This document shows, piece after piece, positions 1 through 64,000 of a DNA stretch of 64,000 nucleotides (the first letter of the stretch is position 1; every line of letters begins with the position of its first letter). The position numbers and the translations under genes are program-made. The notes under the pieces were generated by a model. The model was not told the DNA's origin. It saw only the letters and a list, made by a program, of their open reading frames with translations, and searched no databases. Source of the stretch: Candidatus Sulfidibacterium hydrothermale (GTDB taxonomy: Bacteria > Bacteroidota > Bacteroidia > Bacteroidales > F082); assembly GCF_020149915.1 (NCBI RefSeq), contig NZ_CP083760.1, positions 2,356,001 through 2,420,000 of the forward strand. Reading direction: 5' to 3'.

Positions 1-1
1 G

Positions 2-904
2 AAAAAATATCATACCATTCATCACAAAATTATATTTCGCATTCACGATTATCTTTCCCGCTGGGAACAACTGATCACCTTTAAAGATGCGCCATTGGGT
101 GTTCCCAATGAAATTCCGCTGGCTTTCATGTCGGAAAAACTGAAAGAAAAAATCACCGTAGTGCTGTCTGGCGAAGGAGCTGACGAATTAATGGGTGGTT
201 ACGGAAGAATCTTCCGATCGCCGTTTGATTATACCCACCATCCGACCAAAACAGACTTTTACGATTATTTCATTTCTCAATACGATTATGTTCCACGCCA
301 CATGCGCGATACCCTGCTAACAACGCCCTCCGACTACCGGAAAGAATTTGACGAAAAAATCCGGGAAGAATTTAAAAACAAAGCCAATGAAGAGAACGTG
401 TTCCGGTTTTTTCACCGCTACCACGTAAAAGGTTTACTGCAGCGGGTAGATACCACCACCATGCAAACGGCCGTTGAAGCCCGTGTTCCTTTTCTTGACC
501 ATCAGCTGATTGAATTTACGTATCGTGAAATTCCCTATGCTTTAAAACTGCACTGGAAAAATAAAGAAGCCCGCGAAAAAGCCAAAGCCCAAACCGCTGA
601 CGCATACAGCGAAAAGCTGGATATTCCCAAATATCTGCTACGACAAACTGCCCGTAAATATTTACCTCCGGAGATTATCGACCGGAAAAAGGTAGGATTT
701 CCTGTTCCGTTAACCCAATGGTTTTCAGAATTGGAACAGCTGGCACGGGAGCTGCTGCCACAGGCTGACTGGCTCAAAAATGACGCTTTAAACGAACTCA
801 TTGAAAAAAGTAAAAACGAATCGCGGGCAGGCCAAATATTGTGGATGTTTATCAATATTGAAATCTTCCGGAAAAATTATTTCCGGAAATCATGGAAATG
901 GTAA
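2..904 (+). CDS. asnB: asparagine synthase (glutamine-hydrolysing), C-terminal part, cut by window start
   Basis: This is the synthetase half of a class B asparagine synthase, which adenylates a carboxylate and transfers glutamine-derived ammonia to it. The frame is open from the first bases of the window, so the N-terminal glutaminase domain lies outside. The P-loop-like pyrophosphatase motif SGEGADELMGGY is at about visible residues 56-67, and RVPFLDHQLIEF follows in the second half. The C-terminal VGFPVPLTQWF stretch is also typical. It sits directly upstream of glycerol-phosphate polymer genes, and AsnB paralogs in polysaccharide loci often amidate sugar acids, so a surface-glycan role is as likely as free asparagine synthesis. 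The family is certain; the substrate is not. Confidence 0.93.
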   Translation, partial: KKYHTIHHKIIFRIHDYLSRWEQLITFKDAPLGVPNEIPLAFMSEKLKEKITVVLSGEGADELMGGYGRIFRSPFDYTHHPTKTDFYDYFISQYDYVPRHMRDTLLTTPSDYRKEFDEKIREEFKNKANEENVFRFFHRYHVKGLLQRVDTTTMQTAVEARVPFLDHQLIEFTYREIPYALKLHWKNKEAREKAKAQTADAYSEKLDIPKYLLRQTARKYLPPEIIDRKKVGFPVPLTQWFSELEQLARELLPQADWLKNDALNELIEKSKNESRAGQILWMFINIEIFRKNYFRKSWKW

Positions 905-971
905 TTTTAACCTTTCAAATCAAGACAAACCATAAAAAACAAAAGATATGTTTAAACGAGGGGATGAAAAA

Positions 972-1391
972 ATGGTAATCGGTTACACCTCTGGTGTTTT
1001 TGACCTGTTCCACATCGGTCACCTGAACCTGTTAAAAAACGCCAAAGGCTTATGCGACAAGCTTATCGTTGGGGTCACCAGCGATGAATTGGTGGCCTAT
1101 AAAAACAAAAAAGCCGTAATTCCGCATCAGGAGCGCATGGAAATTGTCCGGAATATAAAATATGTGGATGCCGTTGTTCCGCAATACGACATGGACAAAT
1201 TTAAGATGTGGGAACGGCTGAAATTTGATGTGATGTTTGTAGGCGATGACTGGTTTGAAACCGACAAATGGAAAAAATTCGACGAACAATTCAAAGCGGT
1301 CGGAGTAAAAATCATTTACTTCCCCTACACCAAAGGGGTTTCTTCTACGCTCATCAACGAGATTCTTGAAAAACAACGAAACGCAAAATAA
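972..1391 (+). CDS. tagD: glycerol-3-phosphate cytidylyltransferase (TagD-like)
   Basis: This cytoplasmic nucleotidyltransferase should join CTP and sn-glycerol 3-phosphate to make CDP-glycerol. It carries the HxGH signature of the cytidylyltransferase fold as HIGH at residues 14-17, and the C-terminal motif VSSTLINEIL corresponds to the second CTP-binding signature. With the start chosen here it has 139 residues, close to Bacillus TagD. An in-frame ATG lies 24 bases upstream, but the protein from base 972 begins exactly where the family begins (MVIGYTSGVFDLFH), and the G-rich run GAGGGG lies 9 bases upstream. The next gene is a CDP-glycerol transferase and gpsA is in the same locus, which supports glycerol over the related ethanolamine or sugar substrates. 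Confidence 0.87.
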   Translation: MVIGYTSGVFDLFHIGHLNLLKNAKGLCDKLIVGVTSDELVAYKNKKAVIPHQERMEIVRNIKYVDAVVPQYDMDKFKMWERLKFDVMFVGDDWFETDKWKKFDEQFKAVGVKIIYFPYTKGVSSTLINEILEKQRNAK

Positions 1392-1419
1392 AAACGATCG
1401 CCTTTTTTAATCCATTGCC

Positions 1420-2562
1420 ATGGAACAATTCATTACGCTCTTTTTAAGACCCTTTGTTAAAGCGATTTACCGTTTGGCCTGTCAATGGACTAAAGAAGAT
1501 AATGCCGTAATCATTGCCGGACACGGTGCAAAGTATTTTACCGGAAATAACCAATATTTTTTTCAATATCTCTGTCAAATTCAACCGGTTTTTCCTTTTT
1601 TCTTTTTTACGAAAGACAAAAAAACCTACCAAAATCTTCAGAAAAAATATCCCGGAAAGATTTTATACGCCTACCATGCGAAAACATTCGTCCGAATGGC
1701 AAAAGCAAAAGTGTTGATGGTCACCACCGGGCCGGATGATTTTTTCCCTTTTCCGCTTTCTCCGAAAAAAAAGATTATCAATTTATGGCACGGAACCCCA
1801 TTGAAAAATATCGGCCTTTTGGCTCCTGACGCCGACACGAAAAGTCTTAGTGCTTTTTCTGAAGCCATTGATTATTTTTGTGTTTCTTCCGGTTTTGAAG
1901 GAAAAATCATGCAAAAGGCTTTCCGGTTACCGGAACAAAAGATTTTTATTTCCGGATTACCCAAAAACGATTTTATCCGGCACGACCATTCATCATTTCT
2001 TCATCAGCATCCTGTTCTTCGTGAAAAAATCATTTTGTATGCGCCCACTTTTCGGGAAAAAGAGATGGCCCAAAAATCTTTGGCCGAACTTTTTCCGCTG
2101 GAAAAATTGCAGCAATTATTAGAAGAACAACACGCCCGGTTTTTATATCGCAGCCATATCAACACCACCGATTTACAAGCAATTGAAGGTTTTGACCGGA
2201 TTCTTTCGGCTTCTCCGTCAATATTTCCTGATCCTCAGCCATTGCTTTATTTCACCGATATGCTCATTACCGACTATTCGGGTATTTATTTTGATTACCT
2301 GTTGCTAAACCGTCCCATTATTTTCTATAATTATGATGATGCAGAATACCGGGCAAAACGAAACTTTTTATTTCATTACGAAGAAAACACACCCGGGCCA
2401 AAAGTTCAAAACCGGGAAGAGCTTTTAAAAGTCATCCGCCGGTATTTTGAGTATCCTGACCAGGATGCTGAACAACGGGAAAAAATCAAAAATAAATTTC
2501 ATACTTTCACCGACGGGAAAGCCTGCGAGAGAATTTATCAAAAGATAACCAAACTATTGTAA
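1420..2562 (+). CDS. CDP-glycerol glycerophosphotransferase (TagB/TagF family)
   Basis: The 380-residue protein belongs to the CDP-glycerol glycerophosphotransferase family, which moves glycerol phosphate from CDP-glycerol onto a lipid-linked or growing glycan acceptor at the inner face of the cytoplasmic membrane. Characteristic motifs are HGTPLKN at residues 124-130 and ITDYSGIYFDYLL at about 282-295, both around the nucleotide-binding site. There is no signal peptide. It is about the length of the primase-type TagB rather than the long polymerase TagF, so it may add one unit or a short chain. It lies 28 bases after tagD, and its stop overlaps the start of the flippase by one base, so the three genes are very likely cotranscribed. 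Confidence 0.88.
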   Translation: MEQFITLFLRPFVKAIYRLACQWTKEDNAVIIAGHGAKYFTGNNQYFFQYLCQIQPVFPFFFFTKDKKTYQNLQKKYPGKILYAYHAKTFVRMAKAKVLMVTTGPDDFFPFPLSPKKKIINLWHGTPLKNIGLLAPDADTKSLSAFSEAIDYFCVSSGFEGKIMQKAFRLPEQKIFISGLPKNDFIRHDHSSFLHQHPVLREKIILYAPTFREKEMAQKSLAELFPLEKLQQLLEEQHARFLYRSHINTTDLQAIEGFDRILSASPSIFPDPQPLLYFTDMLITDYSGIYFDYLLLNRPIIFYNYDDAEYRAKRNFLFHYEENTPGPKVQNREELLKVIRRYFEYPDQDAEQREKIKNKFHTFTDGKACERIYQKITKLL

Positions 2563-4046
2563 TGGGCATTGTACTTCGACAAGGATTTAAAAACACCATT
2601 TTCATTTATTTGGGTTTTCTTATCGGCGGCATTTATACCGTGCTGCTGGTTCCAAGAGTATTCAGCGCCCATCCAGAACACTGGGGGACAGCCCGTTATC
2701 TGGTTTCCTACGCCATGATTATTGTTCCGTGGGCACAGCTGAGCTTGCCGAATATCATCATTCGTTATTTTCCGGTTTTTAAGACAAAACGAGAAAAAGA
2801 TTTTCTGTTTTTCGTTCTTTTTTGGACCGCCGTAGGTATTGGAGTGGCTTCTCTGGTTATCCTTGTCTTTTCAAAATATTGGTTTGGGAAAGAAAATAAC
2901 CCGCTGCTTTTAGAAAACAAAATGTTGGTTTTTCCTATCCTTTTCGGTTTTGTTCTTTTTGAAATCGGAGCAGCACTTTCCAAATCTCATTTTAAATCAA
3001 CCGTTCCCGTTTTTTTAAAAGAGCTGCTTCTCCGAGGCAATGTAATGATTCTCATTCTTTTATATTGGTACAATATCATTGCCTTTCCTCTTTTCATTAA
3101 ACTTTTTGCTTTCAACTATTTGCTGGTTTTTTTGCTGCTTTTCGGTTATCTGTTGCATTTGCGGGCTTTCCGGTTTACTATCCGTTTCAGGCTCATTGCT
3201 GATAAAGAATTCAGGCCGCTATACATTTATGCCGCTTTCAGCATTTTAAGCATGGGGGCCGCCATGATATTACTGAATGTTGACACACTGATGATTAACC
3301 ATTATCTGAACCTTGCCGATGTAGCCATTTACGGTCCGTCATTGTTTATTGCCGGTTCTATTCTTATTCCGTCAAGGGCTTTACAATCCATTATTGCCCC
3401 GGTAGTGGCCAATGGCTGGGCAACAAATGATACCGATAACATCAAAACGTTATACAAAAAATCAGCCATCGCCCCTTTGACCATATCCATCTTTTTGTTT
3501 TTGCTTATATGGATAAATATCGACCTGGTAATGAGTTATTTCGGAAAAACTTTCGGCCAGGGGAAATACATTATTCTTTTTCTTTCCATAGGAAACATCA
3601 TTAATATTGCCACGGGCATCAACGGCACCATCATCAACACATCAAAATACTACCGGGCCGACTTATATTTTCAGGTGGCCCTGGTTTTTCTCACCATTAT
3701 CCTTAATATCATTTTCATTCCACTTTACGGACTGAACGGGGCTGCCCTGGCTACAGCCATTACGCTGAGTTTGCATAATTCGTTAAAATCACTTTTTGTG
3801 TTTTACCGTTTTAAAATGCATCCTTTCAGTATGAAAACGCCGCTTATTTTATTTATCGGTATTTTATTTTTTGTCATTATTCATTATTTACCTTCTCTGC
3901 ATAACCTTTTGATTAGTTCCCTTATCTACACTTTTGGGGTAAGTATTTTTTACTGGCTCATCGTTTTCCGGCTGCAAATTTCCGAGGACATTAACAAACA
4001 GATCATTCAGGTAACAGAAAAAATATGGAGTAGACGAACCCATTAA
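2562..4046 (+). CDS. Wzx-like polysaccharide flippase, first copy
   Basis: This 494-residue integral membrane protein has 12 to 14 hydrophobic segments in the pattern of the MOP/Wzx exporter superfamily, which flips undecaprenyl-linked oligosaccharides across the inner membrane. The start overlaps the preceding stop in a TAATG arrangement, so translation is probably coupled to the glycerophosphotransferase. It is clearly a paralog of the flippase at 5516-7003: both begin MG(I/V) plus an aromatic membrane segment, share LVSYA/LVSYS near residue 45 and FPVF/FPYF near 70, and end with SEDIN followed by a basic tail. Substrate specificity cannot be read from sequence; context suggests a glycerol-phosphate-bearing repeat unit. 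Confidence 0.85.
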   Translation: MGIVLRQGFKNTIFIYLGFLIGGIYTVLLVPRVFSAHPEHWGTARYLVSYAMIIVPWAQLSLPNIIIRYFPVFKTKREKDFLFFVLFWTAVGIGVASLVILVFSKYWFGKENNPLLLENKMLVFPILFGFVLFEIGAALSKSHFKSTVPVFLKELLLRGNVMILILLYWYNIIAFPLFIKLFAFNYLLVFLLLFGYLLHLRAFRFTIRFRLIADKEFRPLYIYAAFSILSMGAAMILLNVDTLMINHYLNLADVAIYGPSLFIAGSILIPSRALQSIIAPVVANGWATNDTDNIKTLYKKSAIAPLTISIFLFLLIWINIDLVMSYFGKTFGQGKYIILFLSIGNIINIATGINGTIINTSKYYRADLYFQVALVFLTIILNIIFIPLYGLNGAALATAITLSLHNSLKSLFVFYRFKMHPFSMKTPLILFIGILFFVIIHYLPSLHNLLISSLIYTFGVSIFYWLIVFRLQISEDINKQIIQVTEKIWSRRTH

Positions 4047-4096
4047 ATTGAATCTTGACAGACTCCTGTTCTTAGCCTATCCGTAAAAGATTCAAT
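4047..4096. repeat. 10-bp inverted repeat with 30-base spacer
   Basis: ATTGAATCTT at 4047-4056 is matched perfectly by its reverse complement at 4087-4096, starting on the base after the flippase stop codon. It could form a stem at the end of the polysaccharide mRNA or mark an insertion border before the AAA ATPase gene. There is no U-run, so it is not a standard terminator. Confidence 0.5.
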
Positions 4097-4208
4097 AATT
4101 GTTGTAAATCAAATCCTTAAAAATAAAAAATGGCATAAAGTCAAACCAAAAAATCATTTTGATTTGTAATCGGCAGTATATAATAATCACCAAAAAACAT
4201 AACTATCA

Positions 4209-4222
4209 GTGAATTTATTCAC
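4209..4222. promoter_or_regulatory. palindrome, possible operator
   Basis: GTGAATTTATTCAC is a perfect 6-bp inverted repeat with a 2-base centre. It lies 9 bases upstream of the -7 element of the ATPase gene, where a repressor dimer would block RNA polymerase. No regulator gene is adjacent. Confidence 0.35.
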
Positions 4223-4231
4223 GAAAAACAG

Positions 4232-4239
4232 TATCTTTG
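4232..4239 (+). promoter_or_regulatory. Bacteroidota -7 box TATCTTTG
   Basis: Matches TAnnTTTG exactly and ends only 12 bases before the preferred ATG at 4252. Transcription would start just a few bases before the start codon. No clear -33 TTTG is seen at the usual distance. Confidence 0.45.
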
Positions 4240-4251
4240 CAAGAAAAAAAG

Positions 4252-5370
4252 ATGTATTTAAGATATTTAGAACCCGTTATCAAAAATAAAATCGGGTCAG
4301 GAAAAGCAATTGTTTTAATGGGGCCAAGGCAAGTCGGAAAAACAACCCTGATAGAAAAAATCCTGAAAAACAAAGATTATTTGCTGCTTGACGGGGACGA
4401 TCCCAAAACCAGAACTTTATTGACGGAACCAAATACCGAACAAATTCGTTCCATTTTGGGCAAGCATAAATATGTTTTCATTGATGAAGCCCAAAGGATA
4501 AAAGGTATTGGACTTACAATGAAAATAATTACAGACCGATTTAAGGATGTTCAATTACTTACAAGCGGATCATCTTCTTTTGATTTATCCAACCAAATAA
4601 ACGAACCATTAACTGGTCGGAAATGGGAATATCGGTTATTTCCTATTTCGTGGGAGGAATACGAAGAACATCACGGCTATTTGTATGCCGAGCAACAACT
4701 TGAAAACAGATTGTTATACGGGCTTTATCCGGATGTTTTAAATCATCCGGATGACGAAATTGGCGTACTACGAAATTTAGTGAACAGTTATCTGTATAAA
4801 GATATTCTTTCGTTTGCCAATATACAGAAACCCGATGTCCTGGATAAATTGGTTCAGGCACTGGCGCTACAAATAGGAAGTGAAGTAAACTATTCCGAGC
4901 TGGCACAAATTGTAAATGTGGATAAAAATACCATAAGTAAATACATTGACATTCTTCAAAAAGGATTTATAATCTTTAAGTTGGGAAGTTTTAGCCGTAA
5001 CCTTCGTAACGAAATAAAAACGAATAAGAAAATTTATTTCTATGATAACGGCATTCGTAATATGATAATAGGAAACTTCAATCCCCTTGAATTACGAACC
5101 GATAAAGGAGCATTGTGGGAAAACTTTTTGATTTCAGAAAGAATAAAACAAATTGAATATAAACAGAGGCTTGCACGCATTTATTTTTGGAGAACCAAAC
5201 AACAACAGGAAGTAGATTTTGTAGAAGAATACAGCGGGAAAATATATGGATTTGAATTTAAATGGAATAACCGGAAAAAAGCACGGTTACCAAAGACTTT
5301 TATTGAAACTTATAACGCCGAAAGTAAAGTTATTGACAGGAATAATTTCAGAGAATTTATAAAGATATGA
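4252..5370 (+). CDS. AAA-type ATPase with DUF4143 domain
   Basis: The protein has 372 residues from the ATG chosen here; a TTG 15 bases upstream would fall inside the promoter's -7 box. The N-terminal ATPase has Walker A GPRQVGKT at 24-31 and a Walker B YVFIDEAQ at about 74-81, followed by TSGSSSF. The C-terminal half is a DUF4143 module ending in a nuclease-like VDFVE...FEFKW pattern. Members of this family are widespread, patchily distributed accessory genes; no biochemical role is established, and links to mobile DNA or toxin-like functions are only suggestions. The gene is visibly more A/T-rich than its neighbours, has its own promoter and interrupts two paralogous flippase genes, so it was probably gained separately from the glycan locus. 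Confidence 0.85.
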   Translation: MYLRYLEPVIKNKIGSGKAIVLMGPRQVGKTTLIEKILKNKDYLLLDGDDPKTRTLLTEPNTEQIRSILGKHKYVFIDEAQRIKGIGLTMKIITDRFKDVQLLTSGSSSFDLSNQINEPLTGRKWEYRLFPISWEEYEEHHGYLYAEQQLENRLLYGLYPDVLNHPDDEIGVLRNLVNSYLYKDILSFANIQKPDVLDKLVQALALQIGSEVNYSELAQIVNVDKNTISKYIDILQKGFIIFKLGSFSRNLRNEIKTNKKIYFYDNGIRNMIIGNFNPLELRTDKGALWENFLISERIKQIEYKQRLARIYFWRTKQQQEVDFVEEYSGKIYGFEFKWNNRKKARLPKTFIETYNAESKVIDRNNFREFIKI

Positions 5371-5515
5371 AAACAGACCTTAATTTATGACACATTTTGC
5401 TCGATAAACCATTAAACCGGATATTTGGGGATTCATCTGACGCAATTTTCATTTCCTGCAGTGTAGTTCGGGTTAATTTCTGATATTTGCAAACCATCAA
5501 TCAATAAAACAGGCC

Positions 5516-7003
5516 GTGGGCGTTATTCAAAAGCAAAGTATTTCAGGAACAGTTTATTCCTATCTCGGCGTAGTGCTGGGATTTATTACCACCGGATGGC
5601 TTTTCCCACGGATACTTTCTACCGAACAGGTGGGTTTGTTACGTATTTTGGTATCCTATTCAGTACTTTTTGCCCAGTTTGCCAGTTTGGGAATTAATAC
5701 GGTCAGCGTTAAGCTTTTCCCCTATTTTCGTGATCCGGAAAAGAAACACCACGGCTATCTCGGGCTCACGCTGTTGGTAGGACTTACCGGTTTTGTGCTG
5801 GCTACCGGAATTTATCTTCTGCTTAAACCGCTTTTCATCGCCCGGGCTGCCGGAAAATCATCGCTGTTTCTCGACTATTTTTATTACGTCATTCCGCTGA
5901 TCCTGTTTACCCTGCTGTTTAGTCTCTTTGATACCTACTACCGGGTTTTATACAATGCCGTAAAAGGGATCGTTTATAAAGAAGTAGTACAACGGCTGCT
6001 TATTCTTGCTGCTATTTTGCTTTATTTCTTTAAGATTATCGACTTTCAGTGGTTGGTAATTTTATATGTGCTGGCTTTCATTTCGCCGGCGCTGTTTTTG
6101 GCCGGTACACTGATTAAAGACAAAATGTTTTTTGTCAAACCCGATTTCGGTTTTATTGATAAAAAAATGGCGCGCGAAATGATCAGCGTGGCCTTTTTTG
6201 GTATTCTGGCCAGTTTCTCCGGTGTTTTGGTACTGAATATCGATGTCATCATGGTCAATCAGTATCTTGGACTGGCAGCTGCGGGTGTTTATACTATCGC
6301 TTTTTTCTTTGGCACACTTATTCTGGTTCCCTCACGAACCATGGGAAAAATCAGTTCGGTGGTAATTGCCGATGCCTGGAAAAACGACGACCGCAAAACC
6401 GTAATGGACATTTACCGCAAAAGTTCTATCAGTTTAAGCGTTATTGGTTTTCTGCTTTTTATCGGTGTTTGGGGAAACCTCGACAATATTTTTCATATTG
6501 TGGGAAAAGATTACACCGCTGGTAAATTCGTCATTTTGTTTATCGGACTGGCCAATCTTTCCGATTTATTTATGGGCGTAAGTGCCCACGTGATCCTGAA
6601 TTCGAAATATTACCGGTGGCTGTCGTATCTGTTATTTGTTTTCGCCCTATTGCTCATTGTTACCAACCTGCTGCTGATTCCTGTTTTGGGAATAACCGGA
6701 GCGGCATTGGCCTCTCTTATTTCAAAATACATTTACAACGGACTGAAATACCTGCTTTTATATAAAAAGTTCAAATTCCAGCCGTTCAGTTTCAAGCATA
6801 TTGAAATTGTTGTATTTGCATTTTTGGCCTGGTATCTTTCCACGTTTATTCCTGTTCTGAATCATTTTATTTTGGATTTAATTGTACGAAGTACGTTCCT
6901 CACGCTGGCTTTTCTGGTACCGATATACTTTTTCAGGGTTTCGGAAGATATTAACCAAAAAATCCGGCAGGTTTTCAGACAAATTTTCAAGGTCATCCGC
7001 TAA
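5516..7003 (+). CDS. Wzx-like polysaccharide flippase, second copy
   Basis: A 495-residue polytopic membrane protein of the MOP/Wzx exporter superfamily, presumed to translocate lipid-linked oligosaccharide to the periplasmic face. I use a GTG start because the first residues (MGVIQKQSISGTVYSYLG) align with the start of the paralog at 2562 and no ATG is suitably placed. Shared landmarks with that paralog are the N-terminal membrane helix, ILVSYS near residue 45, LFPYF near 70, NIDVIMVNQYLGL near 240 and the SEDIN sequence before a basic C-terminus. Two related flippases in one locus could serve two glycans or be a duplication with divergence. The upstream near-match GATATTTG (5482-5489) may be its promoter. 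Confidence 0.85.
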   Translation: MGVIQKQSISGTVYSYLGVVLGFITTGWLFPRILSTEQVGLLRILVSYSVLFAQFASLGINTVSVKLFPYFRDPEKKHHGYLGLTLLVGLTGFVLATGIYLLLKPLFIARAAGKSSLFLDYFYYVIPLILFTLLFSLFDTYYRVLYNAVKGIVYKEVVQRLLILAAILLYFFKIIDFQWLVILYVLAFISPALFLAGTLIKDKMFFVKPDFGFIDKKMAREMISVAFFGILASFSGVLVLNIDVIMVNQYLGLAAAGVYTIAFFFGTLILVPSRTMGKISSVVIADAWKNDDRKTVMDIYRKSSISLSVIGFLLFIGVWGNLDNIFHIVGKDYTAGKFVILFIGLANLSDLFMGVSAHVILNSKYYRWLSYLLFVFALLLIVTNLLLIPVLGITGAALASLISKYIYNGLKYLLLYKKFKFQPFSFKHIEIVVFAFLAWYLSTFIPVLNHFILDLIVRSTFLTLAFLVPIYFFRVSEDINQKIRQVFRQIFKVIR

Positions 7004-7041
7004 TCCTTCACAACAAAAATAGTTTACAGCCAAATAATTCC

Positions 7042-7049
7042 TAATTTTG
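7042..7049 (+). promoter_or_regulatory. Bacteroidota -7 box TAATTTTG
   Basis: Exact TAnnTTTG match, 20 bases before the gpsA ATG. No good -33 TTTG is seen at 17-22 bases upstream, so the call rests on the -7 box and its place. Confidence 0.35.
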
Positions 7050-7069
7050 CAGATGAAAAAGATTGATTT

Positions 7070-8086
7070 ATGCCCAAATCGTTAAAAATATGTCTGGTGG
7101 GAAGCGGGGCCATTTCCACGGCTTTTGCACAAGTACTGGGAAAAAAGGAACAGCACACCATCGACATTCTTTCCATTGAAGAAGAAGTTATTTACTCTAT
7201 TAATCAGCATCATGTAAATCATAAATATTTTCCGACCATTCCGCTGAATGAGAATATAAGAGCAACAGCCGATAAAGAAATCTTAAAAGAATCGGATGTG
7301 ATCTTTTTCGGCATCCCGTCCACTGCTATCATTGATTATGTTACGGAAAATAAAAAATTCATCAATCCGGATGCATTATTGGTTAACCTGGCCAAAGGTT
7401 TTGGAAACCAGAACAACACCATTCCGCAAAACCTTGAGCGCATTGTAAACCAACCTGTTATTAGCTTAAAAGGACCTTCATTCGCCCGCGAAATCATCAA
7501 CTTGGTTCCTACGGGCATGACGGTAGCTTCCAAAAACAGTAAATATTTTGATTTCTTCAAAGACCTTTTTCAGGATACCAACATTTTTCTTGATTTTACC
7601 AATGATGTGGTCGGCGTGGAGCTGTCCAGCATTTTAAAAAATATTTACGCCATTATCATCGGCATTGTAGATGCCCATTATGACTCGCCGAACCTGCGTT
7701 CGCTCGTCCTCACCCGTTCCATCAACGAGATGCGTTATCTGCTTTCCCGCTTCGGAGGGAAAGAAAAAACTATTTTTAACTATTGTGGTTTTGGTGATTT
7801 TAGTCTGACTGCACTCAACGATATGAGCCGGAACCGCACACTGGGATTGCTGATTGGCAAAGGCTTTTTTACCGAATATATCTCTGAAAAAGTGGTGCTG
7901 GAAGGAAAAATCGCCACCAATGTTTTTGTGGAAAAAATTGCCACCAAACGCAATATCCGCACACAGGATTTGATGATGAAAGAGCTTTACCGCGTATTTA
8001 ACGAGAAAGATTACGACATCTCTAATTTTGTAAAAAACATCCTGGCGGCTAAGCCCATCAAAGAAGATTTGTTTACCTGGTTTTAG
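7070..8086 (+). CDS. gpsA: NAD(P)-dependent glycerol-3-phosphate dehydrogenase, GpsA-like
   Basis: This soluble enzyme reduces dihydroxyacetone phosphate to sn-glycerol 3-phosphate. The N-terminal Rossmann fold has GSGAIS at 11-16, so the third position of the usual GxGxxG/A is a serine. The substrate domain shows AKG at 108-110, GPSFAR at 135-140 and ELSSILKNIYAI with the presumed catalytic lysine at 190, then CGFGDFSLT and MSRN in the C-terminal domain. The length of 338 residues is normal. The divergence from housekeeping GpsA and its position after tagD and a CDP-glycerol transferase suggest a dedicated copy supplying glycerol 3-phosphate for the surface polymer. Its 3' end overlaps the convergent glycosyltransferase by 14 bases. 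Confidence 0.85.
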   Translation: MPKSLKICLVGSGAISTAFAQVLGKKEQHTIDILSIEEEVIYSINQHHVNHKYFPTIPLNENIRATADKEILKESDVIFFGIPSTAIIDYVTENKKFINPDALLVNLAKGFGNQNNTIPQNLERIVNQPVISLKGPSFAREIINLVPTGMTVASKNSKYFDFFKDLFQDTNIFLDFTNDVVGVELSSILKNIYAIIIGIVDAHYDSPNLRSLVLTRSINEMRYLLSRFGGKEKTIFNYCGFGDFSLTALNDMSRNRTLGLLIGKGFFTEYISEKVVLEGKIATNVFVEKIATKRNIRTQDLMMKELYRVFNEKDYDISNFVKNILAAKPIKEDLFTWF

Positions 8087-9395
8087 TGGTTATCTCATCG
8101 AGAACAGCCGCCATTTGAGCGGTCAGGTTTTTTCTTTCGTAACGTTCCACTTCCCGGCATTCCTGTTTTTCGGTTCGTTCTGTAAACGACCGGTATAACA
8201 AAAGCAATTGTTTTTTCAGCTTTTCGGTTTCATCAAAATCAAAAACCGTCCCGCAACCTGTTTCTGTAACAATGCGGGCAGCATCTCCGTCAGGCGGACC
8301 AATACAAATCACCGGACGTTTAGAGGCAATGTATTCAAAAAGTTTACCGGTAAGGATCAATTTTGCATTGGGGGTACGATTGATAAAAAGTAAAAGTACC
8401 GCCGCTTTGTTCTGTTCGGCAATTACCTGATCATGTGGCAGATAATCTACTCTGTGCAAATATTTTTCCAGTCCGTATTTTCGTATGGACTCTACAGCAT
8501 CCACATCAATTTTCCCCACATTTCTGATTTCCAGCTTACGGGCAAATTCGGGAAACTCCCGGGTAAGTTCATTGAGAACTTTCCAAAGATTTTCGGCATT
8601 ACGGGTCTTGGTCAGTGAACCGATATGCGCCAGCACAAAACGAGAAGGATCAGGAACTACCGGCTTATCCAACCGGAGATCTTCAGCATCAAAACCATTG
8701 GGAATAACATGATACGTACGTTTTGTTACCCGGAGAAAATCTTTTTTCATTCCCGGGCTTACCACTGTAACCGCCGGAGCCAGGGTCAGCACCTGTTTTT
8801 CCAGACGATGGTGTTTCCGGTCGGCCCGCTTGCCAAGTTTTAATTGTTCGTAAAAATCAATATTGGTCCACGGATCACGGAAATCGGCCAGCCACGGGAT
8901 TCCTAGCTTTTGATGGAGCTGCATGCCAATCAAATGCATACTATGCGGCGGACCGGTAGTGACAATGGCATCTACCGGATGTTCTTTCAAAAAAGCGGTT
9001 AACTTTTTAACGGAAGGCCGAATCCAGAATTTCCGGGCATCCGGGATAAACAGGTTGCCACGAATCCATACGGCCACATTCTCCAATACCGAAATCTTTT
9101 GTTTTTTTTCAGACAAAAAAGCGGTTTGAATTTTTTCTTGTGGTTTTTTCCCGGTAAAAACCTTGTAAAAAGTATAGGGTTCAAAGATTTTACTTTTCAC
9201 CACCTGAACATTTTCAGGAACTTCTTTCAACAACGACTCATCCACAGAAGGCATTTCCGGATTGACAGGCGTATAAACCACCGGCTCCCACCGATACAGG
9301 CGAAGATATTTTACAAATTTCAGCCACCTTTGCACCCCGCCGCCCCCACTGGGCGGCCAGTAGTAGGTAATAATCAGCACTTTTTTTAACGCCAC
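8073..9395 (-). CDS. glycosyltransferase, family 4-like (GT-B fold)
   Basis: A 440-residue cytoplasmic or membrane-associated glycosyltransferase. The N-terminus begins with a Rossmann-type strand and the glycine-rich loop YYWPPSGGGGVQRW, as in GT4 enzymes acting in surface polysaccharide assembly. DFRDPWTNIDFY lies in the first half, VIPNGFD near the linker opens the C-terminal nucleotide-sugar domain, and a glutamate in the acceptor-domain segment KLFEYIASKRPVI fits the EX7E region. Sugar donor and acceptor cannot be predicted. It follows the YfhO gene by 6 bases on the minus strand and overlaps the end of gpsA, so it belongs to a second transcription unit of the same locus. Confidence 0.85.
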   Translation of the reverse strand: MALKKVLIITYYWPPSGGGGVQRWLKFVKYLRLYRWEPVVYTPVNPEMPSVDESLLKEVPENVQVVKSKIFEPYTFYKVFTGKKPQEKIQTAFLSEKKQKISVLENVAVWIRGNLFIPDARKFWIRPSVKKLTAFLKEHPVDAIVTTGPPHSMHLIGMQLHQKLGIPWLADFRDPWTNIDFYEQLKLGKRADRKHHRLEKQVLTLAPAVTVVSPGMKKDFLRVTKRTYHVIPNGFDAEDLRLDKPVVPDPSRFVLAHIGSLTKTRNAENLWKVLNELTREFPEFARKLEIRNVGKIDVDAVESIRKYGLEKYLHRVDYLPHDQVIAEQNKAAVLLLFINRTPNAKLILTGKLFEYIASKRPVICIGPPDGDAARIVTETGCGTVFDFDETEKLKKQLLLLYRSFTERTEKQECREVERYERKNLTAQMAAVLDEITTKTR

Positions 9396-9401
9396 AATCC
9401 T

Positions 9402-11900
9402 CTATTTTTTAGGTTTTCCCCAAACTTTTTTGGCCGTATAAAACAAATAAACAGCCAAAAGAAGCAGTAAAACAAGAGAAGCTATTAAAGAAATCGTCTC
9501 TCCCACTTTCCAGGCTTTGGGCGAAAAAGTAAATACAATTTGATGATGACCAGCAGGTACCACCATCGCCCGCAACAAATAATCAGCTCTGAAATAAGGT
9601 GATTCTTTCCCGTCGATAAAGGCTTTCCACCCTTTGGGATAATAAATCTCAGAAAATACCACCAGCTGCGGAGCTTTCGACTGAAAATCATAAACAAGGT
9701 GGTTAGGAGCATACGAAACCAGCTTGATCTGCGCCGAAGCATCCAAGGGGAATTGTTTTTGTTGCAGTAATCCGGCAAACTGTTTTACCACCACCACTTC
9801 CGAATGCAAATCTGTTTTTCCTAAAGCAGCAATCGCTTCATCGGCATTTTTCACCATTTTCACCGATTGCACCGGCCATGCATTCCCAAAAGCATAAGTG
9901 TTCAATATGGGTTCAACCTTCGGATTGTAAATAATGTATTTTGTATTAAGCATATTGAGAACCTGCTCTCTTTGCAAAGCCGCTTCAACCCGATCAGGAG
10001 TCGGTTTTGATGCAAATACATGACGTAAGTCGGTAATCTCCGCCATCAGATACTCATCAATAAGATCCTGATAACGTTGTAGTTTAGCTCCATGATAACC
10101 GCCAATGGAAAAATGGAAATAGGAAGTGCTGGCATCGTTAAAAACATTTTTTGTCAAATCAAGCACCCGGAAATCGGGTGTTTTATCACGGAAAACATAA
10201 CGATCGGCTACCGTTGGCTGGAACGGTTTTTCTGCTTTCCGGGCCGGTTCAAAATTATTGTCATTCAAATAGCGGTGATCAACCCCGGCCAGATCAGCAA
10301 GGATAAGCACCCCAAGGATCATCAAAAACCACCCTTTTTTCAATTTTCCAAGAGCAAAAAGATAAAGTGCTGCAGCACCAAGTAAGATGTAAACCATGCT
10401 ACGCAATACATCTGCCCGGAAAATAGCGATGCGTACATCTTTCAGGCTATTGATAAACAAAGTTACCTGCGCCGGATTATTATCCAGTTTCAACCGGGCA
10501 AACTGCTGCGTTTCATATTTACTGAAAAAGGTAAAAAATGTATCCGGGAACAAATAAAACAGGATGCCCAAACCCGCTGTCAGTCCTAATGAAATTAAAA
10601 AGGCTTTTTTTCTTTTCAACAACAATCCGGGTTCTTTTATGATCCGGTTCAGGGTAAGAATAGCAAGTAACGGGATCGTCAGCTCGGCAATAACCAGAAT
10701 CATGGATACCGCCCGGAACTTGTTGTATCCGGGCAAATAATCAATTAGCAAATTGGTGAGCCCCATAAAGTTTTTTCCCCACGAAAAAAGAATCGCGATT
10801 ACCGTTGCCGCAAAAAGAGCCCATTTTAGTTTGTCGTCCAGAATAAACATTCCCAAAACAAAAAGGAAGACAATGATCGCTCCAACATAAACGGGACCGG
10901 AAGTTCCGGGCTGATTACCCCAATAAGCATTTTGCTGGGCAATTATCCGGCGAAAATTCGGATCTGCTTTGTCCAGCGCCTTGTTTTCAAAACCGATGTA
11001 TCCGGAGGCACCGCCCTTTACATCCGGAATCATCAACGACCAGGTTTCCCCGATACCATAACTCCAGGCCGTAATATAATCCCGGTCGAGTCCGCTGGAC
11101 TTATTTTCTTTTTCTTTGGTTAACACCGGTTTACCACGCATGGTATATTTTCCATATTGCGCTGTCCCCCAAAGAGGCGTAATGTTTACCGCTACCGCAA
11201 TACCCGCCGCTGCCAACAGAACCAACGTGGCTTTTACAAAATAAGCCATCTGTTTTTCCTGCCACGATTTAATCAGCTGATAAACACCGTAAATTACAAC
11301 CAGAATCAACAAATAATAGGTAATCTGCAAATGGCCGGCAATAATCTCAAGGGAGAGAGCCACCGCCGTAAGCAACGCTCCCGGCCACAACTTTCCTCGA
11401 TAGGTCAGGATAATTCCGGCCAGTACCGGCGCCATATAGCCAATAGCATGGGCTTTGGAAGTATGTCCCGCACCAAGAATAATAAAAAAGTACGAAGAAA
11501 GGGCAAATGCAATCGCCCCCACGATACTCAGCCACGGGTCAACCCGCAGAACAAGCAAAAGAACAAAGAATCCCAAAAAATAAAGGAATACATAACTGGC
11601 CGAAGGAGGTAAATCGAGCCGTAAAATTTTATCGACAGCACGGAAAAGATTGGCTTTATATATCACTGAAATTTGCCAGGCCGGCATCCCGCCAAACATA
11701 GAGTTGGTCCACAGCGGCTCCTGACCGGTTTTGTCCCTAAAATCAACAATCTCTTTCGACATGCCTTTATACATGGCAATATCATGTTGTTTCAGTTTTT
11801 GTCCTTCGAACAGCGGAGAAAAATACACCACCGTGATCGAAAGGAATATAAACAGCGCAGCCAGAAAAGGAGCCGCTTTTTTCAGCCAATTATTTTTCAT
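9402..11900 (-). CDS. YfhO family multi-spanning membrane protein
   Basis: This 832-residue protein has about a dozen hydrophobic helices in its first two-thirds, a soluble segment with ADRYVFRDKTPDFRVLDL and YHGAKLQRYQDLIDEYL, and a final helix. This matches the YfhO family, which in Gram-positive bacteria is a GT-C-like protein that glycosylates lipoteichoic acid; in Bacteroidota its role is mostly inferred. Position next to glycerol-phosphate polymer genes makes a glycan-decorating role attractive, but this is inference. The start overlaps the end of the upstream DUF4834 gene by 11 bases, pointing to translational coupling. Catalytic residues were not assigned. Confidence 0.8.
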   Translation of the reverse strand: MKNNWLKKAAPFLAALFIFLSITVVYFSPLFEGQKLKQHDIAMYKGMSKEIVDFRDKTGQEPLWTNSMFGGMPAWQISVIYKANLFRAVDKILRLDLPPSASYVFLYFLGFFVLLLVLRVDPWLSIVGAIAFALSSYFFIILGAGHTSKAHAIGYMAPVLAGIILTYRGKLWPGALLTAVALSLEIIAGHLQITYYLLILVVIYGVYQLIKSWQEKQMAYFVKATLVLLAAAGIAVAVNITPLWGTAQYGKYTMRGKPVLTKEKENKSSGLDRDYITAWSYGIGETWSLMIPDVKGGASGYIGFENKALDKADPNFRRIIAQQNAYWGNQPGTSGPVYVGAIIVFLFVLGMFILDDKLKWALFAATVIAILFSWGKNFMGLTNLLIDYLPGYNKFRAVSMILVIAELTIPLLAILTLNRIIKEPGLLLKRKKAFLISLGLTAGLGILFYLFPDTFFTFFSKYETQQFARLKLDNNPAQVTLFINSLKDVRIAIFRADVLRSMVYILLGAAALYLFALGKLKKGWFLMILGVLILADLAGVDHRYLNDNNFEPARKAEKPFQPTVADRYVFRDKTPDFRVLDLTKNVFNDASTSYFHFSIGGYHGAKLQRYQDLIDEYLMAEITDLRHVFASKPTPDRVEAALQREQVLNMLNTKYIIYNPKVEPILNTYAFGNAWPVQSVKMVKNADEAIAALGKTDLHSEVVVVKQFAGLLQQKQFPLDASAQIKLVSYAPNHLVYDFQSKAPQLVVFSEIYYPKGWKAFIDGKESPYFRADYLLRAMVVPAGHHQIVFTFSPKAWKVGETISLIASLVLLLLLAVYLFYTAKKVWGKPKK

Positions 11901-12156
11901 CTTTCTCGTTTTGATCCGGTTTTATTTCTTCAAAATCAACATACTCTCCAAATTCGCCATCATCTTTTCGCCTTTCGGCAGAATGTTTCACTTTTATTTT
12001 TATCTCTCCTTCCTTGCCTGCCGGCATATCCGGTTCCGCTCCAAAGCCATGCTTTCTTAAAAAACGGAGAAGTACTTTGGGAAGTAAATATTTAAATATC
12101 AACTTTATACCATACCAAACAAGAAAAAGTATAAAAATAACTTTGAGTATGCCCAT
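11890..12156 (-). CDS. small membrane protein, DUF4834-like
   Basis: An 88-residue protein with a single N-terminal membrane segment (about residues 3-25) followed by a charged tail rich in Lys, Glu and Asp. The composition and its place immediately before a yfhO gene match the DUF4834 family of Bacteroidota, which has no known function. It likely sits in the inner membrane with the tail in the cytoplasm. A near-match to the -7 box, TACTTTCG on the minus strand (12177-12184), lies 21 bases upstream. Confidence 0.7.
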   Translation of the reverse strand: MGILKVIFILFLVWYGIKLIFKYLLPKVLLRFLRKHGFGAEPDMPAGKEGEIKIKVKHSAERRKDDGEFGEYVDFEEIKPDQNEKDEK

Positions 12157-12271
12157 GTGAATAACTTTTAGCCTTGCGAAAGTATTGATTTTTTACGGAC
12201 TGTCAGATATTTTTACAAGAAAACGACCGGAAACCAACAGACAAGCTTCTCTTTTTTACGGTAAGTCCAAC

Positions 12272-12303
12272 AAAAAAGCACCTGCCGATAAAGGCAGATG
12301 CTT
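12272..12303 (-). terminator. intrinsic terminator of the candidate sRNA
   Basis: On the minus strand AAGCATCTGCC pairs with GGCAGGTGCTT through 11 pairs, with a 6-base loop and then six U. The single G-U pair exists only on the minus strand; on the plus strand it would be an A-C mismatch. That asymmetry shows which strand is transcribed. Confidence 0.7.
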
Positions 12304-12347
12304 AAACCAACAATTATGAAAACCCTATGGGCAGAACGCCCTAAAAG
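12272..12347 (-). ncRNA. candidate small RNA of about 76 nt
   Basis: No gene on the minus strand lies upstream, yet a promoter (12354-12386) and an intrinsic terminator (12272-12303) are correctly oriented and about 80 bases apart. The predicted RNA has a short 5' hairpin GGGC-GTTCT-GCCC, a single-stranded A/U-rich linker, and the terminator stem. The linker contains TTTTCATAATTGTTGG, the complement of a typical translation start with ATGAAAA, so it could base-pair with mRNA start regions. The identity is not known to me. The plus strand carries a 31-codon ORF across the same bases, which I regard as chance. Confidence 0.5.
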
Positions 12348-12353
12348 ATGGTT

Positions 12354-12386
12354 CAAAAGTACAAAAAATTTTAATCGAAAGTCAAA
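12354..12386 (-). promoter_or_regulatory. promoter of the candidate sRNA
   Basis: On the minus strand, TTTG (12383-12386) and TACTTTTG (12354-12361) are separated by 21 bases, within the range for the Bacteroidota primary sigma factor. It is divergent from the sulfatase promoter about 50 bases away. Confidence 0.55.
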
Positions 12387-12435
12387 TTTAAAAAAAATTT
12401 TGTGGAAATAAATTCTACCCACAAATACATTTCAT

Positions 12436-12465
12436 TTTGAAAGTTAAACAAAATGAATATTTTTG
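12436..12465 (+). promoter_or_regulatory. promoter of the arylsulfatase gene
   Basis: TTTG at 12436-12439 and TATTTTTG at 12458-12465 with an 18-base spacer give a near-ideal Bacteroidota promoter. The predicted leader to the ATG at 12556 is about 85 bases and A/C-rich. Confidence 0.7.
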
Positions 12466-12555
12466 CACTCAAATATTTAAATAAATAAAACCATCTCCAA
12501 GATAGTTTCCACACAACAAACCAACTTAAAACATTATAAACTAACACTTAACACA

Positions 12556-14895
12556 ATGAGAAAGTTATTTGCTCTAATTTTTGTACTGGGTTCGTTAACG
12601 ACCTTTGGACAACAAAATCTCCCTTTTCCTTATCCAAAATCGGCAAGTAAGGCCGGACTCACACTCAAAGATTCTGAACATCACTGGAGAAAAATGCCAC
12701 ACCGGCTTCCAAAAGATGCGCCGAATATCATTATTTTCATGACCGATGATACGGGCTTCGGTAATCCGGAAACTTTCGGCGGACCAATACATACTCCGAC
12801 GCTCAACAAACTGGCTGAAGAGGGCATCAGCTACAATATGTTTCACACGACAGCCATGTGCTCCCCTACGCGCGCTGCATTACTCACCGGCCGCAATCAG
12901 CATCATGTAGGTTACGGACAAATATCCGAATTTGCTGCAGACTGGGACGGATACATTGGCCGGATTCCAAAAAATGCGGCAACCATGGCCCAGATACTGA
13001 AAGCATACGGCTATAAAACAGCTGCCTTTGGCAAATGGCATAACACGCCAACTACCGATATCACAAAAAATGGTCCGTTTGATCAATGGCCACTGGGACT
13101 GGGATTCGATTACTTTTATGGATTTATCGCAGGGGAAACATCACAATGGGAACCGGCCCTTTGGGAAAACACAACCCCCGTTACCATCAAACACGGCGAA
13201 CACCTTACCGAGGCTATGGCTGACAAAGCCATTGAATTCATACACTCTGTAAAATCGCTGACCCCAGATAAACCTTTTTTTGTCTGGTTCACCCCCGGAG
13301 CAGTTCATGGTCCCCATCATGTAGCAAAAGAATGGGCTGACAAATACAAAGGCAAATTTGACATGGGCTGGGAAGAATTGCGGAAACAAACTTTTGAACG
13401 CCAGAAAAAAATGGGAATTATCCCTGAAGATGCCGAGCTTACCCCCATTGATCCTACCATGCAAAAATGGAGTGACATTCCGGAAGATCAACGCGCTTTT
13501 CAAACGCGTCTGATGGAAATATATGCCGGATTTCTTGAACATACCGATGTACAATACGGACGGATTGTCGAAGAATTGGAAAAAATGGGGATTGCCGACA
13601 ACACCCTGATCATTTACATTAATGGGGATAATGGTTCATCTGCTGAAGGAATCAACGGAAGTATCTCTGAGCTGCTGGCACAAAATGCTATGCCCAGTAC
13701 CATTGAAGAACAAATTGAAGTGCTGAACAGGGATTACGGCGGAATGAAAGCGCTGGGCGGCCCCAAGTTGGAAAACATGTACCATCATGGCTGGGCCTGG
13801 GCCGGCAGCACTCCGTTCAAAAGCACCAAACTTGTAGCCGAACATTTTGGCGGAACACGCAACCCCATGGTCATTGTCTGGCCGAAAAAAATAAAACACG
13901 ACGGGAAAATGCGTTCCCAGTTTACTCATGTAATCGATGTTGCTCCTACAATTTATGAGATTCTCGGAATTACCCCTCCAGATTTTTACAATGGCGTTGC
14001 CCAGGATGATATTGATGGTGTATCTTTTGCTTACACTTTTGATCATCCGGAAGAACCGGAAAAACACACCTTACAGTATTTTGAAGTGATGGGCAGCCGG
14101 GCCATTTATAAAGATGGGTGGATTGCCGGTGTATTTGGACCGCGTAACCCGTGGAATCCCGCAGCAAGCCATTTCAAAAACTGGGATCCTGAAAAAGACA
14201 CCTGGGAATTATATCATGTAGCCGAAGACTTCTCTCAGGCACATAATGTAGCGGATAAGTACCCCGAAAAACTGAAAGAGCTAAAAGAGTATTTCCTTGT
14301 TCAGGCTGAAAAAAACAACGTATTCCCTATCGGAGGAGGACTTTACACGGTAATTTACCATCCTGACGAAATAAAAGCCAGTCCGCTGAAAGAGTGGAAC
14401 CTGTATGAAGGCATGAACCGTATTCCCGAGTCACAAGCGCCCAAGTTCATGAGCGGATTTTCTACACATTCCACCATAAAGGTAGATGTCCCGGCTAATG
14501 CAAGTGGTGTTATATATGCGGTAGGAGGCGTCTCTGCCGGTTTTACAGTTTATATGGATCACGGTTATCTGAGAGCCGAATACAACGCCATGACCCTTAA
14601 TCGCTACAAAGTAAAATCAAATAAAAAAGTACCGGCAGGAAAACATACGCTTGAAGTACTATTCAAAGCGAAAGATAAAAAACGCCTTGCCCCTGCAACC
14701 ATGACATTACTCATTGACGGTAAAAAAGTTGGTACTGCTGAAGTAGGCCGTACTGTTCCCGCCGTATTCACCGCTTCAGAAACTTTTGACGTAGGCGAAG
14801 ACCTGATGTCTCCGGTTTCGCTTGATTATTACGACAGGGCACCATTTAAATTTAACGGCAAGATTGAAAAAATCAATATAAAATATATTGAATGA
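12556..14895 (+). CDS. secreted arylsulfatase
   Basis: A 779-residue sulfatase with a signal peptide (hydrophobic to about residue 18, FGQQ at the cleavage region), so it acts in the periplasm or outside. The sulfatase signature CSPTR starts at Cys102, which must be converted to formylglycine by a maturase not present in this window. Metal-ligand sequences FMTDDTGFG (61-69) and INGDNGSS (near 355) and the FGKWH motif are present. A C-terminal beta-rich domain of about 150 residues follows the catalytic domain, as in large AtsA-like arylsulfatases. The substrate could be an aryl sulfate or a sulfated polysaccharide; no glycoside hydrolase or SusCD pair is adjacent. It is a single-gene unit with its own promoter and terminator. 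Confidence 0.93.
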   Translation: MRKLFALIFVLGSLTTFGQQNLPFPYPKSASKAGLTLKDSEHHWRKMPHRLPKDAPNIIIFMTDDTGFGNPETFGGPIHTPTLNKLAEEGISYNMFHTTAMCSPTRAALLTGRNQHHVGYGQISEFAADWDGYIGRIPKNAATMAQILKAYGYKTAAFGKWHNTPTTDITKNGPFDQWPLGLGFDYFYGFIAGETSQWEPALWENTTPVTIKHGEHLTEAMADKAIEFIHSVKSLTPDKPFFVWFTPGAVHGPHHVAKEWADKYKGKFDMGWEELRKQTFERQKKMGIIPEDAELTPIDPTMQKWSDIPEDQRAFQTRLMEIYAGFLEHTDVQYGRIVEELEKMGIADNTLIIYINGDNGSSAEGINGSISELLAQNAMPSTIEEQIEVLNRDYGGMKALGGPKLENMYHHGWAWAGSTPFKSTKLVAEHFGGTRNPMVIVWPKKIKHDGKMRSQFTHVIDVAPTIYEILGITPPDFYNGVAQDDIDGVSFAYTFDHPEEPEKHTLQYFEVMGSRAIYKDGWIAGVFGPRNPWNPAASHFKNWDPEKDTWELYHVAEDFSQAHNVADKYPEKLKELKEYFLVQAEKNNVFPIGGGLYTVIYHPDEIKASPLKEWNLYEGMNRIPESQAPKFMSGFSTHSTIKVDVPANASGVIYAVGGVSAGFTVYMDHGYLRAEYNAMTLNRYKVKSNKKVPAGKHTLEVLFKAKDKKRLAPATMTLLIDGKKVGTAEVGRTVPAVFTASETFDVGEDLMSPVSLDYYDRAPFKFNGKIEKINIKYIE

Positions 14896-14938
14896 TCCTG
14901 TCGTAAAATCTACAATGGTAAATACCCACGAACATGTA

Positions 14939-14970
14939 GAGGCTGTCCTACCGGACAGCCTCTTTTTTTT
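14939..14970 (+). terminator. intrinsic terminator after the sulfatase
   Basis: GAGGCTGTCC and GGACAGCCTC form a perfect 10-bp stem with the loop TACC, followed by eight T. Confidence 0.9.
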
Positions 14971-15019
14971 ATATCATTCGACTGGATTCAACGCAGAAAA
15001 AGCGTAATTGAAATAAGAC

Positions 15020-15073
15020 GAGACCTTTACCCATTAAAAGCCAAAACAGTTTCTGGACTTTTACAAAGGTCTC
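15020..15073 (-). repeat. 9-bp inverted repeat downstream of fixX
   Basis: GAGACCTTT (15020-15028) and AAAGGTCTC (15065-15073) enclose 36 bases just after the fixX stop. It may stabilise the 3' end of the fix mRNA or act as a weak terminator; no strong U-run follows. Confidence 0.4.
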
Positions 15074-15082
15074 AATCCCTTA

Positions 15083-15361
15083 TCAACCAAATTTATAAGC
15101 AATACCAAAACCTCCGCGCGGATAACGCCAATCGATATTATCGCAGGCAATACGGCAGGTTCCGCACTCGACGCAGGCTTCGTAATTTACTTCTATCTGT
15201 CCGGTGTTTTCATTTTGTTCATACACCGCACAGGGGCAAACATACAAACACTGTTTCAATGCACACGAGCGGCATACCGACGGATCTTTGATAATAAGAT
15301 GTGAGCCACCGGTTTCATCGGTCTTATAACCGTCGAGGTATAATTTATCTTCTAATCTCAT
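15083..15361 (-). CDS. fixX: ferredoxin-like protein FixX
   Basis: A 92-residue ferredoxin-like subunit of the FixABCX complex. It carries a first cysteine group (CRSCALKQCLYVCP) and a second (CVECGTCRIACD), enough for iron-sulfur binding, and ends in the typical YPRGGFGIAYKFG tail. The start is the ATG overlapping the fixC stop in an ATGA arrangement; an ATG 15 bases further upstream is possible but lies inside fixC. In characterised complexes FixX works with FixC to pass electrons to quinone. Confidence 0.93.
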   Translation of the reverse strand: MRLEDKLYLDGYKTDETGGSHLIIKDPSVCRSCALKQCLYVCPCAVYEQNENTGQIEVNYEACVECGTCRIACDNIDWRYPRGGFGIAYKFG

Positions 15362-16656
15362 CCTAAATCCCTCCATAATTTAAACAGGTCTTTCACCAAA
15401 TGGCCAATGCCAATTTCCTTTTTCACACTTTTCCAGATCAGTTTTTCTTTATCCTTTTTAGGAACGCCATCTACTTTCAGCATTTCAAAAGCAGCATTAT
15501 TCAACAACTTGGGATATTTCTGCAAAAGCGCTTTATTGGTATGAAGCAGTTCGGGAGCTCTTTTATATTTTTTCAGGTCTTTCAGCACAAAACTGTCTTC
15601 AAGTTTTTTCACGTACAACGACAGGGTTTTTTCAGAGAAATCACCTTTTTTGGCTGCTTCCAGATAAGTTTCGGCAGCCAGTTTCCCGGATGTGACAGCC
15701 AGGTTCGAACCTTCCCGGTGAATTGAATCCACCATCATGGCCGCATCACCGGCAATCATTCCTCCGTCAAAAACCAGCTTGGGCAGGGCTTTGTATCCGC
15801 CTTCGGGAATCAAATGCGCCAGATATTCCTTGGTTTCGCCCCCCTCGATAAGTGGCGCTACCGACGGATGTTTTTTCAGGTGTTCGATCAAATCGTTGGG
15901 ATTCACTTTATTTTCAATCATATCACTCAGAATCATCCCCACTCCGAGCGACAACGATTTTTTATTGGTATAAAGAAAAGCCATGGTTTCGCCATTGAAA
16001 TAACTACCGGTCATTTCAATGGTTACCCCTTCGCCGTCACGGACATTAAAACGGTCGTTAATCACTTTCTCGTCCAGACCAATTACTTCCTTCACGGCAA
16101 GCGCCACATGAGCAGGCACAATTTTCTTTCTAAGTCCAAGCGATTTAGAGAATAACGAGTTAACCCCGTCGGCAACAATCACACAATCGGCATAAACATC
16201 TCCCTGCGGCCGGTCGGTTCTCACGCCGACAACTTTGCCGTCGGCCATCAGCGGCTCTTTCACCACCGTATTGTTAATGATAAGCGCACCGGCTTTTTCG
16301 GCTTCGCCGGCCAGCCAGCGGTCGAATTTTGCTCTGAAAACGGTAAAGCAGTTATACGGCTCCTGATTAAACCGGTCGTTTTTGTGGCTGAATCCCACCG
16401 AGGCTCCATCGTCAAGCATCCAGATACGCTGTTCGATAATATGCCGTTCAACAGGGGCGCCTTCCGGAAAATTATCCACAACACCTTTCATACAATCGCT
16501 GTAAAAAACGCCACCCATTACATTTTTGGCTCCGGGAAAACGGCCGCGTTCAATCACAATGACACGAACCCCTGCCCTGGCAAGCACAATAGCGGCAGAA
16601 AGACCGGCAGGTCCTGCTCCCACCACTACAACATCATATTTTAATTTTTCACTCAT
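15358..16656 (-). CDS. fixC: electron-transfer flavoprotein:quinone oxidoreductase FixC
   Basis: A 432-residue FAD enzyme of the ETF-QO/FixC family. The N-terminal dinucleotide-binding motif is GAGPAG at residues 13-18 followed by an acidic end of strand 2 (VIERG). DGGMIAGDAAMMVDSIHREG in the second half is the FAD-contacting region typical of FixC. It receives one electron branch from the FixAB flavoprotein and hands it to the quinone pool. It starts within the stop codon of fixB and ends within the start of fixX (ATGA overlaps at both ends), so translation is coupled. Confidence 0.95.
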   Translation of the reverse strand: MSEKLKYDVVVVGAGPAGLSAAIVLARAGVRVIVIERGRFPGAKNVMGGVFYSDCMKGVVDNFPEGAPVERHIIEQRIWMLDDGASVGFSHKNDRFNQEPYNCFTVFRAKFDRWLAGEAEKAGALIINNTVVKEPLMADGKVVGVRTDRPQGDVYADCVIVADGVNSLFSKSLGLRKKIVPAHVALAVKEVIGLDEKVINDRFNVRDGEGVTIEMTGSYFNGETMAFLYTNKKSLSLGVGMILSDMIENKVNPNDLIEHLKKHPSVAPLIEGGETKEYLAHLIPEGGYKALPKLVFDGGMIAGDAAMMVDSIHREGSNLAVTSGKLAAETYLEAAKKGDFSEKTLSLYVKKLEDSFVLKDLKKYKRAPELLHTNKALLQKYPKLLNNAAFEMLKVDGVPKKDKEKLIWKSVKKEIGIGHLVKDLFKLWRDLG

Positions 16657-17702
16657 TTTTTTACGGTCTTGGTTTTTGTTCTTAATTCAGCAATCAGTCT
16701 TGGAACAAATTTTAACGCATCTTCCACAATGCAATAGGTCGAAACGTCAAATATGGGAGCATTTTCATCAATGTTGATGGAAATAATGGTATCGGAAGTC
16801 TGCATCCCGACAAGATGCTGGATAGCCCCCGAAATACCACAGGCGATATACAGTTTGGGATGTACGGTTTGTCCGGTTTGTCCAACCTGCCGGGTTTGTG
16901 GCACGAACCCCAGTTCAACCGCCTTACGCGAGCCGGCCCAGGTACCGCCGAGCAAATCAGCCAGTTCGATGAGCATTTCAAAATTATCTTTATTACCCAT
17001 TCCTTTTCCACCGGCCACAATCACATCGTAAAAGCCCAGGTTCACCACATTATCGGAAGAAACTACTTTTTGCAGAATCTTTTTAACCACCTGTTCTTCC
17101 GTAATTTTCGTTTCTTCTCTAATGATTTTTCCCTGCTTGGGTTTGTCAAGCGGTTCGGCTTTAAAAACCCCCGGTCTGACAGTGGACATTTGCGGACGAT
17201 GGTCAGGACAAATAATGGTTGCCATCAGGCTTCCGCCAAAAGTAGGCCGGGTCATCAGCAGCAAGCCGGTTTCAGGGTCAATTTCCTGTTTGGTGGTGTC
17301 GGCTGTCAGCCCGGTTTTTAATTCTGTAGCCACCGTACCCGAAAGGTCACGTCCCTGGGTAGTCGCTCCGATAAGAAAAATTTCGGGCTTGTATTTTCGC
17401 ACCAGGTCAGAGAGAGCATCCCGGAAAGGTTCAGTCCGGTAACTTTCAAACACATCATTTTCAATGACATAAAATTTATCGGCACCATATTTAAAAACCT
17501 CATCAGCAAGGTGAGAAACCGATTTTCCGATAGAAACAGCGGCTACTTCGCAGCCAATTTTTCCGGCCAGCTCACGGGCTTTGGTCAAAAGCTCAAACGA
17601 TACCGGCTGTGCCACACCGTCGGTTTGTTCCACAAAAACCCACACATCCTTATACTGTGCTTTTTCCGTTTCCCGGCCGGATGTATCTTTTTTATTTTCC
17701 AT
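16653..17702 (-). CDS. fixB: electron-transfer flavoprotein alpha subunit FixB
   Basis: A 349-residue EtfA-type protein. The C-terminal FAD-binding domain is clear: VAGGKGMGNKDNF, then LGGTWAGSRKAVELGF, QTGQTVHPKLYIACGISGA and SINIDENAPIFD. The N-terminal extension ends with YKDVWVFVEQ, which opens the alpha/beta domain. With FixA it forms the flavin-bifurcating unit. It lies one base after fixA and overlaps fixC by four bases. Confidence 0.95.
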   Translation of the reverse strand: MENKKDTSGRETEKAQYKDVWVFVEQTDGVAQPVSFELLTKARELAGKIGCEVAAVSIGKSVSHLADEVFKYGADKFYVIENDVFESYRTEPFRDALSDLVRKYKPEIFLIGATTQGRDLSGTVATELKTGLTADTTKQEIDPETGLLLMTRPTFGGSLMATIICPDHRPQMSTVRPGVFKAEPLDKPKQGKIIREETKITEEQVVKKILQKVVSSDNVVNLGFYDVIVAGGKGMGNKDNFEMLIELADLLGGTWAGSRKAVELGFVPQTRQVGQTGQTVHPKLYIACGISGAIQHLVGMQTSDTIISINIDENAPIFDVSTYCIVEDALKFVPRLIAELRTKTKTVKK

Positions 17703-17703
17703 A

Positions 17704-18513
17704 TTACAAATCCTTTTTCAAAAACGGCATTAAAATTTCCGAAGTTTTATCAATGAGTTCCACTACAGAACCTGTCAGCGTTTCGCCCCGTTGTCTTTTT
17801 TCGGGAGTAAACGCTTTCTTCACCTTTGTGGGCGAATGTCGCAATCCGCATTGTTCTCTGTCGAGCGTTACGTTTTCGCTGGAGAGTCTTTCAATCTTTG
17901 TCTGTGCCGCCCGGATAAGCCACGGCAAAGGAGCATGTGAAAGTTCATTCAGACTTTCTTCCACCGTGAAAAATGCAGGCAACGGTACTTTTAACGTTTC
18001 CTGACCAAATTCAGTCAACCGGGTAGCCACGGCATATTTCTTTTCAAAATTCAACTCGTCCATTTTGATCAGATAAGTAACGAGCGGAATTTCAAAGCGG
18101 GTGGCAATTCCCGGACCAGTTTGTGCCGTATCGCCGTCGATGGCCTGTTTTCCGGCAAAGAAAAGGTCGACAGGACCTTCCAGTTCAATAATCTTCCGGG
18201 CACCTTCGTAAAGCGCATACGAAGTCGCCAACGTATCCGAACCGGCAAAAGCACGGTCGGACAACAGGTAAGCTTTATCGGCCCCCATCGACAAACACTC
18301 TTTCAGTGCTTCGGTCGCCTGAGGAGGCCCCATGGATATTACGGTTACTTTACCGCCAAATTTCTCCCTGATTCTTACGGCTTCTTCCACCGCATGAGCT
18401 TCAAAAGGGTTCAAAATAGCGGGAACCCCTTCCCTGATGAGTGTTCCCGTCTCATAATTTACCCGAACCTGCGAAGCATCGGGAACCTGTTTAACAAATA
18501 CTAAAGCATGCAT
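17704..18513 (-). CDS. fixA: electron-transfer flavoprotein beta subunit FixA
   Basis: A 269-residue EtfB-type protein and first gene of fixABCX. In bifurcating complexes this subunit oxidises NADH. NPFEAHAVEEAVRIRE, VISMGPPQA and MGADKAYLLSDRAFAGSDT are the typical nucleotide- and FAD-binding stretches, and the AGSDTLATS sequence matches bifurcating rather than simple mitochondrial-type ETFs. No nitrogenase gene is visible, so the ferredoxin made probably serves other reductive metabolism. A -7 box TAAATTTG lies about 50 bases upstream on the minus strand. Confidence 0.95.
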   Translation of the reverse strand: MHALVFVKQVPDASQVRVNYETGTLIREGVPAILNPFEAHAVEEAVRIREKFGGKVTVISMGPPQATEALKECLSMGADKAYLLSDRAFAGSDTLATSYALYEGARKIIELEGPVDLFFAGKQAIDGDTAQTGPGIATRFEIPLVTYLIKMDELNFEKKYAVATRLTEFGQETLKVPLPAFFTVEESLNELSHAPLPWLIRAAQTKIERLSSENVTLDREQCGLRHSPTKVKKAFTPEKRQRGETLTGSVVELIDKTSEILMPFLKKDL

Positions 18514-18564
18514 ATTCCTGTTTTAAAATCTGTGATAGCAAAGCTGTTTATAAATTAACAAGTG

Positions 18565-18572
18565 CAAATTTA
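18565..18572 (-). promoter_or_regulatory. -7 box TAAATTTG of the fix operon
   Basis: Exact TAnnTTTG on the minus strand, about 52 bases before fixA. No obvious -33 box at the usual spacing. Confidence 0.4.
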
Positions 18573-18578
18573 GAAAAG

Positions 18579-18719
18579 TTATTCCTGGAAATTCGATTTA
18601 TGCAAGGTTTTGCTGTATTTTAGGCTCAGTAAAAATAACAACGCCGGCATGCCCCAGTAAAATTTAAGATTCGGAAAAACGGGCAACCCAAAAAGGAATT
18701 CTGCCCCCGGTTGATCCAT
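18579..18719 (-). pseudogene. possible remnant or very small membrane ORF (46 codons)
   Basis: A 46-codon frame starts with MDQPGAEFLF and contains a strongly hydrophobic stretch (MPALLFLLSL) followed by a basic tail. It resembles the C-terminal end of a polytopic membrane protein more than a random frame, but an in-frame stop precedes it closely and no promoter is seen. It could be a decayed gene end or a real small protein. This stretch (18514-18870) has nothing else I can support apart from the fix promoter and the tRNA terminator. Confidence 0.22.
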
Positions 18720-18830
18720 TCTGGTGATTCAAATTTCTCTTTGTACTGAATATTTTTAGAGATTTATCCTACCGGATGTCAATGTGAAGACAAAAAAAGA
18801 TTCATTTTTCAACCGGATGCCTAAAAAGCA

Positions 18831-18862
18831 AAAAGCCCTGAAAAGCGTTGCTTTTCAGGGCT
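18831..18862 (-). terminator. intrinsic terminator of tRNA-Arg
   Basis: AGCCCTGAAAAGC and GCTTTTCAGGGCT form a perfect 13-bp stem with the loop GTT on either strand; on the minus strand it is followed by a U-rich run. It lies directly behind the tRNA. Confidence 0.8.
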
Positions 18863-18870
18863 TAATCTCG

Positions 18871-18944
18871 TGATCCCGGCAGGATTCGAACCTGCAACCT
18901 CCTGATCCGTAGTCAGGTGCACTATCCAATTATGCTACGGGACC
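18871..18944 (-). tRNA. tRNA-Arg (ACG)
   Basis: A 74-base cloverleaf with acceptor stem GGTCCCG, T-arm GCAGGTTCGAATCCTGC and anticodon stem CCTGA/TCAGG around the loop CTACGGA. The anticodon is ACG (read as ICG). CCA is not encoded. It is a single transcription unit with its own promoter and terminator. Confidence 0.97.
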
Positions 18945-18958
18945 TCCGTTTGAGGGTG

Positions 18959-18988
18959 CAAAAATACAATATTTTTGAAACAGCCAAA
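18959..18988 (-). promoter_or_regulatory. promoter of tRNA-Arg
   Basis: On the minus strand TTTG (18985-18988), an 18-base spacer and TATTTTTG (18959-18966), ending 15 bases before the tRNA. This is one of the best promoter matches in the window. Confidence 0.7.
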
Positions 18989-19196
18989 CACCAATACCGA
19001 TTTTTCTCTTTTTTTCTAAAAAATTTTTACCCGTCCTGCCTGTTATCCGTATTTTAAGCGTCCGTTTTTCACGGAGCAAACATATTAAATACAGCTATTT
19101 AACTACTGATAACTAATAAGTTACAAATAAACCCATTTTCTGTTTTTTCTTCACAAAACTTTTTTATTTCTTCTCCACACCAAACCTAATTTATAC

Positions 19197-19204
19197 TATC
19201 TTTG
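19197..19204 (+). promoter_or_regulatory. -7 box TATCTTTG of the thioredoxin pair
   Basis: Exact TAnnTTTG followed by CA, 32 bases before the ATG. The -33 region has no clear TTTG. Confidence 0.45.
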
Positions 19205-19236
19205 CACCGCATTTATTAAGACAGTTTATAAATAAT

Positions 19237-19743
19237 ATGAAAAAGATTATTCCCCTACTGGTACTCATTATCGGAATTGTATTTTCCGGGTGCACCAGCA
19301 TTAAAGGAAATCAGGAAAAAGACAGTGCGACAATTGTAAAAGACAGCAGTAACAATGTTCAGGTTGTTCCTGAACATTTAACCTATGCTACTTTTATTAA
19401 AAAAATCTGGAATTTTGAGAAACATCCCCAGCAATGGGTTTACGAAGGCGACGGTCCTTGTGTCATTGACTTTTACGCCGACTGGTGTGGTCCTTGTCGC
19501 CGGGTAGCTCCCATCATGCAGGAAATGGCCAATAAATACAAAGGGAAAGTCACTATTTACAAAGTAAATGTGGACAAAGAAAACAAACTGGCTTCCATAT
19601 TGGGAATCCAGAATATTCCAGCCGTTCTGTTTATTCCGAAAACAGGAAAACCAATGATGCAAGTCGGGTCGCTTCCGCGCGATACCTATGTGCAAATCAT
19701 CAACGAACAACTGCTTCATATTAAACCGAAAGCAAAAAAATAA
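19237..19743 (+). CDS. thioredoxin-fold lipoprotein
   Basis: A 168-residue thioredoxin with a lipoprotein signal peptide: lysines at 2-3, a hydrophobic stretch and the lipobox FSGC with Cys19 as the lipidated residue. The active site is the canonical CGPC at 84-87 within FYADWCGPC, and the cis-proline region NIPAVLF follows. It should act as a disulfide reductase or isomerase on the periplasmic face of a membrane. About half the residues of its domain match the cytosolic thioredoxin encoded 28 bases downstream, so the two look like a tandem duplication in which this copy gained an export signal. Confidence 0.92.
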   Translation: MKKIIPLLVLIIGIVFSGCTSIKGNQEKDSATIVKDSSNNVQVVPEHLTYATFIKKIWNFEKHPQQWVYEGDGPCVIDFYADWCGPCRRVAPIMQEMANKYKGKVTIYKVNVDKENKLASILGIQNIPAVLFIPKTGKPMMQVGSLPRDTYVQIINEQLLHIKPKAKK

Positions 19744-19771
19744 CACCTTTAAATAACAGATATCATTAAAA

Positions 19772-20146
19772 ATGGAACATTTAACAAAACAAACCTTCTT
19801 AGAAAAAGTATTTAATTACGAAAAAAATCAAGAATGGAAATTCGAAGGCAAACTGCCTTGTATTATTGACTTTTATGCCGATTGGTGCCAACCTTGTAAA
19901 ATTGTGGCTCCTATTTTGGAAGAACTCGCCGAAGAGTTTAAAGGCAAAATTGATATTTACAAGGTAAATACCGAGCAGGAAGTAGAATTGGCTTCTGCCT
20001 TTGGTATCCGCAGCATTCCTTCGATGCTTTTTTGCCCGGCAGACGGACAACCTCAGATGGCTGTAGGCGCTCTTCCCAAAGAAACCCTGATTCAGGCCAT
20101 CAACGATGTCCTGCTGAAAGATCAAAAAACAGAAAAAGAAAAGTAA
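19772..20146 (+). CDS. thioredoxin with CQPC active site
   Basis: A 124-residue cytosolic thioredoxin. The active site is CQPC at 39-42 (FYADWCQPC) in place of the standard CGPC, and extra cysteines occur at position 30 and in the LFC stretch after the cis-proline motif. A middle residue other than glycine usually shifts redox potential, so it may not be a general reductase. It is in an operon with the lipoprotein thioredoxin and ends at a strong terminator. Confidence 0.92.
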   Translation: MEHLTKQTFLEKVFNYEKNQEWKFEGKLPCIIDFYADWCQPCKIVAPILEELAEEFKGKIDIYKVNTEQEVELASAFGIRSIPSMLFCPADGQPQMAVGALPKETLIQAINDVLLKDQKTEKEK

Positions 20147-20165
20147 TTTCAACGGGAAAACGTAT

Positions 20166-20202
20166 AAGGCTGCATCTCCTTTTCAGGTATGCAGCCTTTT
20201 TT
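20166..20202 (+). terminator. intrinsic terminator after the thioredoxin pair
   Basis: AAGGCTGCAT and ATGCAGCCTT form a perfect 10-bp stem with a 13-base loop, followed by a T run. Confidence 0.85.
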
Positions 20203-20210
20203 GTTACCCT

Positions 20211-20218
20211 TATATTTG
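20211..20218 (+). promoter_or_regulatory. -7 box TATATTTG before the WbqC gene
   Basis: Exact TAnnTTTG match, only 8 bases before the ATG, giving a leaderless or nearly leaderless mRNA. It directly follows the preceding terminator. Confidence 0.4.
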
Positions 20219-20226
20219 CATAAGTT

Positions 20227-20859
20227 ATGGTTCATCAGCAAAATCCCATACTTTTATCGACCGCATGGTTTCCACCTGCCGGATGGTTTTCACTTTTGCC
20301 GGAACATCCAGTTCTGATAGAAGCTTTTGAAACCTATCCGAAACAGACTTACCGAAACCGGTGTCATATTTTTTCGGAACGGGGCGTACTTCCGTTATCC
20401 GTTCCGGTAAAACAACCCAAAGGCCATCATACACCGATTACCGAGGTCACTGTTTTCAACGATGAAAAATGGTTTTTGAAACATTGGCGGGCCATTCATT
20501 CTGCCTACCAGGGTTCTCCTTATTTTTTGTATTACGCCGATGAGATCAAACCTTTCTTTTCTGGAGAATTTGATAATCTTTTTCAGATGAACCGAATGAT
20601 TATCGAAAAACTTTGCGAACTCATCGAAATTCCTTTTGTTTGGCAAACCACTTCCTACTTTGAGAAACAAGTAACCGACGCATCCGATTTCCGGGATGCA
20701 TTTTCGCCCAAGAAAAAACAGGAAGGAATTTTTCCGGAATATGTTCAGGTTTTTTCTGACCGCCATCCTTTCCAGGCTAACCTCAGCATTTTGGATGTTC
20801 TTTTTAATCTGGGCCCCGAAACCAAAGATTATCTTTCGCGTATCCGGCTTTTCTTTTAA
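20227..20859 (+). CDS. WbqC family protein
   Basis: A 210-residue protein matching the WbqC-like family by STAWFPPAGWFSLLP near the N-terminus, YRNRCHIF near 40, LSVPVKQPKGHHTPI and the HWRAIHSAYQGSPYFLYY block near 90-110. The family occurs in O-antigen loci and elsewhere in Bacteroidota; its enzymatic role is not settled. There is no signal peptide. Its stop overlaps that of the convergent phosphodiesterase gene by four bases. Confidence 0.85.
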   Translation: MVHQQNPILLSTAWFPPAGWFSLLPEHPVLIEAFETYPKQTYRNRCHIFSERGVLPLSVPVKQPKGHHTPITEVTVFNDEKWFLKHWRAIHSAYQGSPYFLYYADEIKPFFSGEFDNLFQMNRMIIEKLCELIEIPFVWQTTSYFEKQVTDASDFRDAFSPKKKQEGIFPEYVQVFSDRHPFQANLSILDVLFNLGPETKDYLSRIRLFF

Positions 20860-22934
20860 TCCGGATAAGCAATCCGGACATGATGAATATTCAACAGCTT
20901 TTTCTTCAGTACCTTTTTGGCCTGCGTAATCTCTTTTAGGGTAATCGGCGCATTGTTAAACTGCTGAGATTCCATCATGGAATTGACAATCAGTTCAACC
21001 AAATCATTAATTTTTTGCTCGGTAGGACTTACCAAGCTCCGGGATGCCGCTTCTACCGAATCGGCCATCATCACCACGGCTGTTTCCCGTGAGAACGGTA
21101 CCGGACCATGATATCTGAATTCGGTTTCATTGACTTCCATCCCCGGATTTTGTCTTCTCTCAAGACGATAAAAATACTCTACCCGCCGTGTTCCGTGGTG
21201 CGTCCGGATAAAATCAATAATCTGTTCCGGCAACCGGGCTTTCCGCGCCATTTCAATGCCGGTTAAAACATGGCCGACAATGATCCGGGCACTCTCTTCA
21301 TAGCTCAGTTCATCGTGTGGATTATAGCCTTCCGGCTGATTCTCCACAAAGAACAGCGGATGTTTCATCTTTCCAATATCGTGATATAGCGAACCGGTAC
21401 GGGCCAGCAAAGCATCTCCGCCAATCACATAAAGCACTTCGGAAGCCAGATTAGCCACTTGCATGGAGTGCTGAAAAGTTCCCGGGGCTTTTTCTGCCAG
21501 CTCACGCAACAGCGGATTGTTGGTATTGGAAAGTTCCAGCATGGTCAGTTGTGTTACCAAACCAAAAAGTTTTTCGTACACAAAGATCAGCGGAAAAGCC
21601 AGCAAAGTTAGCAGCGAACTACCGGCCAGCATCAAAACAAAGCGGGAAGAAATACTGGACAAAGAAGCTTCCTGAACGAGCAACATGCTAATATACACCA
21701 ACATGTAGGTTACAAAAACCAAAATAGAATTCCTGACCAGATACCACCGCTTCGACAGTTGTCCGACAGAAAATACCGCTACGAATCCGGCTGTAAACTG
21801 GGTATAGAAAAACTCAAAGCTGTTAGGCGCATAAAAGCCCAAAAGCATCAGTGTAATCAGATAAACCACCAGAGCACCGCGCCGGTCAAGAAAAGCCGCC
21901 CCGATAATGGGCAAAATAGCATACGGGATGATGTAGCTCCAGTTGGGAAAATGAGAAAAGATATAAAACGCCACCATGAGTAATGCCACCTGCGTTCCCA
22001 CCAACAGGTGCAATTTCCGGAGATCGTTATAAATAGAGGGCATGAACGAATACAAGAACATCATCTCCACAAAGAACAACAGCGAAATCAGGATAAGTCG
22101 CCCGGCGTAGACATATTTCCACGACTTTGAATTCCCTACTTCCTGCTCATATTCTCTTTTCAGAGAAATCAGCTGCTGGTATTTTTCCGGCGTCACCAAT
22201 TCTCCCTGCGAAATGATCAGCTCGCCTTTCTGAACCAGCCCGAGTGTAGGCGATATCTTTGACAGCAGCTCTTTTCGCACCAATTCATTCTTCTTCTTAT
22301 CGTATATTACATTTTGTACCAACGAGTTATTTATCAGCTTAAACAGCATTAAGCTATCCGGACTTTTCAGCTGCCGCAAATAGTTGATGGCATAATCATC
22401 GGCTTCTTTTACTGTATAAAGCTGCGAGAGATTATAATCTTTTACCTTGTTGTTTTTTATCAGCCGAATCTGGAAGGTTTTGTCTTTTCCTTCCAGTACC
22501 GGATCAAGGCGGATAATTCCGCGCTCTACCTGATCGTACACCGCAAGCAAAGCATCCAGATAAGTAATCGAATCCTGCCGACTGATCTCCGGATTCATGT
22601 GGCGACTGATAAAATGCCAGTTTTCTCCAAAACTCTTGATCAGCAAAGCACGTCCGGCTTTGGTGGCCTTCTCGTCATATTGAAAATAGGGTTTCAGATT
22701 TTTTAAAGCCTGTTGGCGCTCCTGTGCCAACTGTTTTTCGGTTTTTAAAATAGAAAAATTAAACGGAGCATATAAATCTTTATGTTTCCAGGGCTTGCCT
22801 ATACTAAACTCATACTTAAAAATTCTTTCGCGCGGACTCACAGAAACCACGATAATCACTGCCACGACAAAAGTCAGAATTTTTAGCAGGTCGTACGAAT
22901 ATTGTTGTAATTTTGGAAAAAATGACTTCATCAC
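20856..22934 (-). CDS. membrane HD-domain phosphodiesterase (7TM-HDED/PgpH type)
   Basis: A 692-residue protein with an N-terminal membrane anchor, an extracytoplasmic 7TMR-HDED domain, seven membrane helices, and a cytoplasmic HD domain. The metal-binding HD motif occurs as YHDIGK near residue 515, followed by HDELSYEESARIIVGHV and IDFIRTHHGT. This is the architecture of PgpH, which degrades the second messenger c-di-AMP. It would link envelope or osmotic state to nucleotide levels. No diadenylate cyclase gene is in this window. A -7 box lies 17 bases upstream, divergent from the NlpC/P60 gene. Confidence 0.92.
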   Translation of the reverse strand: MMKSFFPKLQQYSYDLLKILTFVVAVIIVVSVSPRERIFKYEFSIGKPWKHKDLYAPFNFSILKTEKQLAQERQQALKNLKPYFQYDEKATKAGRALLIKSFGENWHFISRHMNPEISRQDSITYLDALLAVYDQVERGIIRLDPVLEGKDKTFQIRLIKNNKVKDYNLSQLYTVKEADDYAINYLRQLKSPDSLMLFKLINNSLVQNVIYDKKKNELVRKELLSKISPTLGLVQKGELIISQGELVTPEKYQQLISLKREYEQEVGNSKSWKYVYAGRLILISLLFFVEMMFLYSFMPSIYNDLRKLHLLVGTQVALLMVAFYIFSHFPNWSYIIPYAILPIIGAAFLDRRGALVVYLITLMLLGFYAPNSFEFFYTQFTAGFVAVFSVGQLSKRWYLVRNSILVFVTYMLVYISMLLVQEASLSSISSRFVLMLAGSSLLTLLAFPLIFVYEKLFGLVTQLTMLELSNTNNPLLRELAEKAPGTFQHSMQVANLASEVLYVIGGDALLARTGSLYHDIGKMKHPLFFVENQPEGYNPHDELSYEESARIIVGHVLTGIEMARKARLPEQIIDFIRTHHGTRRVEYFYRLERRQNPGMEVNETEFRYHGPVPFSRETAVVMMADSVEAASRSLVSPTEQKINDLVELIVNSMMESQQFNNAPITLKEITQAKKVLKKKLLNIHHVRIAYPD

Positions 22935-22950
22935 CGTTTTTTAACGGATA

Positions 22951-22958
22951 CAAAAATA
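22951..22958 (-). promoter_or_regulatory. -7 box TATTTTTG of the phosphodiesterase gene
   Basis: Exact minus-strand match 17 bases before the start codon; no clear -33 box. Confidence 0.4.
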
Positions 22959-22994
22959 AGAAATCCCTGATTTCTATCATTTATTCGAGAAATT

Positions 22995-23777
22995 ATGGAC
23001 AAAGGAATCTGCACACTTTCCACCATTCCGGTGAGAGAAAAGCCATCGGACAGGAGCCAGATGATAAATCAATTACTTTTTGGTGATCTGGTACAGATTA
23101 AAGACCGTTATCTTTCGTGGCTGTTTATCGAAACTTTACACGATGATTATGCCGGATGGGTTGATGAGAAACAACTCTCGTTTTATCCGGAATCTTATTT
23201 TGAACAACTCATCAACGAGCAGCCAGTTTATTTGGCGGAAAAATTTGTAGAAGCACGAAACAAAAAAGACGGAAAATTGCTTTACCTGACCGCAGGAAGC
23301 CGGTTACCGTTGTTTAACGGCAACAGTTTCCGTTTGCATAATGCGGAATATACCTTTCAAAAAGAAGTATCCGTACTTACGGGACAACAATCCACCGAAA
23401 AGCTTTTGGAAACTGCCCGGCAATATCTGGGAGCCCCTTATCTTTGGGGTGGACGTTCTTTTTTCGGGAATGATTGTTCCGGATTTACACAGATTATTTT
23501 CAGAATGTGCGGTTACGATCTTTTGCGTGACGCTTCGCAACAAGCCGAACGGGGTACACTTATCGGTTTTGTGGAAGAAGCCCGTCCGGCCGATTTAGCT
23601 TTCTTTGAAAATGAAGAAGGACGGATTGTTCATGTAGGCATCCTGCTCAATAACCATGAAATTATCCACTCATCAGGTCAGGTACGTATTGATGCTATTG
23701 ATCATGAAGGAATCTATAACCAAACATTGAAAAAATACACCCATAAATTGCGTTTTATCAAACGGATTTTATCCTAA
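22995..23777 (+). CDS. NlpC/P60 family hydrolase with SH3-like domain
   Basis: A 260-residue cysteine peptidase probably cleaving peptide stems of peptidoglycan. Residues 1-130 form bacterial SH3-like modules (VREKPSDRSQMINQLLFGD). The catalytic domain begins with AREYLGAPYLWGGR-like sequence near 141-154, with the catalytic cysteine Cys161 in NDCSGF, His213 in IVHVGI and a third polar residue near His225. No signal peptide is evident, so it either acts in the cytoplasm on recycled muropeptides, like dipeptidyl-peptidase VI, or uses an unrecognised export route. The first explanation fits the SH3-NlpC architecture. Confidence 0.9.
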   Translation: MDKGICTLSTIPVREKPSDRSQMINQLLFGDLVQIKDRYLSWLFIETLHDDYAGWVDEKQLSFYPESYFEQLINEQPVYLAEKFVEARNKKDGKLLYLTAGSRLPLFNGNSFRLHNAEYTFQKEVSVLTGQQSTEKLLETARQYLGAPYLWGGRSFFGNDCSGFTQIIFRMCGYDLLRDASQQAERGTLIGFVEEARPADLAFFENEEGRIVHVGILLNNHEIIHSSGQVRIDAIDHEGIYNQTLKKYTHKLRFIKRILS

Positions 23778-23782
23778 AAACA

Positions 23783-23811
23783 AAAAAGCCCGGATTTACC
23801 GGGCTTTTTTA
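23783..23811. terminator. bidirectional intrinsic terminator
   Basis: AAAAAAGCCCGG and CCGGGCTTTTTT with the loop ATTTA sit between two convergent genes and can stop transcription from both sides. Confidence 0.88.
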
Positions 23812-23828
23812 TTCTCTGTTTTCTGTTT

Positions 23829-24248
23829 TTATTCGTCAAGAATAACTATCTCGTGGTGAATTTCCGCAGCACGACGCAACATTTCAGTTACTCCGCAATA
23901 ACGGTCTTGCGAAAGGTTCACTGCTTTTTCCAGTTTATCCATAGGAAGGTCTTTTCCTTTGAAAATGTATTTAATCCGGATGGTATGATAATATTTCGGG
24001 TGGACATCGGTAAGTTCTCCTTCCACTTCCACATCAAAAAAATCGGGTTTTACCCGCATTTTGCCAAGAATAGAAATCACATCCATAGCGGTACATCCGG
24101 CCAGTGAAACCAGCGACAAAGGTTTGGGTTGAGGTCCCCGGTTTTTACCGCCTACAGCTTCCACCGCATCCAGGGTAAAATGAAATCCGCCTACCTTGGC
24201 TTCGAAAGCCATACCATCAATCCATGTTGTGTGCACTTTTTCTGCCAT
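23829..24248 (-). CDS. OsmC family protein
   Basis: A 139-residue OsmC/Ohr-like protein. The first redox cysteine is in GCTAMDVISILGKMR in the middle, and the second is in CGVTEML near the C-terminus. Such proteins reduce organic peroxides or act on related substrates as cytosolic homodimers. The sequence resembles the YhfA-like subgroup more than Ohr. It is a single gene with a -7 box 26 bases upstream. Confidence 0.88.
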   Translation of the reverse strand: MAEKVHTTWIDGMAFEAKVGGFHFTLDAVEAVGGKNRGPQPKPLSLVSLAGCTAMDVISILGKMRVKPDFFDVEVEGELTDVHPKYYHTIRIKYIFKGKDLPMDKLEKAVNLSQDRYCGVTEMLRRAAEIHHEIVILDE

Positions 24249-24273
24249 AATCTTTTTCTTTTTTAAATTTGAA

Positions 24274-24281
24274 CAAAAATA
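24274..24281 (-). promoter_or_regulatory. -7 box TATTTTTG of the osmC gene
   Basis: Exact minus-strand TAnnTTTG, 25 bases before the start codon. The nearest TTTG is too close to be a -33 box. Confidence 0.4.
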
Positions 24282-24346
24282 AGTGTTTTTTCCAAATGAG
24301 CGGTCCCGTATTTCACGGGGACTTCATTTCCTAAAAACTTCCCATT

Positions 24347-26818
24347 TTAAAAGCCCAGATCTGTCGGCGCACTTTGCTGCGAACCGGCATTCCGCCGCTG
24401 TTTTTGTTTGTAATTATTAATTACGTAAGCAATATTCAATAATACAATGGGAGATTCTCGCCGGAAAATAGAATGAGAATGGAATCCTTCGCCAGTGGCT
24501 GTTGACTCATATTGTGCCGTACCAAGAATATCCCGGGCAGAAAGAGTCAAATTCAATTTGTGCTTAAGAAAATCTTTCCGGACGGCCAGGTTGGTATAAA
24601 ACATGCCTTTTCGGGTACCCTGCAACGTAACCGTTTTACTCCGGTATATTCCCATCCATTGAATCCGAAGGCTCTTTTTTATAGAAAAAGAAGCCGTCAT
24701 ACGTCCTGACCAGTTTGTGGAGTTCGAAGCCACATCCTCTCCTTCAATGCTTCCTTCCAGCTTATAATGATATATATTAAAACTGGCATTCATGCTAAAC
24801 CAGCTTACCAGTCTGAGATTTGCCATAAGCTCAGCACCAAGCGAATAATCTTTGTCCACATTTTCTCTTGTATGGATAATGATTCCCGCCGTATCCAGCA
24901 ATCGCACACGGGTAATCCGGTTAGAGGTAACCCGATAATACGATTCAAACGAAATAAACGATTTAGCAAAAATCTTCTGTGCTCCAAATTCGTAAGAATC
25001 AATCTTTTCAGGTTCCAGCTTTGGATTCCCCACCCGGATATTATAAGGATCGATAATCATGGGAAACGGATTCAGACTCCACTGGTCAGGCCGGTTAATC
25101 CGCCGGCTATAACTGGTATAAACCTGATAATTATCCGGTAGCTGATACGATAAATGCACAGTAGGGAAAAAATCAAATTGCTGTATCACAAACGCGGGCT
25201 TGTCATCATGATTATCCACACTGCGGTCGGTATATTCTGTCCGGAATCCCAGCTCGTATCCAAAACTGTTACGGACATTTTTAAAACTAATATATGCCGA
25301 ATGAATGTTTCTTTTAAAATCGACCAGGCTCTGATAATTCTCGTTTGAATACCATTGTCCGGTAGCGGTATCAAAAACTTCATAAGCATACTCGCCGTTT
25401 TCGTTGTAAAACCGGCTCTGATAGCCTGCCTCCAATTTTCCCTTTTTCCCGACAGGCAAACTGTAATCTACTTTTACTCTTATATCATTTGATGAATCAA
25501 TGGTCCGGGTGCGGATACCAGACGACAAATCACCAATATCATTCCATTGGGGATCCGTAAAATAATCGGATTGAACTTCCGTTTCGTCATCATTCTTTCC
25601 AGAGAAATAGACGAAAAATTCCAATTGATGCCCATGGTCATTAAATTTCTGAAGATAATCACTTTGTAGGCTGTAATAGTTTCCCCAGCTACTGGAATGG
25701 CTAAAAGATTTTGAATAAATATCTTCATAAGCGGGAACAGTATAAATATTACGCCGGCTTGTATTATCCATTCCGAATCCTCTTCCACCATATTTACCGG
25801 AGAAGGTCAATGTTGCCTTTTTGCTCAAATAATAATCCAAGCCGCCTCCCACGCCATAACCATTCCGGTTTCTGACAAGGTCTATCAGGCTATGACGGTA
25901 ATTTATCGTATCCGGCAGATAGGTTTCATCATCGGTAGTCACGTACATGTTCATGTCACGATAACTTCCCTCTGCAGTAATAAAAGCATTCAACTTTTTG
26001 GTACGGTATCCTACCAATGCATTTCCCCGGTACTTATTATTAGACCCCACAGAACCATTGATCAGGCCGTTAATTCCCAGGTTTTTACCTTTTTTCAGAA
26101 TAATATTCAGGATTCCTCCCACGCCTTCCGGATCGTATTTAGCGGAAGGATTGGTAATGATTTCTATTCTTTGAATGGAAGACGCCGGTATTTGCTGAAG
26201 CGCATCATTTCCTTCCAGCACACTGGGACGGCCATTAATCAGAACCGTAAAGTTGGAAGAGCCTCGCAAAGAAACATTTCCTTCCAAATCTACATCAATC
26301 GATGGCACATTTTCCAGCACATCAATGGCCGAACCCGCCGAAGCCATCAGGTCTTTGGTTACATTCACCACTTTTTTGTCCACCTGATAAGTAATACGCG
26401 AACGGCTGGCTTTTACTTCCACGTCGCGCAACGTAGAGGCTACCGGATCCAAATAAATGGCTGGTAATTTTACCTCTCTTTTTTGAGGCGAAATGACGAT
26501 ATTTCCTATTGTCTTTACCTGAAATCCTATGAAATGAATTTTCAAATAATAGCGGCCATTTTTCAGGCCTGTAAATTTAAAAACTCCTTCGTGGTTTGTA
26601 ATCGTACCATTTACCATCGTCGAATCGGGCAAACGATACAACACAACATTCGTATATTGCATCGGAACGTTTTCGTTCCTGTCTTTTACCTTCCCAACAA
26701 TACTTCCTCCTTCAGATGTTGACGAAGTATTTGCAGAAGGTCTTTGGGCTTTCAGGATTTCTTTTCCACCCAATAAGAGGAAAAGGGCAACGAGAAACAC
26801 CCGTAAAGATCCGGTCAT
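24347..26818 (-). CDS. outer-membrane beta-barrel receptor (TonB-dependent type, OMP_b-brl_3)
   Basis: An 823-residue outer-membrane protein with a signal peptide (to about residue 24), a carboxypeptidase-regulatory-like beta-sandwich (GSIVGKVKDRNENVPM to about 125), a plug domain with VDLEGNVSLRGSSNFTVLING, and a large 22-strand-type barrel. The sequence fits the outer-membrane beta-barrel subfamily that has a plug but often no SusD partner. Substrate is unknown. The glycine/methionine-rich secreted protein gene lies 16 bases upstream on the same strand, suggesting a cotranscribed pair. Confidence 0.9.
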   Translation of the reverse strand: MTGSLRVFLVALFLLLGGKEILKAQRPSANTSSTSEGGSIVGKVKDRNENVPMQYTNVVLYRLPDSTMVNGTITNHEGVFKFTGLKNGRYYLKIHFIGFQVKTIGNIVISPQKREVKLPAIYLDPVASTLRDVEVKASRSRITYQVDKKVVNVTKDLMASAGSAIDVLENVPSIDVDLEGNVSLRGSSNFTVLINGRPSVLEGNDALQQIPASSIQRIEIITNPSAKYDPEGVGGILNIILKKGKNLGINGLINGSVGSNNKYRGNALVGYRTKKLNAFITAEGSYRDMNMYVTTDDETYLPDTINYRHSLIDLVRNRNGYGVGGGLDYYLSKKATLTFSGKYGGRGFGMDNTSRRNIYTVPAYEDIYSKSFSHSSSWGNYYSLQSDYLQKFNDHGHQLEFFVYFSGKNDDETEVQSDYFTDPQWNDIGDLSSGIRTRTIDSSNDIRVKVDYSLPVGKKGKLEAGYQSRFYNENGEYAYEVFDTATGQWYSNENYQSLVDFKRNIHSAYISFKNVRNSFGYELGFRTEYTDRSVDNHDDKPAFVIQQFDFFPTVHLSYQLPDNYQVYTSYSRRINRPDQWSLNPFPMIIDPYNIRVGNPKLEPEKIDSYEFGAQKIFAKSFISFESYYRVTSNRITRVRLLDTAGIIIHTRENVDKDYSLGAELMANLRLVSWFSMNASFNIYHYKLEGSIEGEDVASNSTNWSGRMTASFSIKKSLRIQWMGIYRSKTVTLQGTRKGMFYTNLAVRKDFLKHKLNLTLSARDILGTAQYESTATGEGFHSHSIFRRESPIVLLNIAYVINNYKQKQRRNAGSQQSAPTDLGF

Positions 26819-26834
26819 TATCGGAGAATATTAA

Positions 26835-27716
26835 TTACTGGTGACTAAGATATACCGTTTTTATTTTCAACCGCGAGGGCTCAGCCATTTGCTGCATCAT
26901 GGCCATACGAGACGGGTCAGGGCGTTGTCCGCCCATTCCGCCACCGCCGCCCATGCCGCCACCCATGCCGCCGCCCATTCCGCCGCCGCCACCCATGCGG
27001 CCACCCATACCACCGTGTGGCATTCGCGACATATCCATTTTCATGTATCCGGTTTCCAGGATCAGTGAGAATGGCTTGTTATCTTTCAGGTACTCTTCCG
27101 GATTTTTAAATACCAGATTCAACGGAATACGGGCTTCATAGATCAACTGGCCAAGCGTATCCATCCTGAGCAGTACATCAATCCCGTCATCACCACCAAT
27201 AGCGGGGTGAAATCCCTGTTTTTCAAAACCAATAAAGTCAGGAATTTCATTGGCAAAACGTTCGTTAAACATTTTTATCTGTTCAGGAGTCGGTTTTCCT
27301 CCTGCCTGCTGTCCGGGTCTTCCACCACTTCCCGGACGATGTCCTTGCTGCTGTGAAGAACGGGCTCCGGGTTTTTGTTGATTCATCCGGCCTTGCGGAT
27401 ACTTAACGCCCAACGCATGTTTTCCCTTTCCGGCAGGATCTATCCACAAGGTAAAACCGGTAAGCAAAGCTTTCATATTTACCATCCGGTTTAAAAGTTT
27501 CATCTGTACATACAGATTTTTATCATCGTTGCTAAAAGCGTAAGCAAACCCTGTTTTAGGATCATACCGAAGCGAATCAACATTCCAGTCGTTTAGTTTT
27601 CCGTCAACAACAAATTTCTGTGTTTGTTTTTGGCAATGGATTCCGTGTTTTTTCTTAGCGGAAGCGTAAGATATTAGTAAAACAACAGAAAGAAAAGTGA
27701 TAATTATTTTTTTCAT
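26835..27716 (-). CDS. secreted protein with CBM9-like N-terminus and Gly/Met-rich repeats
   Basis: A 293-residue protein with a signal peptide (to about residue 20, YASA). Residues 30-85 contain FVVDGKLNDWNVDSLRYD and a following FSNDDKNLYVQMKLLN, which resembles the carbohydrate-binding CBM9-like fold; this is a weak likeness. The middle has Gln/Gly/Pro/Arg-rich disordered sequence near 110-145. Near the C-terminus are about ten GGM/GGG repeats with histidine and many methionines, then RMAMMQQM. Methionine and histidine clusters in a flexible exported tail can bind copper or silver, but this is inference. It is the first gene of a pair with the outer-membrane receptor. Confidence 0.8.
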   Translation of the reverse strand: MKKIIITFLSVVLLISYASAKKKHGIHCQKQTQKFVVDGKLNDWNVDSLRYDPKTGFAYAFSNDDKNLYVQMKLLNRMVNMKALLTGFTLWIDPAGKGKHALGVKYPQGRMNQQKPGARSSQQQGHRPGSGGRPGQQAGGKPTPEQIKMFNERFANEIPDFIGFEKQGFHPAIGGDDGIDVLLRMDTLGQLIYEARIPLNLVFKNPEEYLKDNKPFSLILETGYMKMDMSRMPHGGMGGRMGGGGGMGGGMGGGMGGGGGMGGQRPDPSRMAMMQQMAEPSRLKIKTVYLSHQ

Positions 27717-27880
27717 CGTTCGTGTTTTTTCTATTTCTTATTCTTAAATGAGGGAATATCCCCTTTTTTCTAAGGTTACCGTGCAAAGTTCCGATAACTT
27801 TTCAGGGGAAAAAAATATTTTCTACAAAAAGTACTTCTCAAAAGATAAACCGGATGATAAATCCGACAAACCTATGAAAC

Positions 27881-27926
27881 AAAAAAGCCTCTGTCCTCCC
27901 TTACGTAGGAAAAACAAAGGCTTTTT
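27881..27926 (-). terminator. terminator after yajC
   Basis: AAAAAGCCT and AGGCTTTTT arms close a longer imperfect hairpin with TGTCCT/AGGA-rich inner pairing. The minus strand ends with a run of U, fitting transcription from yajC; it could work in both directions. No supported gene lies in 27717-27947. Confidence 0.6.
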
Positions 27927-27947
27927 ACACTGAAGCCGGATAAAAAA

Positions 27948-28262
27948 TTATTTCTGTCCCATAATTTCGTTATCCATGGCTACAGCAGACTTCTCAATGG
28001 TCATTTTAGTCCCTTGTGTTCCCACTTCGATAACCACGGTTCTCTCTTTTACTTCCACGATTTTACCATGAATTCCGCCAATCGTAACAATTTTATCTCC
28101 TTTTTTCAGCCCTTCGCGAAATTTTTTCAGGGCTTTGTTTTTCTTCGATTGGGGCATGATAAAAAAGAAGTAAAATACCACAAGGATTAAAAGTAACGGT
28201 AAAAGGCTCATCAGGGAACTCTGCCCCTGAGGTGCGGCCAGTAATACGAATAATGTATTCAT
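27948..28262 (-). CDS. yajC: preprotein translocase accessory subunit YajC
   Basis: A 104-residue protein with one N-terminal membrane segment (about 18-38, LLPLLLILVVFYFFFIMP), then QSKKNKALKKFREGLKKGDKIVTIGGIHGKI, the conserved YajC block. It joins SecDF with the SecYEG channel. The preceding DUF1573 lipoprotein gene is 41 bases away on the same strand. Confidence 0.95.
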   Translation of the reverse strand: MNTLFVLLAAPQGQSSLMSLLPLLLILVVFYFFFIMPQSKKNKALKKFREGLKKGDKIVTIGGIHGKIVEVKERTVVIEVGTQGTKMTIEKSAVAMDNEIMGQK

Positions 28263-28303
28263 TTGCTTAGATGATTTTGATTATAATGGTTAAAATTAAT
28301 TTC

Positions 28304-28771
28304 TTATTTCTTGTCTTTTGGTATTACTACCACTGCTTTAATGTGTAATACCGTACGGGCCGGCTTGGTATTGGCCAGCAACATAATGCTTTTGTTTTGA
28401 TAGCCAAATTTATATTTTGTGTTAAAAGTAACCACAATATCTCCTCCTTCGCCGGGTTTTATCGGCTGATGCGGATATTTCCCCACGGTACAACCACAGC
28501 TGGTGCTTACATGCGAGATCTTTAAATCGGACTTACCGGTATTGGTAAAATGGAAAGTATATTTCACAATATCGCCCTGTGTCAGTTTTCCAAAATCATG
28601 TTCGGTTTCCGAAAAAGTCATTACCGGAGCATCTCCCGTATCCGTTTTTTTAATTACTGCCGGTGTAGCCGATTTTTGGGCTGTACTTTTCTTTTGTGAT
28701 GCATTCTGACAAGCGCCGAAAAATAATATGCCGGACAAAATCAGAATCAGCGAAATACTTTTCTTTATCAT
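28304..28771 (-). CDS. DUF1573 lipoprotein
   Basis: A 155-residue protein with a lipoprotein signal (ILFFGAC, first residues Met-Ile-Lys-Lys) and one DUF1573 immunoglobulin-like domain. Its signature is the segment HDFGKLTQGDIV followed by FTNTGKSDLKISHVSTSCGC and the GEGGDIVVTF strand. The function is unknown; the fold is ASPM/MSP-like. I start at the ATG at base 28771 because the signal peptide begins there, not at the longer in-frame start. It precedes yajC and lies 4 bases after the CHU_C protein gene. Confidence 0.88.
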   Translation of the reverse strand: MIKKSISLILILSGILFFGACQNASQKKSTAQKSATPAVIKKTDTGDAPVMTFSETEHDFGKLTQGDIVKYTFHFTNTGKSDLKISHVSTSCGCTVGKYPHQPIKPGEGGDIVVTFNTKYKFGYQNKSIMLLANTKPARTVLHIKAVVVIPKDKK

Positions 28772-28775
28772 TTTT

Positions 28776-29963
28776 TTATTTTTTTCCTGCAAAAATAGTA
28801 ACAGAACCTTTATAAACCACATTTTTATCTTGATATCCCTGACATTTCAGGACATAAAAATAGGTTCCATCCGGTAATCCGCCACCATCCCAGTCGTTTT
28901 TATAATCGTACGACTCAAAAACTTTTCTTCCAAGACGGTTAAAAATAACCAGATGCGTTTTTTCGTAATAATCATTGAGTGGTCTATAGCTATCTGTACC
29001 CGAAACAGCAGATGTACTTTTGGTTCCACTGTCGTTGGCATCTTTTGCTTTGATCACAAAATAATCGTTATACCCATCGCCGTTGGGAGTAAAAACATTG
29101 GGAATAAACAGCTGAACCGGAAAAATATCCACTACGTGGGTAAAGAGCGTATCACATCCCTGAGGATTATAAACGGTCAAATAGGCCGTATAGGTTCCCA
29201 CTTCATCAAAGGTATGGGTGATTTCCTTTTCGGGATAGGAATTTTGATCTTTATCAAATTCCCAATAACTATTGGAAATTTTCAGGGTATCTTCCGATAA
29301 ATTTTCATACGAAAAAGTAATGTGCGGGTTTTGAATGTAAGCCGTATCCGGAGTGGCTGTGATCTTGACTACCGGATTGGGATAAGCACGGGTATAAAAA
29401 GTATCAACCGATGCACAACCGTCAGGCGCAGTTACCCGGATAGAATAATACTGATGCGCCCTTAACCCGACAGCCAGCGAAGGATCGCTTGGTGAAATCT
29501 GGATGGGTTTAACATTCCAGAAATAGCTGTATTCATCAGGCGAATAAGCACCGGATGCTGTTGCTTTTACCTGGGCTGTATTTCCAATATCCTGGCTGGC
29601 ATCAGTACAAGTAAGCTGTAACTGGGTAAACGAAACATTAATTTTTGGCCGGACATCCATGTGAAAAGGAGCACTGGAACAAACAGCGCCGGTAACCGGA
29701 TCGGTAACCGTTACCGTAAAGTCGGCAGGAGCCGTTAAACGTACGGTAATAGAAGCGGTAGTATCTCCTGTATTCCACTGGTATTTCAACCCATTTTGTT
29801 CCTGCACCGAAAGGGTGAAAGGCGTATCATAACAAACCGGAGAAGTTGCACTGGAGGTAATGGTGCAGGGAAGCTGTCCCCATGCGGATTCCACCGGCAA
29901 AAGCATCAAGCTGCCCCCCATAAACCAAGCCAACAAAACAGAAAAAAATACGTTTTTACTCAT
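28776..29963 (-). CDS. gliding motility-associated C-terminal domain surface protein
   Basis: A 395-residue exported protein with a signal peptide (ending near SAWGQ), an Ig/Ig-like domain at about 30-110, a PKD-like domain (YENLSEDTLKISNSYWEFD and HTFDEVGTYTAYLTVYNPQGCD), and a CHU_C domain with FIPNVFTPNGDGYNDYFVI and WDGGGLPDGTYFYVL. The final domain ends as the TIGR04131-type gliding-motility-associated sorting region, so it should be exported by type IX secretion to the cell surface. Ligand or adhesive role cannot be told. I prefer the Met at base 29963, six residues inside the longest frame, for its signal peptide. Confidence 0.88.
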   Translation of the reverse strand: MSKNVFFSVLLAWFMGGSLMLLPVESAWGQLPCTITSSATSPVCYDTPFTLSVQEQNGLKYQWNTGDTTASITVRLTAPADFTVTVTDPVTGAVCSSAPFHMDVRPKINVSFTQLQLTCTDASQDIGNTAQVKATASGAYSPDEYSYFWNVKPIQISPSDPSLAVGLRAHQYYSIRVTAPDGCASVDTFYTRAYPNPVVKITATPDTAYIQNPHITFSYENLSEDTLKISNSYWEFDKDQNSYPEKEITHTFDEVGTYTAYLTVYNPQGCDTLFTHVVDIFPVQLFIPNVFTPNGDGYNDYFVIKAKDANDSGTKSTSAVSGTDSYRPLNDYYEKTHLVIFNRLGRKVFESYDYKNDWDGGGLPDGTYFYVLKCQGYQDKNVVYKGSVTIFAGKK

Positions 29964-30000
29964 GAAAAATGATTCTTTCATCCCGTACGATAATGAAACG

Positions 30001-30008
30001 CAAATGTA
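30001..30008 (-). promoter_or_regulatory. -7 box TACATTTG of the CHU_C/DUF1573 unit
   Basis: Exact minus-strand TAnnTTTG about 38 bases before the preferred start. No clear -33 partner. Confidence 0.35.
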
Positions 30009-30126
30009 TGAATATTATTGGATGACACGTTACCGGGATCACGATTCTAAATTCTCTTTTTCATCTTCTGCCACAGAGAGAAAAACGGACATTTGCCTGC
30101 TTCCGGCGGAGTCCGGTCAAAAGCGT

Positions 30127-30134
30127 TATCTTTG
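30127..30134 (+). promoter_or_regulatory. -7 box TATCTTTG before msrB
   Basis: Exact TAnnTTTG, ending 8 bases before the ATG, so the mRNA would be leaderless or nearly so. No -33 TTTG at the normal distance. Confidence 0.42.
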
Positions 30135-30142
30135 CCGCGAAC

Positions 30143-30637
30143 ATGAAAAAGTTATTCTTCTTTATTCTGCTGGCTCCTGTTTTATTATTCGGGCAGCAAC
30201 AAAACGCCGGAAAGAACGTGCAAAAAGTAAAGTTAAGTGAAAAAGAGTGGATGCAAAAACTAAGTCCGCAACAGTATCAGGTGATGCGGGCCTGTGGTAC
30301 AGAACCTCCTTTCACCGGGAAATATATTTATAACAAAAAGAACGGAAATTATTACTGTGCTGCCTGTGGGGCTTTGCTTTTTTCATCCGATACCAAATAT
30401 GATTCCGGATCGGGATGGCCCAGTTTTTATGCTCCGGCCAACAATAAAAATATTATTGAAGTACCGGATACCAGCCACGGGATGAACCGGATAGAAATAA
30501 AATGCGCCCATTGCGGAAGCCACCTCGGCCATGTTTTTCCGGATGGCCCCCGTCCCACAGGATTACGTTACTGTGTTAATTCTCTGGCATTAGACTTTCG
30601 CGAAACACCGCCTAAAAAACAGGAAAAGAAAAAATAG
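30143..30637 (+). CDS. msrB: exported peptide-methionine (R)-S-oxide reductase
   Basis: A 164-residue MsrB with a signal peptide (to about residue 17, FGQQ), so it repairs oxidised methionine in the periplasm. Zinc cysteines are 72, 75, 121 and 124 (CAAC and CAHC), the catalytic cysteine is Cys144 in RYCVNS, and Cys51 is placed as a possible resolving residue. No msrA is adjacent. Confidence 0.95.
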   Translation: MKKLFFFILLAPVLLFGQQQNAGKNVQKVKLSEKEWMQKLSPQQYQVMRACGTEPPFTGKYIYNKKNGNYYCAACGALLFSSDTKYDSGSGWPSFYAPANNKNIIEVPDTSHGMNRIEIKCAHCGSHLGHVFPDGPRPTGLRYCVNSLALDFRETPPKKQEKKK

Positions 30638-30643
30638 ATCCGG

Positions 30644-31942
30644 CTATTTTTTGTGCTCCATCAAAAAATCAATCAGTTCCTGCGGATCATTTTTTACCGG
30701 AATACTCCTTTTTTTGTGATTCAACCGGACAGACAAGCGTTCTGGAAGCGGTACTTTTACCCCAATCTCTTTTTCCACTACCGTATAAAACTTGGCCGGG
30801 TGGGCTGTTTCAAGGAAAATACCACAATCATCCGGATGCTGTTTCATGTATTCCGAAAGTCCGAGCCAGGCTACAGCACCATGCGGATCCAACATGTAAC
30901 TGGTTTTCCGGTAAACAGTAGCTATAGCCTGCCGGGTTTCATCATCGGTAAAATGAAACGGAACGATAGCCTGACGGGCATCTTCGTAAGAATGGCCATA
31001 TAACTCCTGAATACGCACAAAATTGCTGGGATTTCCCACATCCATGGCATTGGAAATAGTCGGTACCGAAGCCCTTGTTTTCAAAACCCCGGTCTCAAGA
31101 TATTGCTGAAAAACATTATTTCTGTTTCCGGCAGCTATAAATTGTTTTACCGGCAAACCGGCACGTTTCGCCAGCAACCCGGCATTCAGGTTACCCAAAT
31201 TACCCGTCGGAACAGAAATCACCACCGGTTTATTCTGACGGGCTACTTTTCCATAGGCATAAAAATAATAGATGGCCTGCGGCAACAAACGGGCTATATT
31301 GATGGAATTGGCCGACGACAGCCGCATTTTCCGGTTCAGTTCATCGTGCGCAAAAGCCGTCTTCACCATCCGTTGGCAATCGTCAAAAGTACCTTCTACT
31401 TCAAGTGCTGTGATATTTTGTCCCAGGGTAGTAAATTGCTTTTCCTGCAACCGGCTTACCTTGTTTTTGGGATACAAAACCACCACATCCACATGAGGAA
31501 TACCAAGAAATCCTTGTGCTACCGCACTACCGGTATCGCCGGAAGTAGCCACAAGGATGGTGGTTTTATCCTGTCCGGAAAAAAGGGCCATAAAACGGGC
31601 TAAAGTTCGTGCCCCCACATCTTTAAAAGCCAAAGTAGGGCCATGAAAAAGCTCCAGTGCATATTGATTTTCTGCGACCTCTGCCAACGGCGTATCAAAA
31701 GAAAAAACCGCTTCCATACTCTTTTTCAACGCCTCGTCAGAAAGATCACCATCCACATAAGGCTTTAGAAAATGATAACCTATCTCCGGCAAAGAAAGCG
31801 CTGGTAATTTTTCGAAAAAGCTTTTTTCCATCACCGGAATCTTTTCCGGAAAATATAATCCTTTATCCGGTGCCAAACCGGTTAAAACAGCCGTTTTAAA
31901 AGAAACTTCAGGTGATTGACGATGGGTACTATAATATTTCAT
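30644..31942 (-). CDS. thrC: threonine synthase
   Basis: A 432-residue PLP enzyme that converts O-phosphohomoserine to threonine. The PLP lysine is Lys107 in GPTLAFKDVGAR, and the glycine-rich phosphate loop ATSGDTGSAVA and VSVPTGNLGN are present. It is the last gene of thrABC on the minus strand, 30 bases after thrB, and its end faces msrB across 6 bases. Confidence 0.97.
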   Translation of the reverse strand: MKYYSTHRQSPEVSFKTAVLTGLAPDKGLYFPEKIPVMEKSFFEKLPALSLPEIGYHFLKPYVDGDLSDEALKKSMEAVFSFDTPLAEVAENQYALELFHGPTLAFKDVGARTLARFMALFSGQDKTTILVATSGDTGSAVAQGFLGIPHVDVVVLYPKNKVSRLQEKQFTTLGQNITALEVEGTFDDCQRMVKTAFAHDELNRKMRLSSANSINIARLLPQAIYYFYAYGKVARQNKPVVISVPTGNLGNLNAGLLAKRAGLPVKQFIAAGNRNNVFQQYLETGVLKTRASVPTISNAMDVGNPSNFVRIQELYGHSYEDARQAIVPFHFTDDETRQAIATVYRKTSYMLDPHGAVAWLGLSEYMKQHPDDCGIFLETAHPAKFYTVVEKEIGVKVPLPERLSVRLNHKKRSIPVKNDPQELIDFLMEHKK

Positions 31943-31972
31943 TTTCAGACAATTTTTTTAATGATGATAAAT

Positions 31973-32899
31973 TTACGAATGAATGACCCGGCAACCTGAT
32001 GAAGCAATTCCGGAAGTAAATGTCTCAAAAGGAACATCAATATTCTGGTAAATTTCATACATGACACGGGTAACTTTTTCAGCGGTTTCCTTATCCGCTG
32101 ACAGGGCAAAAACAGAGGGGCCGGAACCGGAAATACTACATCCGAGTGCTCCGGCATTGAGCGCCGCCTGTTTCAGCTCATCAAACTTGGGGATAAGCAT
32201 CGAACGAACCGGTTCTACAATTCCGTCGTGCATCGATCGTGCAATCAATTCAAAATCTCCGGTAAACAACCCGGCCGTCAATGCTGCCACATTTCCCCAC
32301 TGGGTAACCGCATCTTTTAACAAGATAGATTTCTTCAGAATATTCCGTGCATTTTGGGTTTTTACTTCGATCAATGGATGAATCAAACTAACCGACAAGC
32401 CGTCGGGAACCGGCAGCGGGATCACATCCAGCGGATGGGTACTACGCACAAGAGCAAAACCACCAAAAAGATTGGGAGCTACATTATCGGCATGCGCCAC
32501 ACCGGAGGCCAACGCTTCGCCCAACATAGCAAACCCGATCAGTTCGTTCTGGTCAAAAGGTTCGCCCAGCAATTGGTTTACTCCAAAGGCTGCTCCACCA
32601 GCGCTGGCTCCGCTGGAGCCCATCCCGCTGCCGGGAAGAATTCCTTTTTCCATCTCGATGGAAATACCAAAATCAGGATCCGCCTTTTTCAGCATGGCCA
32701 AAGCCACTACCCCGGCCACATTTTTTTCCGGCTCTACCGGAAGTTCCCGGAAATTTTTCATTCGCAAACGCACTCCTTTTTCTTTTGTTTTGCGAAAGAT
32801 CATACGGTCGCCGGCATTTTCAACGGCAAACCCCATTACATCAAATGCACAGGAAACATTGGCTACCGTAGCAGGAGAAAAAATTGTTATTGCATTCAT
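31973..32899 (-). CDS. thrB: homoserine kinase
   Basis: A 308-residue GHMP kinase that phosphorylates L-homoserine. The ATP motif is PGSGMGSSGASAGGAAF near residues 88-104; the C-terminal motif GCSISGSGPSVFAL is present. It starts 3 bases after the thrA stop, so the genes are cotranscribed. Confidence 0.97.
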   Translation of the reverse strand: MNAITIFSPATVANVSCAFDVMGFAVENAGDRMIFRKTKEKGVRLRMKNFRELPVEPEKNVAGVVALAMLKKADPDFGISIEMEKGILPGSGMGSSGASAGGAAFGVNQLLGEPFDQNELIGFAMLGEALASGVAHADNVAPNLFGGFALVRSTHPLDVIPLPVPDGLSVSLIHPLIEVKTQNARNILKKSILLKDAVTQWGNVAALTAGLFTGDFELIARSMHDGIVEPVRSMLIPKFDELKQAALNAGALGCSISGSGPSVFALSADKETAEKVTRVMYEIYQNIDVPFETFTSGIASSGCRVIHS

Positions 32900-32902
32900 T
32901 TT

Positions 32903-35353
32903 TTATTGATTTACTATGGAAATAATATCGGCGAAAACACCGGAAGCAGTCACGGCAGCACCGGCACCGGCACCTTTTATTACCAGCGGCTGCTCGTCAT
33001 AACGCTGCGAAAAGATAAGGACGATATTATCTTTTCCGTCAAGCTGATAATACGGCTGGTCCGGATCAACCATTTGAAGTCCTACTTGTGCTTTACCCCG
33101 GTTAAACTCCGCCACATAACGCAGCTTTTTTTGATTTTTTTCGGCCTTTTGGCGTTGCTTTTCCAAGCTATTGTTTTGTTTTTCAAGCTCTTCCATAAAC
33201 TTCTCCACAGAATCGGCTTTCATTAAATGCTCCGGCAAAAACGGAACCACGGAAACCTCATCCGGTTCTAACGGATAACCGCTTTCGCGTGCAAGGATCA
33301 GAATTTTCCGCATCACATCCTGTCCGCTCAAATCAATACGCGGATCGGGCTCGGTATAACCTTCTTCTCTTGCCAGTTTCACAATTTCCGAAAAAGGAGT
33401 TTCTCCGGTAAAATGATTGAAAATAAAATTCAGGCTACCGGACAAAACCGCTTGAATCCGGAAAATCTTGTCTCCACTTTTACGCATATCCCTAATGGTT
33501 TTCAGAACCGGCAAACCGGCTCCCACATTGGTTTCGTAAAGGAACTTCTTTTTCATGGACAACGCAGTATCGTTGAGCTTTTTATACGTTGAGTAGGAAC
33601 CGGATGCCGCTATTTTGTTGGAAGCCACAACACTGATACTCGCTTTCAATATCTTTTCGTACAACAGGGCGATAGAATGACTTGCGGTATTATCCACAAA
33701 AATGGAATTTCGCAAGTTCATGGCTTTCATTTTTTGTACAAAAAGTTCTTTGTTCATAGGAGTTCCCTGCGCCGCCAGTTGTTTTTTCCAGTTTCCTAAT
33801 TCAATTCCCGAATCATCAAAAGCCATCAGCCGGCTGTTGGCCACCGCCATTACTTTTATTTCCAATGCATATTCTTTTTTCAGACAGGAATACTGGCGCT
33901 GAATTTGCTCTAACAAAGCACTTCCCACATTTCCAACCCCAACCATAAACAGGTGAACTTTTTTAAAAGGAGACAAAAAGAAACGTTCGTGCAAAACATT
34001 CAAAGTTTTAACAACATCGTTTTCCTTTACCACAAAAGAGACATTTTTCTCTGTAGACCCCTGGGCTATGGCCCGGATATTGATTCCGTTTTTCCCTAAG
34101 GCATCAAACGCTTTTCCGCTTAATCCCAAAGAGGATTTCATTTTATCGCCCACCAAAGCAACAATCGACAAGCCGTTTTCTATAAGCAGACGATCTATTA
34201 ATCCCAATTTCCGTTCGGCAGCAAACTCATTTTCGATGGCTTTTGTGGCTTTCTCCGCATCTTCCTGACTGACGGCCAGGGTAATAGAATGCTCTGACGA
34301 TGCCTGTGTAATAAAAATAACGTTTACATTTTGTTGTGACAAACAAGAAAAAAGCCGTGCAGCAGTTCCGGTAACACCGACCATTCCTCCACCCGTAATA
34401 GTGAGTAACACAATGCCTTCAATATGAGAAAGTCCTTTTACCGGATGTCCGTTTTCCGTTCCATCCGCATCAATCAATGTTCCCGGAACTTCCGGATGAA
34501 ATGTATTTTTAATCCATACCGGGATATTTTTTTTCATTACCGGCTGGATACTGGGGGGGAAAATAACCTTTGCCCCAAAATGCGACATTTCCATCAATTC
34601 GCTGTAAGACAATTTCGATAACGGCATGGCACTTTCCACCAACGCCGGGTCGGCTGTCATCACACCGTCCACATCTGTCCATATTTCAAGGGCACGGCTA
34701 CCGGTCATCGCAGCCAGTAAAGCGGCGGTATAATCAGAGCCTCCGCGTCCCAACGTGCTGGGAATCCCCGACCGGGTTGATGCAATAAAACCGGGAACAT
34801 AAACCGGAAAGGAAGCATTTTTCAGTTGCCGGTCAATTCTCTTTTGGGTTTCAGAAAAATCAACCTGTATGCGTTCCCAGTTTTCTTCTGTGATAATCAA
34901 TTCCCGGGCATCCTGATAATTAATTGGAATACCCTGTAAACGAAAAGCTTCTGAAATAATCTTTCCGGACAATCTTTCGCCAAAAGAGAGCAACCGGTCA
35001 TGGACACGCCGGTTCATTTCCTGCAACAAGAAAATCCCAAAACAAATGTCTTCGAGTTCATTCAAGATCATTTTTACGGAAGCCTTTATCTCTCCCTGAT
35101 TTTTAAACGGGAAAAGACCTTCTATCATCGTCATGTGCCGGGTTTCTATCGTGGCAAGGAAAGATTTATATTCTTCCGAACCGCTCCGGGCCTTCTCTCC
35201 ACTTTTGTCAAGGAGATTGGTAATTCCGCCAAATGCCGATGCCACAACAATTAACGAAGGTTCTTCTTTGATTTTATCACGAACAATTTCTATGACTCTT
35301 TTCACATTTTCGGCCGTAGCTACCGAGCTTCCGCCAAATTTTAAAACCAGCAT
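32903..35353 (-). CDS. thrA: bifunctional aspartokinase / homoserine dehydrogenase
   Basis: An 816-residue fusion. The N-terminal aspartokinase begins LVLKFGGSSVATAENV and contains GRGGSDYTAALLA; two ACT-type regulatory segments lie near residues 310-460 (IVLLTITGGGMVG and LSIVALVGDKM). The C-terminal homoserine dehydrogenase begins near 470 with FMVGVGNVGSALLEQI. It controls entry of aspartate into threonine and, with other enzymes, methionine and isoleucine pathways. Feedback by threonine is expected. A leader ORF with a threonine run precedes it. Confidence 0.97.
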   Translation of the reverse strand: MLVLKFGGSSVATAENVKRVIEIVRDKIKEEPSLIVVASAFGGITNLLDKSGEKARSGSEEYKSFLATIETRHMTMIEGLFPFKNQGEIKASVKMILNELEDICFGIFLLQEMNRRVHDRLLSFGERLSGKIISEAFRLQGIPINYQDARELIITEENWERIQVDFSETQKRIDRQLKNASFPVYVPGFIASTRSGIPSTLGRGGSDYTAALLAAMTGSRALEIWTDVDGVMTADPALVESAMPLSKLSYSELMEMSHFGAKVIFPPSIQPVMKKNIPVWIKNTFHPEVPGTLIDADGTENGHPVKGLSHIEGIVLLTITGGGMVGVTGTAARLFSCLSQQNVNVIFITQASSEHSITLAVSQEDAEKATKAIENEFAAERKLGLIDRLLIENGLSIVALVGDKMKSSLGLSGKAFDALGKNGINIRAIAQGSTEKNVSFVVKENDVVKTLNVLHERFFLSPFKKVHLFMVGVGNVGSALLEQIQRQYSCLKKEYALEIKVMAVANSRLMAFDDSGIELGNWKKQLAAQGTPMNKELFVQKMKAMNLRNSIFVDNTASHSIALLYEKILKASISVVASNKIAASGSYSTYKKLNDTALSMKKKFLYETNVGAGLPVLKTIRDMRKSGDKIFRIQAVLSGSLNFIFNHFTGETPFSEIVKLAREEGYTEPDPRIDLSGQDVMRKILILARESGYPLEPDEVSVVPFLPEHLMKADSVEKFMEELEKQNNSLEKQRQKAEKNQKKLRYVAEFNRGKAQVGLQMVDPDQPYYQLDGKDNIVLIFSQRYDEQPLVIKGAGAGAAVTASGVFADIISIVNQ

Positions 35354-35444
35354 TTTCTTTCTTTTTCATTTAAACCTTAAAACTTTTCGGGGAAAGACAA
35401 GCATAAAAGATGTCCATTCAAAACCTTTTGCTTTGTAAACAGGG

Positions 35445-35492
35445 AAAAATCCCCCCGGGAATATTATGAAAACATTAACCCCCTAAGGGGTT
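35445..35492 (-). promoter_or_regulatory. putative attenuator structures in the thr leader
   Basis: Two short G/C elements follow the Thr codons on the minus strand. AACCCC-TTAG-GGGGTT (35477-35492) overlaps the last codons and stop of the leader peptide. TCCC-GGG-GGGA followed by five U (35445-35460) is a weak terminator-like hairpin. The C-run of the first could also pair with the G-run of the second, giving exclusive structures. The fold was judged by eye. Confidence 0.4.
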
Positions 35493-35587
35493 GTGGTGGT
35501 AGTACCGGTAACAACAGACACCAAACGCCCGTGCCCTGAAAAACAGGAGCCTGAAGCAGGAATATGGATGACGGACAATGGTAACAT
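35483..35587 (-). CDS. threonine-rich leader peptide of the thr operon
   Basis: A 34-residue frame upstream of thrA, missed by length cut-offs. It ends VVTGTTTTTP, that is six threonines in the last eight residues, with two isoleucines and several valines before. The stop codon lies inside a G/C hairpin, 130 bases before thrA. This is the design of a translation-coupled attenuator, as in the enterobacterial ThrL, though the sequence is unrelated. A possible promoter (35611-35642) gives a leader starting about 18 bases before this ATG. If ribosomes stall at the Thr codons when threonyl-tRNA is low, a downstream terminator would be avoided. The peptide likely has no other role. Confidence 0.65.
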   Translation of the reverse strand: MLPLSVIHIPASGSCFSGHGRLVSVVTGTTTTTP

Positions 35588-35610
35588 TTTTTATCTGTTA
35601 TTTACGGGGG

Positions 35611-35642
35611 TAAATGTAGAAAAAATTCTTTTGAACCTACAA
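35611..35642 (-). promoter_or_regulatory. possible thr operon promoter
   Basis: Minus-strand TTG (35640-35642), 21-base spacer and TACATTTA (35611-35618), which matches TAnnTTTG at seven of eight positions. It is placed correctly for the leader peptide ATG at 35587. Confidence 0.4.
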
Positions 35643-35665
35643 GGAATGAAAAAAAATTCTTTCAG

Positions 35666-36103
35666 CTATTTGAATTTTGGTTCAAATGAGTCGTAGCTTA
35701 ACGGCAATTTGGTAAACTGAACAAAATAATTTCCGATATCCGTATAATTATTGTTATTGGCAATAAAAGCATATGACAGCCCGCCTTTCAGTGCCAGCGT
35801 GTCTGCACTTTCAATAATAAATGTAGTTCCTTCCTGCGGGTTCACGGCTTTAAAGATCACTTTGCCGGCGCCCAGCTTTTCAATGAGCCACACCGCACTG
35901 TCTTTAAAGGTCACATTCGCTATTTTATCGCCATAGGTACTTAAATTATACGCTACTTGGAACGTATCCGGCGGATCAATAATCGGATCAAGATAACTAT
36001 ACAAAGGAATTTCAGGACCTGTGGACGCTTTATTACAATCGGCACCCGAGAAAACAAAGAGGATGGCCACACCAAGTAATAAAAGGCTGACGTAGTTCTT
36101 CAT
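35666..36103 (-). CDS. exported protein of unknown function
   Basis: A 145-residue protein with a signal peptide (residues 1-20, hydrophobic LLLLGVAILFVFSG). A cysteine follows in SGADCN, but ADC is not a standard lipobox, so lipidation is uncertain. The rest is beta-rich (VIFKAVNPQEGTTFIIES, LSYAFIANNNNY) and may be a small Ig-like domain. I do not recognise the family. The ATG at 36103 is chosen as the signal peptide starts there; the frame extends 22 codons upstream into the secA end region. It has its own -7 box. Confidence 0.65.
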   Translation of the reverse strand: MKNYVSLLLLGVAILFVFSGADCNKASTGPEIPLYSYLDPIIDPPDTFQVAYNLSTYGDKIANVTFKDSAVWLIEKLGAGKVIFKAVNPQEGTTFIIESADTLALKGGLSYAFIANNNNYTDIGNYFVQFTKLPLSYDSFEPKFK

Positions 36104-36125
36104 GAGAAAGAAAATTGGTTGTTCA

Positions 36126-36133
36126 CAAAAATA
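36126..36133 (-). promoter_or_regulatory. -7 box TATTTTTG of the exported protein gene
   Basis: Exact minus-strand match 22 bases before the chosen start, which supports the shorter start over the longer frame. Confidence 0.4.
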
Positions 36134-36150
36134 ACAATTCTTCCTCTCCT

Positions 36151-39100
36151 TTATACGTTTCTGCCACAACAGTTTTTATATTTTTTTCCACTTCCGCACG
36201 GACAAGGATCATTTCGTCCTACTTTTTTGGCCACCCGGACCGGCTGAGGTTTTACCTTTTGCTGGGTATCGGCATTTGCCTGTGACAGCATGTCGCCGCG
36301 TTGCTCACGAATCTTGGAACGATCAATTCCGCGGTTGATGTGGGCTTCTTTAAACATCTGCTGGTTCGGATTGTAAATATCGGCACGAACCAGGAAGGAA
36401 ACCACCTCGCGATTAATCTTTTCAATCATCTGTTTAAAAAGATTAAACGACTCAAATTTATATACCAACAGCGGATCTTTCTGCTCGTACGAAGCATTTT
36501 GCACCGATTGTTTCAGGTCGTCCATTTCACGAAGCTGCTCTTTCCAGGCATCATCAATGGTACTCAGCACAATGCCTTTTTCAAAGGCCAGCGGAATTTC
36601 TTTTCCTTCCGATTCAACTGCTTTTTTCAGGTTGGCAATAATTTGCACCTGTTTCTGTCCGTCGTAAAACGGAATGGCAATATTTTCGTACTGTGTCTGG
36701 TTTTCGTACACATCTTTTACTACCGGCAACGTTTGCTCAATGATCCGGTTTCGTTTAAGCAGGTACGATTTATAAACCTTATCGTACAGTTTTTCGGTAA
36801 TTTCTGTGGCAGGAAGTGCCAAAAACTCTTTTTCGGTAACTACCGGCTCTGTAGAAAGCATCCGGAGTAACTGCATTTTAAAGTTTTCATAATCGGCATT
36901 TTCCTGATTTTCCGTTACAATTTGCTCGCACAAATCGTACATCATATTGGAAATATCCATGGCCAGCCGGTCACCAAAGAGGGCATGACGCCTTTTTTTA
37001 TAGATGACCTCACGCTGGGTATTCATGATATCGTCGTACTCCAGCAACCGTTTCCGGATACCAAAGTTGTTTTCTTCCACTTTTTTCTGTGCCCTTTCGA
37101 TGGACTTGGTGATCATGGAGTGCTGAATCACTTCACCTTCTTTCAACCCCAGGCGGTCCATGATTCCGGCCACACGCCCGGAGCTGAACATTCGCATCAG
37201 GTCGTCTTCCAACGAAACATAAAACTGTGAGCTTCCCGGGTCACCCTGACGACCGGCACGTCCGCGCAACTGACGGTCAACCCGCCGTGAATCATGCCGT
37301 TCGGTACCAATAATAGCCAATCCGCCGGCTTCCACTACGCCGGGTCCCAGTTTAATATCGGTACCACGACCCGCCATGTTGGTGGCAATGGTTACTCTTC
37401 CGGCCTGTCCGGCTTCTTTAATGATTTGTGCCTCTTTAAAGTGCAATTTAGCATTCAGAATATTATGATCGATATGCCGACGTGTCAGCATCTTACTCAA
37501 CAACTCCGAAGTTTCCACCGAGGTTGTCCCCACCAATACCGGACGTTTTTGATTGACCAGATTTTCAATTTCATCAATCACAGCGGCATATTTCTCACGC
37601 TTGGTTTTATAAACCAAATCGTCTTTATCTTCGCGGATTACCGGCTTGTTGGTAGGAATTACCACCACATCCAGCTTATAAATATCCCAAAACTCACCGG
37701 CTTCCGTTTCAGCTGTACCGGTCATACCGGCCAACTTCTTGTACATCCTGAAATAATTCTGCAACGTAATGGTTGCATACGTTTGGGTGGCTGCTTCCAC
37801 TTTGACATTTTCCTTGGCTTCAATAGCCTGATGCAACCCGTCGGAATACCGCCGGCCTTCCATAATACGGCCGGTTTGCTCGTCAACGATTTTTACTTTG
37901 TTATCAATAATTACATATTCCACATCTTTTTCGAAAAGGGTGTATGCTTTCAGCAGCTGAATAACCGTATGCACCCTTTCCGACTTGATGGAATAGTCGT
38001 TGATCATTTCATTCTTTTTCTCCAGCAAATCTTTTTCATCGAGCCCCATATTTTCCAGCTCGGCAATCTTTTCGCCAATGTTGGGCAAAATGAAAAAGTC
38101 CGGATCGTTGTATGATTTGGTCAGCAGGTCGATTCCTTTTTCCGTTAAATCGGCCGTATTGTTCTTTTCATCAATCACAAAATAAAGCTCATCATCAATG
38201 ATGTGCATATTCTTTGCCTGCTCCTGCAAATAAAAGCTTTCGCGTTTTTGCATCAGGGCTTTGTTTCCTTCTTCGCTCAATAATTTGATCAGCGCATGGT
38301 TTTTAGGCAATCCGCGGTAAGCGCGGAAAATCAGATCGCCGGCTTTATTCAGCTCATCACCTTTAGGATTGGTTTTTAATATCTTACGCGCATCGGCAAT
38401 CAGATGGGAAACCAGATTTTTTTGGGCATTGTAGAGTTTTTCCACATCCCCCTTCAGTTTATCAAACTCATGTTTTTCACCGGAAGGTGTAGGTCCTGAA
38501 ATAATCAACGGAGTACGGGCATCATCAATTAATACCGAGTCCACTTCGTCCACAATGCTGTAATACGGTTCGCGTTGCACCATTTCATCGGGTTCACCTG
38601 TCATGTTGTCACGCAAATAGTCAAAACCGAACTCATTGTTGGTTCCGTAAGTTACATCAGCCAAATAAGCTTGGCGACGTTCGTGAGAACTGGGTTCATG
38701 TTTGTCAATACAATCTACACGCAGTCCGTGAAATTCCAGCAACATCCCCATCCACTCGGCATCACGTTTAGCCAGGTAATCATTCACCGTTACCACATGT
38801 ACTCCTTTACCGGGAAGAGCATTCAGATAAACCGGCAGGGTAGCTACCAATGTTTTTCCTTCACCGGTAGCCATTTCGGCAATTTTACCCTGATGAAGTA
38901 CCACGCCACCAAAAAGCTGCACATCGTAATGCACCATATCCCAGGTAATCAGGTTTCCACCGGCCATCCACTGATTTTTATAATAGGCTTTATCACCTTC
39001 AATGCGCACATTATCCATGATTGTGGCCAGATGGCGGTCATACTCATTAGCGGTTACTTCTACTTCATCATTATCCTTAAACCGGCGGGCCGTCTCTTTC

Positions 39101-39444
39101 ATCACAGCAAAGGCTTCAGGAAGAAGTTCATCCAATACTTCCTGTGTTTTGTCGTATATATGAGACGATAGTTTGTCAATGCGGTCATAAATTTTTTCCT
39201 TTTCATGCATGGGCATGTCCAGGTTGTTTTCAATTTGTTGCTTGAGAGTATTCAGCTCTTTTTCTTCCTCCGCAATATTGGCAGCAATTTTTTGTTTAAA
39301 CTCCTGTGTTTTGGCTCTTAGCTCATCATTACTGAGGGTTTTGATACTTTCGTAAGCCTCTTTTACTTTATTGACAATAGGATTGATGGCTTTTCTGTCT
39401 CGTGAAGCCTTGTCTCCTATAATCTTTTTAATAAAACCTATCAT
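36151..39444 (-). CDS. secA: protein translocase ATPase SecA
   Basis: A 1097-residue SecA, larger than the 901 of E. coli because of insertions usual for Bacteroidota. Walker A is EMATGEGKT near residue 190, [19 protein letters not shown] is the Walker B region, and [14 protein letters not shown] and [13 protein letters not shown] are the second motor domain. The C-terminus ends with the zinc-binding SEC-C motif [13 protein letters not shown]. It pushes unfolded secretory proteins through SecYEG, whose secY is in this window. A -7 box TACCTTTG lies about 95 bases upstream. Confidence 0.98.
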
Positions 39445-39539
39445 AATTTAATATCGTTGAGATCTCTTATTATCAATTATTGTTCCGAAATAAATGAACG
39501 GTTGTTATCCATTCGTATTTATCAACGTAAAATCTGATG

Positions 39540-39547
39540 CAAAGGTA
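39540..39547 (-). promoter_or_regulatory. -7 box TACCTTTG of secA
   Basis: Exact minus-strand TAnnTTTG followed by CA, giving a leader of roughly 90 bases. No matching -33. Confidence 0.42.
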
Positions 39548-39559
39548 TTGAATAGCCGT

Positions 39560-40975
39560 CTAATTTTGTAATCTTTTTTTATAGGCATTAATTACGGAAT
39601 GAATCCGCTGTTCCAGATTTTCATCCGGCATGGGAGCCGGAGCCATGATAATACGTCCAGCAGGGCCAATTAAAACATATGCCGGGTAATTTACGATTTG
39701 ATATTTCTCGAGCAGTAGAATATCTTTTCCAAGCAACAGAAAAGGCCATTGCCGTTGTAAAGGCTTGGCATTCTGTATAAAATCAGATGTTACTTTACCG
39801 GAAACTATGGTTAAGTTGGTAAAATCAATGAGGTTTTGCTGTAAACTTTTCAGCTGGTTAAGCTGAAAATTACACACCGGACAATGCGTTCCGATAAAGC
39901 TTATCAAAACAAATTTTCCTCTAAAATCTTTTAAAGAAAATTCTTTTCCGGTAAAATCAGGCAGCCGGAAAGCCGGAGCTGGTGTTCCGGGTTGCATTTG
40001 ACGAAGTTTTACCCGGTAATCTTCTGCTATTTTCCTGTTTTCGGCAAAAGGACTTTTGATCTCCATTTGCCGGAAAAGGGCCTCGATATCGCTGGGATCA
40101 AATCCGGGCTGATGATAAAGCGATGCCCATTGCACCATTTCGGCAAGCTCTCTCACCCGCCTGTCAGAATTTAAAGCCGGTGCCTGAGCATACAAAGCAT
40201 CCAGTTTCTGTAAATTATGTTCAGGAATCAGTTGTTGCAATTTATCAAGGGTAACCGGTTTTTTTACCGTTGACTGAAAATAAGCCTGAAAAAAATCGGT
40301 AAAAAAGTTCGTGTATTGGATGTTGTTATATAAAACCGGATGACCAGCAAATTCATTCTGTACTATTTCCGGTAACGAGCGCATTCGACCGCCCCACTCC
40401 ATAGAAGCCAGTGAATAATGAATATACTGCTTAACATACGGATTCTCCACCTGAGAAAAACGCGCTTTTACCTGTTGCTTAAACTGATTGAAAATTTGCC
40501 GGTTATGAAATTGATAAACATCACGAAAATGACGATTAATAAACTGGCTGAACAAATCATCGTAACGTTCGATAAAAGCATTTAAGCTGTCATCAGAAGC
40601 CTGAAAGGTTGCCTGCAAAGGCGCATAAAACGAATGAAACTGACGGGCTGCCGAATCCTGTGTAATCTGAAAATGATAAACAGCTCCTGGCTGCAGATAA
40701 AAAGAAGTTTGTTTCAGATTAACATCCAATAAAGCAAAAGTGGTTTTTTTTAACGGAAACGACAATTCAAAAAATCCTGCCGAATCAGTCCGTACAGCGG
40801 CCATCGTTTTTTTTAAGCGTGAAAACTGATCGGCATAAACCCGCACCCGCACCAGACTTCCCGGTTCAAATCCTGAAACCTTTCCTGAAATTTTAACCGT
40901 TTGTGCCTGCAGCCATCCTGAAAAAAGCAATAAAAAAGATACACAACCGATTTGAATCTGTCTTCTCATGTTCAA
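39560..40975 (-). CDS. exported TlpA-like thioredoxin-fold protein
   Basis: A 471-residue protein with a signal peptide (residues 1-25, ending LQAQ). Residues 25-130 form a beta-sandwich (ISGKVSGFEPGSLVRVRVY) like the DUF4369 region of Bacteroidota TlpA-type proteins; a helical linker follows, and the C-terminal 150 residues are a thioredoxin domain with CPVC near residue 360 in GTHCPVCNF. It probably reduces or isomerises disulfides in the periplasm; a link to cytochrome c maturation or peptide metabolism is not shown. No clear neighbour partner. Confidence 0.85.
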   Translation of the reverse strand: MNMRRQIQIGCVSFLLLFSGWLQAQTVKISGKVSGFEPGSLVRVRVYADQFSRLKKTMAAVRTDSAGFFELSFPLKKTTFALLDVNLKQTSFYLQPGAVYHFQITQDSAARQFHSFYAPLQATFQASDDSLNAFIERYDDLFSQFINRHFRDVYQFHNRQIFNQFKQQVKARFSQVENPYVKQYIHYSLASMEWGGRMRSLPEIVQNEFAGHPVLYNNIQYTNFFTDFFQAYFQSTVKKPVTLDKLQQLIPEHNLQKLDALYAQAPALNSDRRVRELAEMVQWASLYHQPGFDPSDIEALFRQMEIKSPFAENRKIAEDYRVKLRQMQPGTPAPAFRLPDFTGKEFSLKDFRGKFVLISFIGTHCPVCNFQLNQLKSLQQNLIDFTNLTIVSGKVTSDFIQNAKPLQRQWPFLLLGKDILLLEKYQIVNYPAYVLIGPAGRIIMAPAPMPDENLEQRIHSVINAYKKRLQN

Positions 40976-41063
40976 CCTGTCTTTTCTTCTCGGGTATAAC
41001 GCCGTTTTTTCACAGATATTCTGCTTTTTGCCTTTTTAAGAACCTTTTCCAAAAAAACGGTTT

Positions 41064-41522
41064 TTACAGAACAATTTCCATCGGCACCATTCCGCTGATA
41101 TCTCCACCATGACGATACACATCACGTACCACCGAAGAAGATATGGGCGTATATTCGGGTTCGGTCAGGATAAAAACGGTGTCAATTTCGGGATACAACC
41201 TGCGGTTTATCTGGCCAATGCTCCGTTCAAACTCAAAATCGGCCGATGTACGCAACCCGCGCAAAATAAAGCGGGCATTTATTCTTTTGCAAAAATCTAC
41301 CGTAAGGCCGGTGTACGTTTGCACTTCCACTGCCGGTTCATCCTTAAATACTTCTTCTATCCAGGCTTTCCGCTTGGTCAAAGAGAACATCTGCTTTTTT
41401 TCTGAATTTTTGCCGATAGCAATAACGATCTTGTCAAACAGAGGCAAAGCACGACGAATCACCGATACATGCCCCAAGGTGATGGGGTCAAAAGAACCAG
41501 GAAACAGGGCTATTTTTTCCAT
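41064..41522 (-). CDS. coaD: phosphopantetheine adenylyltransferase
   Basis: A 152-residue enzyme transferring AMP from ATP to 4'-phosphopantetheine, the fourth step of CoA synthesis. GSFDPITLGH with the T/HxGH motif is at 9-18, INARFILRGLRTSADFEFE is in the centre, and the SSSVVRDV stretch near the C-terminus is the ISSS-type ATP motif. The length is normal. Confidence 0.97.
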   Translation of the reverse strand: MEKIALFPGSFDPITLGHVSVIRRALPLFDKIVIAIGKNSEKKQMFSLTKRKAWIEEVFKDEPAVEVQTYTGLTVDFCKRINARFILRGLRTSADFEFERSIGQINRRLYPEIDTVFILTEPEYTPISSSVVRDVYRHGGDISGMVPMEIVL

Positions 41523-41601
41523 TTTTCTAAATTAAATTTGAAAGGGTAAAGATAACAAGAGTTCTCCTTCCGGAGAAAAAAGTTTCCAGACATTTACATT
41601 T

Positions 41602-42216
41602 CTAAGCATATAAACGGCAAACCGGATCTTGTAAATTATCCCGCAATGACCGGTATGTTTGGCGAAAAGCCTCACGGCATTCTTCAGCACTCAGCCATTT
41701 CACTTCCGAAATATCCTCTTCAAGCTGAGGCTTCAAGGCACCATTGTATTCCGTTTCCATCCAAAACCAAAACGTTTTTTTCAAATATAATTTCTCTTTG
41801 TAGTAATAAAAATGAAAACTCGATGGTAGCTTACCGGTAATCTGTAATCCGGAAACACCAGTCTCTTCTTCTACTTCGCGCAAAGCACAATGTTCTGCCG
41901 CTTCCTTTCCATCTACTTTACCTTTGGGCAAGTCCCAGATATTCCAGCGGCGGATAAACAGCAGCTGATTCTCGCGATTGCGTACCACACCGCCGGCAGC
42001 TTCAACATAATGAAATTGTTTTTTCAGGTCATGAAACAATTTCTTTTCTCCTGCTCCCGTAATGGCCACATCTTTTCGCTGATTTTCTTCATCAATCCAG
42101 TTTTTCACAAACCGGATGAAAGCTTTTTTATCCTGAAATTCTATGGGAGCTTCCGGATATTCATCTTTTTCATCTAATAAAAACAACACATTATCAAGAT
42201 AATAAATGGGTATCAT
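41602..42216 (-). CDS. NUDIX hydrolase
   Basis: A 204-residue protein. After a 70-residue N-terminal extension comes a NUDIX domain with the Nudix box starting GKVDGKEAAEH and the metal-binding core REVEEETGV. It hydrolyses a nucleoside diphosphate linked to some other group; the substrate is unknown. A -7 box lies 15 bases upstream, and the pyrE promoter is divergent. Confidence 0.9.
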   Translation of the reverse strand: MIPIYYLDNVLFLLDEKDEYPEAPIEFQDKKAFIRFVKNWIDEENQRKDVAITGAGEKKLFHDLKKQFHYVEAAGGVVRNRENQLLFIRRWNIWDLPKGKVDGKEAAEHCALREVEEETGVSGLQITGKLPSSFHFYYYKEKLYLKKTFWFWMETEYNGALKPQLEEDISEVKWLSAEECREAFRQTYRSLRDNLQDPVCRLYA

Positions 42217-42231
42217 GGCATAATTTTTTTA

Positions 42232-42239
42232 CAAAAATA
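42232..42239 (-). promoter_or_regulatory. -7 box TATTTTTG of the NUDIX gene
   Basis: Exact minus-strand TAnnTTTG, 15 bases before the start codon. It is about 60 bases from the divergent pyrE -7 box. Confidence 0.4.
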
Positions 42240-42301
42240 AGCATTCTTTGTCCAGCGGGTTCTTTTGTCGGAATCGGAAAAAGTTTTACTACAAAAAATT
42301 T

Positions 42302-42309
42302 TATTTTTG
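42302..42309 (+). promoter_or_regulatory. -7 box TATTTTTG of pyrE
   Basis: Exact TAnnTTTG ending 4 bases before the pyrE ATG. Transcription would start at or next to the start codon, so the mRNA should be leaderless. It also rules out the longer frame for pyrE. Confidence 0.5.
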
Positions 42310-42313
42310 TTGC

Positions 42314-42964
42314 ATGGTATTCAATTCGGAAACGGCAGAGCAAACGGCCCGGAAATTACTGGAAACAGATGCTATTCGGTTACAACCGGAACATCCTTTC
42401 ACCTGGGCTTCCGGTTTGCACTCGCCCATTTACTGTGACAACAGACGCACACTCTCCTATCCGGCCATCAGAACATACATCCGGCAGGAGTTATCCCGGG
42501 CTATAAAACAATTCTTTGAGAATGTCCAAATAATTGCCGGTGTAGCCACAGCAGGCATTCCGCAAGGGGTGCTGGTGGCCCAGGAACTGGATCTGCCCTT
42601 TATTTATGTAAGGTCTTCGGCCAAAAACCACGGACTAACCAATCAAATTGAAGGCCATTGGGAAAAAGGTCAAACTGCAGTTGTTGTAGAAGATTTAGTC
42701 TCTACCGGCAAAAGCAGTCTGGCTGCCGTTAAAGCACTAAGAGAAGCCGGAATCCGGGTAGCCGGAATGGTTTCCATATTTACTTATGATCTGCCTGTAG
42801 CAGATGAAAACTTCCGGGCAGCGCAATGCAAACTGATTTCTCTTTCTGATTATCACTATCTGATACAAACGGCACTCGAAGAAAATAAAATCACAAAAAA
42901 GATGATCAATTCATTACAAGAATGGCGAAAAGACCCGGAAAAATGGAGTCAGGCCCATTCATAA
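42314..42964 (+). CDS. pyrE: orotate phosphoribosyltransferase
   Basis: A 216-residue enzyme that makes orotidine 5'-phosphate from orotate and PRPP. The PRPP-binding signature VVVEDLVSTGKSS lies near residues 127-139, and FTWASGLHSPIYCDNR near 30 binds orotate. The frame is open 22 codons upstream, but those would lie within the promoter. The ATG is 4 bases after the -7 box. It is followed by an SRPBCC gene 26 bases later. Confidence 0.95.
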   Translation: MVFNSETAEQTARKLLETDAIRLQPEHPFTWASGLHSPIYCDNRRTLSYPAIRTYIRQELSRAIKQFFENVQIIAGVATAGIPQGVLVAQELDLPFIYVRSSAKNHGLTNQIEGHWEKGQTAVVVEDLVSTGKSSLAAVKALREAGIRVAGMVSIFTYDLPVADENFRAAQCKLISLSDYHYLIQTALEENKITKKMINSLQEWRKDPEKWSQAHS

Positions 42965-42990
42965 CCTTTTTTATTTAAAAATATAAACAG

Positions 42991-43401
42991 ATGAAAATAG
43001 ACGGAAAAGAAGCTCATGTGGGAGCAAGTCAAAATAAGGTTTTTGAGTTCTTGAGCAATTTTAACAATTACGAAGCATTAATGCCCGAACAAATTGTCAA
43101 TTGGCAATCATCAGAAGAAACCTGTTCTTTTACCATCAAAGGAATTGCTGACATTAAACTAAAATTTGCCCGCAAGGAGCACCCCTCTTTACTGGAACTT
43201 GTTCCTGATGGCAAAAGTCCGGTAAACTTCAGTCTGTTGGTAAAAATTTCTCCCGACACTTTAAATGAACAACACAGCACGGTCCAGGTACATGTAGATG
43301 CCGACCTGAATCCGATGCTGGCCATGTTTGCCCGGAAACCTTTTGAAAATCTGGCCAATACTATTTCTATGGAGTTAGAAAAGGTTTTTGCCAACCAATA
43401 A
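42991..43401 (+). CDS. SRPBCC/START-like small protein
   Basis: A 136-residue protein with the helix-grip fold pattern of polyketide cyclase/START-like proteins: a first strand, the helix SQNKVFEFLSNFNNYEALMP, a set of strands, and a long C-terminal helix NPMLAMFARKPFENLANTISMELEKV. It probably binds a small hydrophobic ligand. No signal peptide. Likely cotranscribed with pyrE. Confidence 0.72.
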   Translation: MKIDGKEAHVGASQNKVFEFLSNFNNYEALMPEQIVNWQSSEETCSFTIKGIADIKLKFARKEHPSLLELVPDGKSPVNFSLLVKISPDTLNEQHSTVQVHVDADLNPMLAMFARKPFENLANTISMELEKVFANQ

Positions 43402-43442
43402 ATTTGCCCGGTATCAGAAATTTTGCTTTTCTGTTTCGATGT

Positions 43443-44126
43443 TCATATTTTTCCTAAGATAATAGGAAAAAGGAATAACATATTGTACGAAAAATGGAAT
43501 AGTATAGAATAGACTATTCCAAAACGCATCCGGATATATCCTAATACCAAGCCAGCAAAAAGTTGGGGTAAAACTAACAAAGGTCCCCAAAAAAGGAGCG
43601 ACCAGGATAAAGGGGAAAAATTGCCAATATGCAGCATCCCAAAAAGCAAACAACTCAAATAAAAAAACAGTCTAAAATGCTTTAAAAACCACTTCTGAAA
43701 TCTTTTTAACCCATTTCTTTTCACTAATAAAATGGCGGGTACCAATAATAAACCTGCCAGAAATATCATTCCCTTTGTTTTTCCTAATAAAAGATCAAAA
43801 ATGAAGACAGCGGAAAAAAAGGAAACATACCAAACCAAATTTTTCACAGAAGGCTTCAACAACAACCGAAACAAGAATTCCTCCAACACAGGGGCTGTTA
43901 TGGCCAGGAAAAGTATTTTTAGCAACGATTTTCCCTTTAACATATCCAGTAAATTATGCAGATGCAACGCTTTCATCAATCCATAAGAAAGAATATTTAA
44001 AGGAATGCTGTAAAACCAAACGAAAAAAAATAAAAAGAAAAATAATTTCCACTTTATCTTTTCTCTTTTCAAATAAACCGGATTCTTAAAATAGGCAACC
44101 AAATTTTTTGTAACAGCATACATCAC
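43443..44126 (-). CDS. CPBP family membrane metalloprotease
   Basis: A 227-residue membrane protein with six or so hydrophobic helices. PVLEEFLFRLL near 80-90 is the EEXXXR glutamate/arginine motif of the CPBP (Abi/CAAX-like) family, and FGMLHIGNF and FHFSYNMLFLFP supply the histidine and HxxxN motif. Its role could be regulated intramembrane proteolysis or processing of peptides. It faces the pyrE unit convergently, and a strong promoter is upstream. Confidence 0.88.
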   Translation of the reverse strand: MMYAVTKNLVAYFKNPVYLKREKIKWKLFFFLFFFVWFYSIPLNILSYGLMKALHLHNLLDMLKGKSLLKILFLAITAPVLEEFLFRLLLKPSVKNLVWYVSFFSAVFIFDLLLGKTKGMIFLAGLLLVPAILLVKRNGLKRFQKWFLKHFRLFFYLSCLLFGMLHIGNFSPLSWSLLFWGPLLVLPQLFAGLVLGYIRMRFGIVYSILFHFSYNMLFLFPIILGKI

Positions 44127-44160
44127 AAGGTCTCTTTGAAACGAGTTTATTTACACACAA

Positions 44161-44191
44161 CAAAAGTACTCTCTTTAAATTCTTTTTCAAA
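44161..44191 (-). promoter_or_regulatory. promoter of the CPBP gene
   Basis: Minus-strand TTTG (44188-44191), 19-base spacer and TACTTTTG (44161-44168), 35 bases before the gene. It is a full-quality match. Confidence 0.65.
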
Positions 44192-44264
44192 AACAAGCTC
44201 CCGGTTTCAATATGAATTTGGGTTAAAATTTCTTAATTTTTTTAATTCTTAGAAAGGTATCCTT

Positions 44265-44272
44265 TACCTTTG
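44265..44272 (+). promoter_or_regulatory. -7 box TACCTTTG of the tricorn-like protease gene
   Basis: Exact TAnnTTTG about 95 bases before the preferred ATG; it is divergent from the CPBP promoter. Confidence 0.42.
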
Positions 44273-44367
44273 TACCTTATAATAAAGGCCGTGATTTAGG
44301 CGACAAAAATTTTGGACACATTACCATGAACCAAAAAACCCAAAAAATAATTTTTAAACATTTTATC

Positions 44368-47300
44368 ATGAAAAAAAACAGCTTATTTCGACTCATTCTT
44401 CTGCTGTTTCTCAGTGGAAGTACAGTAGCTGCCTTTTCAGCTACTCCGGAGCAAAATCATCTGCTCTGTCGTTTTCCCACCCTGCACAACAACACCATTG
44501 TGTTTGAAGCAGCCGGTAACTTATGGAAAGTAAACCGGGAGGGAGGCACCGCCGTCCGGCTGACAACTGACGGAGGGTATGACATGATGCCCCGGTTTTC
44601 ACCCGATGGTAAAACCATTGCCTTTACCGGACAATACGACGGAAATGTAGATGTTTACACCATCCCGGCGGATGGTGGCCCAGCAAAAAGACTCACCTAC
44701 CATTCTGACGTAGTAAAAAAGGCTCCTACCCGCTGGGGACCGAATAACATGGTGGTTACCTGGACACCCGACGGAAAAGATATCGTTTTTCTTTCCAGAA
44801 GAAACACCTGGAATTCCTGGTTTGGCCAATTGTTTGAAGTCAATAAATTAGGAGGACTTCCCCAACAACTCCCGTTGCCCAAAGGCGGAGTACTTTCCTA
44901 CAGCCCTGATGGCAGCAAGATTGCTTACAATCGTATTTTCAGGAACTTTCGTACCTGGAAACATTATAACGGAGGACTGGCCCAGAACATCTGGATATAT
45001 GATTTAAAAACACATGCCATTCAGCAGGTTACCAATTGGAAAGGAACCGAAACCTATCCCATGTGGTACAAAAACACCATTTATTTTGCATCCGATCATG
45101 GTCCGGCCAACCGGCTGAATATCTGGGCTTACAATACGCAAACCAAAACGTTCAGACAAGTTACCCATTTTAAAGACTACGATGTGGATTGGCCTTCTCT
45201 TGGCAATAACGGTATTGTTTTTCAGGAAGGAGGAAACCTTTATGTACTGGATCTTCCATCGGAACAACTGCATAAAATCAATGTAACCGTTCCTGCTGAC
45301 GGCGTACGTACCCGGCCACGTTGGGTAAACGTAAGCAAACAAATCCGCAGTTTTGATATTGCCCCTAATGGCAAAAGAGCCCTTTTTGATGCCCGTGGCG
45401 ACCTTTTCACGGTTCCGGCCAAACATGGCGCTATTCGCAATCTTACCCATAGCTCAGGAGCACAAGAACAATATGCCAGCTGGTCTCCTAACGGCAAATG
45501 GATTGCTTACATGACCGACAGAACCGGAGAGAATGAACTGGCTATCCGGCCTTCGGACGGATCCGGTAAAGAAGAAATTCTTACCCATTTCAAAACCGGT
45601 TATTTTCTGCATCCGGTATGGAGTCCGGGAAGTGCTAAAATTGCTTTTTCCGATAACATGCATCAACTTTGGTACATCTCACTGAAAGACAAAAAAGCAG
45701 TTCGTATTGACCAGGACAAACTGAATCCGATTAGAAGCTACAGTTGGTCGCCTGATGGTAAATGGATTGCTTATACTAAAACCAACAAAAGCGGTCTGCA
45801 ACAAATCTATTTTTACAATTTGGATAATAAAAAAATCACCAAAGTAAGTACGGGGATGTACAACGACAATGATCCCGTGTTCTCGCCTGATGGAAAATAT
45901 CTCTATTTTGTTTCAGCCCGTCATGAGAATCCCACTTTCAGCGAAACGGAATTTAATATTGCCACGCTGAAAATGACCGGAATTTATGTGGCTACACTGC
46001 AAAAAGGTGAAAAATCACCGTTTGCTCCGAAATCAGACGAAGGTATTCCTTCAACACAAAAGAAAAAATCATCCGCTGCCGGTCCGTGGAAACCGGAGGC
46101 TTCTGCTCCTATTCATATTGATCTGAACGGATTGATGCAAAGAGCAGTATCACTTCCCATTGAAGCCAATGACTACGGAAATCTTCAGGTTTTCGGAAAT
46201 AATATTTATTTCCAAACCTACCCGCTGCAAACCATCGAAGGGCCTTTGCCAGGAAGTGGAGAAAGCGCACTAAAAGTCTACCATCTTAACAAGAAAAAAG
46301 AAACTACGATTCTGAAAAACCACGTGGGAGCTTACGTACTTAGTGCCGATGGAAGTACAATTCTGTATACGGAAAAAGGGAAATTTTATATGATTCCGTC
46401 AAAGGCCACAAACGGAAAAGATGCCCACATGCTGGCAACCGCAAATATGAAAACACAAATCAATCCCAAAGCCGAATGGGATGAAATGTATCATCAGTCA
46501 TGGCGACTTTTCCGCGATTACTTCTATAATTCTAAAATGAACGGAGTAAACTGGGAAGAAATCGGAAATCGCTATGCCAAACTACTTCCCCAATTGGGTT
46601 CTCGTGAAGATCTGAATTACCTGATTGGCGAAATGATTGGCGAATTGGGCAATTCACATACTTATGTTTGGGGTGGTGATGATGATTACACCGGCAAATA
46701 CAATCCTACCGGATTACTGGGAGTAGATTTTGGCTTAAATAAAGCATCCGGACGATATTACTTCAAAAAGATCTACCAGGGCGATAACACCCGAGAAGGT
46801 TATCATTCTCCGCTTACACAACCTGGTGTAAATGTAAAACAAGGGGATTATCTTCTTGCCGTAAACGGACAGCCTTTAAAAGCACCGGTTAATCCTTACA
46901 GCTTGTTTGTTAACACGGTAGGAAAACAGGTAACCCTTACCGTAGCCAGCGATCCTGCCGGAAAAAATAAACATGACGTAGTTGTTAAACCTATTTCCAG
47001 TGAACTGAATCTGCGTTTATTAAACTGGATCCGCACCAAACGGCAATACGTCAATAAAAAATCAGACGGAAAAATCGGCTACATTTACCTGTCCGACATG
47101 GAAGCCTTGGGAATGGATCAATTTGTCCATCAATTTTACCCGCAAATCAGCAAACAAGGGTTGATCATCGACGATCGCTTTAATGGTGGTGGATTTATCG
47201 ACCAGATTGTTCTTGAACGGCTCAGAAGAGTGCTCATCGGGATGAGCACTGACCGGGTACGTGGCGCACTGCGTTATCCAGCTCAAGTACTTAACGGACC

Positions 47301-47712
47301 GAAAGTCACGCTGATTAATCACTATTCTGCTTCTGACGGCGACATGTTCCCCTATTACTTCCGCAAATACGGTTTAGGTCCACTGATCGGAACCAGAACT
47401 TGGGGAGGAGTAAGAGGTTATAGCAATGTATGGACACTCATTGACGGTGGTAGTCTGGTCGTTTCTCAAAACAGTATTTACGGACTGGATTCGAAATGGA
47501 TCATTGAAAATCACGGTGTCAGTCCGGATATCCGGGTCGATGATTTGCCAGGAGATGTTATGGCTGGAAAAGACAAACAACTGGATACAGCCATCGATTA
47601 TCTCATGAAGAAAATCAAAGAACATCCGGAAAATCTTCCGCAACCACCAAAAGAAATGCCGGCTTATCCATCAGGAAAAGATGCATCAGGCACCAATCCT
47701 GCTAATCCATAA
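44368..47712 (+). CDS. exported tricorn-like S41 protease
   Basis: A 1114-residue protein with a signal peptide (MKKNSLFRLILLLFLSGST...). The first 650 residues have repeated TolB/WD40-type blades with SPDGKWIAY and variants, forming one or two beta-propellers. A PDZ-like region lies near 810-890, and the C-terminal S41 domain has the nucleophile Ser (about 989) in SASDGDMFPYYF and WGGVRGYSN. It resembles periplasmic or surface tricorn core proteases that degrade peptides. I start at the Met with the signal peptide, 14 codons after the longest frame's start. A strong terminator follows. Confidence 0.92.
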   Translation: MKKNSLFRLILLLFLSGSTVAAFSATPEQNHLLCRFPTLHNNTIVFEAAGNLWKVNREGGTAVRLTTDGGYDMMPRFSPDGKTIAFTGQYDGNVDVYTIPADGGPAKRLTYHSDVVKKAPTRWGPNNMVVTWTPDGKDIVFLSRRNTWNSWFGQLFEVNKLGGLPQQLPLPKGGVLSYSPDGSKIAYNRIFRNFRTWKHYNGGLAQNIWIYDLKTHAIQQVTNWKGTETYPMWYKNTIYFASDHGPANRLNIWAYNTQTKTFRQVTHFKDYDVDWPSLGNNGIVFQEGGNLYVLDLPSEQLHKINVTVPADGVRTRPRWVNVSKQIRSFDIAPNGKRALFDARGDLFTVPAKHGAIRNLTHSSGAQEQYASWSPNGKWIAYMTDRTGENELAIRPSDGSGKEEILTHFKTGYFLHPVWSPGSAKIAFSDNMHQLWYISLKDKKAVRIDQDKLNPIRSYSWSPDGKWIAYTKTNKSGLQQIYFYNLDNKKITKVSTGMYNDNDPVFSPDGKYLYFVSARHENPTFSETEFNIATLKMTGIYVATLQKGEKSPFAPKSDEGIPSTQKKKSSAAGPWKPEASAPIHIDLNGLMQRAVSLPIEANDYGNLQVFGNNIYFQTYPLQTIEGPLPGSGESALKVYHLNKKKETTILKNHVGAYVLSADGSTILYTEKGKFYMIPSKATNGKDAHMLATANMKTQINPKAEWDEMYHQSWRLFRDYFYNSKMNGVNWEEIGNRYAKLLPQLGSREDLNYLIGEMIGELGNSHTYVWGGDDDYTGKYNPTGLLGVDFGLNKASGRYYFKKIYQGDNTREGYHSPLTQPGVNVKQGDYLLAVNGQPLKAPVNPYSLFVNTVGKQVTLTVASDPAGKNKHDVVVKPISSELNLRLLNWIRTKRQYVNKKSDGKIGYIYLSDMEALGMDQFVHQFYPQISKQGLIIDDRFNGGGFIDQIVLERLRRVLIGMSTDRVRGALRYPAQVLNGPKVTLINHYSASDGDMFPYYFRKYGLGPLIGTRTWGGVRGYSNVWTLIDGGSLVVSQNSIYGLDSKWIIENHGVSPDIRVDDLPGDVMAGKDKQLDTAIDYLMKKIKEHPENLPQPPKEMPAYPSGKDASGTNPANP

Positions 47713-47732
47713 AATCAATTCAATGCGCTTTG

Positions 47733-47769
47733 CAACGGCTGTTTCTTTTACAGAAACAGCCGTTTTTTT
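47733..47769 (+). terminator. intrinsic terminator after the tricorn-like gene
   Basis: AACGGCTGTTTCT and AGAAACAGCCGTT form a perfect 13-bp stem around TTTAC, followed by a T run. Confidence 0.9.
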
Positions 47770-47891
47770 ACTCTAAATAAAGGCATTGTATCTGCCTGAT
47801 TAACAACATTAAGACAGCTGTTATAATCCTGTACCGCCACTTCCATTGTTCCCTGTACAATTTTCCAGCTTAGCACATATTTATGACGCAT
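47748..47891 (-). CDS. possible small protein of 47 residues
   Basis: A 47-codon frame on the minus strand begins MRHKYVLSWKIVQGTMEVAV and continues with a balanced, protein-like composition (DYNSCLNVVNQADTMP). It ends in basic residues that are read through one arm of the terminator hairpin, so the last part might be a chance extension. No TAnnTTTG is seen upstream. It could be a truncated small regulatory protein or an accident. The rest of 47770-48026 holds nothing I can support. Confidence 0.25.
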   Translation of the reverse strand: MRHKYVLSWKIVQGTMEVAVQDYNSCLNVVNQADTMPLFRVKKRLFL

Positions 47892-48026
47892 CAAGTTACC
47901 TACTCATCGTAATAATTGTTCTTTTCTATATTTTAAATGTTCCGAAACTTTTATATTACAGTCCTTTAATCAAGCAGAACAAGCAAAAAGCAAATTTTTA
48001 GATAAAACAGCCTAAAAAAAAACATT

Positions 48027-48034
48027 TAACTTTG
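48027..48034 (+). promoter_or_regulatory. -7 box TAACTTTG of the type IX cargo gene
   Basis: Exact TAnnTTTG, 20 bases before the ATG. The upstream region is A-rich without clear TTTG. Confidence 0.42.
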
Positions 48035-48054
48035 ATAAAAAATTAAAAACCGTT

Positions 48055-48681
48055 ATGAAATATTTTTCCCTTGCGGCAGGTTTTGTTTTGCTAAGTCTAA
48101 TGGTTTCTGCCCAGACGTATCAAACCCAGACTAATCTTGTACTGGAAAAGTTCGCTGCAGATTATTCCAATTTGTCTATCACCAAAGGCCCCACAGAAAT
48201 AATTATCAACGATACATCTTATGCCGTGGCAGGAGCGATATCAAACGGCAGTATGGTGGTGGCTATTTCGTGGAAGGGACAAAAAGTACCTGGTCAAAAT
48301 ACAGCTATATACACTTTTTTGCAGTACGATACCACATCTATATCTATTACAGCTTTTGGGACGAAGTTATTTGAAGATATTGCTGCACAATTTAATTTGT
48401 CTGGGGTCAACAATGCGAAAAAGCTAAGTCCTGGCCAAGTGTTTCCCAATCCTTCTGCAGGTCGCTTTACGTTCGTGCTTCCTGATCAAACAGGTGAATG
48501 CATAATCCGAATTTTTGATAACTCTGGAAAATGCATCAGGCAAAAGAAAGATATTCTTACCGCAGGCCATATCAATATCAACCTAACCGATCTGGTGGCA
48601 GGAAACTACCTTGCAAAAGTTCACACCCTACATAAAATTTATATTTTTCATTTACTTATCATCCAGCCTATTGCCGATTAG
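48055..48681 (+). CDS. small secreted protein with type IX sorting domain
   Basis: A 208-residue protein with a signal peptide (residues 1-19, MVSA before cleavage). The N-terminal 115 residues are unknown. From about 130 it has a Por-type sorting domain: VFPNPSAGRFTFVLP, then IIRIFDNSGKCI, and LVAGNYLAKVHT near 180. The canonical tail ends a few residues after this point, but here a hydrophobic FHLLIIQPIAD follows. It should be exported by type IX secretion. The function is unknown. Confidence 0.8.
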   Translation: MKYFSLAAGFVLLSLMVSAQTYQTQTNLVLEKFAADYSNLSITKGPTEIIINDTSYAVAGAISNGSMVVAISWKGQKVPGQNTAIYTFLQYDTTSISITAFGTKLFEDIAAQFNLSGVNNAKKLSPGQVFPNPSAGRFTFVLPDQTGECIIRIFDNSGKCIRQKKDILTAGHININLTDLVAGNYLAKVHTLHKIYIFHLLIIQPIAD

Positions 48682-48900
48682 TGATAACAAAATCCAATGA
48701 AAAATATTTGAAGCAAATGGAGATAGTTAAAGCTTTCTCATGAGTTTATAAATACATCGCATTTTACTGAACCAGAATTGCTTTGTATTGATCTATCTTT
48801 AAATAATTTCATATTTTTTATTCAGGAAATAATACCTACCCAATTAACACAGATGTTGTCAACAGCGCCATTCAGGCAGGCTTAATCTCTTATACCCACA
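48682..48900. other. spacer with no supported gene
   Basis: A short plus-strand frame with SGNNTYPINTDVVNSAIQAG occurs here but has a stop upstream and runs into the rRNA terminator and 5S gene. I do not support it. No promoter or RNA is visible. Confidence 0.3.
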
Positions 48901-48936
48901 AAAAAAAGCCCCAACACAATGTGCTGAGGCTTTTAA
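48901..48936 (-). terminator. rRNA operon terminator
   Basis: On the minus strand AGCCTCAGCAC pairs with GTGTTGGGGCT (two G-U pairs) around ATT, followed by a run of seven U. The G-U pairs form only on the minus strand, consistent with transcription direction. Confidence 0.85.
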
Positions 48937-48940
48937 AAAT

Positions 48941-49049
<109 letters not shown>

Positions 49050-49215
49050 AAGATCTTGATGTTTGATGGTGAATATTATCAGATGTCTTATCTCCTTTCT
49101 TCTGACTTCCGTCTTCTCTCTTCCAACTTCTGTCTCCCATCTCCCATCGCCAATATCTTTGACATCATTCGAAAAAACATACAACTTAGCTCTAAAACCG
49201 GTAAAAGGTGAATCG
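49050..49215 (-). other. 5S-23S spacer with pyrimidine-rich repeats
   Basis: It contains CTTC-rich runs on the plus strand (49081-49145), such as ACTTCCGTCTTC and TTCCAACTTC, that recur in the 23S-tRNA spacer. No gene is seen. Confidence 0.6.
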
Positions 49216-49536
49216 CAGTTAAAAAGTCTTCGGGTAATTAGTACTGCTCGGCTTTGACATTACTGCCTTTACACCTGCAGCCTATCTACGTCATCGTCTC
49301 TAACGACCCTTATAGGAAGCCTCATCTTGAGGTGAGTTTCGCGCTTAGATGCTTTCAGCGCTTATCTCGTCCAAACTTAGCTACCCTGCGATGCAGCTGG
49401 CGCCACAGCAGGTCCACCAGAGGTTTGTCCAACCCGGTCCTCTCGTACTAGGGTCAGGTCCTCTCAAGCTTCCAACGCCCACAACAGATAGGGACCGAAC
49501 TGTCTCGCGACGTTCTGAACCCAGCTCGCGTGCCAT

Positions 49537-49572
<36 letters not shown>

Positions 49573-49641
49573 CCAGCCCCAGGATATGACGAGCCGACAT
49601 CGAGGTGCCAAACCACTCCGTCGATGTGAGCTCTTGGGAGT

Positions 49642-49675
<34 letters not shown>

Positions 49676-49877
49676 TTTGAGCGATGGCCCTTCCATGCGG
49701 AACCACCGGATCACTATGCCCTACTTTCGTACCTGCTCGACTTGTTGGTCTCACAGTCAAGCACCCTTATGCCATTGCACTCTACGTACGGTTACCAACC
49801 GTACTGAGGGTACCTTTGGAAGCCTCCGTTACTCTTTTGGAGGCGACCACCCCAGTCAAACTACCCACCAAACACTG

Positions 49878-49893
49878 TCTCCGCCTTCCGGCG
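49878..49893 (-). repeat. 23S helix tip with TCCGCC clamp, third copy
   Basis: TCCGCC-TTCC-GGCGGA. See the finding on three identical clamps. Confidence 0.6.
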
Positions 49894-50119
49894 GATTAGG
49901 CGCCAAATAAGCAAAGGGTGGTATTTCAAGGGCGACTCCACGAAACCTGGCGGCTCCGCTTCACAGTCTCCCACCTATCCTACACATTACTTATTCAGCG
50001 TCAATGTTAAGCTGTAGTGAAGGTTCACGGGGTCTTTCCGTCCCGTTGCGGGTAAACGGCATCTTCACCGTTACTACAATTTCACCGAGCTCATGGCTGA
50101 GACAGTGCCCAGATCGTTG

Positions 50120-50207
<88 letters not shown>

Positions 50208-51545
50208 AATTCAGAGCTTCTCAGACAAGACGAATCCCGTCTGATGACCCCTCCTCTTAACCTTCCGGCACCGGGCAGGTGTCAGGCCTTATACCTCATC
50301 TTTCAATTTTGCAAAGCCATGTGTTTTTGATAAACAGTCGCCTGGGCCATTTCTCTGCGGCCTGCCTTTCGACAGGCGCCCCTTCTCCCGAAGTTACGGG
50401 GCCATTTTGCCTAGTTCCTTAGCCATGAATCACTCGAGCACCTTTGGATCCTCTCCTCGACTACCTGTGTCGGTTTGCGGTACGGGCATCTTATATCTGA
50501 CGCTTAGAGGTTTTTCTTGGAAGTAGGATTAGGGCCACTATCCACGCATCCGAAGATTTGTGGTACTATCCACTTTCAGCAAGCTCTGCGGATTTGCCTA
50601 CAGAGCCTATACCTACGGTGTTTAACGTACTATTCCGTCAGTACGCGGGCCTTTCACTCCTCCGTCTCCCCATCGCAATATAAGATGGTATCGGAATGTT
50701 GACCGATTGTCCATCGACTTCCCCTTTCGGGTTCGCCTTAGGTCCCGACTAACCCTGATCCGATTAGCGTTGATCAGGAAACCTTAGTCTTCCGGTGTGC
50801 GGGTTTCTCACCCGCATTATCGTTACTTATGCCTACATTTGCTTTTCCAGACACTCCAACAGGCCTTACAACCCATCTTCAACGTAACTGGAATGCTCCC
50901 CTACCAATAAATAATTACTTACTTATTCCATAGCTTCGGTAATGTGCTTGATGCCCGATTATCATCCATGCCAAACCGCTCGACTAGTGAGCTGTTACGC
51001 ACTCTTTAAATGAATGGCTGCTTCCAAGCCAACATCCTAGCTGTCTCTGCAGTCTGACCTCGTTATGTCAACTTAGCACATATTTGGGGACCTTAGCTGA
51101 TGGTCTGGGTTCTTTCCCTCTCGGACACGGACCTTAGCACCCATGCCCTCACTGCTGGTAATCATGTCATAGCATTCGGAGTTTGTCAGGGTTTGGTAGG
51201 CGGTGAAGCCCCCTAGCCCAATCAGTAGCTCTACCTCTATGACACTAGTACCAACGCTGCTCCTAAAAGCATTTCGGGGAGTACGAGCTATCTCTCAGTT
51301 TGATTGGCCTTTCACCCCTACCCACAGCTCATCCAAAGACTTTTCAACGTCTACTGGTTCGGTCCTCCACCCCGTGTTACCGGGGCTTCAACCTGGCCAT
51401 GGGTAGATCACCAAGTTTCGCGTCTACCCCCACTGACTCTTTCGCCCTGTTCAGACTCGCTTTCGCTCCGGCTGCTCCGCTTTAACGGATTAACCTCGCC
51501 AGTGAGGAGTAACTCGTAGGCTCATTATGCAAAAGGCACGCCGTC

Positions 51546-51561
51546 ATCCGCCAGTTGGCGG
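51546..51561 (-). repeat. 23S helix tip with TCCGCC clamp, second copy
   Basis: TCCGCC-AGTT-GGCGGA, the same six-base stem as the copies near 49878 and 51969. Confidence 0.6.
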
Positions 51562-51570
51562 ACTCCGACC

Positions 51571-51604
<34 letters not shown>

Positions 51605-51968
51605 CCTCCTGCTCGGAGTACTTTTCACCTTTCCCTCACGGTACTTGTCCACTATCGGTCTCTCAGGAGTATTTAGCCTTGCCGGATGGTGCCGGCCGAT
51701 TCAGACAGGATTTCACCGGTCCCGCCCTACTCAGGATACCACTACGCCGATAAATCAATTTCGCTTACGGGACTATCACCCCCTACGGTCCATCTTTCCA
51801 GATGTGTTCTGCTATCAATTTATCGTCCGATATCGTGGTCCTACTACCCCAATATTGCCGTAACAATACTGGTTTGGGCTCCTCCGCGTTCGCTCGCCAC
51901 TACTTACGGAATCACTATTGTTTTCTTCTCCTCCGGCTACTTAGATGTTTCAGTTCACCGGGTTCGCC

Positions 51969-51984
51969 TCCGCCAATTGGCGGA
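51969..51984 (-). repeat. 23S helix tip with TCCGCC clamp, first copy
   Basis: TCCGCC-AATT-GGCGGA near the 5' end of the 23S gene, the same stem as the two copies downstream. Confidence 0.6.
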
Positions 51985-52135
51985 TGATACCGCTTCACGG
52001 TACCGGGTTGCCCCATTCGGAAATCTCCGGATCAAAGGTTATTTGCACCTCCCCGAAGCTTATCGCAGCTTGTCACGTCCTTCATCGCCTCTGAGAGCCT
52101 AGGCATCCACCGTACGCTCTTAGTAACTTTTTTAA

Positions 52136-52404
52136 CTTTCCTCTTTTACTCGATTCTCTAGTAAAATTGTATGCTTTTTCTCATGATGTCAATGAACTCT
52201 TCCGGAGCTGACCTTTACATGTCTATTGCTTGCGTCGGCTGACTCTGCATGTAAACGGCCTTTCTGCTCGCTTCCATTACCAATCATCCTTCATATCTGG
52301 TAGTATATACCTTCAACCTTCCGGATGCTTAGTAACTCAATATCTTTATGAACTTTTCTCGTCTTCAAACTTCCAACTTCCGTCTTCCGCTTTCCAACTT
52401 CTTG
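52136..52404 (-). other. 23S-tRNA-Ala spacer
   Basis: A processing region without a gene. Its tRNA-side end (52360-52402) holds CTTCC/AACTTC repeats. No boxes for a separate promoter are visible. Confidence 0.6.
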
Positions 52405-52478
52405 TGGAGAATAAGGGAGTCGAACCCTTGACCTCCAGAATGCAAATCTGGCGCTCTAGCCAACTGAGCTAATCCCCC
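52405..52478 (-). tRNA. tRNA-Ala (TGC)
   Basis: A 74-base cloverleaf between 16S and 23S. The acceptor stem is GGGGGAT/ATTCTCC, the anticodon stem CCAGA/TCTGG with the loop TTTGCAT, and the T-arm GGGTTCGACTCCC. CCA is not encoded. Confidence 0.97.
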
Positions 52479-52616
52479 TCAGAACGTTTCGGATGTTCGA
52501 TGTTTGATGTTTGATTTTAGATGCTTGATGTTCTTTTGGATGGTTGATGTTTAAATTCCTACCATCTAACATCCCTCATCTGACATCTTATATCATCCAT
52601 CCCCACATCCGCTCTG

Positions 52617-52690
52617 TAGTCCCGCGCAGACTTGAACTGCGGACCCCTACATTATCAGTGTAGTGCTCTAACCAACTGAGCTACGGGACT
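52617..52690 (-). tRNA. tRNA-Ile (GAT)
   Basis: A 74-base cloverleaf between 16S and tRNA-Ala. The acceptor stem is AGTCCCG/CGGGACT, and the anticodon stem CTACA/TGTAG encloses CTGATAA. The 16S-Ile-Ala-23S order is the common bacterial one. Confidence 0.97.
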
Positions 52691-53048
52691 GTTTGGATTG
52701 ATTAATGTCGAATGATAAATGCTGAAGGCTTCTCAAATGAAGTAATCTTACCACCATTTGCCATTCATCATTAATCCTTCTTCATTCCCAAAACCGCCCC
52801 TTAACAAAGTTCTCTGTTAGTGAGCAGTAAACCTTTGCTCTAAAGGGTTGACAGAGAAAGAAAATACTTCAAATACCTGAAGTGTGAAGTACTTGAAATT
52901 TGAAGTGCTTTAGGCACTTCTAACTTCAAACTTCCTTCTTCCATCTCTCTGTGGATTCTCCTCATTATGTTTAACAAAAATAAAGCACGCCAATGAAAAG
53001 GTACAACTTTCGGTCCTTCTCCCTGTGTAACAGTCTAAGAATCTCTCC
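52691..53048 (-). other. 16S-tRNA-Ile spacer
   Basis: It contains many degenerate GAAGT/ACTTC blocks (52860-52945) able to pair among themselves and, near 52972-52980, a nonamer TCATTATGT also found in the 16S leader. Probable RNase III processing and antitermination region; no gene. Confidence 0.5.
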
Positions 53049-54570
<1,522 letters not shown>

Positions 54571-54729
54571 ATAAGTATTTTTCAAAAAATTTATACCTTC
54601 AAGATCCTGACTGTTTACTCAAAGTCCTGTCTTTTGACAGGGGACTTCCTGCTGTTCCTTTTCTCTTGGCTGTGCTTCATTATGTCTATGAACTTTCTTT
54701 CTTTTTCCGTCTCTTCCAAAACGGGAGTG
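54571..54729 (-). other. 16S leader
   Basis: Leader between the proximal promoter and 16S. It contains TCATTATGT (54677-54685), shared with the 16S-tRNA spacer, and a short hairpin (GTCCTGTCTTTTGACAGGGAC). No gene is supported. Confidence 0.5.
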
Positions 54730-54760
54730 CAAAAGTAATACCTTTTTTTATTCTCGCAAG
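54730..54760 (-). promoter_or_regulatory. rRNA promoter P2 (proximal)
   Basis: Minus-strand TTG (54757-54759), 19-base spacer and TACTTTTG (54730-54737), followed by CACTCCCGTTTT. Confidence 0.6.
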
Positions 54761-54902
54761 CCTTTTTTTACTTTTTTTAAAAAAATTTTTGCTCTACTCT
54801 GCATCTCCGTCAAAACGCTTTAAATCACTTGCTTATATAATAAACAACCTTAAGCGCCTTCCCCTTCTCATCTTCTCTATGTACTCCCGCAAAAACGGAC
54901 TG

Positions 54903-54933
54903 CAAAAATAGTAAGTTTTTATTCCCTGGCAAC
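54903..54933 (-). promoter_or_regulatory. rRNA promoter P1 (distal)
   Basis: Minus-strand TTG (54930-54932), 19-base spacer and TATTTTTG (54903-54910), followed by CAGTCCGTTTT, nearly the same downstream sequence as P2. The region to 55050 is very A/T-rich. Confidence 0.6.
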
Positions 54934-55049
54934 ATTTTTGACAAAATTTTTTTGTGTTTTTTTTACTGCCTGTTTTAACCTATTTATTATCAGTCATTAA
55001 ATAAATAATTTTTTTATACAGTTCTTTTTTTTCTCCGTGAACACCAAAG

Positions 55050-55080
55050 AAAAAGCCCCGAAATAATCATCCCGGGGCTG
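55050..55080 (-). terminator. terminator after the DUF4136 gene
   Basis: AGCCCCG and CGGGGCT arms with a 12-base loop, followed by a U run on the minus strand. Confidence 0.75.
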
Positions 55081-55101
55081 GAAAAATGTTTTAAATCTAT
55101 C

Positions 55102-55704
55102 TTATTTCTTTTTTTCGTTCAACGGTTTCACCGGATAGTTTTCCATGATCTTGGCCACAGCACGTTTGATCCGCTCTTCACGCCCTTCCGGTTTTTCTTT
55201 TAATACATCGGTAGCAATACCTTCCCATATCAACTTTTTGGCTTTGGCATCAAAAACATTGACGATGAGTGTACCTTCTTTATATTCGTGCTGTGTATAG
55301 GTAGTCGTGGAATAAGTGAATCCTGGTCCCCATCCCCAACGCGGGCCATAACCATAATAACCACCATAATAGCCGCCATAAACGCCTGCTCCGGTAGTAT
55401 GGGCTGTTGTTTCGGTCTTTTCACGGGTAACAAAGAACAGAGAAACAATCAAATCTCCATGATCTTTTACATAGGTCATTCCCCGTTTTTTAAATTCATT
55501 CACAAAAGCTTTCTGAACACGTTCTCTATCGAGCGAATTGATATTTTTTTCCGAACCTTTTGCCCACCCATAAAATTCATAGGTTTTGTACTGGTCAAAG
55601 TTTACATTTTTATCATAATCGTAATTTACCTTTAAGGTGGAACACCCGGGGAGGAAAATCATTCCCATAAGAACCCCTAACAAAATCAAAGATAGTCTTT
55701 TCAT
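55102..55704 (-). CDS. DUF4136 lipoprotein
   Basis: A 200-residue protein with a lipoprotein signal peptide (lipobox LPGC with Cys at 21) and a DUF4136 domain (VNYDYDKNVNFDQYKTYEFYGWAK, DGDLIVSLF-like strand, IVNVFDAKAKKLIWEG). A loop of tyrosine/glycine-rich sequence (GGYYGGYYGYGPRWGWGPG) is inserted in the middle. Members are envelope proteins of unknown function, often up-regulated by stress in Bacteroidota. It has its own promoter and terminator. Confidence 0.88.
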   Translation of the reverse strand: MKRLSLILLGVLMGMIFLPGCSTLKVNYDYDKNVNFDQYKTYEFYGWAKGSEKNINSLDRERVQKAFVNEFKKRGMTYVKDHGDLIVSLFFVTREKTETTAHTTGAGVYGGYYGGYYGYGPRWGWGPGFTYSTTTYTQHEYKEGTLIVNVFDAKAKKLIWEGIATDVLKEKPEGREERIKRAVAKIMENYPVKPLNEKKK

Positions 55705-55730
55705 TTTTTTAGCATTTAATTTATAATGAA

Positions 55731-55764
55731 CAAAAATAATTATATTTCGGTAAAGATTTACAAA
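55731..55764 (-). promoter_or_regulatory. promoter of the DUF4136 gene
   Basis: Minus-strand TTTG (55761-55764), 22-base spacer and TATTTTTG (55731-55738), 27 bases before the gene. Confidence 0.5.
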
Positions 55765-55831
55765 AATCAGACCATTCTTTCTTAAACTTTTCTAAAGATT
55801 TGCAAGCGGATTTGGGGAAACAATGGGTATA

Positions 55832-55868
55832 AAAAAACGGATGTCATACCTATGACATCCGTTTTTCT
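55832..55868 (-). terminator. terminator of the spc/alpha ribosomal operon
   Basis: AAAAACGGATGTCATA and TATGACATCCGTTTTT form a 16-bp near-perfect hairpin with a 2-base loop just after rplQ and a U run on the minus strand. Confidence 0.88.
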
Positions 55869-55892
55869 TTAATCGTTCAACAAAAAGAATGG

Positions 55893-56582
55893 CTATTCTT
55901 CCTTTTTGTTCTCGTCTTTTTTCTCGCCCTTTTCTTCCTGTTTCTTCTCGCTTTTAGGTTCTTTCTTTTCTTCTTTCACTTCGGATTTGGGGGCTTCTTC
56001 TTTTTTTGTTTCGGCAGCCGGAGCTTCCTCTTTCTTTTCTGCTACTTTTTCAACCGGCTTTTCTTCCACTTTTTCTTCTTTTTTCACTTCTGCTTCTTTA
56101 GCTGTTTCTTTGGCGGTATCAGCAGGAGCTTCTTTCTGTGCCGTTGCAGTTGATTTCTTTTTTCCACCGCGGCGACGCCGTGTAGATTTTGCCTTAGTAG
56201 CTGATTTTTCAGCCAACAGGGTTTCGTTAAAGTCAACCAGTTCCATCATGGCCAATTCAGCATTATCGCCTACACGGTTTCCCAATTTAATGATGCGGGT
56301 ATATCCGCCCGGACGATCAGCCACTTTTTTAGCCACTTCACGGAAAAGTTCCGTTACCGCTTCTTTACTTTGCAAATAGCTAAATACAATACGACGTGAA
56401 TGGGTTGTATCGTCTTTTGAACGGGTAATCAAAGGCTCAACATAGCTTCTCAAAGCTTTGGCTTTGGCTACCGTAGTGGTAATTCTTTTATGTAAGATCA
56501 GGGAAGTGGCCATATTCGCCAACATAGCTTTCCGGTGCGAACTGGTTCTTCCGAGATGATTAAAACTCTTTCTGTGTCTCAT
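55893..56582 (-). CDS. rplQ: ribosomal protein L17 with long charged C-terminal tail
   Basis: L17 of the large subunit. Residues 1-120 are a normal L17 ([47 protein letters not shown]). Residues 125-229 are an added tail: RRRRGGKKK at 135-143, then about 80 residues almost entirely of Lys, Glu, Ala and Pro with repeated KKEEAP-like units. E. coli L17 has 127 residues. The tail is likely disordered and may bind rRNA or other proteins. It is the last gene of the operon. Confidence 0.97.
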
Positions 56583-56587
56583 GGTTC

Positions 56588-57580
56588 TTAATCCTTATCT
56601 AATTTATATTTTGCTACATTCATTCCAAACTCCAAGTTCTTCGACTCAACCAGTTGTTCCAGCTCAGTTAAAGACTTCTTACCAAAATTTCTAAATTTCA
56701 ACAAATCACTTTTGTTATAGGAAACCAGATCACCTAATGTATCCACATCGGCTGCTTTAAGGCAGTTGAGGGCACGAACAGACAAATCCAGGTCAACCAA
56801 TTTGGTTTTCAACAGCTGACGAATATGCAATGTATTTTCATCAAACTCTTCCGAAACGGATTTTTCTTCTGAATCAATGGAAATTTTCTCATCGGAGAAC
56901 AGCATAAAGTGCTGGATCAGAATCTTTGCCGCTTCTTTTAAAGCATCTTTAGGATGAATTGAACCATCCGTAATGATTTCGAGAATCAGTTTTTCATAGT
57001 CGGTTTTCTGTTCGACACGATAATTTTCGATGCTGTATTTCACATTTTTAATCGGCGTGTGAATGGAGTCGATGGCAATAGTACCCACCGGTGCGTCGGG
57101 ATCTTTATTTTCTTCTGCCGGCACGTATCCTCTTCCTTTACCGATGGTAATTTCCATACTCAGTTTTACCGACGGGTCGAGGTGGCAAATCATTTCGTCC
57201 GTATTCAGTACCTGAAAAACAGAAAGGAATTTATTAATATCACCGGCTTTAAACTCGCTCTGATCACCAATAACGATATTTACTTTTTCCGTATTTTCAT
57301 CAGGAATTTGCTGTTTAAACCGTACTTTCTTCAGGTTGAGGATAATATCGGTAACATCTTCAATGACTCCGTCAATAGAAGAAAATTCGTGTACAACGCC
57401 CGCAATTTTAACGTTTGTAATGGCAAAACCTTCGAGCGAGGAAAGAAGAATTCTCCGCAAGGCATTGCCAATAGTAATTCCAAAACCTGGTTCGAGAGGA
57501 CGAAATTCAAATACGCCTCTGAAGCCATCGGTTTCATTCATAATCACCTTATCAGGCTTTTGAAATGCTAATATCGCCAT
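56588..57580 (-). CDS. rpoA: RNA polymerase alpha subunit
   Basis: A 330-residue alpha subunit. The N-terminal domain has the [20 protein letters not shown] dimerisation/assembly helix; the C-terminal domain has [18 protein letters not shown] and [17 protein letters not shown], the HhH-type region contacting DNA and regulators. It is 5 bases upstream of rplQ. Confidence 0.98.
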
Positions 57581-57621
57581 AGTATCAGTTTAACTTTTTT
57601 ATTAAAAACAGCAGTAAAATA

Positions 57622-58227
57622 TTATTTAGAGTACAACTCAACAATGAGGTTTTCCTTGATATTTTCAGGAATCTCATCGCGTTCGGGATAGTTCAGAAAC
57701 TTTCCTTCCATTTTGGCATCATCCCATTCCAGCCACGAAAACGACCGGTTATTGGCGGCCAGGGATTCGGTAATTACTTCCAGGTTTTTCGATTTTTCGC
57801 GTACTCCTACGACATCGCCAGCTCGCAAAGAATAAGAGGGAATATTCACCACTTTTCCGTTAACCAAAATATGACGATGAGAAACCAGCTGACGAGCAGC
57901 AGCTCGGGTAGGTGCAATACCCAAACGGAAAACTGTATTATCCAAACGGGCTTCGGCCAGTTTCAAGAGATTTTCACCCGTAATTCCCTTACGCTGGGAA
58001 GCTTTATGAAAAAGGTTACGAAACTGTTTTTCCAGGATGCCATAAGTATATTTGGCTTTTTGTTTTTCCTGAAGCTGCATTCCGTACTCCGATTGTTTTT
58101 TTCTTCTGCGCATTTGGCCATGCTGTCCCGGAGCATAATTCTTTTTCTCGAGATATTTGTCTGCACCGAAAATAGGTTCACCGAATTTCCGTGCAATTTT
58201 TGATTTTGGGCCAATATATCTTGCCAT
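57622..58227 (-). CDS. rpsD: ribosomal protein S4
   Basis: A 201-residue S4. The S4 RNA-binding domain includes [24 protein letters not shown]; the N-terminus [19 protein letters not shown] matches the family. It initiates 30S assembly. In many bacteria S4 represses the alpha operon; this was not tested here. Confidence 0.98.
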
Positions 58228-58263
58228 AATCTATATAAATTTGTCTGTTTCGTCTTACAATAA

Positions 58264-58653
58264 TTATACTCTTCTTCTTTTGGGCGGACGGCAACCATTA
58301 TGCGGGATCGGTGTTACATCAATAATTTCAGTAACCTGGATACCCGATGAGTTAATGGTTCTGATAGCCGATTCACGACCGGCACCGGGGCCTTTTACAT
58401 AAACTTTTACTTTACGCAGACCTAAGCCATAAGCCACTTTGGCACAATCTTCGGCTGACATTTGTGCTGCGTAAGGTGTATTTTTTTTGGATCCTTTAAA
58501 GCCCATTTTTCCCGATGATGACCATGAGATAACCTGTCCGGCATCATTGGTAAGGGAAATAATGATGTTGTTAAAAGTAGCCTGAATATAAGCACGTCCT
58601 ACCGGATCTACTTTGACTACACGTTTTTTTGTATTTCTGGTCCTTTTTGCCAT
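58264..58653 (-). CDS. rpsK: ribosomal protein S11
   Basis: A 129-residue S11 at the 30S platform. [41 protein letters not shown] and the [18 protein letters not shown]-terminus are diagnostic. Confidence 0.98.
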
Positions 58654-58688
58654 TTTTCGTTTTATTTCGAAATATTAAATCCTATTTA

Positions 58689-59063
58689 TTACTTGGTAGC
58701 TTTCTTTTTATTGGCAACGGTTTTCTTACGACCTTTACGGGTACGGGCATTATTTTTGGTTTTCTGCCCGCGAAGAGGAAGGCCGATACGGTGACGAATT
58801 CCGCGATAAGTTCCGATGTCCATCAGTCGTTTGATGTTCATCTGTACTTCTGAGCGGAGTTCTCCTTCGACTTTCATTTCACTGATGATCGAACGAATTT
58901 TGTTCTGTTCATCATCATCCCAGTCTTTAACCTTTTTATCCCAATCGATACCGGCTTCGGTTAAAATTTTCTGAGCAGTACTTCTGCCAATTCCATAAAT
59001 GTAAGTTAAACCGATTTCGCCTCTTTTATTTTGGGGAATGTCAACTCCAGCAATTCTTGCCAT
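58689..59063 (-). CDS. rpsM: ribosomal protein S13
   Basis: A 124-residue S13 in the 30S head. [21 protein letters not shown] begins it, and [18 protein letters not shown] near the C-terminus contacts tRNA and 16S. It lies 30 bases after rpmJ. Confidence 0.98.
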
Positions 59064-59093
59064 AATTCTTGTTATTAATTGATTAAAAAAGGA

Positions 59094-59210
59094 TTAACCC
59101 TGTCTTTGTTTGTACTTTGGATTCTTTTTATTAATGATATACAATCTTCCTTTCCGACGAACCATTTTGTCCTCGGGTGATCTCTTCTTAATTGATGCAC
59201 GTATTTTCAT
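59094..59210 (-). CDS. rpmJ: ribosomal protein L36, zinc-free form
   Basis: A 38-residue protein between infA and rpsM, too short for ordinary ORF calling. It begins [15 protein letters not shown], and ends [10 protein letters not shown], matching L36. The three cysteines and histidine that bind zinc in the standard form are absent (SPEDK and YIINKKN in their place), so this is the C-minus type. Confidence 0.95.
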
Positions 59211-59217
59211 GATGTTT

Positions 59218-59436
59218 CTATTTATATCTAAATGTTATTCTTCCTTTAGTTAAATCGTAAGGAGACATCTCCAGTTTTACTCTGTCACCCGGCAAAATTT
59301 TGATGTAATGCATCCGCATTTTACCGGAAATATGCGCGATAATCGTATGCCCGTTTTCCAATTCCACACGAAACATGGCGTTGCCCAACGATTCAATTAC
59401 CGTGCCATCTTGTTCTATTGACTGTTGTTTTGCCAT
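59218..59436 (-). CDS. infA: translation initiation factor IF-1
   Basis: A 72-residue OB-fold protein that occupies the ribosomal A site during initiation. The family signature includes [19 protein letters not shown] and [16 protein letters not shown]; the C-terminus is the usual [10 protein letters not shown]. It is 7 bases before rpmJ. Confidence 0.98.
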
Positions 59437-59445
59437 AATGAACGA

Positions 59446-60225
59446 CTATTTATTATTTAAAACTTTTTCTATCTCCTCAAAACTGGATAAAATATCCGCT
59501 TTACCCTGCCTGATGGCTACATCGTGTTCGAAATGTGCCGATGGTTTACCATCAGCCGTACGAATCGTCCATCCATCAGCTTCCTGATACACTTCTTTCA
59601 CCCCGAGGTTAATCATGGGTTCAATGGCGATACACATTCCGGCTTTCAGTTTAGGACCGGTACCCCGCCGTCCGTAATTAGGCACTTCGGGTTCTTCATG
59701 CAGATTTCTCCCCACACCGTGTCCTACCAAATCTCTCACTACGCCATAGCCAAAACTTTCAACATAAGTTTGAATGGCATAACCAATATCCCGGACACGT
59801 TTTCCGGCCACTGCCTGCTCAATTCCGAGATAAAGTGCTTTTTTCGTCCGTTCGAGCAATAAAAGCACTTCTTCGTCCACTTCGCCTACCGGAAAAGTGT
59901 AAGCTGAGTCGCCATAAAATCCGCCCCAGATTGTTCCGCAGTCGATGGAAACAATGTCTCCATCTTTTAACTCGGTTTCATCCGGAATACCATGTACCAC
60001 TGCATCGTTTACAGAGATACAAAGGGTAGCGGGGAAACCGCCATATCCTTTAAAACCAGGAACGGCACCGTTATCGCGAATAAACTCTTCGGCAATACGG
60101 TCCAACGTAATGGTTTTTACTCCGGGCCGGATATGTTTTGCCACTTCGGCAAGTGTTTTTCCAACAAGTAAAGAACTGTGTCTTTGTATTTCTATTTCTT
60201 CGTCTGTTTTAATCGGTATCATCAC
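59446..60225 (-). CDS. map: methionine aminopeptidase type I
   Basis: A 259-residue MAP that removes N-terminal methionine during translation. The metal-ligand regions are SIDCGTIWGGFYGDSAYTF, VGHGVGRNLHEEPEVPN and CIAIEPMIN, as well as the end strand HFEHDVAIRQGK. Start at the first or second Met cannot be decided. It is in the usual Bacteroidota position between secY and infA. Confidence 0.97.
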   Translation of the reverse strand: MMIPIKTDEEIEIQRHSSLLVGKTLAEVAKHIRPGVKTITLDRIAEEFIRDNGAVPGFKGYGGFPATLCISVNDAVVHGIPDETELKDGDIVSIDCGTIWGGFYGDSAYTFPVGEVDEEVLLLLERTKKALYLGIEQAVAGKRVRDIGYAIQTYVESFGYGVVRDLVGHGVGRNLHEEPEVPNYGRRGTGPKLKAGMCIAIEPMINLGVKEVYQEADGWTIRTADGKPSAHFEHDVAIRQGKADILSSFEEIEKVLNNK

Positions 60226-60234
60226 GAAGAAAAA

Positions 60235-61596
60235 TTACATTCCGCCAAATGCCGACGGTCTTCCCTTAATTCTTCCTGACTTGGTCAGTCCGTCATAATG
60301 GCGCATCAACAAATAACTTTCGATTTGCTGCAGGGTATCCAAAACCACTCCCACAAGAATCAACAACGATGTTCCGCCATAGAACGCAGCAAACCCACTG
60401 TTTACTCCGATAAGCCGGGCAAAAAGAGGCAAAATAGCAATCAGACCGAGGAAAATAGATCCTGGCAATGTAATCCGCGATAAAATATTATCGAGATACT
60501 CAGCTGTTTTACGCCCCGGTTTTACACCCGGAATAAATCCGCCATTTTTCTTCAAATCCTCTGCCATCTGGTTTGGATTAATGGTAATGGCGGTATAAAA
60601 GTAAGTAAACAGAATGATCATGATAAAGAAAGTGAAATTGTACCAGAAACCATTAAAATCGGTAAAGGCAGCAGCAATTCCACTTAAGGTATCACTATTG
60701 GCAAATCCTACCAAAGTAAGCGGTAAAAACATAATGGCCTGTGCAAAAATGATCGGCATTACACCGGCAGCATTCACTTTCAACGGTAAATACTGACGCA
60801 CGCCACCATATTGTTTGTTTCCAACAATTCTTTTGGCATATTGAACCGGTACTTTTCGGGTTCCCTGTACCAACAAGATGGTAAACAGGATCACCAGCAC
60901 CAGCATTAAGATTTCGAGAAGGAAGTAAACCATTCCACCATTGGTTTCCACAATACGGGAAACGAATTCCTGGAACAAGGCACCGGGGAGCCGGGCAATG
61001 ATACCAATCATAATGATGAGGGAGATTCCGTTGCCGACACCTTTATCGGTAATTTTTTCGCCAAGCCACATCACGAACAGGGTACCTGAAATCAGGATAA
61101 TGGTGGACGAAACCCAGAAAAAGACCGGGGGATGTGTCACAGCAGGATTAAAAGGAGTAATGGCCTGCGGTGGCACCTGCGAAACCAGGTTGGCAATATA
61201 AGCCGGAGCCTGAAAAGCAACAATAGCTACGGTCAAATAACGGGTAATCTGATTAATTTTCCGTGTACCGCTTTCTCCTTCGCGCTGCAAGCGTTGAAAA
61301 TAAGGAATTGCCATTCCGAGCAACTGGATCACAATCGAAGCCGAAATATAAGGCATAATCCCCAGTGCAAAAATGGATGCATGCGAGAAAGCACCACCGG
61401 AAAACATGTTTAACAGTCCCATTAGGCCGGAGCTACCCTGATTTTGCAGATTGGTAAGCATATTAGGATCCACACCCGGAAGCACTACATACGAACCAAG
61501 ACGGTAAATCGCAATGATTCCGAGAGTATAGAGGATACGCTTACGGAGCTCCTCAATCTTATAAATGTTTCTTATGGTTTCTATAAATTTTTTCAT
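60235..61596 (-). CDS. secY: preprotein translocase subunit SecY
   Basis: A 453-residue pore protein with ten membrane helices. GIMPYISASIVIQLLGMAIPYFQRLQREGE is the classic SecY signature region, and GGFIPGVKPGRKTAEYLDNI precedes the later helices. It forms the channel used by SecA and by cotranslational insertion. It follows rplO by 6 bases. Confidence 0.98.
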   Translation of the reverse strand: MKKFIETIRNIYKIEELRKRILYTLGIIAIYRLGSYVVLPGVDPNMLTNLQNQGSSGLMGLLNMFSGGAFSHASIFALGIMPYISASIVIQLLGMAIPYFQRLQREGESGTRKINQITRYLTVAIVAFQAPAYIANLVSQVPPQAITPFNPAVTHPPVFFWVSSTIILISGTLFVMWLGEKITDKGVGNGISLIIMIGIIARLPGALFQEFVSRIVETNGGMVYFLLEILMLVLVILFTILLVQGTRKVPVQYAKRIVGNKQYGGVRQYLPLKVNAAGVMPIIFAQAIMFLPLTLVGFANSDTLSGIAAAFTDFNGFWYNFTFFIMIILFTYFYTAITINPNQMAEDLKKNGGFIPGVKPGRKTAEYLDNILSRITLPGSIFLGLIAILPLFARLIGVNSGFAAFYGGTSLLILVGVVLDTLQQIESYLLMRHYDGLTKSGRIKGRPSAFGGM

Positions 61597-61602
61597 TCCA
61601 TC

Positions 61603-62049
61603 TTAAATTATAATGGCCTGACCTCCCTGTGCTTCGATAGCGGTTTTAGCAGTTTTAGTAAAAGCATGAGCAGAAACTTCCAGTTTAGCTTTCAGTTCGC
61701 CACGGCCCAAAATTTTGATTAAATCATTTTTCGATACAAGACCGTTTTCAATTAAAACTTCCTGATTAATCACCGTAAGGTTTTTTTCATCGGCAAGTTT
61801 CTGAAGAACGTCAAGGTTAACGCCCTGATATTCTTTACGGTTTATATTTTTAAAACCAAATTTCGGAACCCTTCTAAAGAGAGGCATTTGTCCGCCTTCG
61901 AAACCACTTTTTTGCTTATAGCCGGACCTTGACTGGGCACCTTTGTGTCCGCGTGTAGAAGTACCGCCTCTACCGGAACCTTGTCCCCTGCCAATTCTCT
62001 TTTTGTTCTTTACAGAACCTTTTGCCGGTTTAAGATTGCTTAAATCCAT
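61603..62049 (-). CDS. rplO: ribosomal protein L15
   Basis: A 148-residue L15. The glycine-rich RNA-binding N-terminus ([24 protein letters not shown]) and the [10 protein letters not shown] block are typical. Confidence 0.98.
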
Positions 62050-62063
62050 TGTTTTTCCTTGTT

Positions 62064-62243
62064 TTAAATTTCTTCAACCTTCAATAAATGTTTCACTTTT
62101 TCAATCATTCCCAGCACCTGAGGGGTAGATTCTACCTCTTTCGGGCGGTTCAGTTTTTTCAGTCCGAGCGCTTCCAATGTTTTTTTCTGACGCAAGGGTC
62201 TGTTAATAGCGCTTCTCACCTGAGTAATTCTCAACTTTGTCAT
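62064..62243 (-). CDS. rpmD: ribosomal protein L30
   Basis: A 59-residue L30 ([14 protein letters not shown], then [19 protein letters not shown]). The frame opens three codons upstream of the usual MTK start; I use the MTK start, which leaves 14 bases from rpsE. Confidence 0.96.
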
Positions 62244-62257
62244 ATCTCTCAATGCTC

Positions 62258-62776
62258 CTATCCGTTAAAAACAGTATCTAATTCTACCCCTCTTACTTGT
62301 GCAACAGTAATGGGGTCGCGCAATTTAGTTAACGCATCAATGGTTGCTTTCACCACAGAGTGAGGATTCGACGAACCTTTTGATTTGGCCAATACGTTTT
62401 TCACGCCGACACTTTCCAGTACGGCACGCATAGCACCACCGGCGATAACACCGGTACCGGGAGCAGCCGGTTGGATATAAACCCGGGCGCCGCTGTATTT
62501 TCCGGTTTGTTCGTGCGGGATGGTACCTTTCAGCACAGGAACTTTTACCAGGTGTTTTTTGGCATCATCAATTCCTTTGGCAATAGCAGCAGTAACTTCC
62601 TTTGCTTTACCCAGTCCATAGCCTACTACACCGTTTTCGTTTCCTACAACCACAATGGCAGAGAAGCTGAAAGTCCGTCCTCCTTTGGTCACTTTCGTCA
62701 CTCTTTGGATACTCACCAGCCTGTCTTTAAATTCGATATCGCTGGATTTAATCTTTTTTACGTTTGCGTTTGACAT
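62258..62776 (-). CDS. rpsE: ribosomal protein S5
   Basis: A 172-residue S5 in the 30S body, involved in decoding accuracy. [37 protein letters not shown] and [16 protein letters not shown] are diagnostic. Confidence 0.98.
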
Positions 62777-62782
62777 AATTTT

Positions 62783-63145
62783 CTAAAATTTAAGTCCTCC
62801 TTCTCTGGCAGCATCAGCAAGTGCTTTTACTCTGCCATGGTACAGATAACCGTTTCTATCGAAAACAACTGTTGTAATTCCGGCAGCTAAGGCCCGTTCG
62901 GCGGCCAGCTTACCTACTTTATTCGCTTGTTCTATCTTGGTCATTTTTTGTCCTTCCAGACTCTTGTCGGCGGATGATGCAGAAACCAATGTTTTTTGTG
63001 CCAGGTCGTCAATCAACTGAACATAAATTTGTTTGTTGCTTCTGAAGACACTCATACGGGGACGTTCAGCAGTCCCTTTGATGGTCTTCCTGACCCGCAT
63101 CTTAATCCTGTTTCTACGAAATACTTTTTTATTCTTAATAGCCAT
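62783..63145 (-). CDS. rplR: ribosomal protein L18
   Basis: A 120-residue L18 that binds 5S r[23 protein letters not shown] and [20 protein letters not shown] are typical; the C-terminus ends AREGGLKF. Confidence 0.98.
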
Positions 63146-63184
63146 CTCTTTAATGGATTTTTCAGTTTATGAATGCGTCTGCAA

Positions 63185-63742
63185 TTATTTTTTCTCTGCT
63201 GATTTACCGGCTTTACGTCTGAGTTCTTCACCCTGGAACCGGATTCCTTTACCTTTATACGGCTCGGGTTTACGGAAAGAGCGGATTTTAGCAGCCACCT
63301 GACCCAGCAGTTGTTTATCGGCAGAGGTCATTTTAATCTGTGGATTTTTCCCTCGCTCAGAAACCGTTTCGATTTTAATTTCGGAAGGGATTTCCATAAA
63401 GATATTATGAGAATAACCCAGAGACAGTTCAAGGAGCTGACCTTTGGCTTCGGCTTTAAAACCCACACCGACCAATTCCTGCACCGTTGTAAAACCCTGG
63501 CTAACTCCTGTAATCATATTATTCAGCAACGAGCGGTACAAACCATGTTTTGATTTGTGCTCTTTGCTTTCAGTAGCTCTGGAGAGTACCACACGGCCGT
63601 CTTCCACTTTCACAGTAATGGCAGGGTCAACAACCTGAGTCAGTTCGCCCAGTTTTCCTTTTACGGTAACTACATTGTTATCGCTCACCTTTACTTCCAC
63701 TCCCTGCGGGATGGTTATCGGTAATCTTCCTATTCTTGACAT
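63185..63742 (-). CDS. rplF: ribosomal protein L6
   Basis: A 185-residue L6 with two similar beta/alpha domains. It starts MSRIGRLPITIPQGVEV and ends with KPEPYKGKGIRFQGEELRRKAGK, the L6 signature 2 region. Confidence 0.98.
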   Translation of the reverse strand: MSRIGRLPITIPQGVEVKVSDNNVVTVKGKLGELTQVVDPAITVKVEDGRVVLSRATESKEHKSKHGLYRSLLNNMITGVSQGFTTVQELVGVGFKAEAKGQLLELSLGYSHNIFMEIPSEIKIETVSERGKNPQIKMTSADKQLLGQVAAKIRSFRKPEPYKGKGIRFQGEELRRKAGKSAEKK

Positions 63743-63758
63743 TGCTCTTTCTCCTGTA

Positions 63759-64000
63759 TTAACTTACGTAACAAATAACTTCGCCGCCCACATTCAGTTT
63801 CCGAGCTTCTTTATCGGTAATTACACCGGCAGAAGTGGACAAAATAGCGATACCCAGTCCGTTGATCACACGCGGGAGATCTCTGGCTCCCACATATTTC
63901 CGCAAACCAGGTGTCGAAGCACGCTGAATGGTATTGATAGCGGGCATTTTGGTAACGGGATGATATTTCAGGGCAATTTTAATGGTTTCAAATTTGCCTG
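63759..64000 (-). CDS. rpsH: ribosomal protein S8, cut by window end
   Basis: The C-terminal 80 or so residues of S8. [19 protein letters not shown] and [25 protein letters not shown] are diagnostic. The frame is open to the last base, so the N-terminal part and the upstream spc genes lie outside. It is 16 bases before rplF. Confidence 0.97.

Follow-up and report, generated by a model that had tools for sequence, protein, structure and literature searches.

The thr locus and its leader

The window, that is, the whole stretch of 64,000 nucleotides of Candidatus Sulfidibacterium hydrothermale analysed here, carries the threonine operon thrABC on its minus strand, preceded by a short open reading frame (ORF) with a threonine-rich end and by two hairpins with a conserved unpaired sequence between them. 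The features are the following:

35611..35642, minus strand: promoter-like sequence, with TTG (35642-35640), a 21-nt spacer and a Bacteroidota-type -7-like box TACATTTA (35618-35611), identified from the sequence and from conservation in the genus
35587-35483, minus strand: leader ORF of 34 codons, MLPLSVIHIPASGSCFSGHGRLVSVVTGTTTTTP followed by the stop, its Thr-rich end being kept in relatives
35489..35509, minus strand: regulatory codons ACC GGT ACT ACC ACC ACA ACC (T G T T T T T), read from the sequence
35477..35492, minus strand: hairpin P1, AACCCC-UUAG-GGGGUU, with the Thr codon sequence as its 5' arm and the stop codon in its loop
35457..35468, minus strand: conserved single-stranded element, here CATAATATTCCC, with the phylum consensus CAUAUyAyCC, from alignments and model hits
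35440..35457, minus strand: second hairpin P2, CGGGGGG-AUUU-UUCCCUG, from folding, holding the U5 stretch (35449-35445)
32903..35353, minus strand: thrA, bifunctional aspartate kinase / homoserine dehydrogenase I (NF006959, 1012.8 bits against a cut-off of 726)
31973..32899, minus strand: thrB, homoserine kinase (NF002288, 374 bits; TIGR00191, 209 bits)
30644..31942, minus strand: thrC, threonine synthase (TIGR00260, 283.8 bits)

The same window also contains a complete rRNA operon (16S-tRNA-tRNA-23S-5S) at 48939-54570 on the minus strand.

An earlier, sequence-only reading of this DNA had noticed a 34-codon frame before thrA with six threonines among its last eight residues, which is borne out both by the sequence and by its rarity: the leader ORF alone, among the 1579 ORFs of 8-60 amino acids in the whole window, has at least five Thr in its last eight residues, and the 300-nt upstream region was dinucleotide-shuffled 2000 times without once giving six in eight. 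The leader ORF is genuine and not a product of chance, its regulatory residue being Thr without Ile, and the possibility that its peptide belongs to a known protein family was ruled out, as none matched. The same reading had located the stop codon in a G/C hairpin and a plausible promoter 24 bases before the start. The TAG (35485-35483) does fall within the loop of P1, and 24 bases separate the promoter-like box TACATTTA from the leader ATG, while TAC[AT]TTTA followed by CC stands shortly 5' of the leader start in the upstream regions of 9/9 same-genus relatives. From the leader stop to the thrA start there are 129 nt.

Conservation and coding character of the threonine run

The upstream regions of thrA were taken from 60 relatives, from 395 sampled genomes of the class and from loci in genome contigs. 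The Thr run before thrA, on whose conservation in close relatives the sequence-only reading depended, recurs in most of the same-genus relatives, with leader ends such as ...FTGTTTTTP, ...FTSTTTTTP, ...CTTTTTSTP, ...YTTTTTP and ...TTSITTTP, the weakest leader being that of L013 (...HTTSFMTPLGV). Runs of Thr/Ile are found class-wide, and beyond the genus both residues appear together, for example in ...ATIIITTTR, ...TTTTITITTTR and ...TIISTTTTTTP. A short ORF in which at least five of ten residues close to the C-terminus are Thr occurs in 38 of 132 thrA upstream regions, against 0.04% of shuffles; each of the other amino acids, under the equal tail test, was found in at most eight of the 132.

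Among 107 homologous leaders found by a covariance model, whose reading frame was picked by Thr content, Thr accounts for 52% and Ile for 17% of the last ten codons, at least five of the last ten residues are Thr or Ile in 100 leaders, and the share of ACN codons, 54.7% in the leader frame, falls to 0.5% and 0.4% in the two remaining frames. Since ACN is nearly absent from those two frames, the Thr signal is a coding one. Moreover, variation within codons is greatest at position 3 (entropy 1.71 versus 1.08 and 1.17 in the 107 leaders), with ACA, ACC, ACT and ACG all in use, so that conserved Thr codons with variable third bases, as anticipated for relatives, are what the alignment contains. 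The statistics of the Thr tail and its conservation thus support the proposal that this Bacteroidota thr operon has a threonine leader peptide. The residues at the C-terminus (P, R, L, PLG, PFGV) track the hairpin sequence and, as they are dictated by it, the peptide itself is unlikely to matter. A second conserved stretch, HI(I/T)SS, is often seen early (N-terminal) in the leader ORF of Chitinophagaceae-type leaders.

Conserved RNA structure

In the alignment of thrA upstream regions, P1 is followed after about 10 nt by CAUAUyAyCC, and P1 is a hairpin that overlaps the regulatory codons or the stop. In 105 of 109 leaders, 11-13 nt separate the GGG core of P1 from AUAU, whereas the distance between stop codon and AUAU is bimodal (14-18 nt or 1-11 nt). 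As the first spacing is fixed and the position of the stop is variable, it is the arrangement of Thr codons, P1 and CAUAU relative to one another that is conserved, and not the stop. P1 was found by a search requiring a hairpin, so that its pairing is partly given by construction; the fixed spacing is independent of that, as are the base changes, which include swaps of C-G to G-C in L098 and L105 and outer pairs that are A-U, U-A, C-G or G-U across the leaders. For those leaders that were aligned on their stop codon, P1 had an average paired fraction of 0.70 in register versus 0.32-0.46 when slid; in the fixed-column test the register with 16 nt from stop to AUAU was off by one, so that the test is hardly informative for leaders of that register.

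A second hairpin, GGGC...GCYG, follows in 62 Chitinophagaceae-type leaders. Its inner pair, for which pairing was not maximised, is Watson-Crick in 63% of them versus 29% with partners permuted, a level that 0/20000 permutations reached by a statistic that ignores relatedness, and all four Watson-Crick kinds are represented (TA 17, AT 10, CG 7, GC 4). At the position of P2, leaders of the other class have base-swapped stems (GGGAG/CUUCCC, AGGA/UCCU or GGC/GCC), and folding of relatives gives GGGGA..UCCCC as the counterpart in the focal genus. The covarying stems that had been expected in relatives are thus found in part, namely in the swaps of P1 and the covariation of P2, but the second inner pair of P2, tested for conservation in the Chitinophagaceae-type leaders, was not significant.

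Genome-wide distribution of the element

A covariance model (R1) of P1 and CAUAUyAyCC, built from 24 sequences and carrying no information on thrA, was run on whole genomes. At E <= 0.01, R1 matched 17 of the 395 genomes sampled from the class, 99 of 197 genomes of one family, which is suggested to be, probably, the Chitinophagaceae, and 28 of 199 genomes of another that looks like the Flavobacteriaceae. At E <= 0.001, 38 of 296 genomes of a phylum sample were matched, ten of them in one family outside the focal class; these ten loci of another class have thrA downstream and runs of Thr/Ile. As AUAU is built into R1, its frequency among the matches is not independent evidence; independent evidence comes from the position before thrA and from the Thr/Ile codons 5' of P1.

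An aspartokinase start lies within 400 nt downstream in 102 fetched R1 loci and is absent in 16. The latter include seven sub-threshold matches in the focal genome, a few weak ones, and three loci (L193, L200 and L242) that resemble Thr leaders with no aspartokinase start within the same 400 nt. Furthermore, an independent pattern, CATATYAYC...GGGC...GCYG, returned from 80 genomes either thrA leaders or matches lacking a Thr leader or P1, with one unclassified. A generic element shared with other amino-acid operons was ruled out, since model and pattern place the element only before thrA in the genomes searched. The comparison of genomes thus points to a single thr-specific RNA element common to several families, other orders and another class of the phylum.

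The focal genome also holds dispersed palindromic AACCCC..GGGGTT elements (L165-L170), several of them beside a shared GACGCTGAATTTATTCAG. They look like a genomic repeat family and are the source of the weak own-genome R1 matches.

Other amino acid leaders in the genome and lineage

In the focal genome, a his leader, MRTTRRHHHHLHFHPLR followed by a stop (HHHHLHFHP), lies about 170 nt before the hisG start and has a strong U-tailed terminator, AACCCAUCUGAGUGAAUCGGAUGGGUUUUUUC. A trp leader, MNKMNLNNNWWWLLFVRN (WWW), precedes trpE, with a terminator CGGCCUGUC...GACAGGCCG that ends in nine U. The Bacteroid-trp RNA (RF01692) matches at 850480-850598 (minus strand), before trpE and trpG, with 48.5 bits, just under its cut-off of 49, and its matches in this genome are found solely before trpE. 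These his and trp leaders mean that the lineage does use textbook attenuation, and that the thr leader of the focal genus is of a different design.

Canonical thr leaders are also found in the phylum. In L022, of another genus of the same family, a ThrL-like leader, MILTTGTTFTTTTTTTGNGKG... (...TTGTTFTTTTTTTGNGKG...), stands before thrA with a strong canonical terminator, so that one thr operon seems, from a comparison with the focal genus, to be served by two designs within one family. In a further group of genomes, L118, L121, L123, L130 and L133 have Thr/Ile leaders with strong U-tailed terminators; of these, L118, L121, L123 and L130 reach the enterobacterial Thr_leader family (RF00506) below its cut-off (32-36 bits versus 55), L130 on the strand opposite to that listed. 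Shared descent and convergence are both possible for the canonical Bacteroidota thr leaders and the enterobacterial one. As for the earlier suggestion that the same logic evolved here, the use of leader attenuation in the lineage (his, trp) speaks for it, but the thr element is far wider, extending to other orders and another class.

Terminator tests and alternative explanations

A terminator-like hairpin with five U had been proposed to follow the leader, and the terminator is not supported by the analysis. The hairpin at 35462-35445 is only a weak stem; a terminator scan of the focal region passed P1 alone and did not report it. The U5 stretch lies inside the loop and 3' arm of P2, which is also where the U-rich stretch lies in the folded relatives, in most of which the U5 tail is missing. 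Among 109 leaders, a U-tailed terminator downstream of P1 was found by a simple terminator rule in 6, against 2.8% of shuffles, which is background; P1 itself satisfies this rule in 33 of the 109, by way of a weakly U-rich tail. A conserved terminator downstream of P1, counts of U runs included, was rejected for this type of leader because of that background frequency and, as no U-tailed terminator is conserved, the sequence does not demonstrate premature termination. These results bear on a classical three-state attenuator, in which P1 would be the 1:2 hairpin, GGGGU would pair with AUYCC as the 2:3 antiterminator, and AUUCC-GGGAU-UUUUU would form the 3:4 intrinsic terminator. The 2:3 pairing does appear on folding when the 5' arm is masked (focal sequence, L009 and L010), five U follow a short stem in L001 and L010, and the his and trp leaders of this genome are of the canonical kind. 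However, the duplex between the 3' arm of P1 and CAUAUyAyCC is weaker within a sequence than across sequences (mean -3.0 versus -3.48 kcal/mol, p = 1.0), with no coevolution; L098 and L105, in which C and G are swapped, are unable to pair 2:3; and the U tail is not conserved. The antiterminator pairing, which the sequence-only reading had also entertained, was rejected as a conserved rule on account of the weaker own duplexes, and the three-state attenuator is judged improbable for this leader.

Rho-dependent attenuation, in which the RNA behind the leader would be free when threonine is present, Rho would load and terminate before thrA, and Rho would be blocked by a stalled ribosome or by the structure which that ribosome permits, is unlikely, if less so than the other alternatives. 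It agrees with the fact that an intrinsic terminator was not found, and a possible loading region exists in the stretch from P2 to thrA of the Chitinophagaceae-type leaders, which is G-poor (7% G versus 13% in control upstream regions) and has a C/(C+G) of 0.73 versus 0.60 in controls; but the focal genus is without such a bias (C/(C+G) 0.50), and a loading site needs no fixed CAUAU at a set distance from P1. Another reading is post-transcriptional: the position of the ribosome would expose or hide CAUAUyAyCC and P2, to which an RNA-binding protein or a nuclease would bind, and the translation of thrA or the decay of the mRNA would change. This fits a strongly conserved unpaired sequence beside two hairpins and no terminator. 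It is nevertheless rather improbable, given that in the focal genome about 100 nt separate the element from thrA and that relatives use canonical terminators for this operon. It is very improbable that the ribosome is arrested by the leader peptide, in the manner of TnaC or SecM, with free threonine or another ligand being sensed: many leaders have the short conserved N-terminal HI(I/T)SS-like stretch, but outside Thr/Ile the peptide is poorly conserved, its C-terminal residues track the RNA hairpin and the codons vary at synonymous third positions. A T-box was also considered and, on inspection by eye, set aside for want of T-box features.

Proposed mechanism

The element is almost certainly the threonine leader of the thr operon, regulating thrABC, and it is likely that it acts on transcription through the position of the ribosome. 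The leader is very probably a ribosome-mediated attenuator, and its Thr-rich frame very probably lowers the expression of the thr genes when threonine is plentiful. The order along the sequence is a promoter-like box, a short ORF ending in Thr, P1 with the last Thr codons as its 5' arm, 11-13 nt, CAUAUyAyCC, often P2, and thrA. When charged tRNA-Thr is scarce, the ribosome would stall in the Thr run and cover the 5' arm of P1, which would stay open, and the RNA polymerase would continue into thrABC. With ample threonine, the ribosome would finish and leave (or none would be present), P1 would fold with the polymerase at CAUAU, and the polymerase would be held or released there. If the stall came at the first Thr codon, P1 might be left uncovered.

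Hairpin-stabilised pauses in E. coli have a spacing of 11-12 nt from the hairpin, and because the spacing of 11-13 nt resembles them, P1 plus CAUAU is taken as the likeliest stop or pause signal; that it is the actual signal is a tentative assignment, slightly less probable than its opposite, with Rho-dependent release as what we consider its main rival. CAUAUyAyCC is conserved more widely than a generic pause site needs, and it may bind a factor. As a whole explanation, a threonine leader-peptide attenuator of thrABC with the P1 and CAUAUyAyCC design is reasonably probable. Somewhat short of an even chance is the more specific proposal of a thr-specific Bacteroidota RNA family that has Thr/Ile codons in the 5' arm of P1, 11-13 nt, an unpaired CAUAUyAyCC, often P2 and no intrinsic terminator, and in which the polymerase would be stopped by hairpin-dependent pausing or release at CAUAU or by a dedicated factor reading the motif.

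Comparison with known systems

The closest likeness is to the enterobacterial thr leader (ThrL; RF00506), with which the element shares a Thr-rich leader directly before thrABC (with Ile too in many Bacteroidota relatives) and the position of the ribosome as sensor. It differs in that the focal type is without a conserved U-tailed terminator, in both peptide and RNA, and in a focal leader that has Thr only. RF00506 gave no match at E <= 10 in 35300-35700 (cut-off 55 bits), in agreement with the earlier statement that the sequence is unrelated to ThrL, and Rfam 15 gave no family match at the focal locus.

In the E. coli trp attenuator, the 1:2 pause hairpin has regulatory codons in its 5' arm and the stop in or next to its loop, and forms close behind the polymerase. 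P1 likewise has regulatory codons in its 5' arm and the stop in its loop; in E. coli trp a strong 3:4 terminator follows, whereas none is conserved in the thr element of the focal type. The Bacteroid-trp RNA (RF01692; Weinberg 2010, PMC2864571) is likewise an amino-acid leader of the same phylum, with a copy in the focal genome. It differs by its Trp codons, by a strong U-tailed terminator (in this genome) and by its sequence and structure, and gave no match at the thr leader (cut-off 49 bits).

For amino-acid operons of Flavobacterium psychrophilum, leader-peptide attenuation has been proposed from transcript maps (PMC9723704). These leaders belong to the same phylum and to the same general mechanism, so that the principle of attenuation is not new for the phylum, and the parts of that paper available to us describe no thr leader or CAUAUyAyCC motif. 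No description of a Bacteroidota thr leader or of the motif was found in the literature searched, most subscription papers lying outside it. Furthermore, in a survey of regulatory RNAs from 2013, the amino-acid attenuators of Rfam were so concentrated that a gamma-proteobacterial origin with few transfers was proposed (PMC3766115). The his, trp and thr leaders of one Bacteroidota genome, together with a thr element in several families and another class, mean that attenuation is old and widespread there.

Bacteroidota ribosomes mostly work without Shine-Dalgarno pairing. The question that the element raises for such a phylum is how a stalled ribosome would act on transcription when no intrinsic terminator follows: the thr version is without the terminator that defines the textbook case, while the same genome keeps textbook terminators for his and trp.
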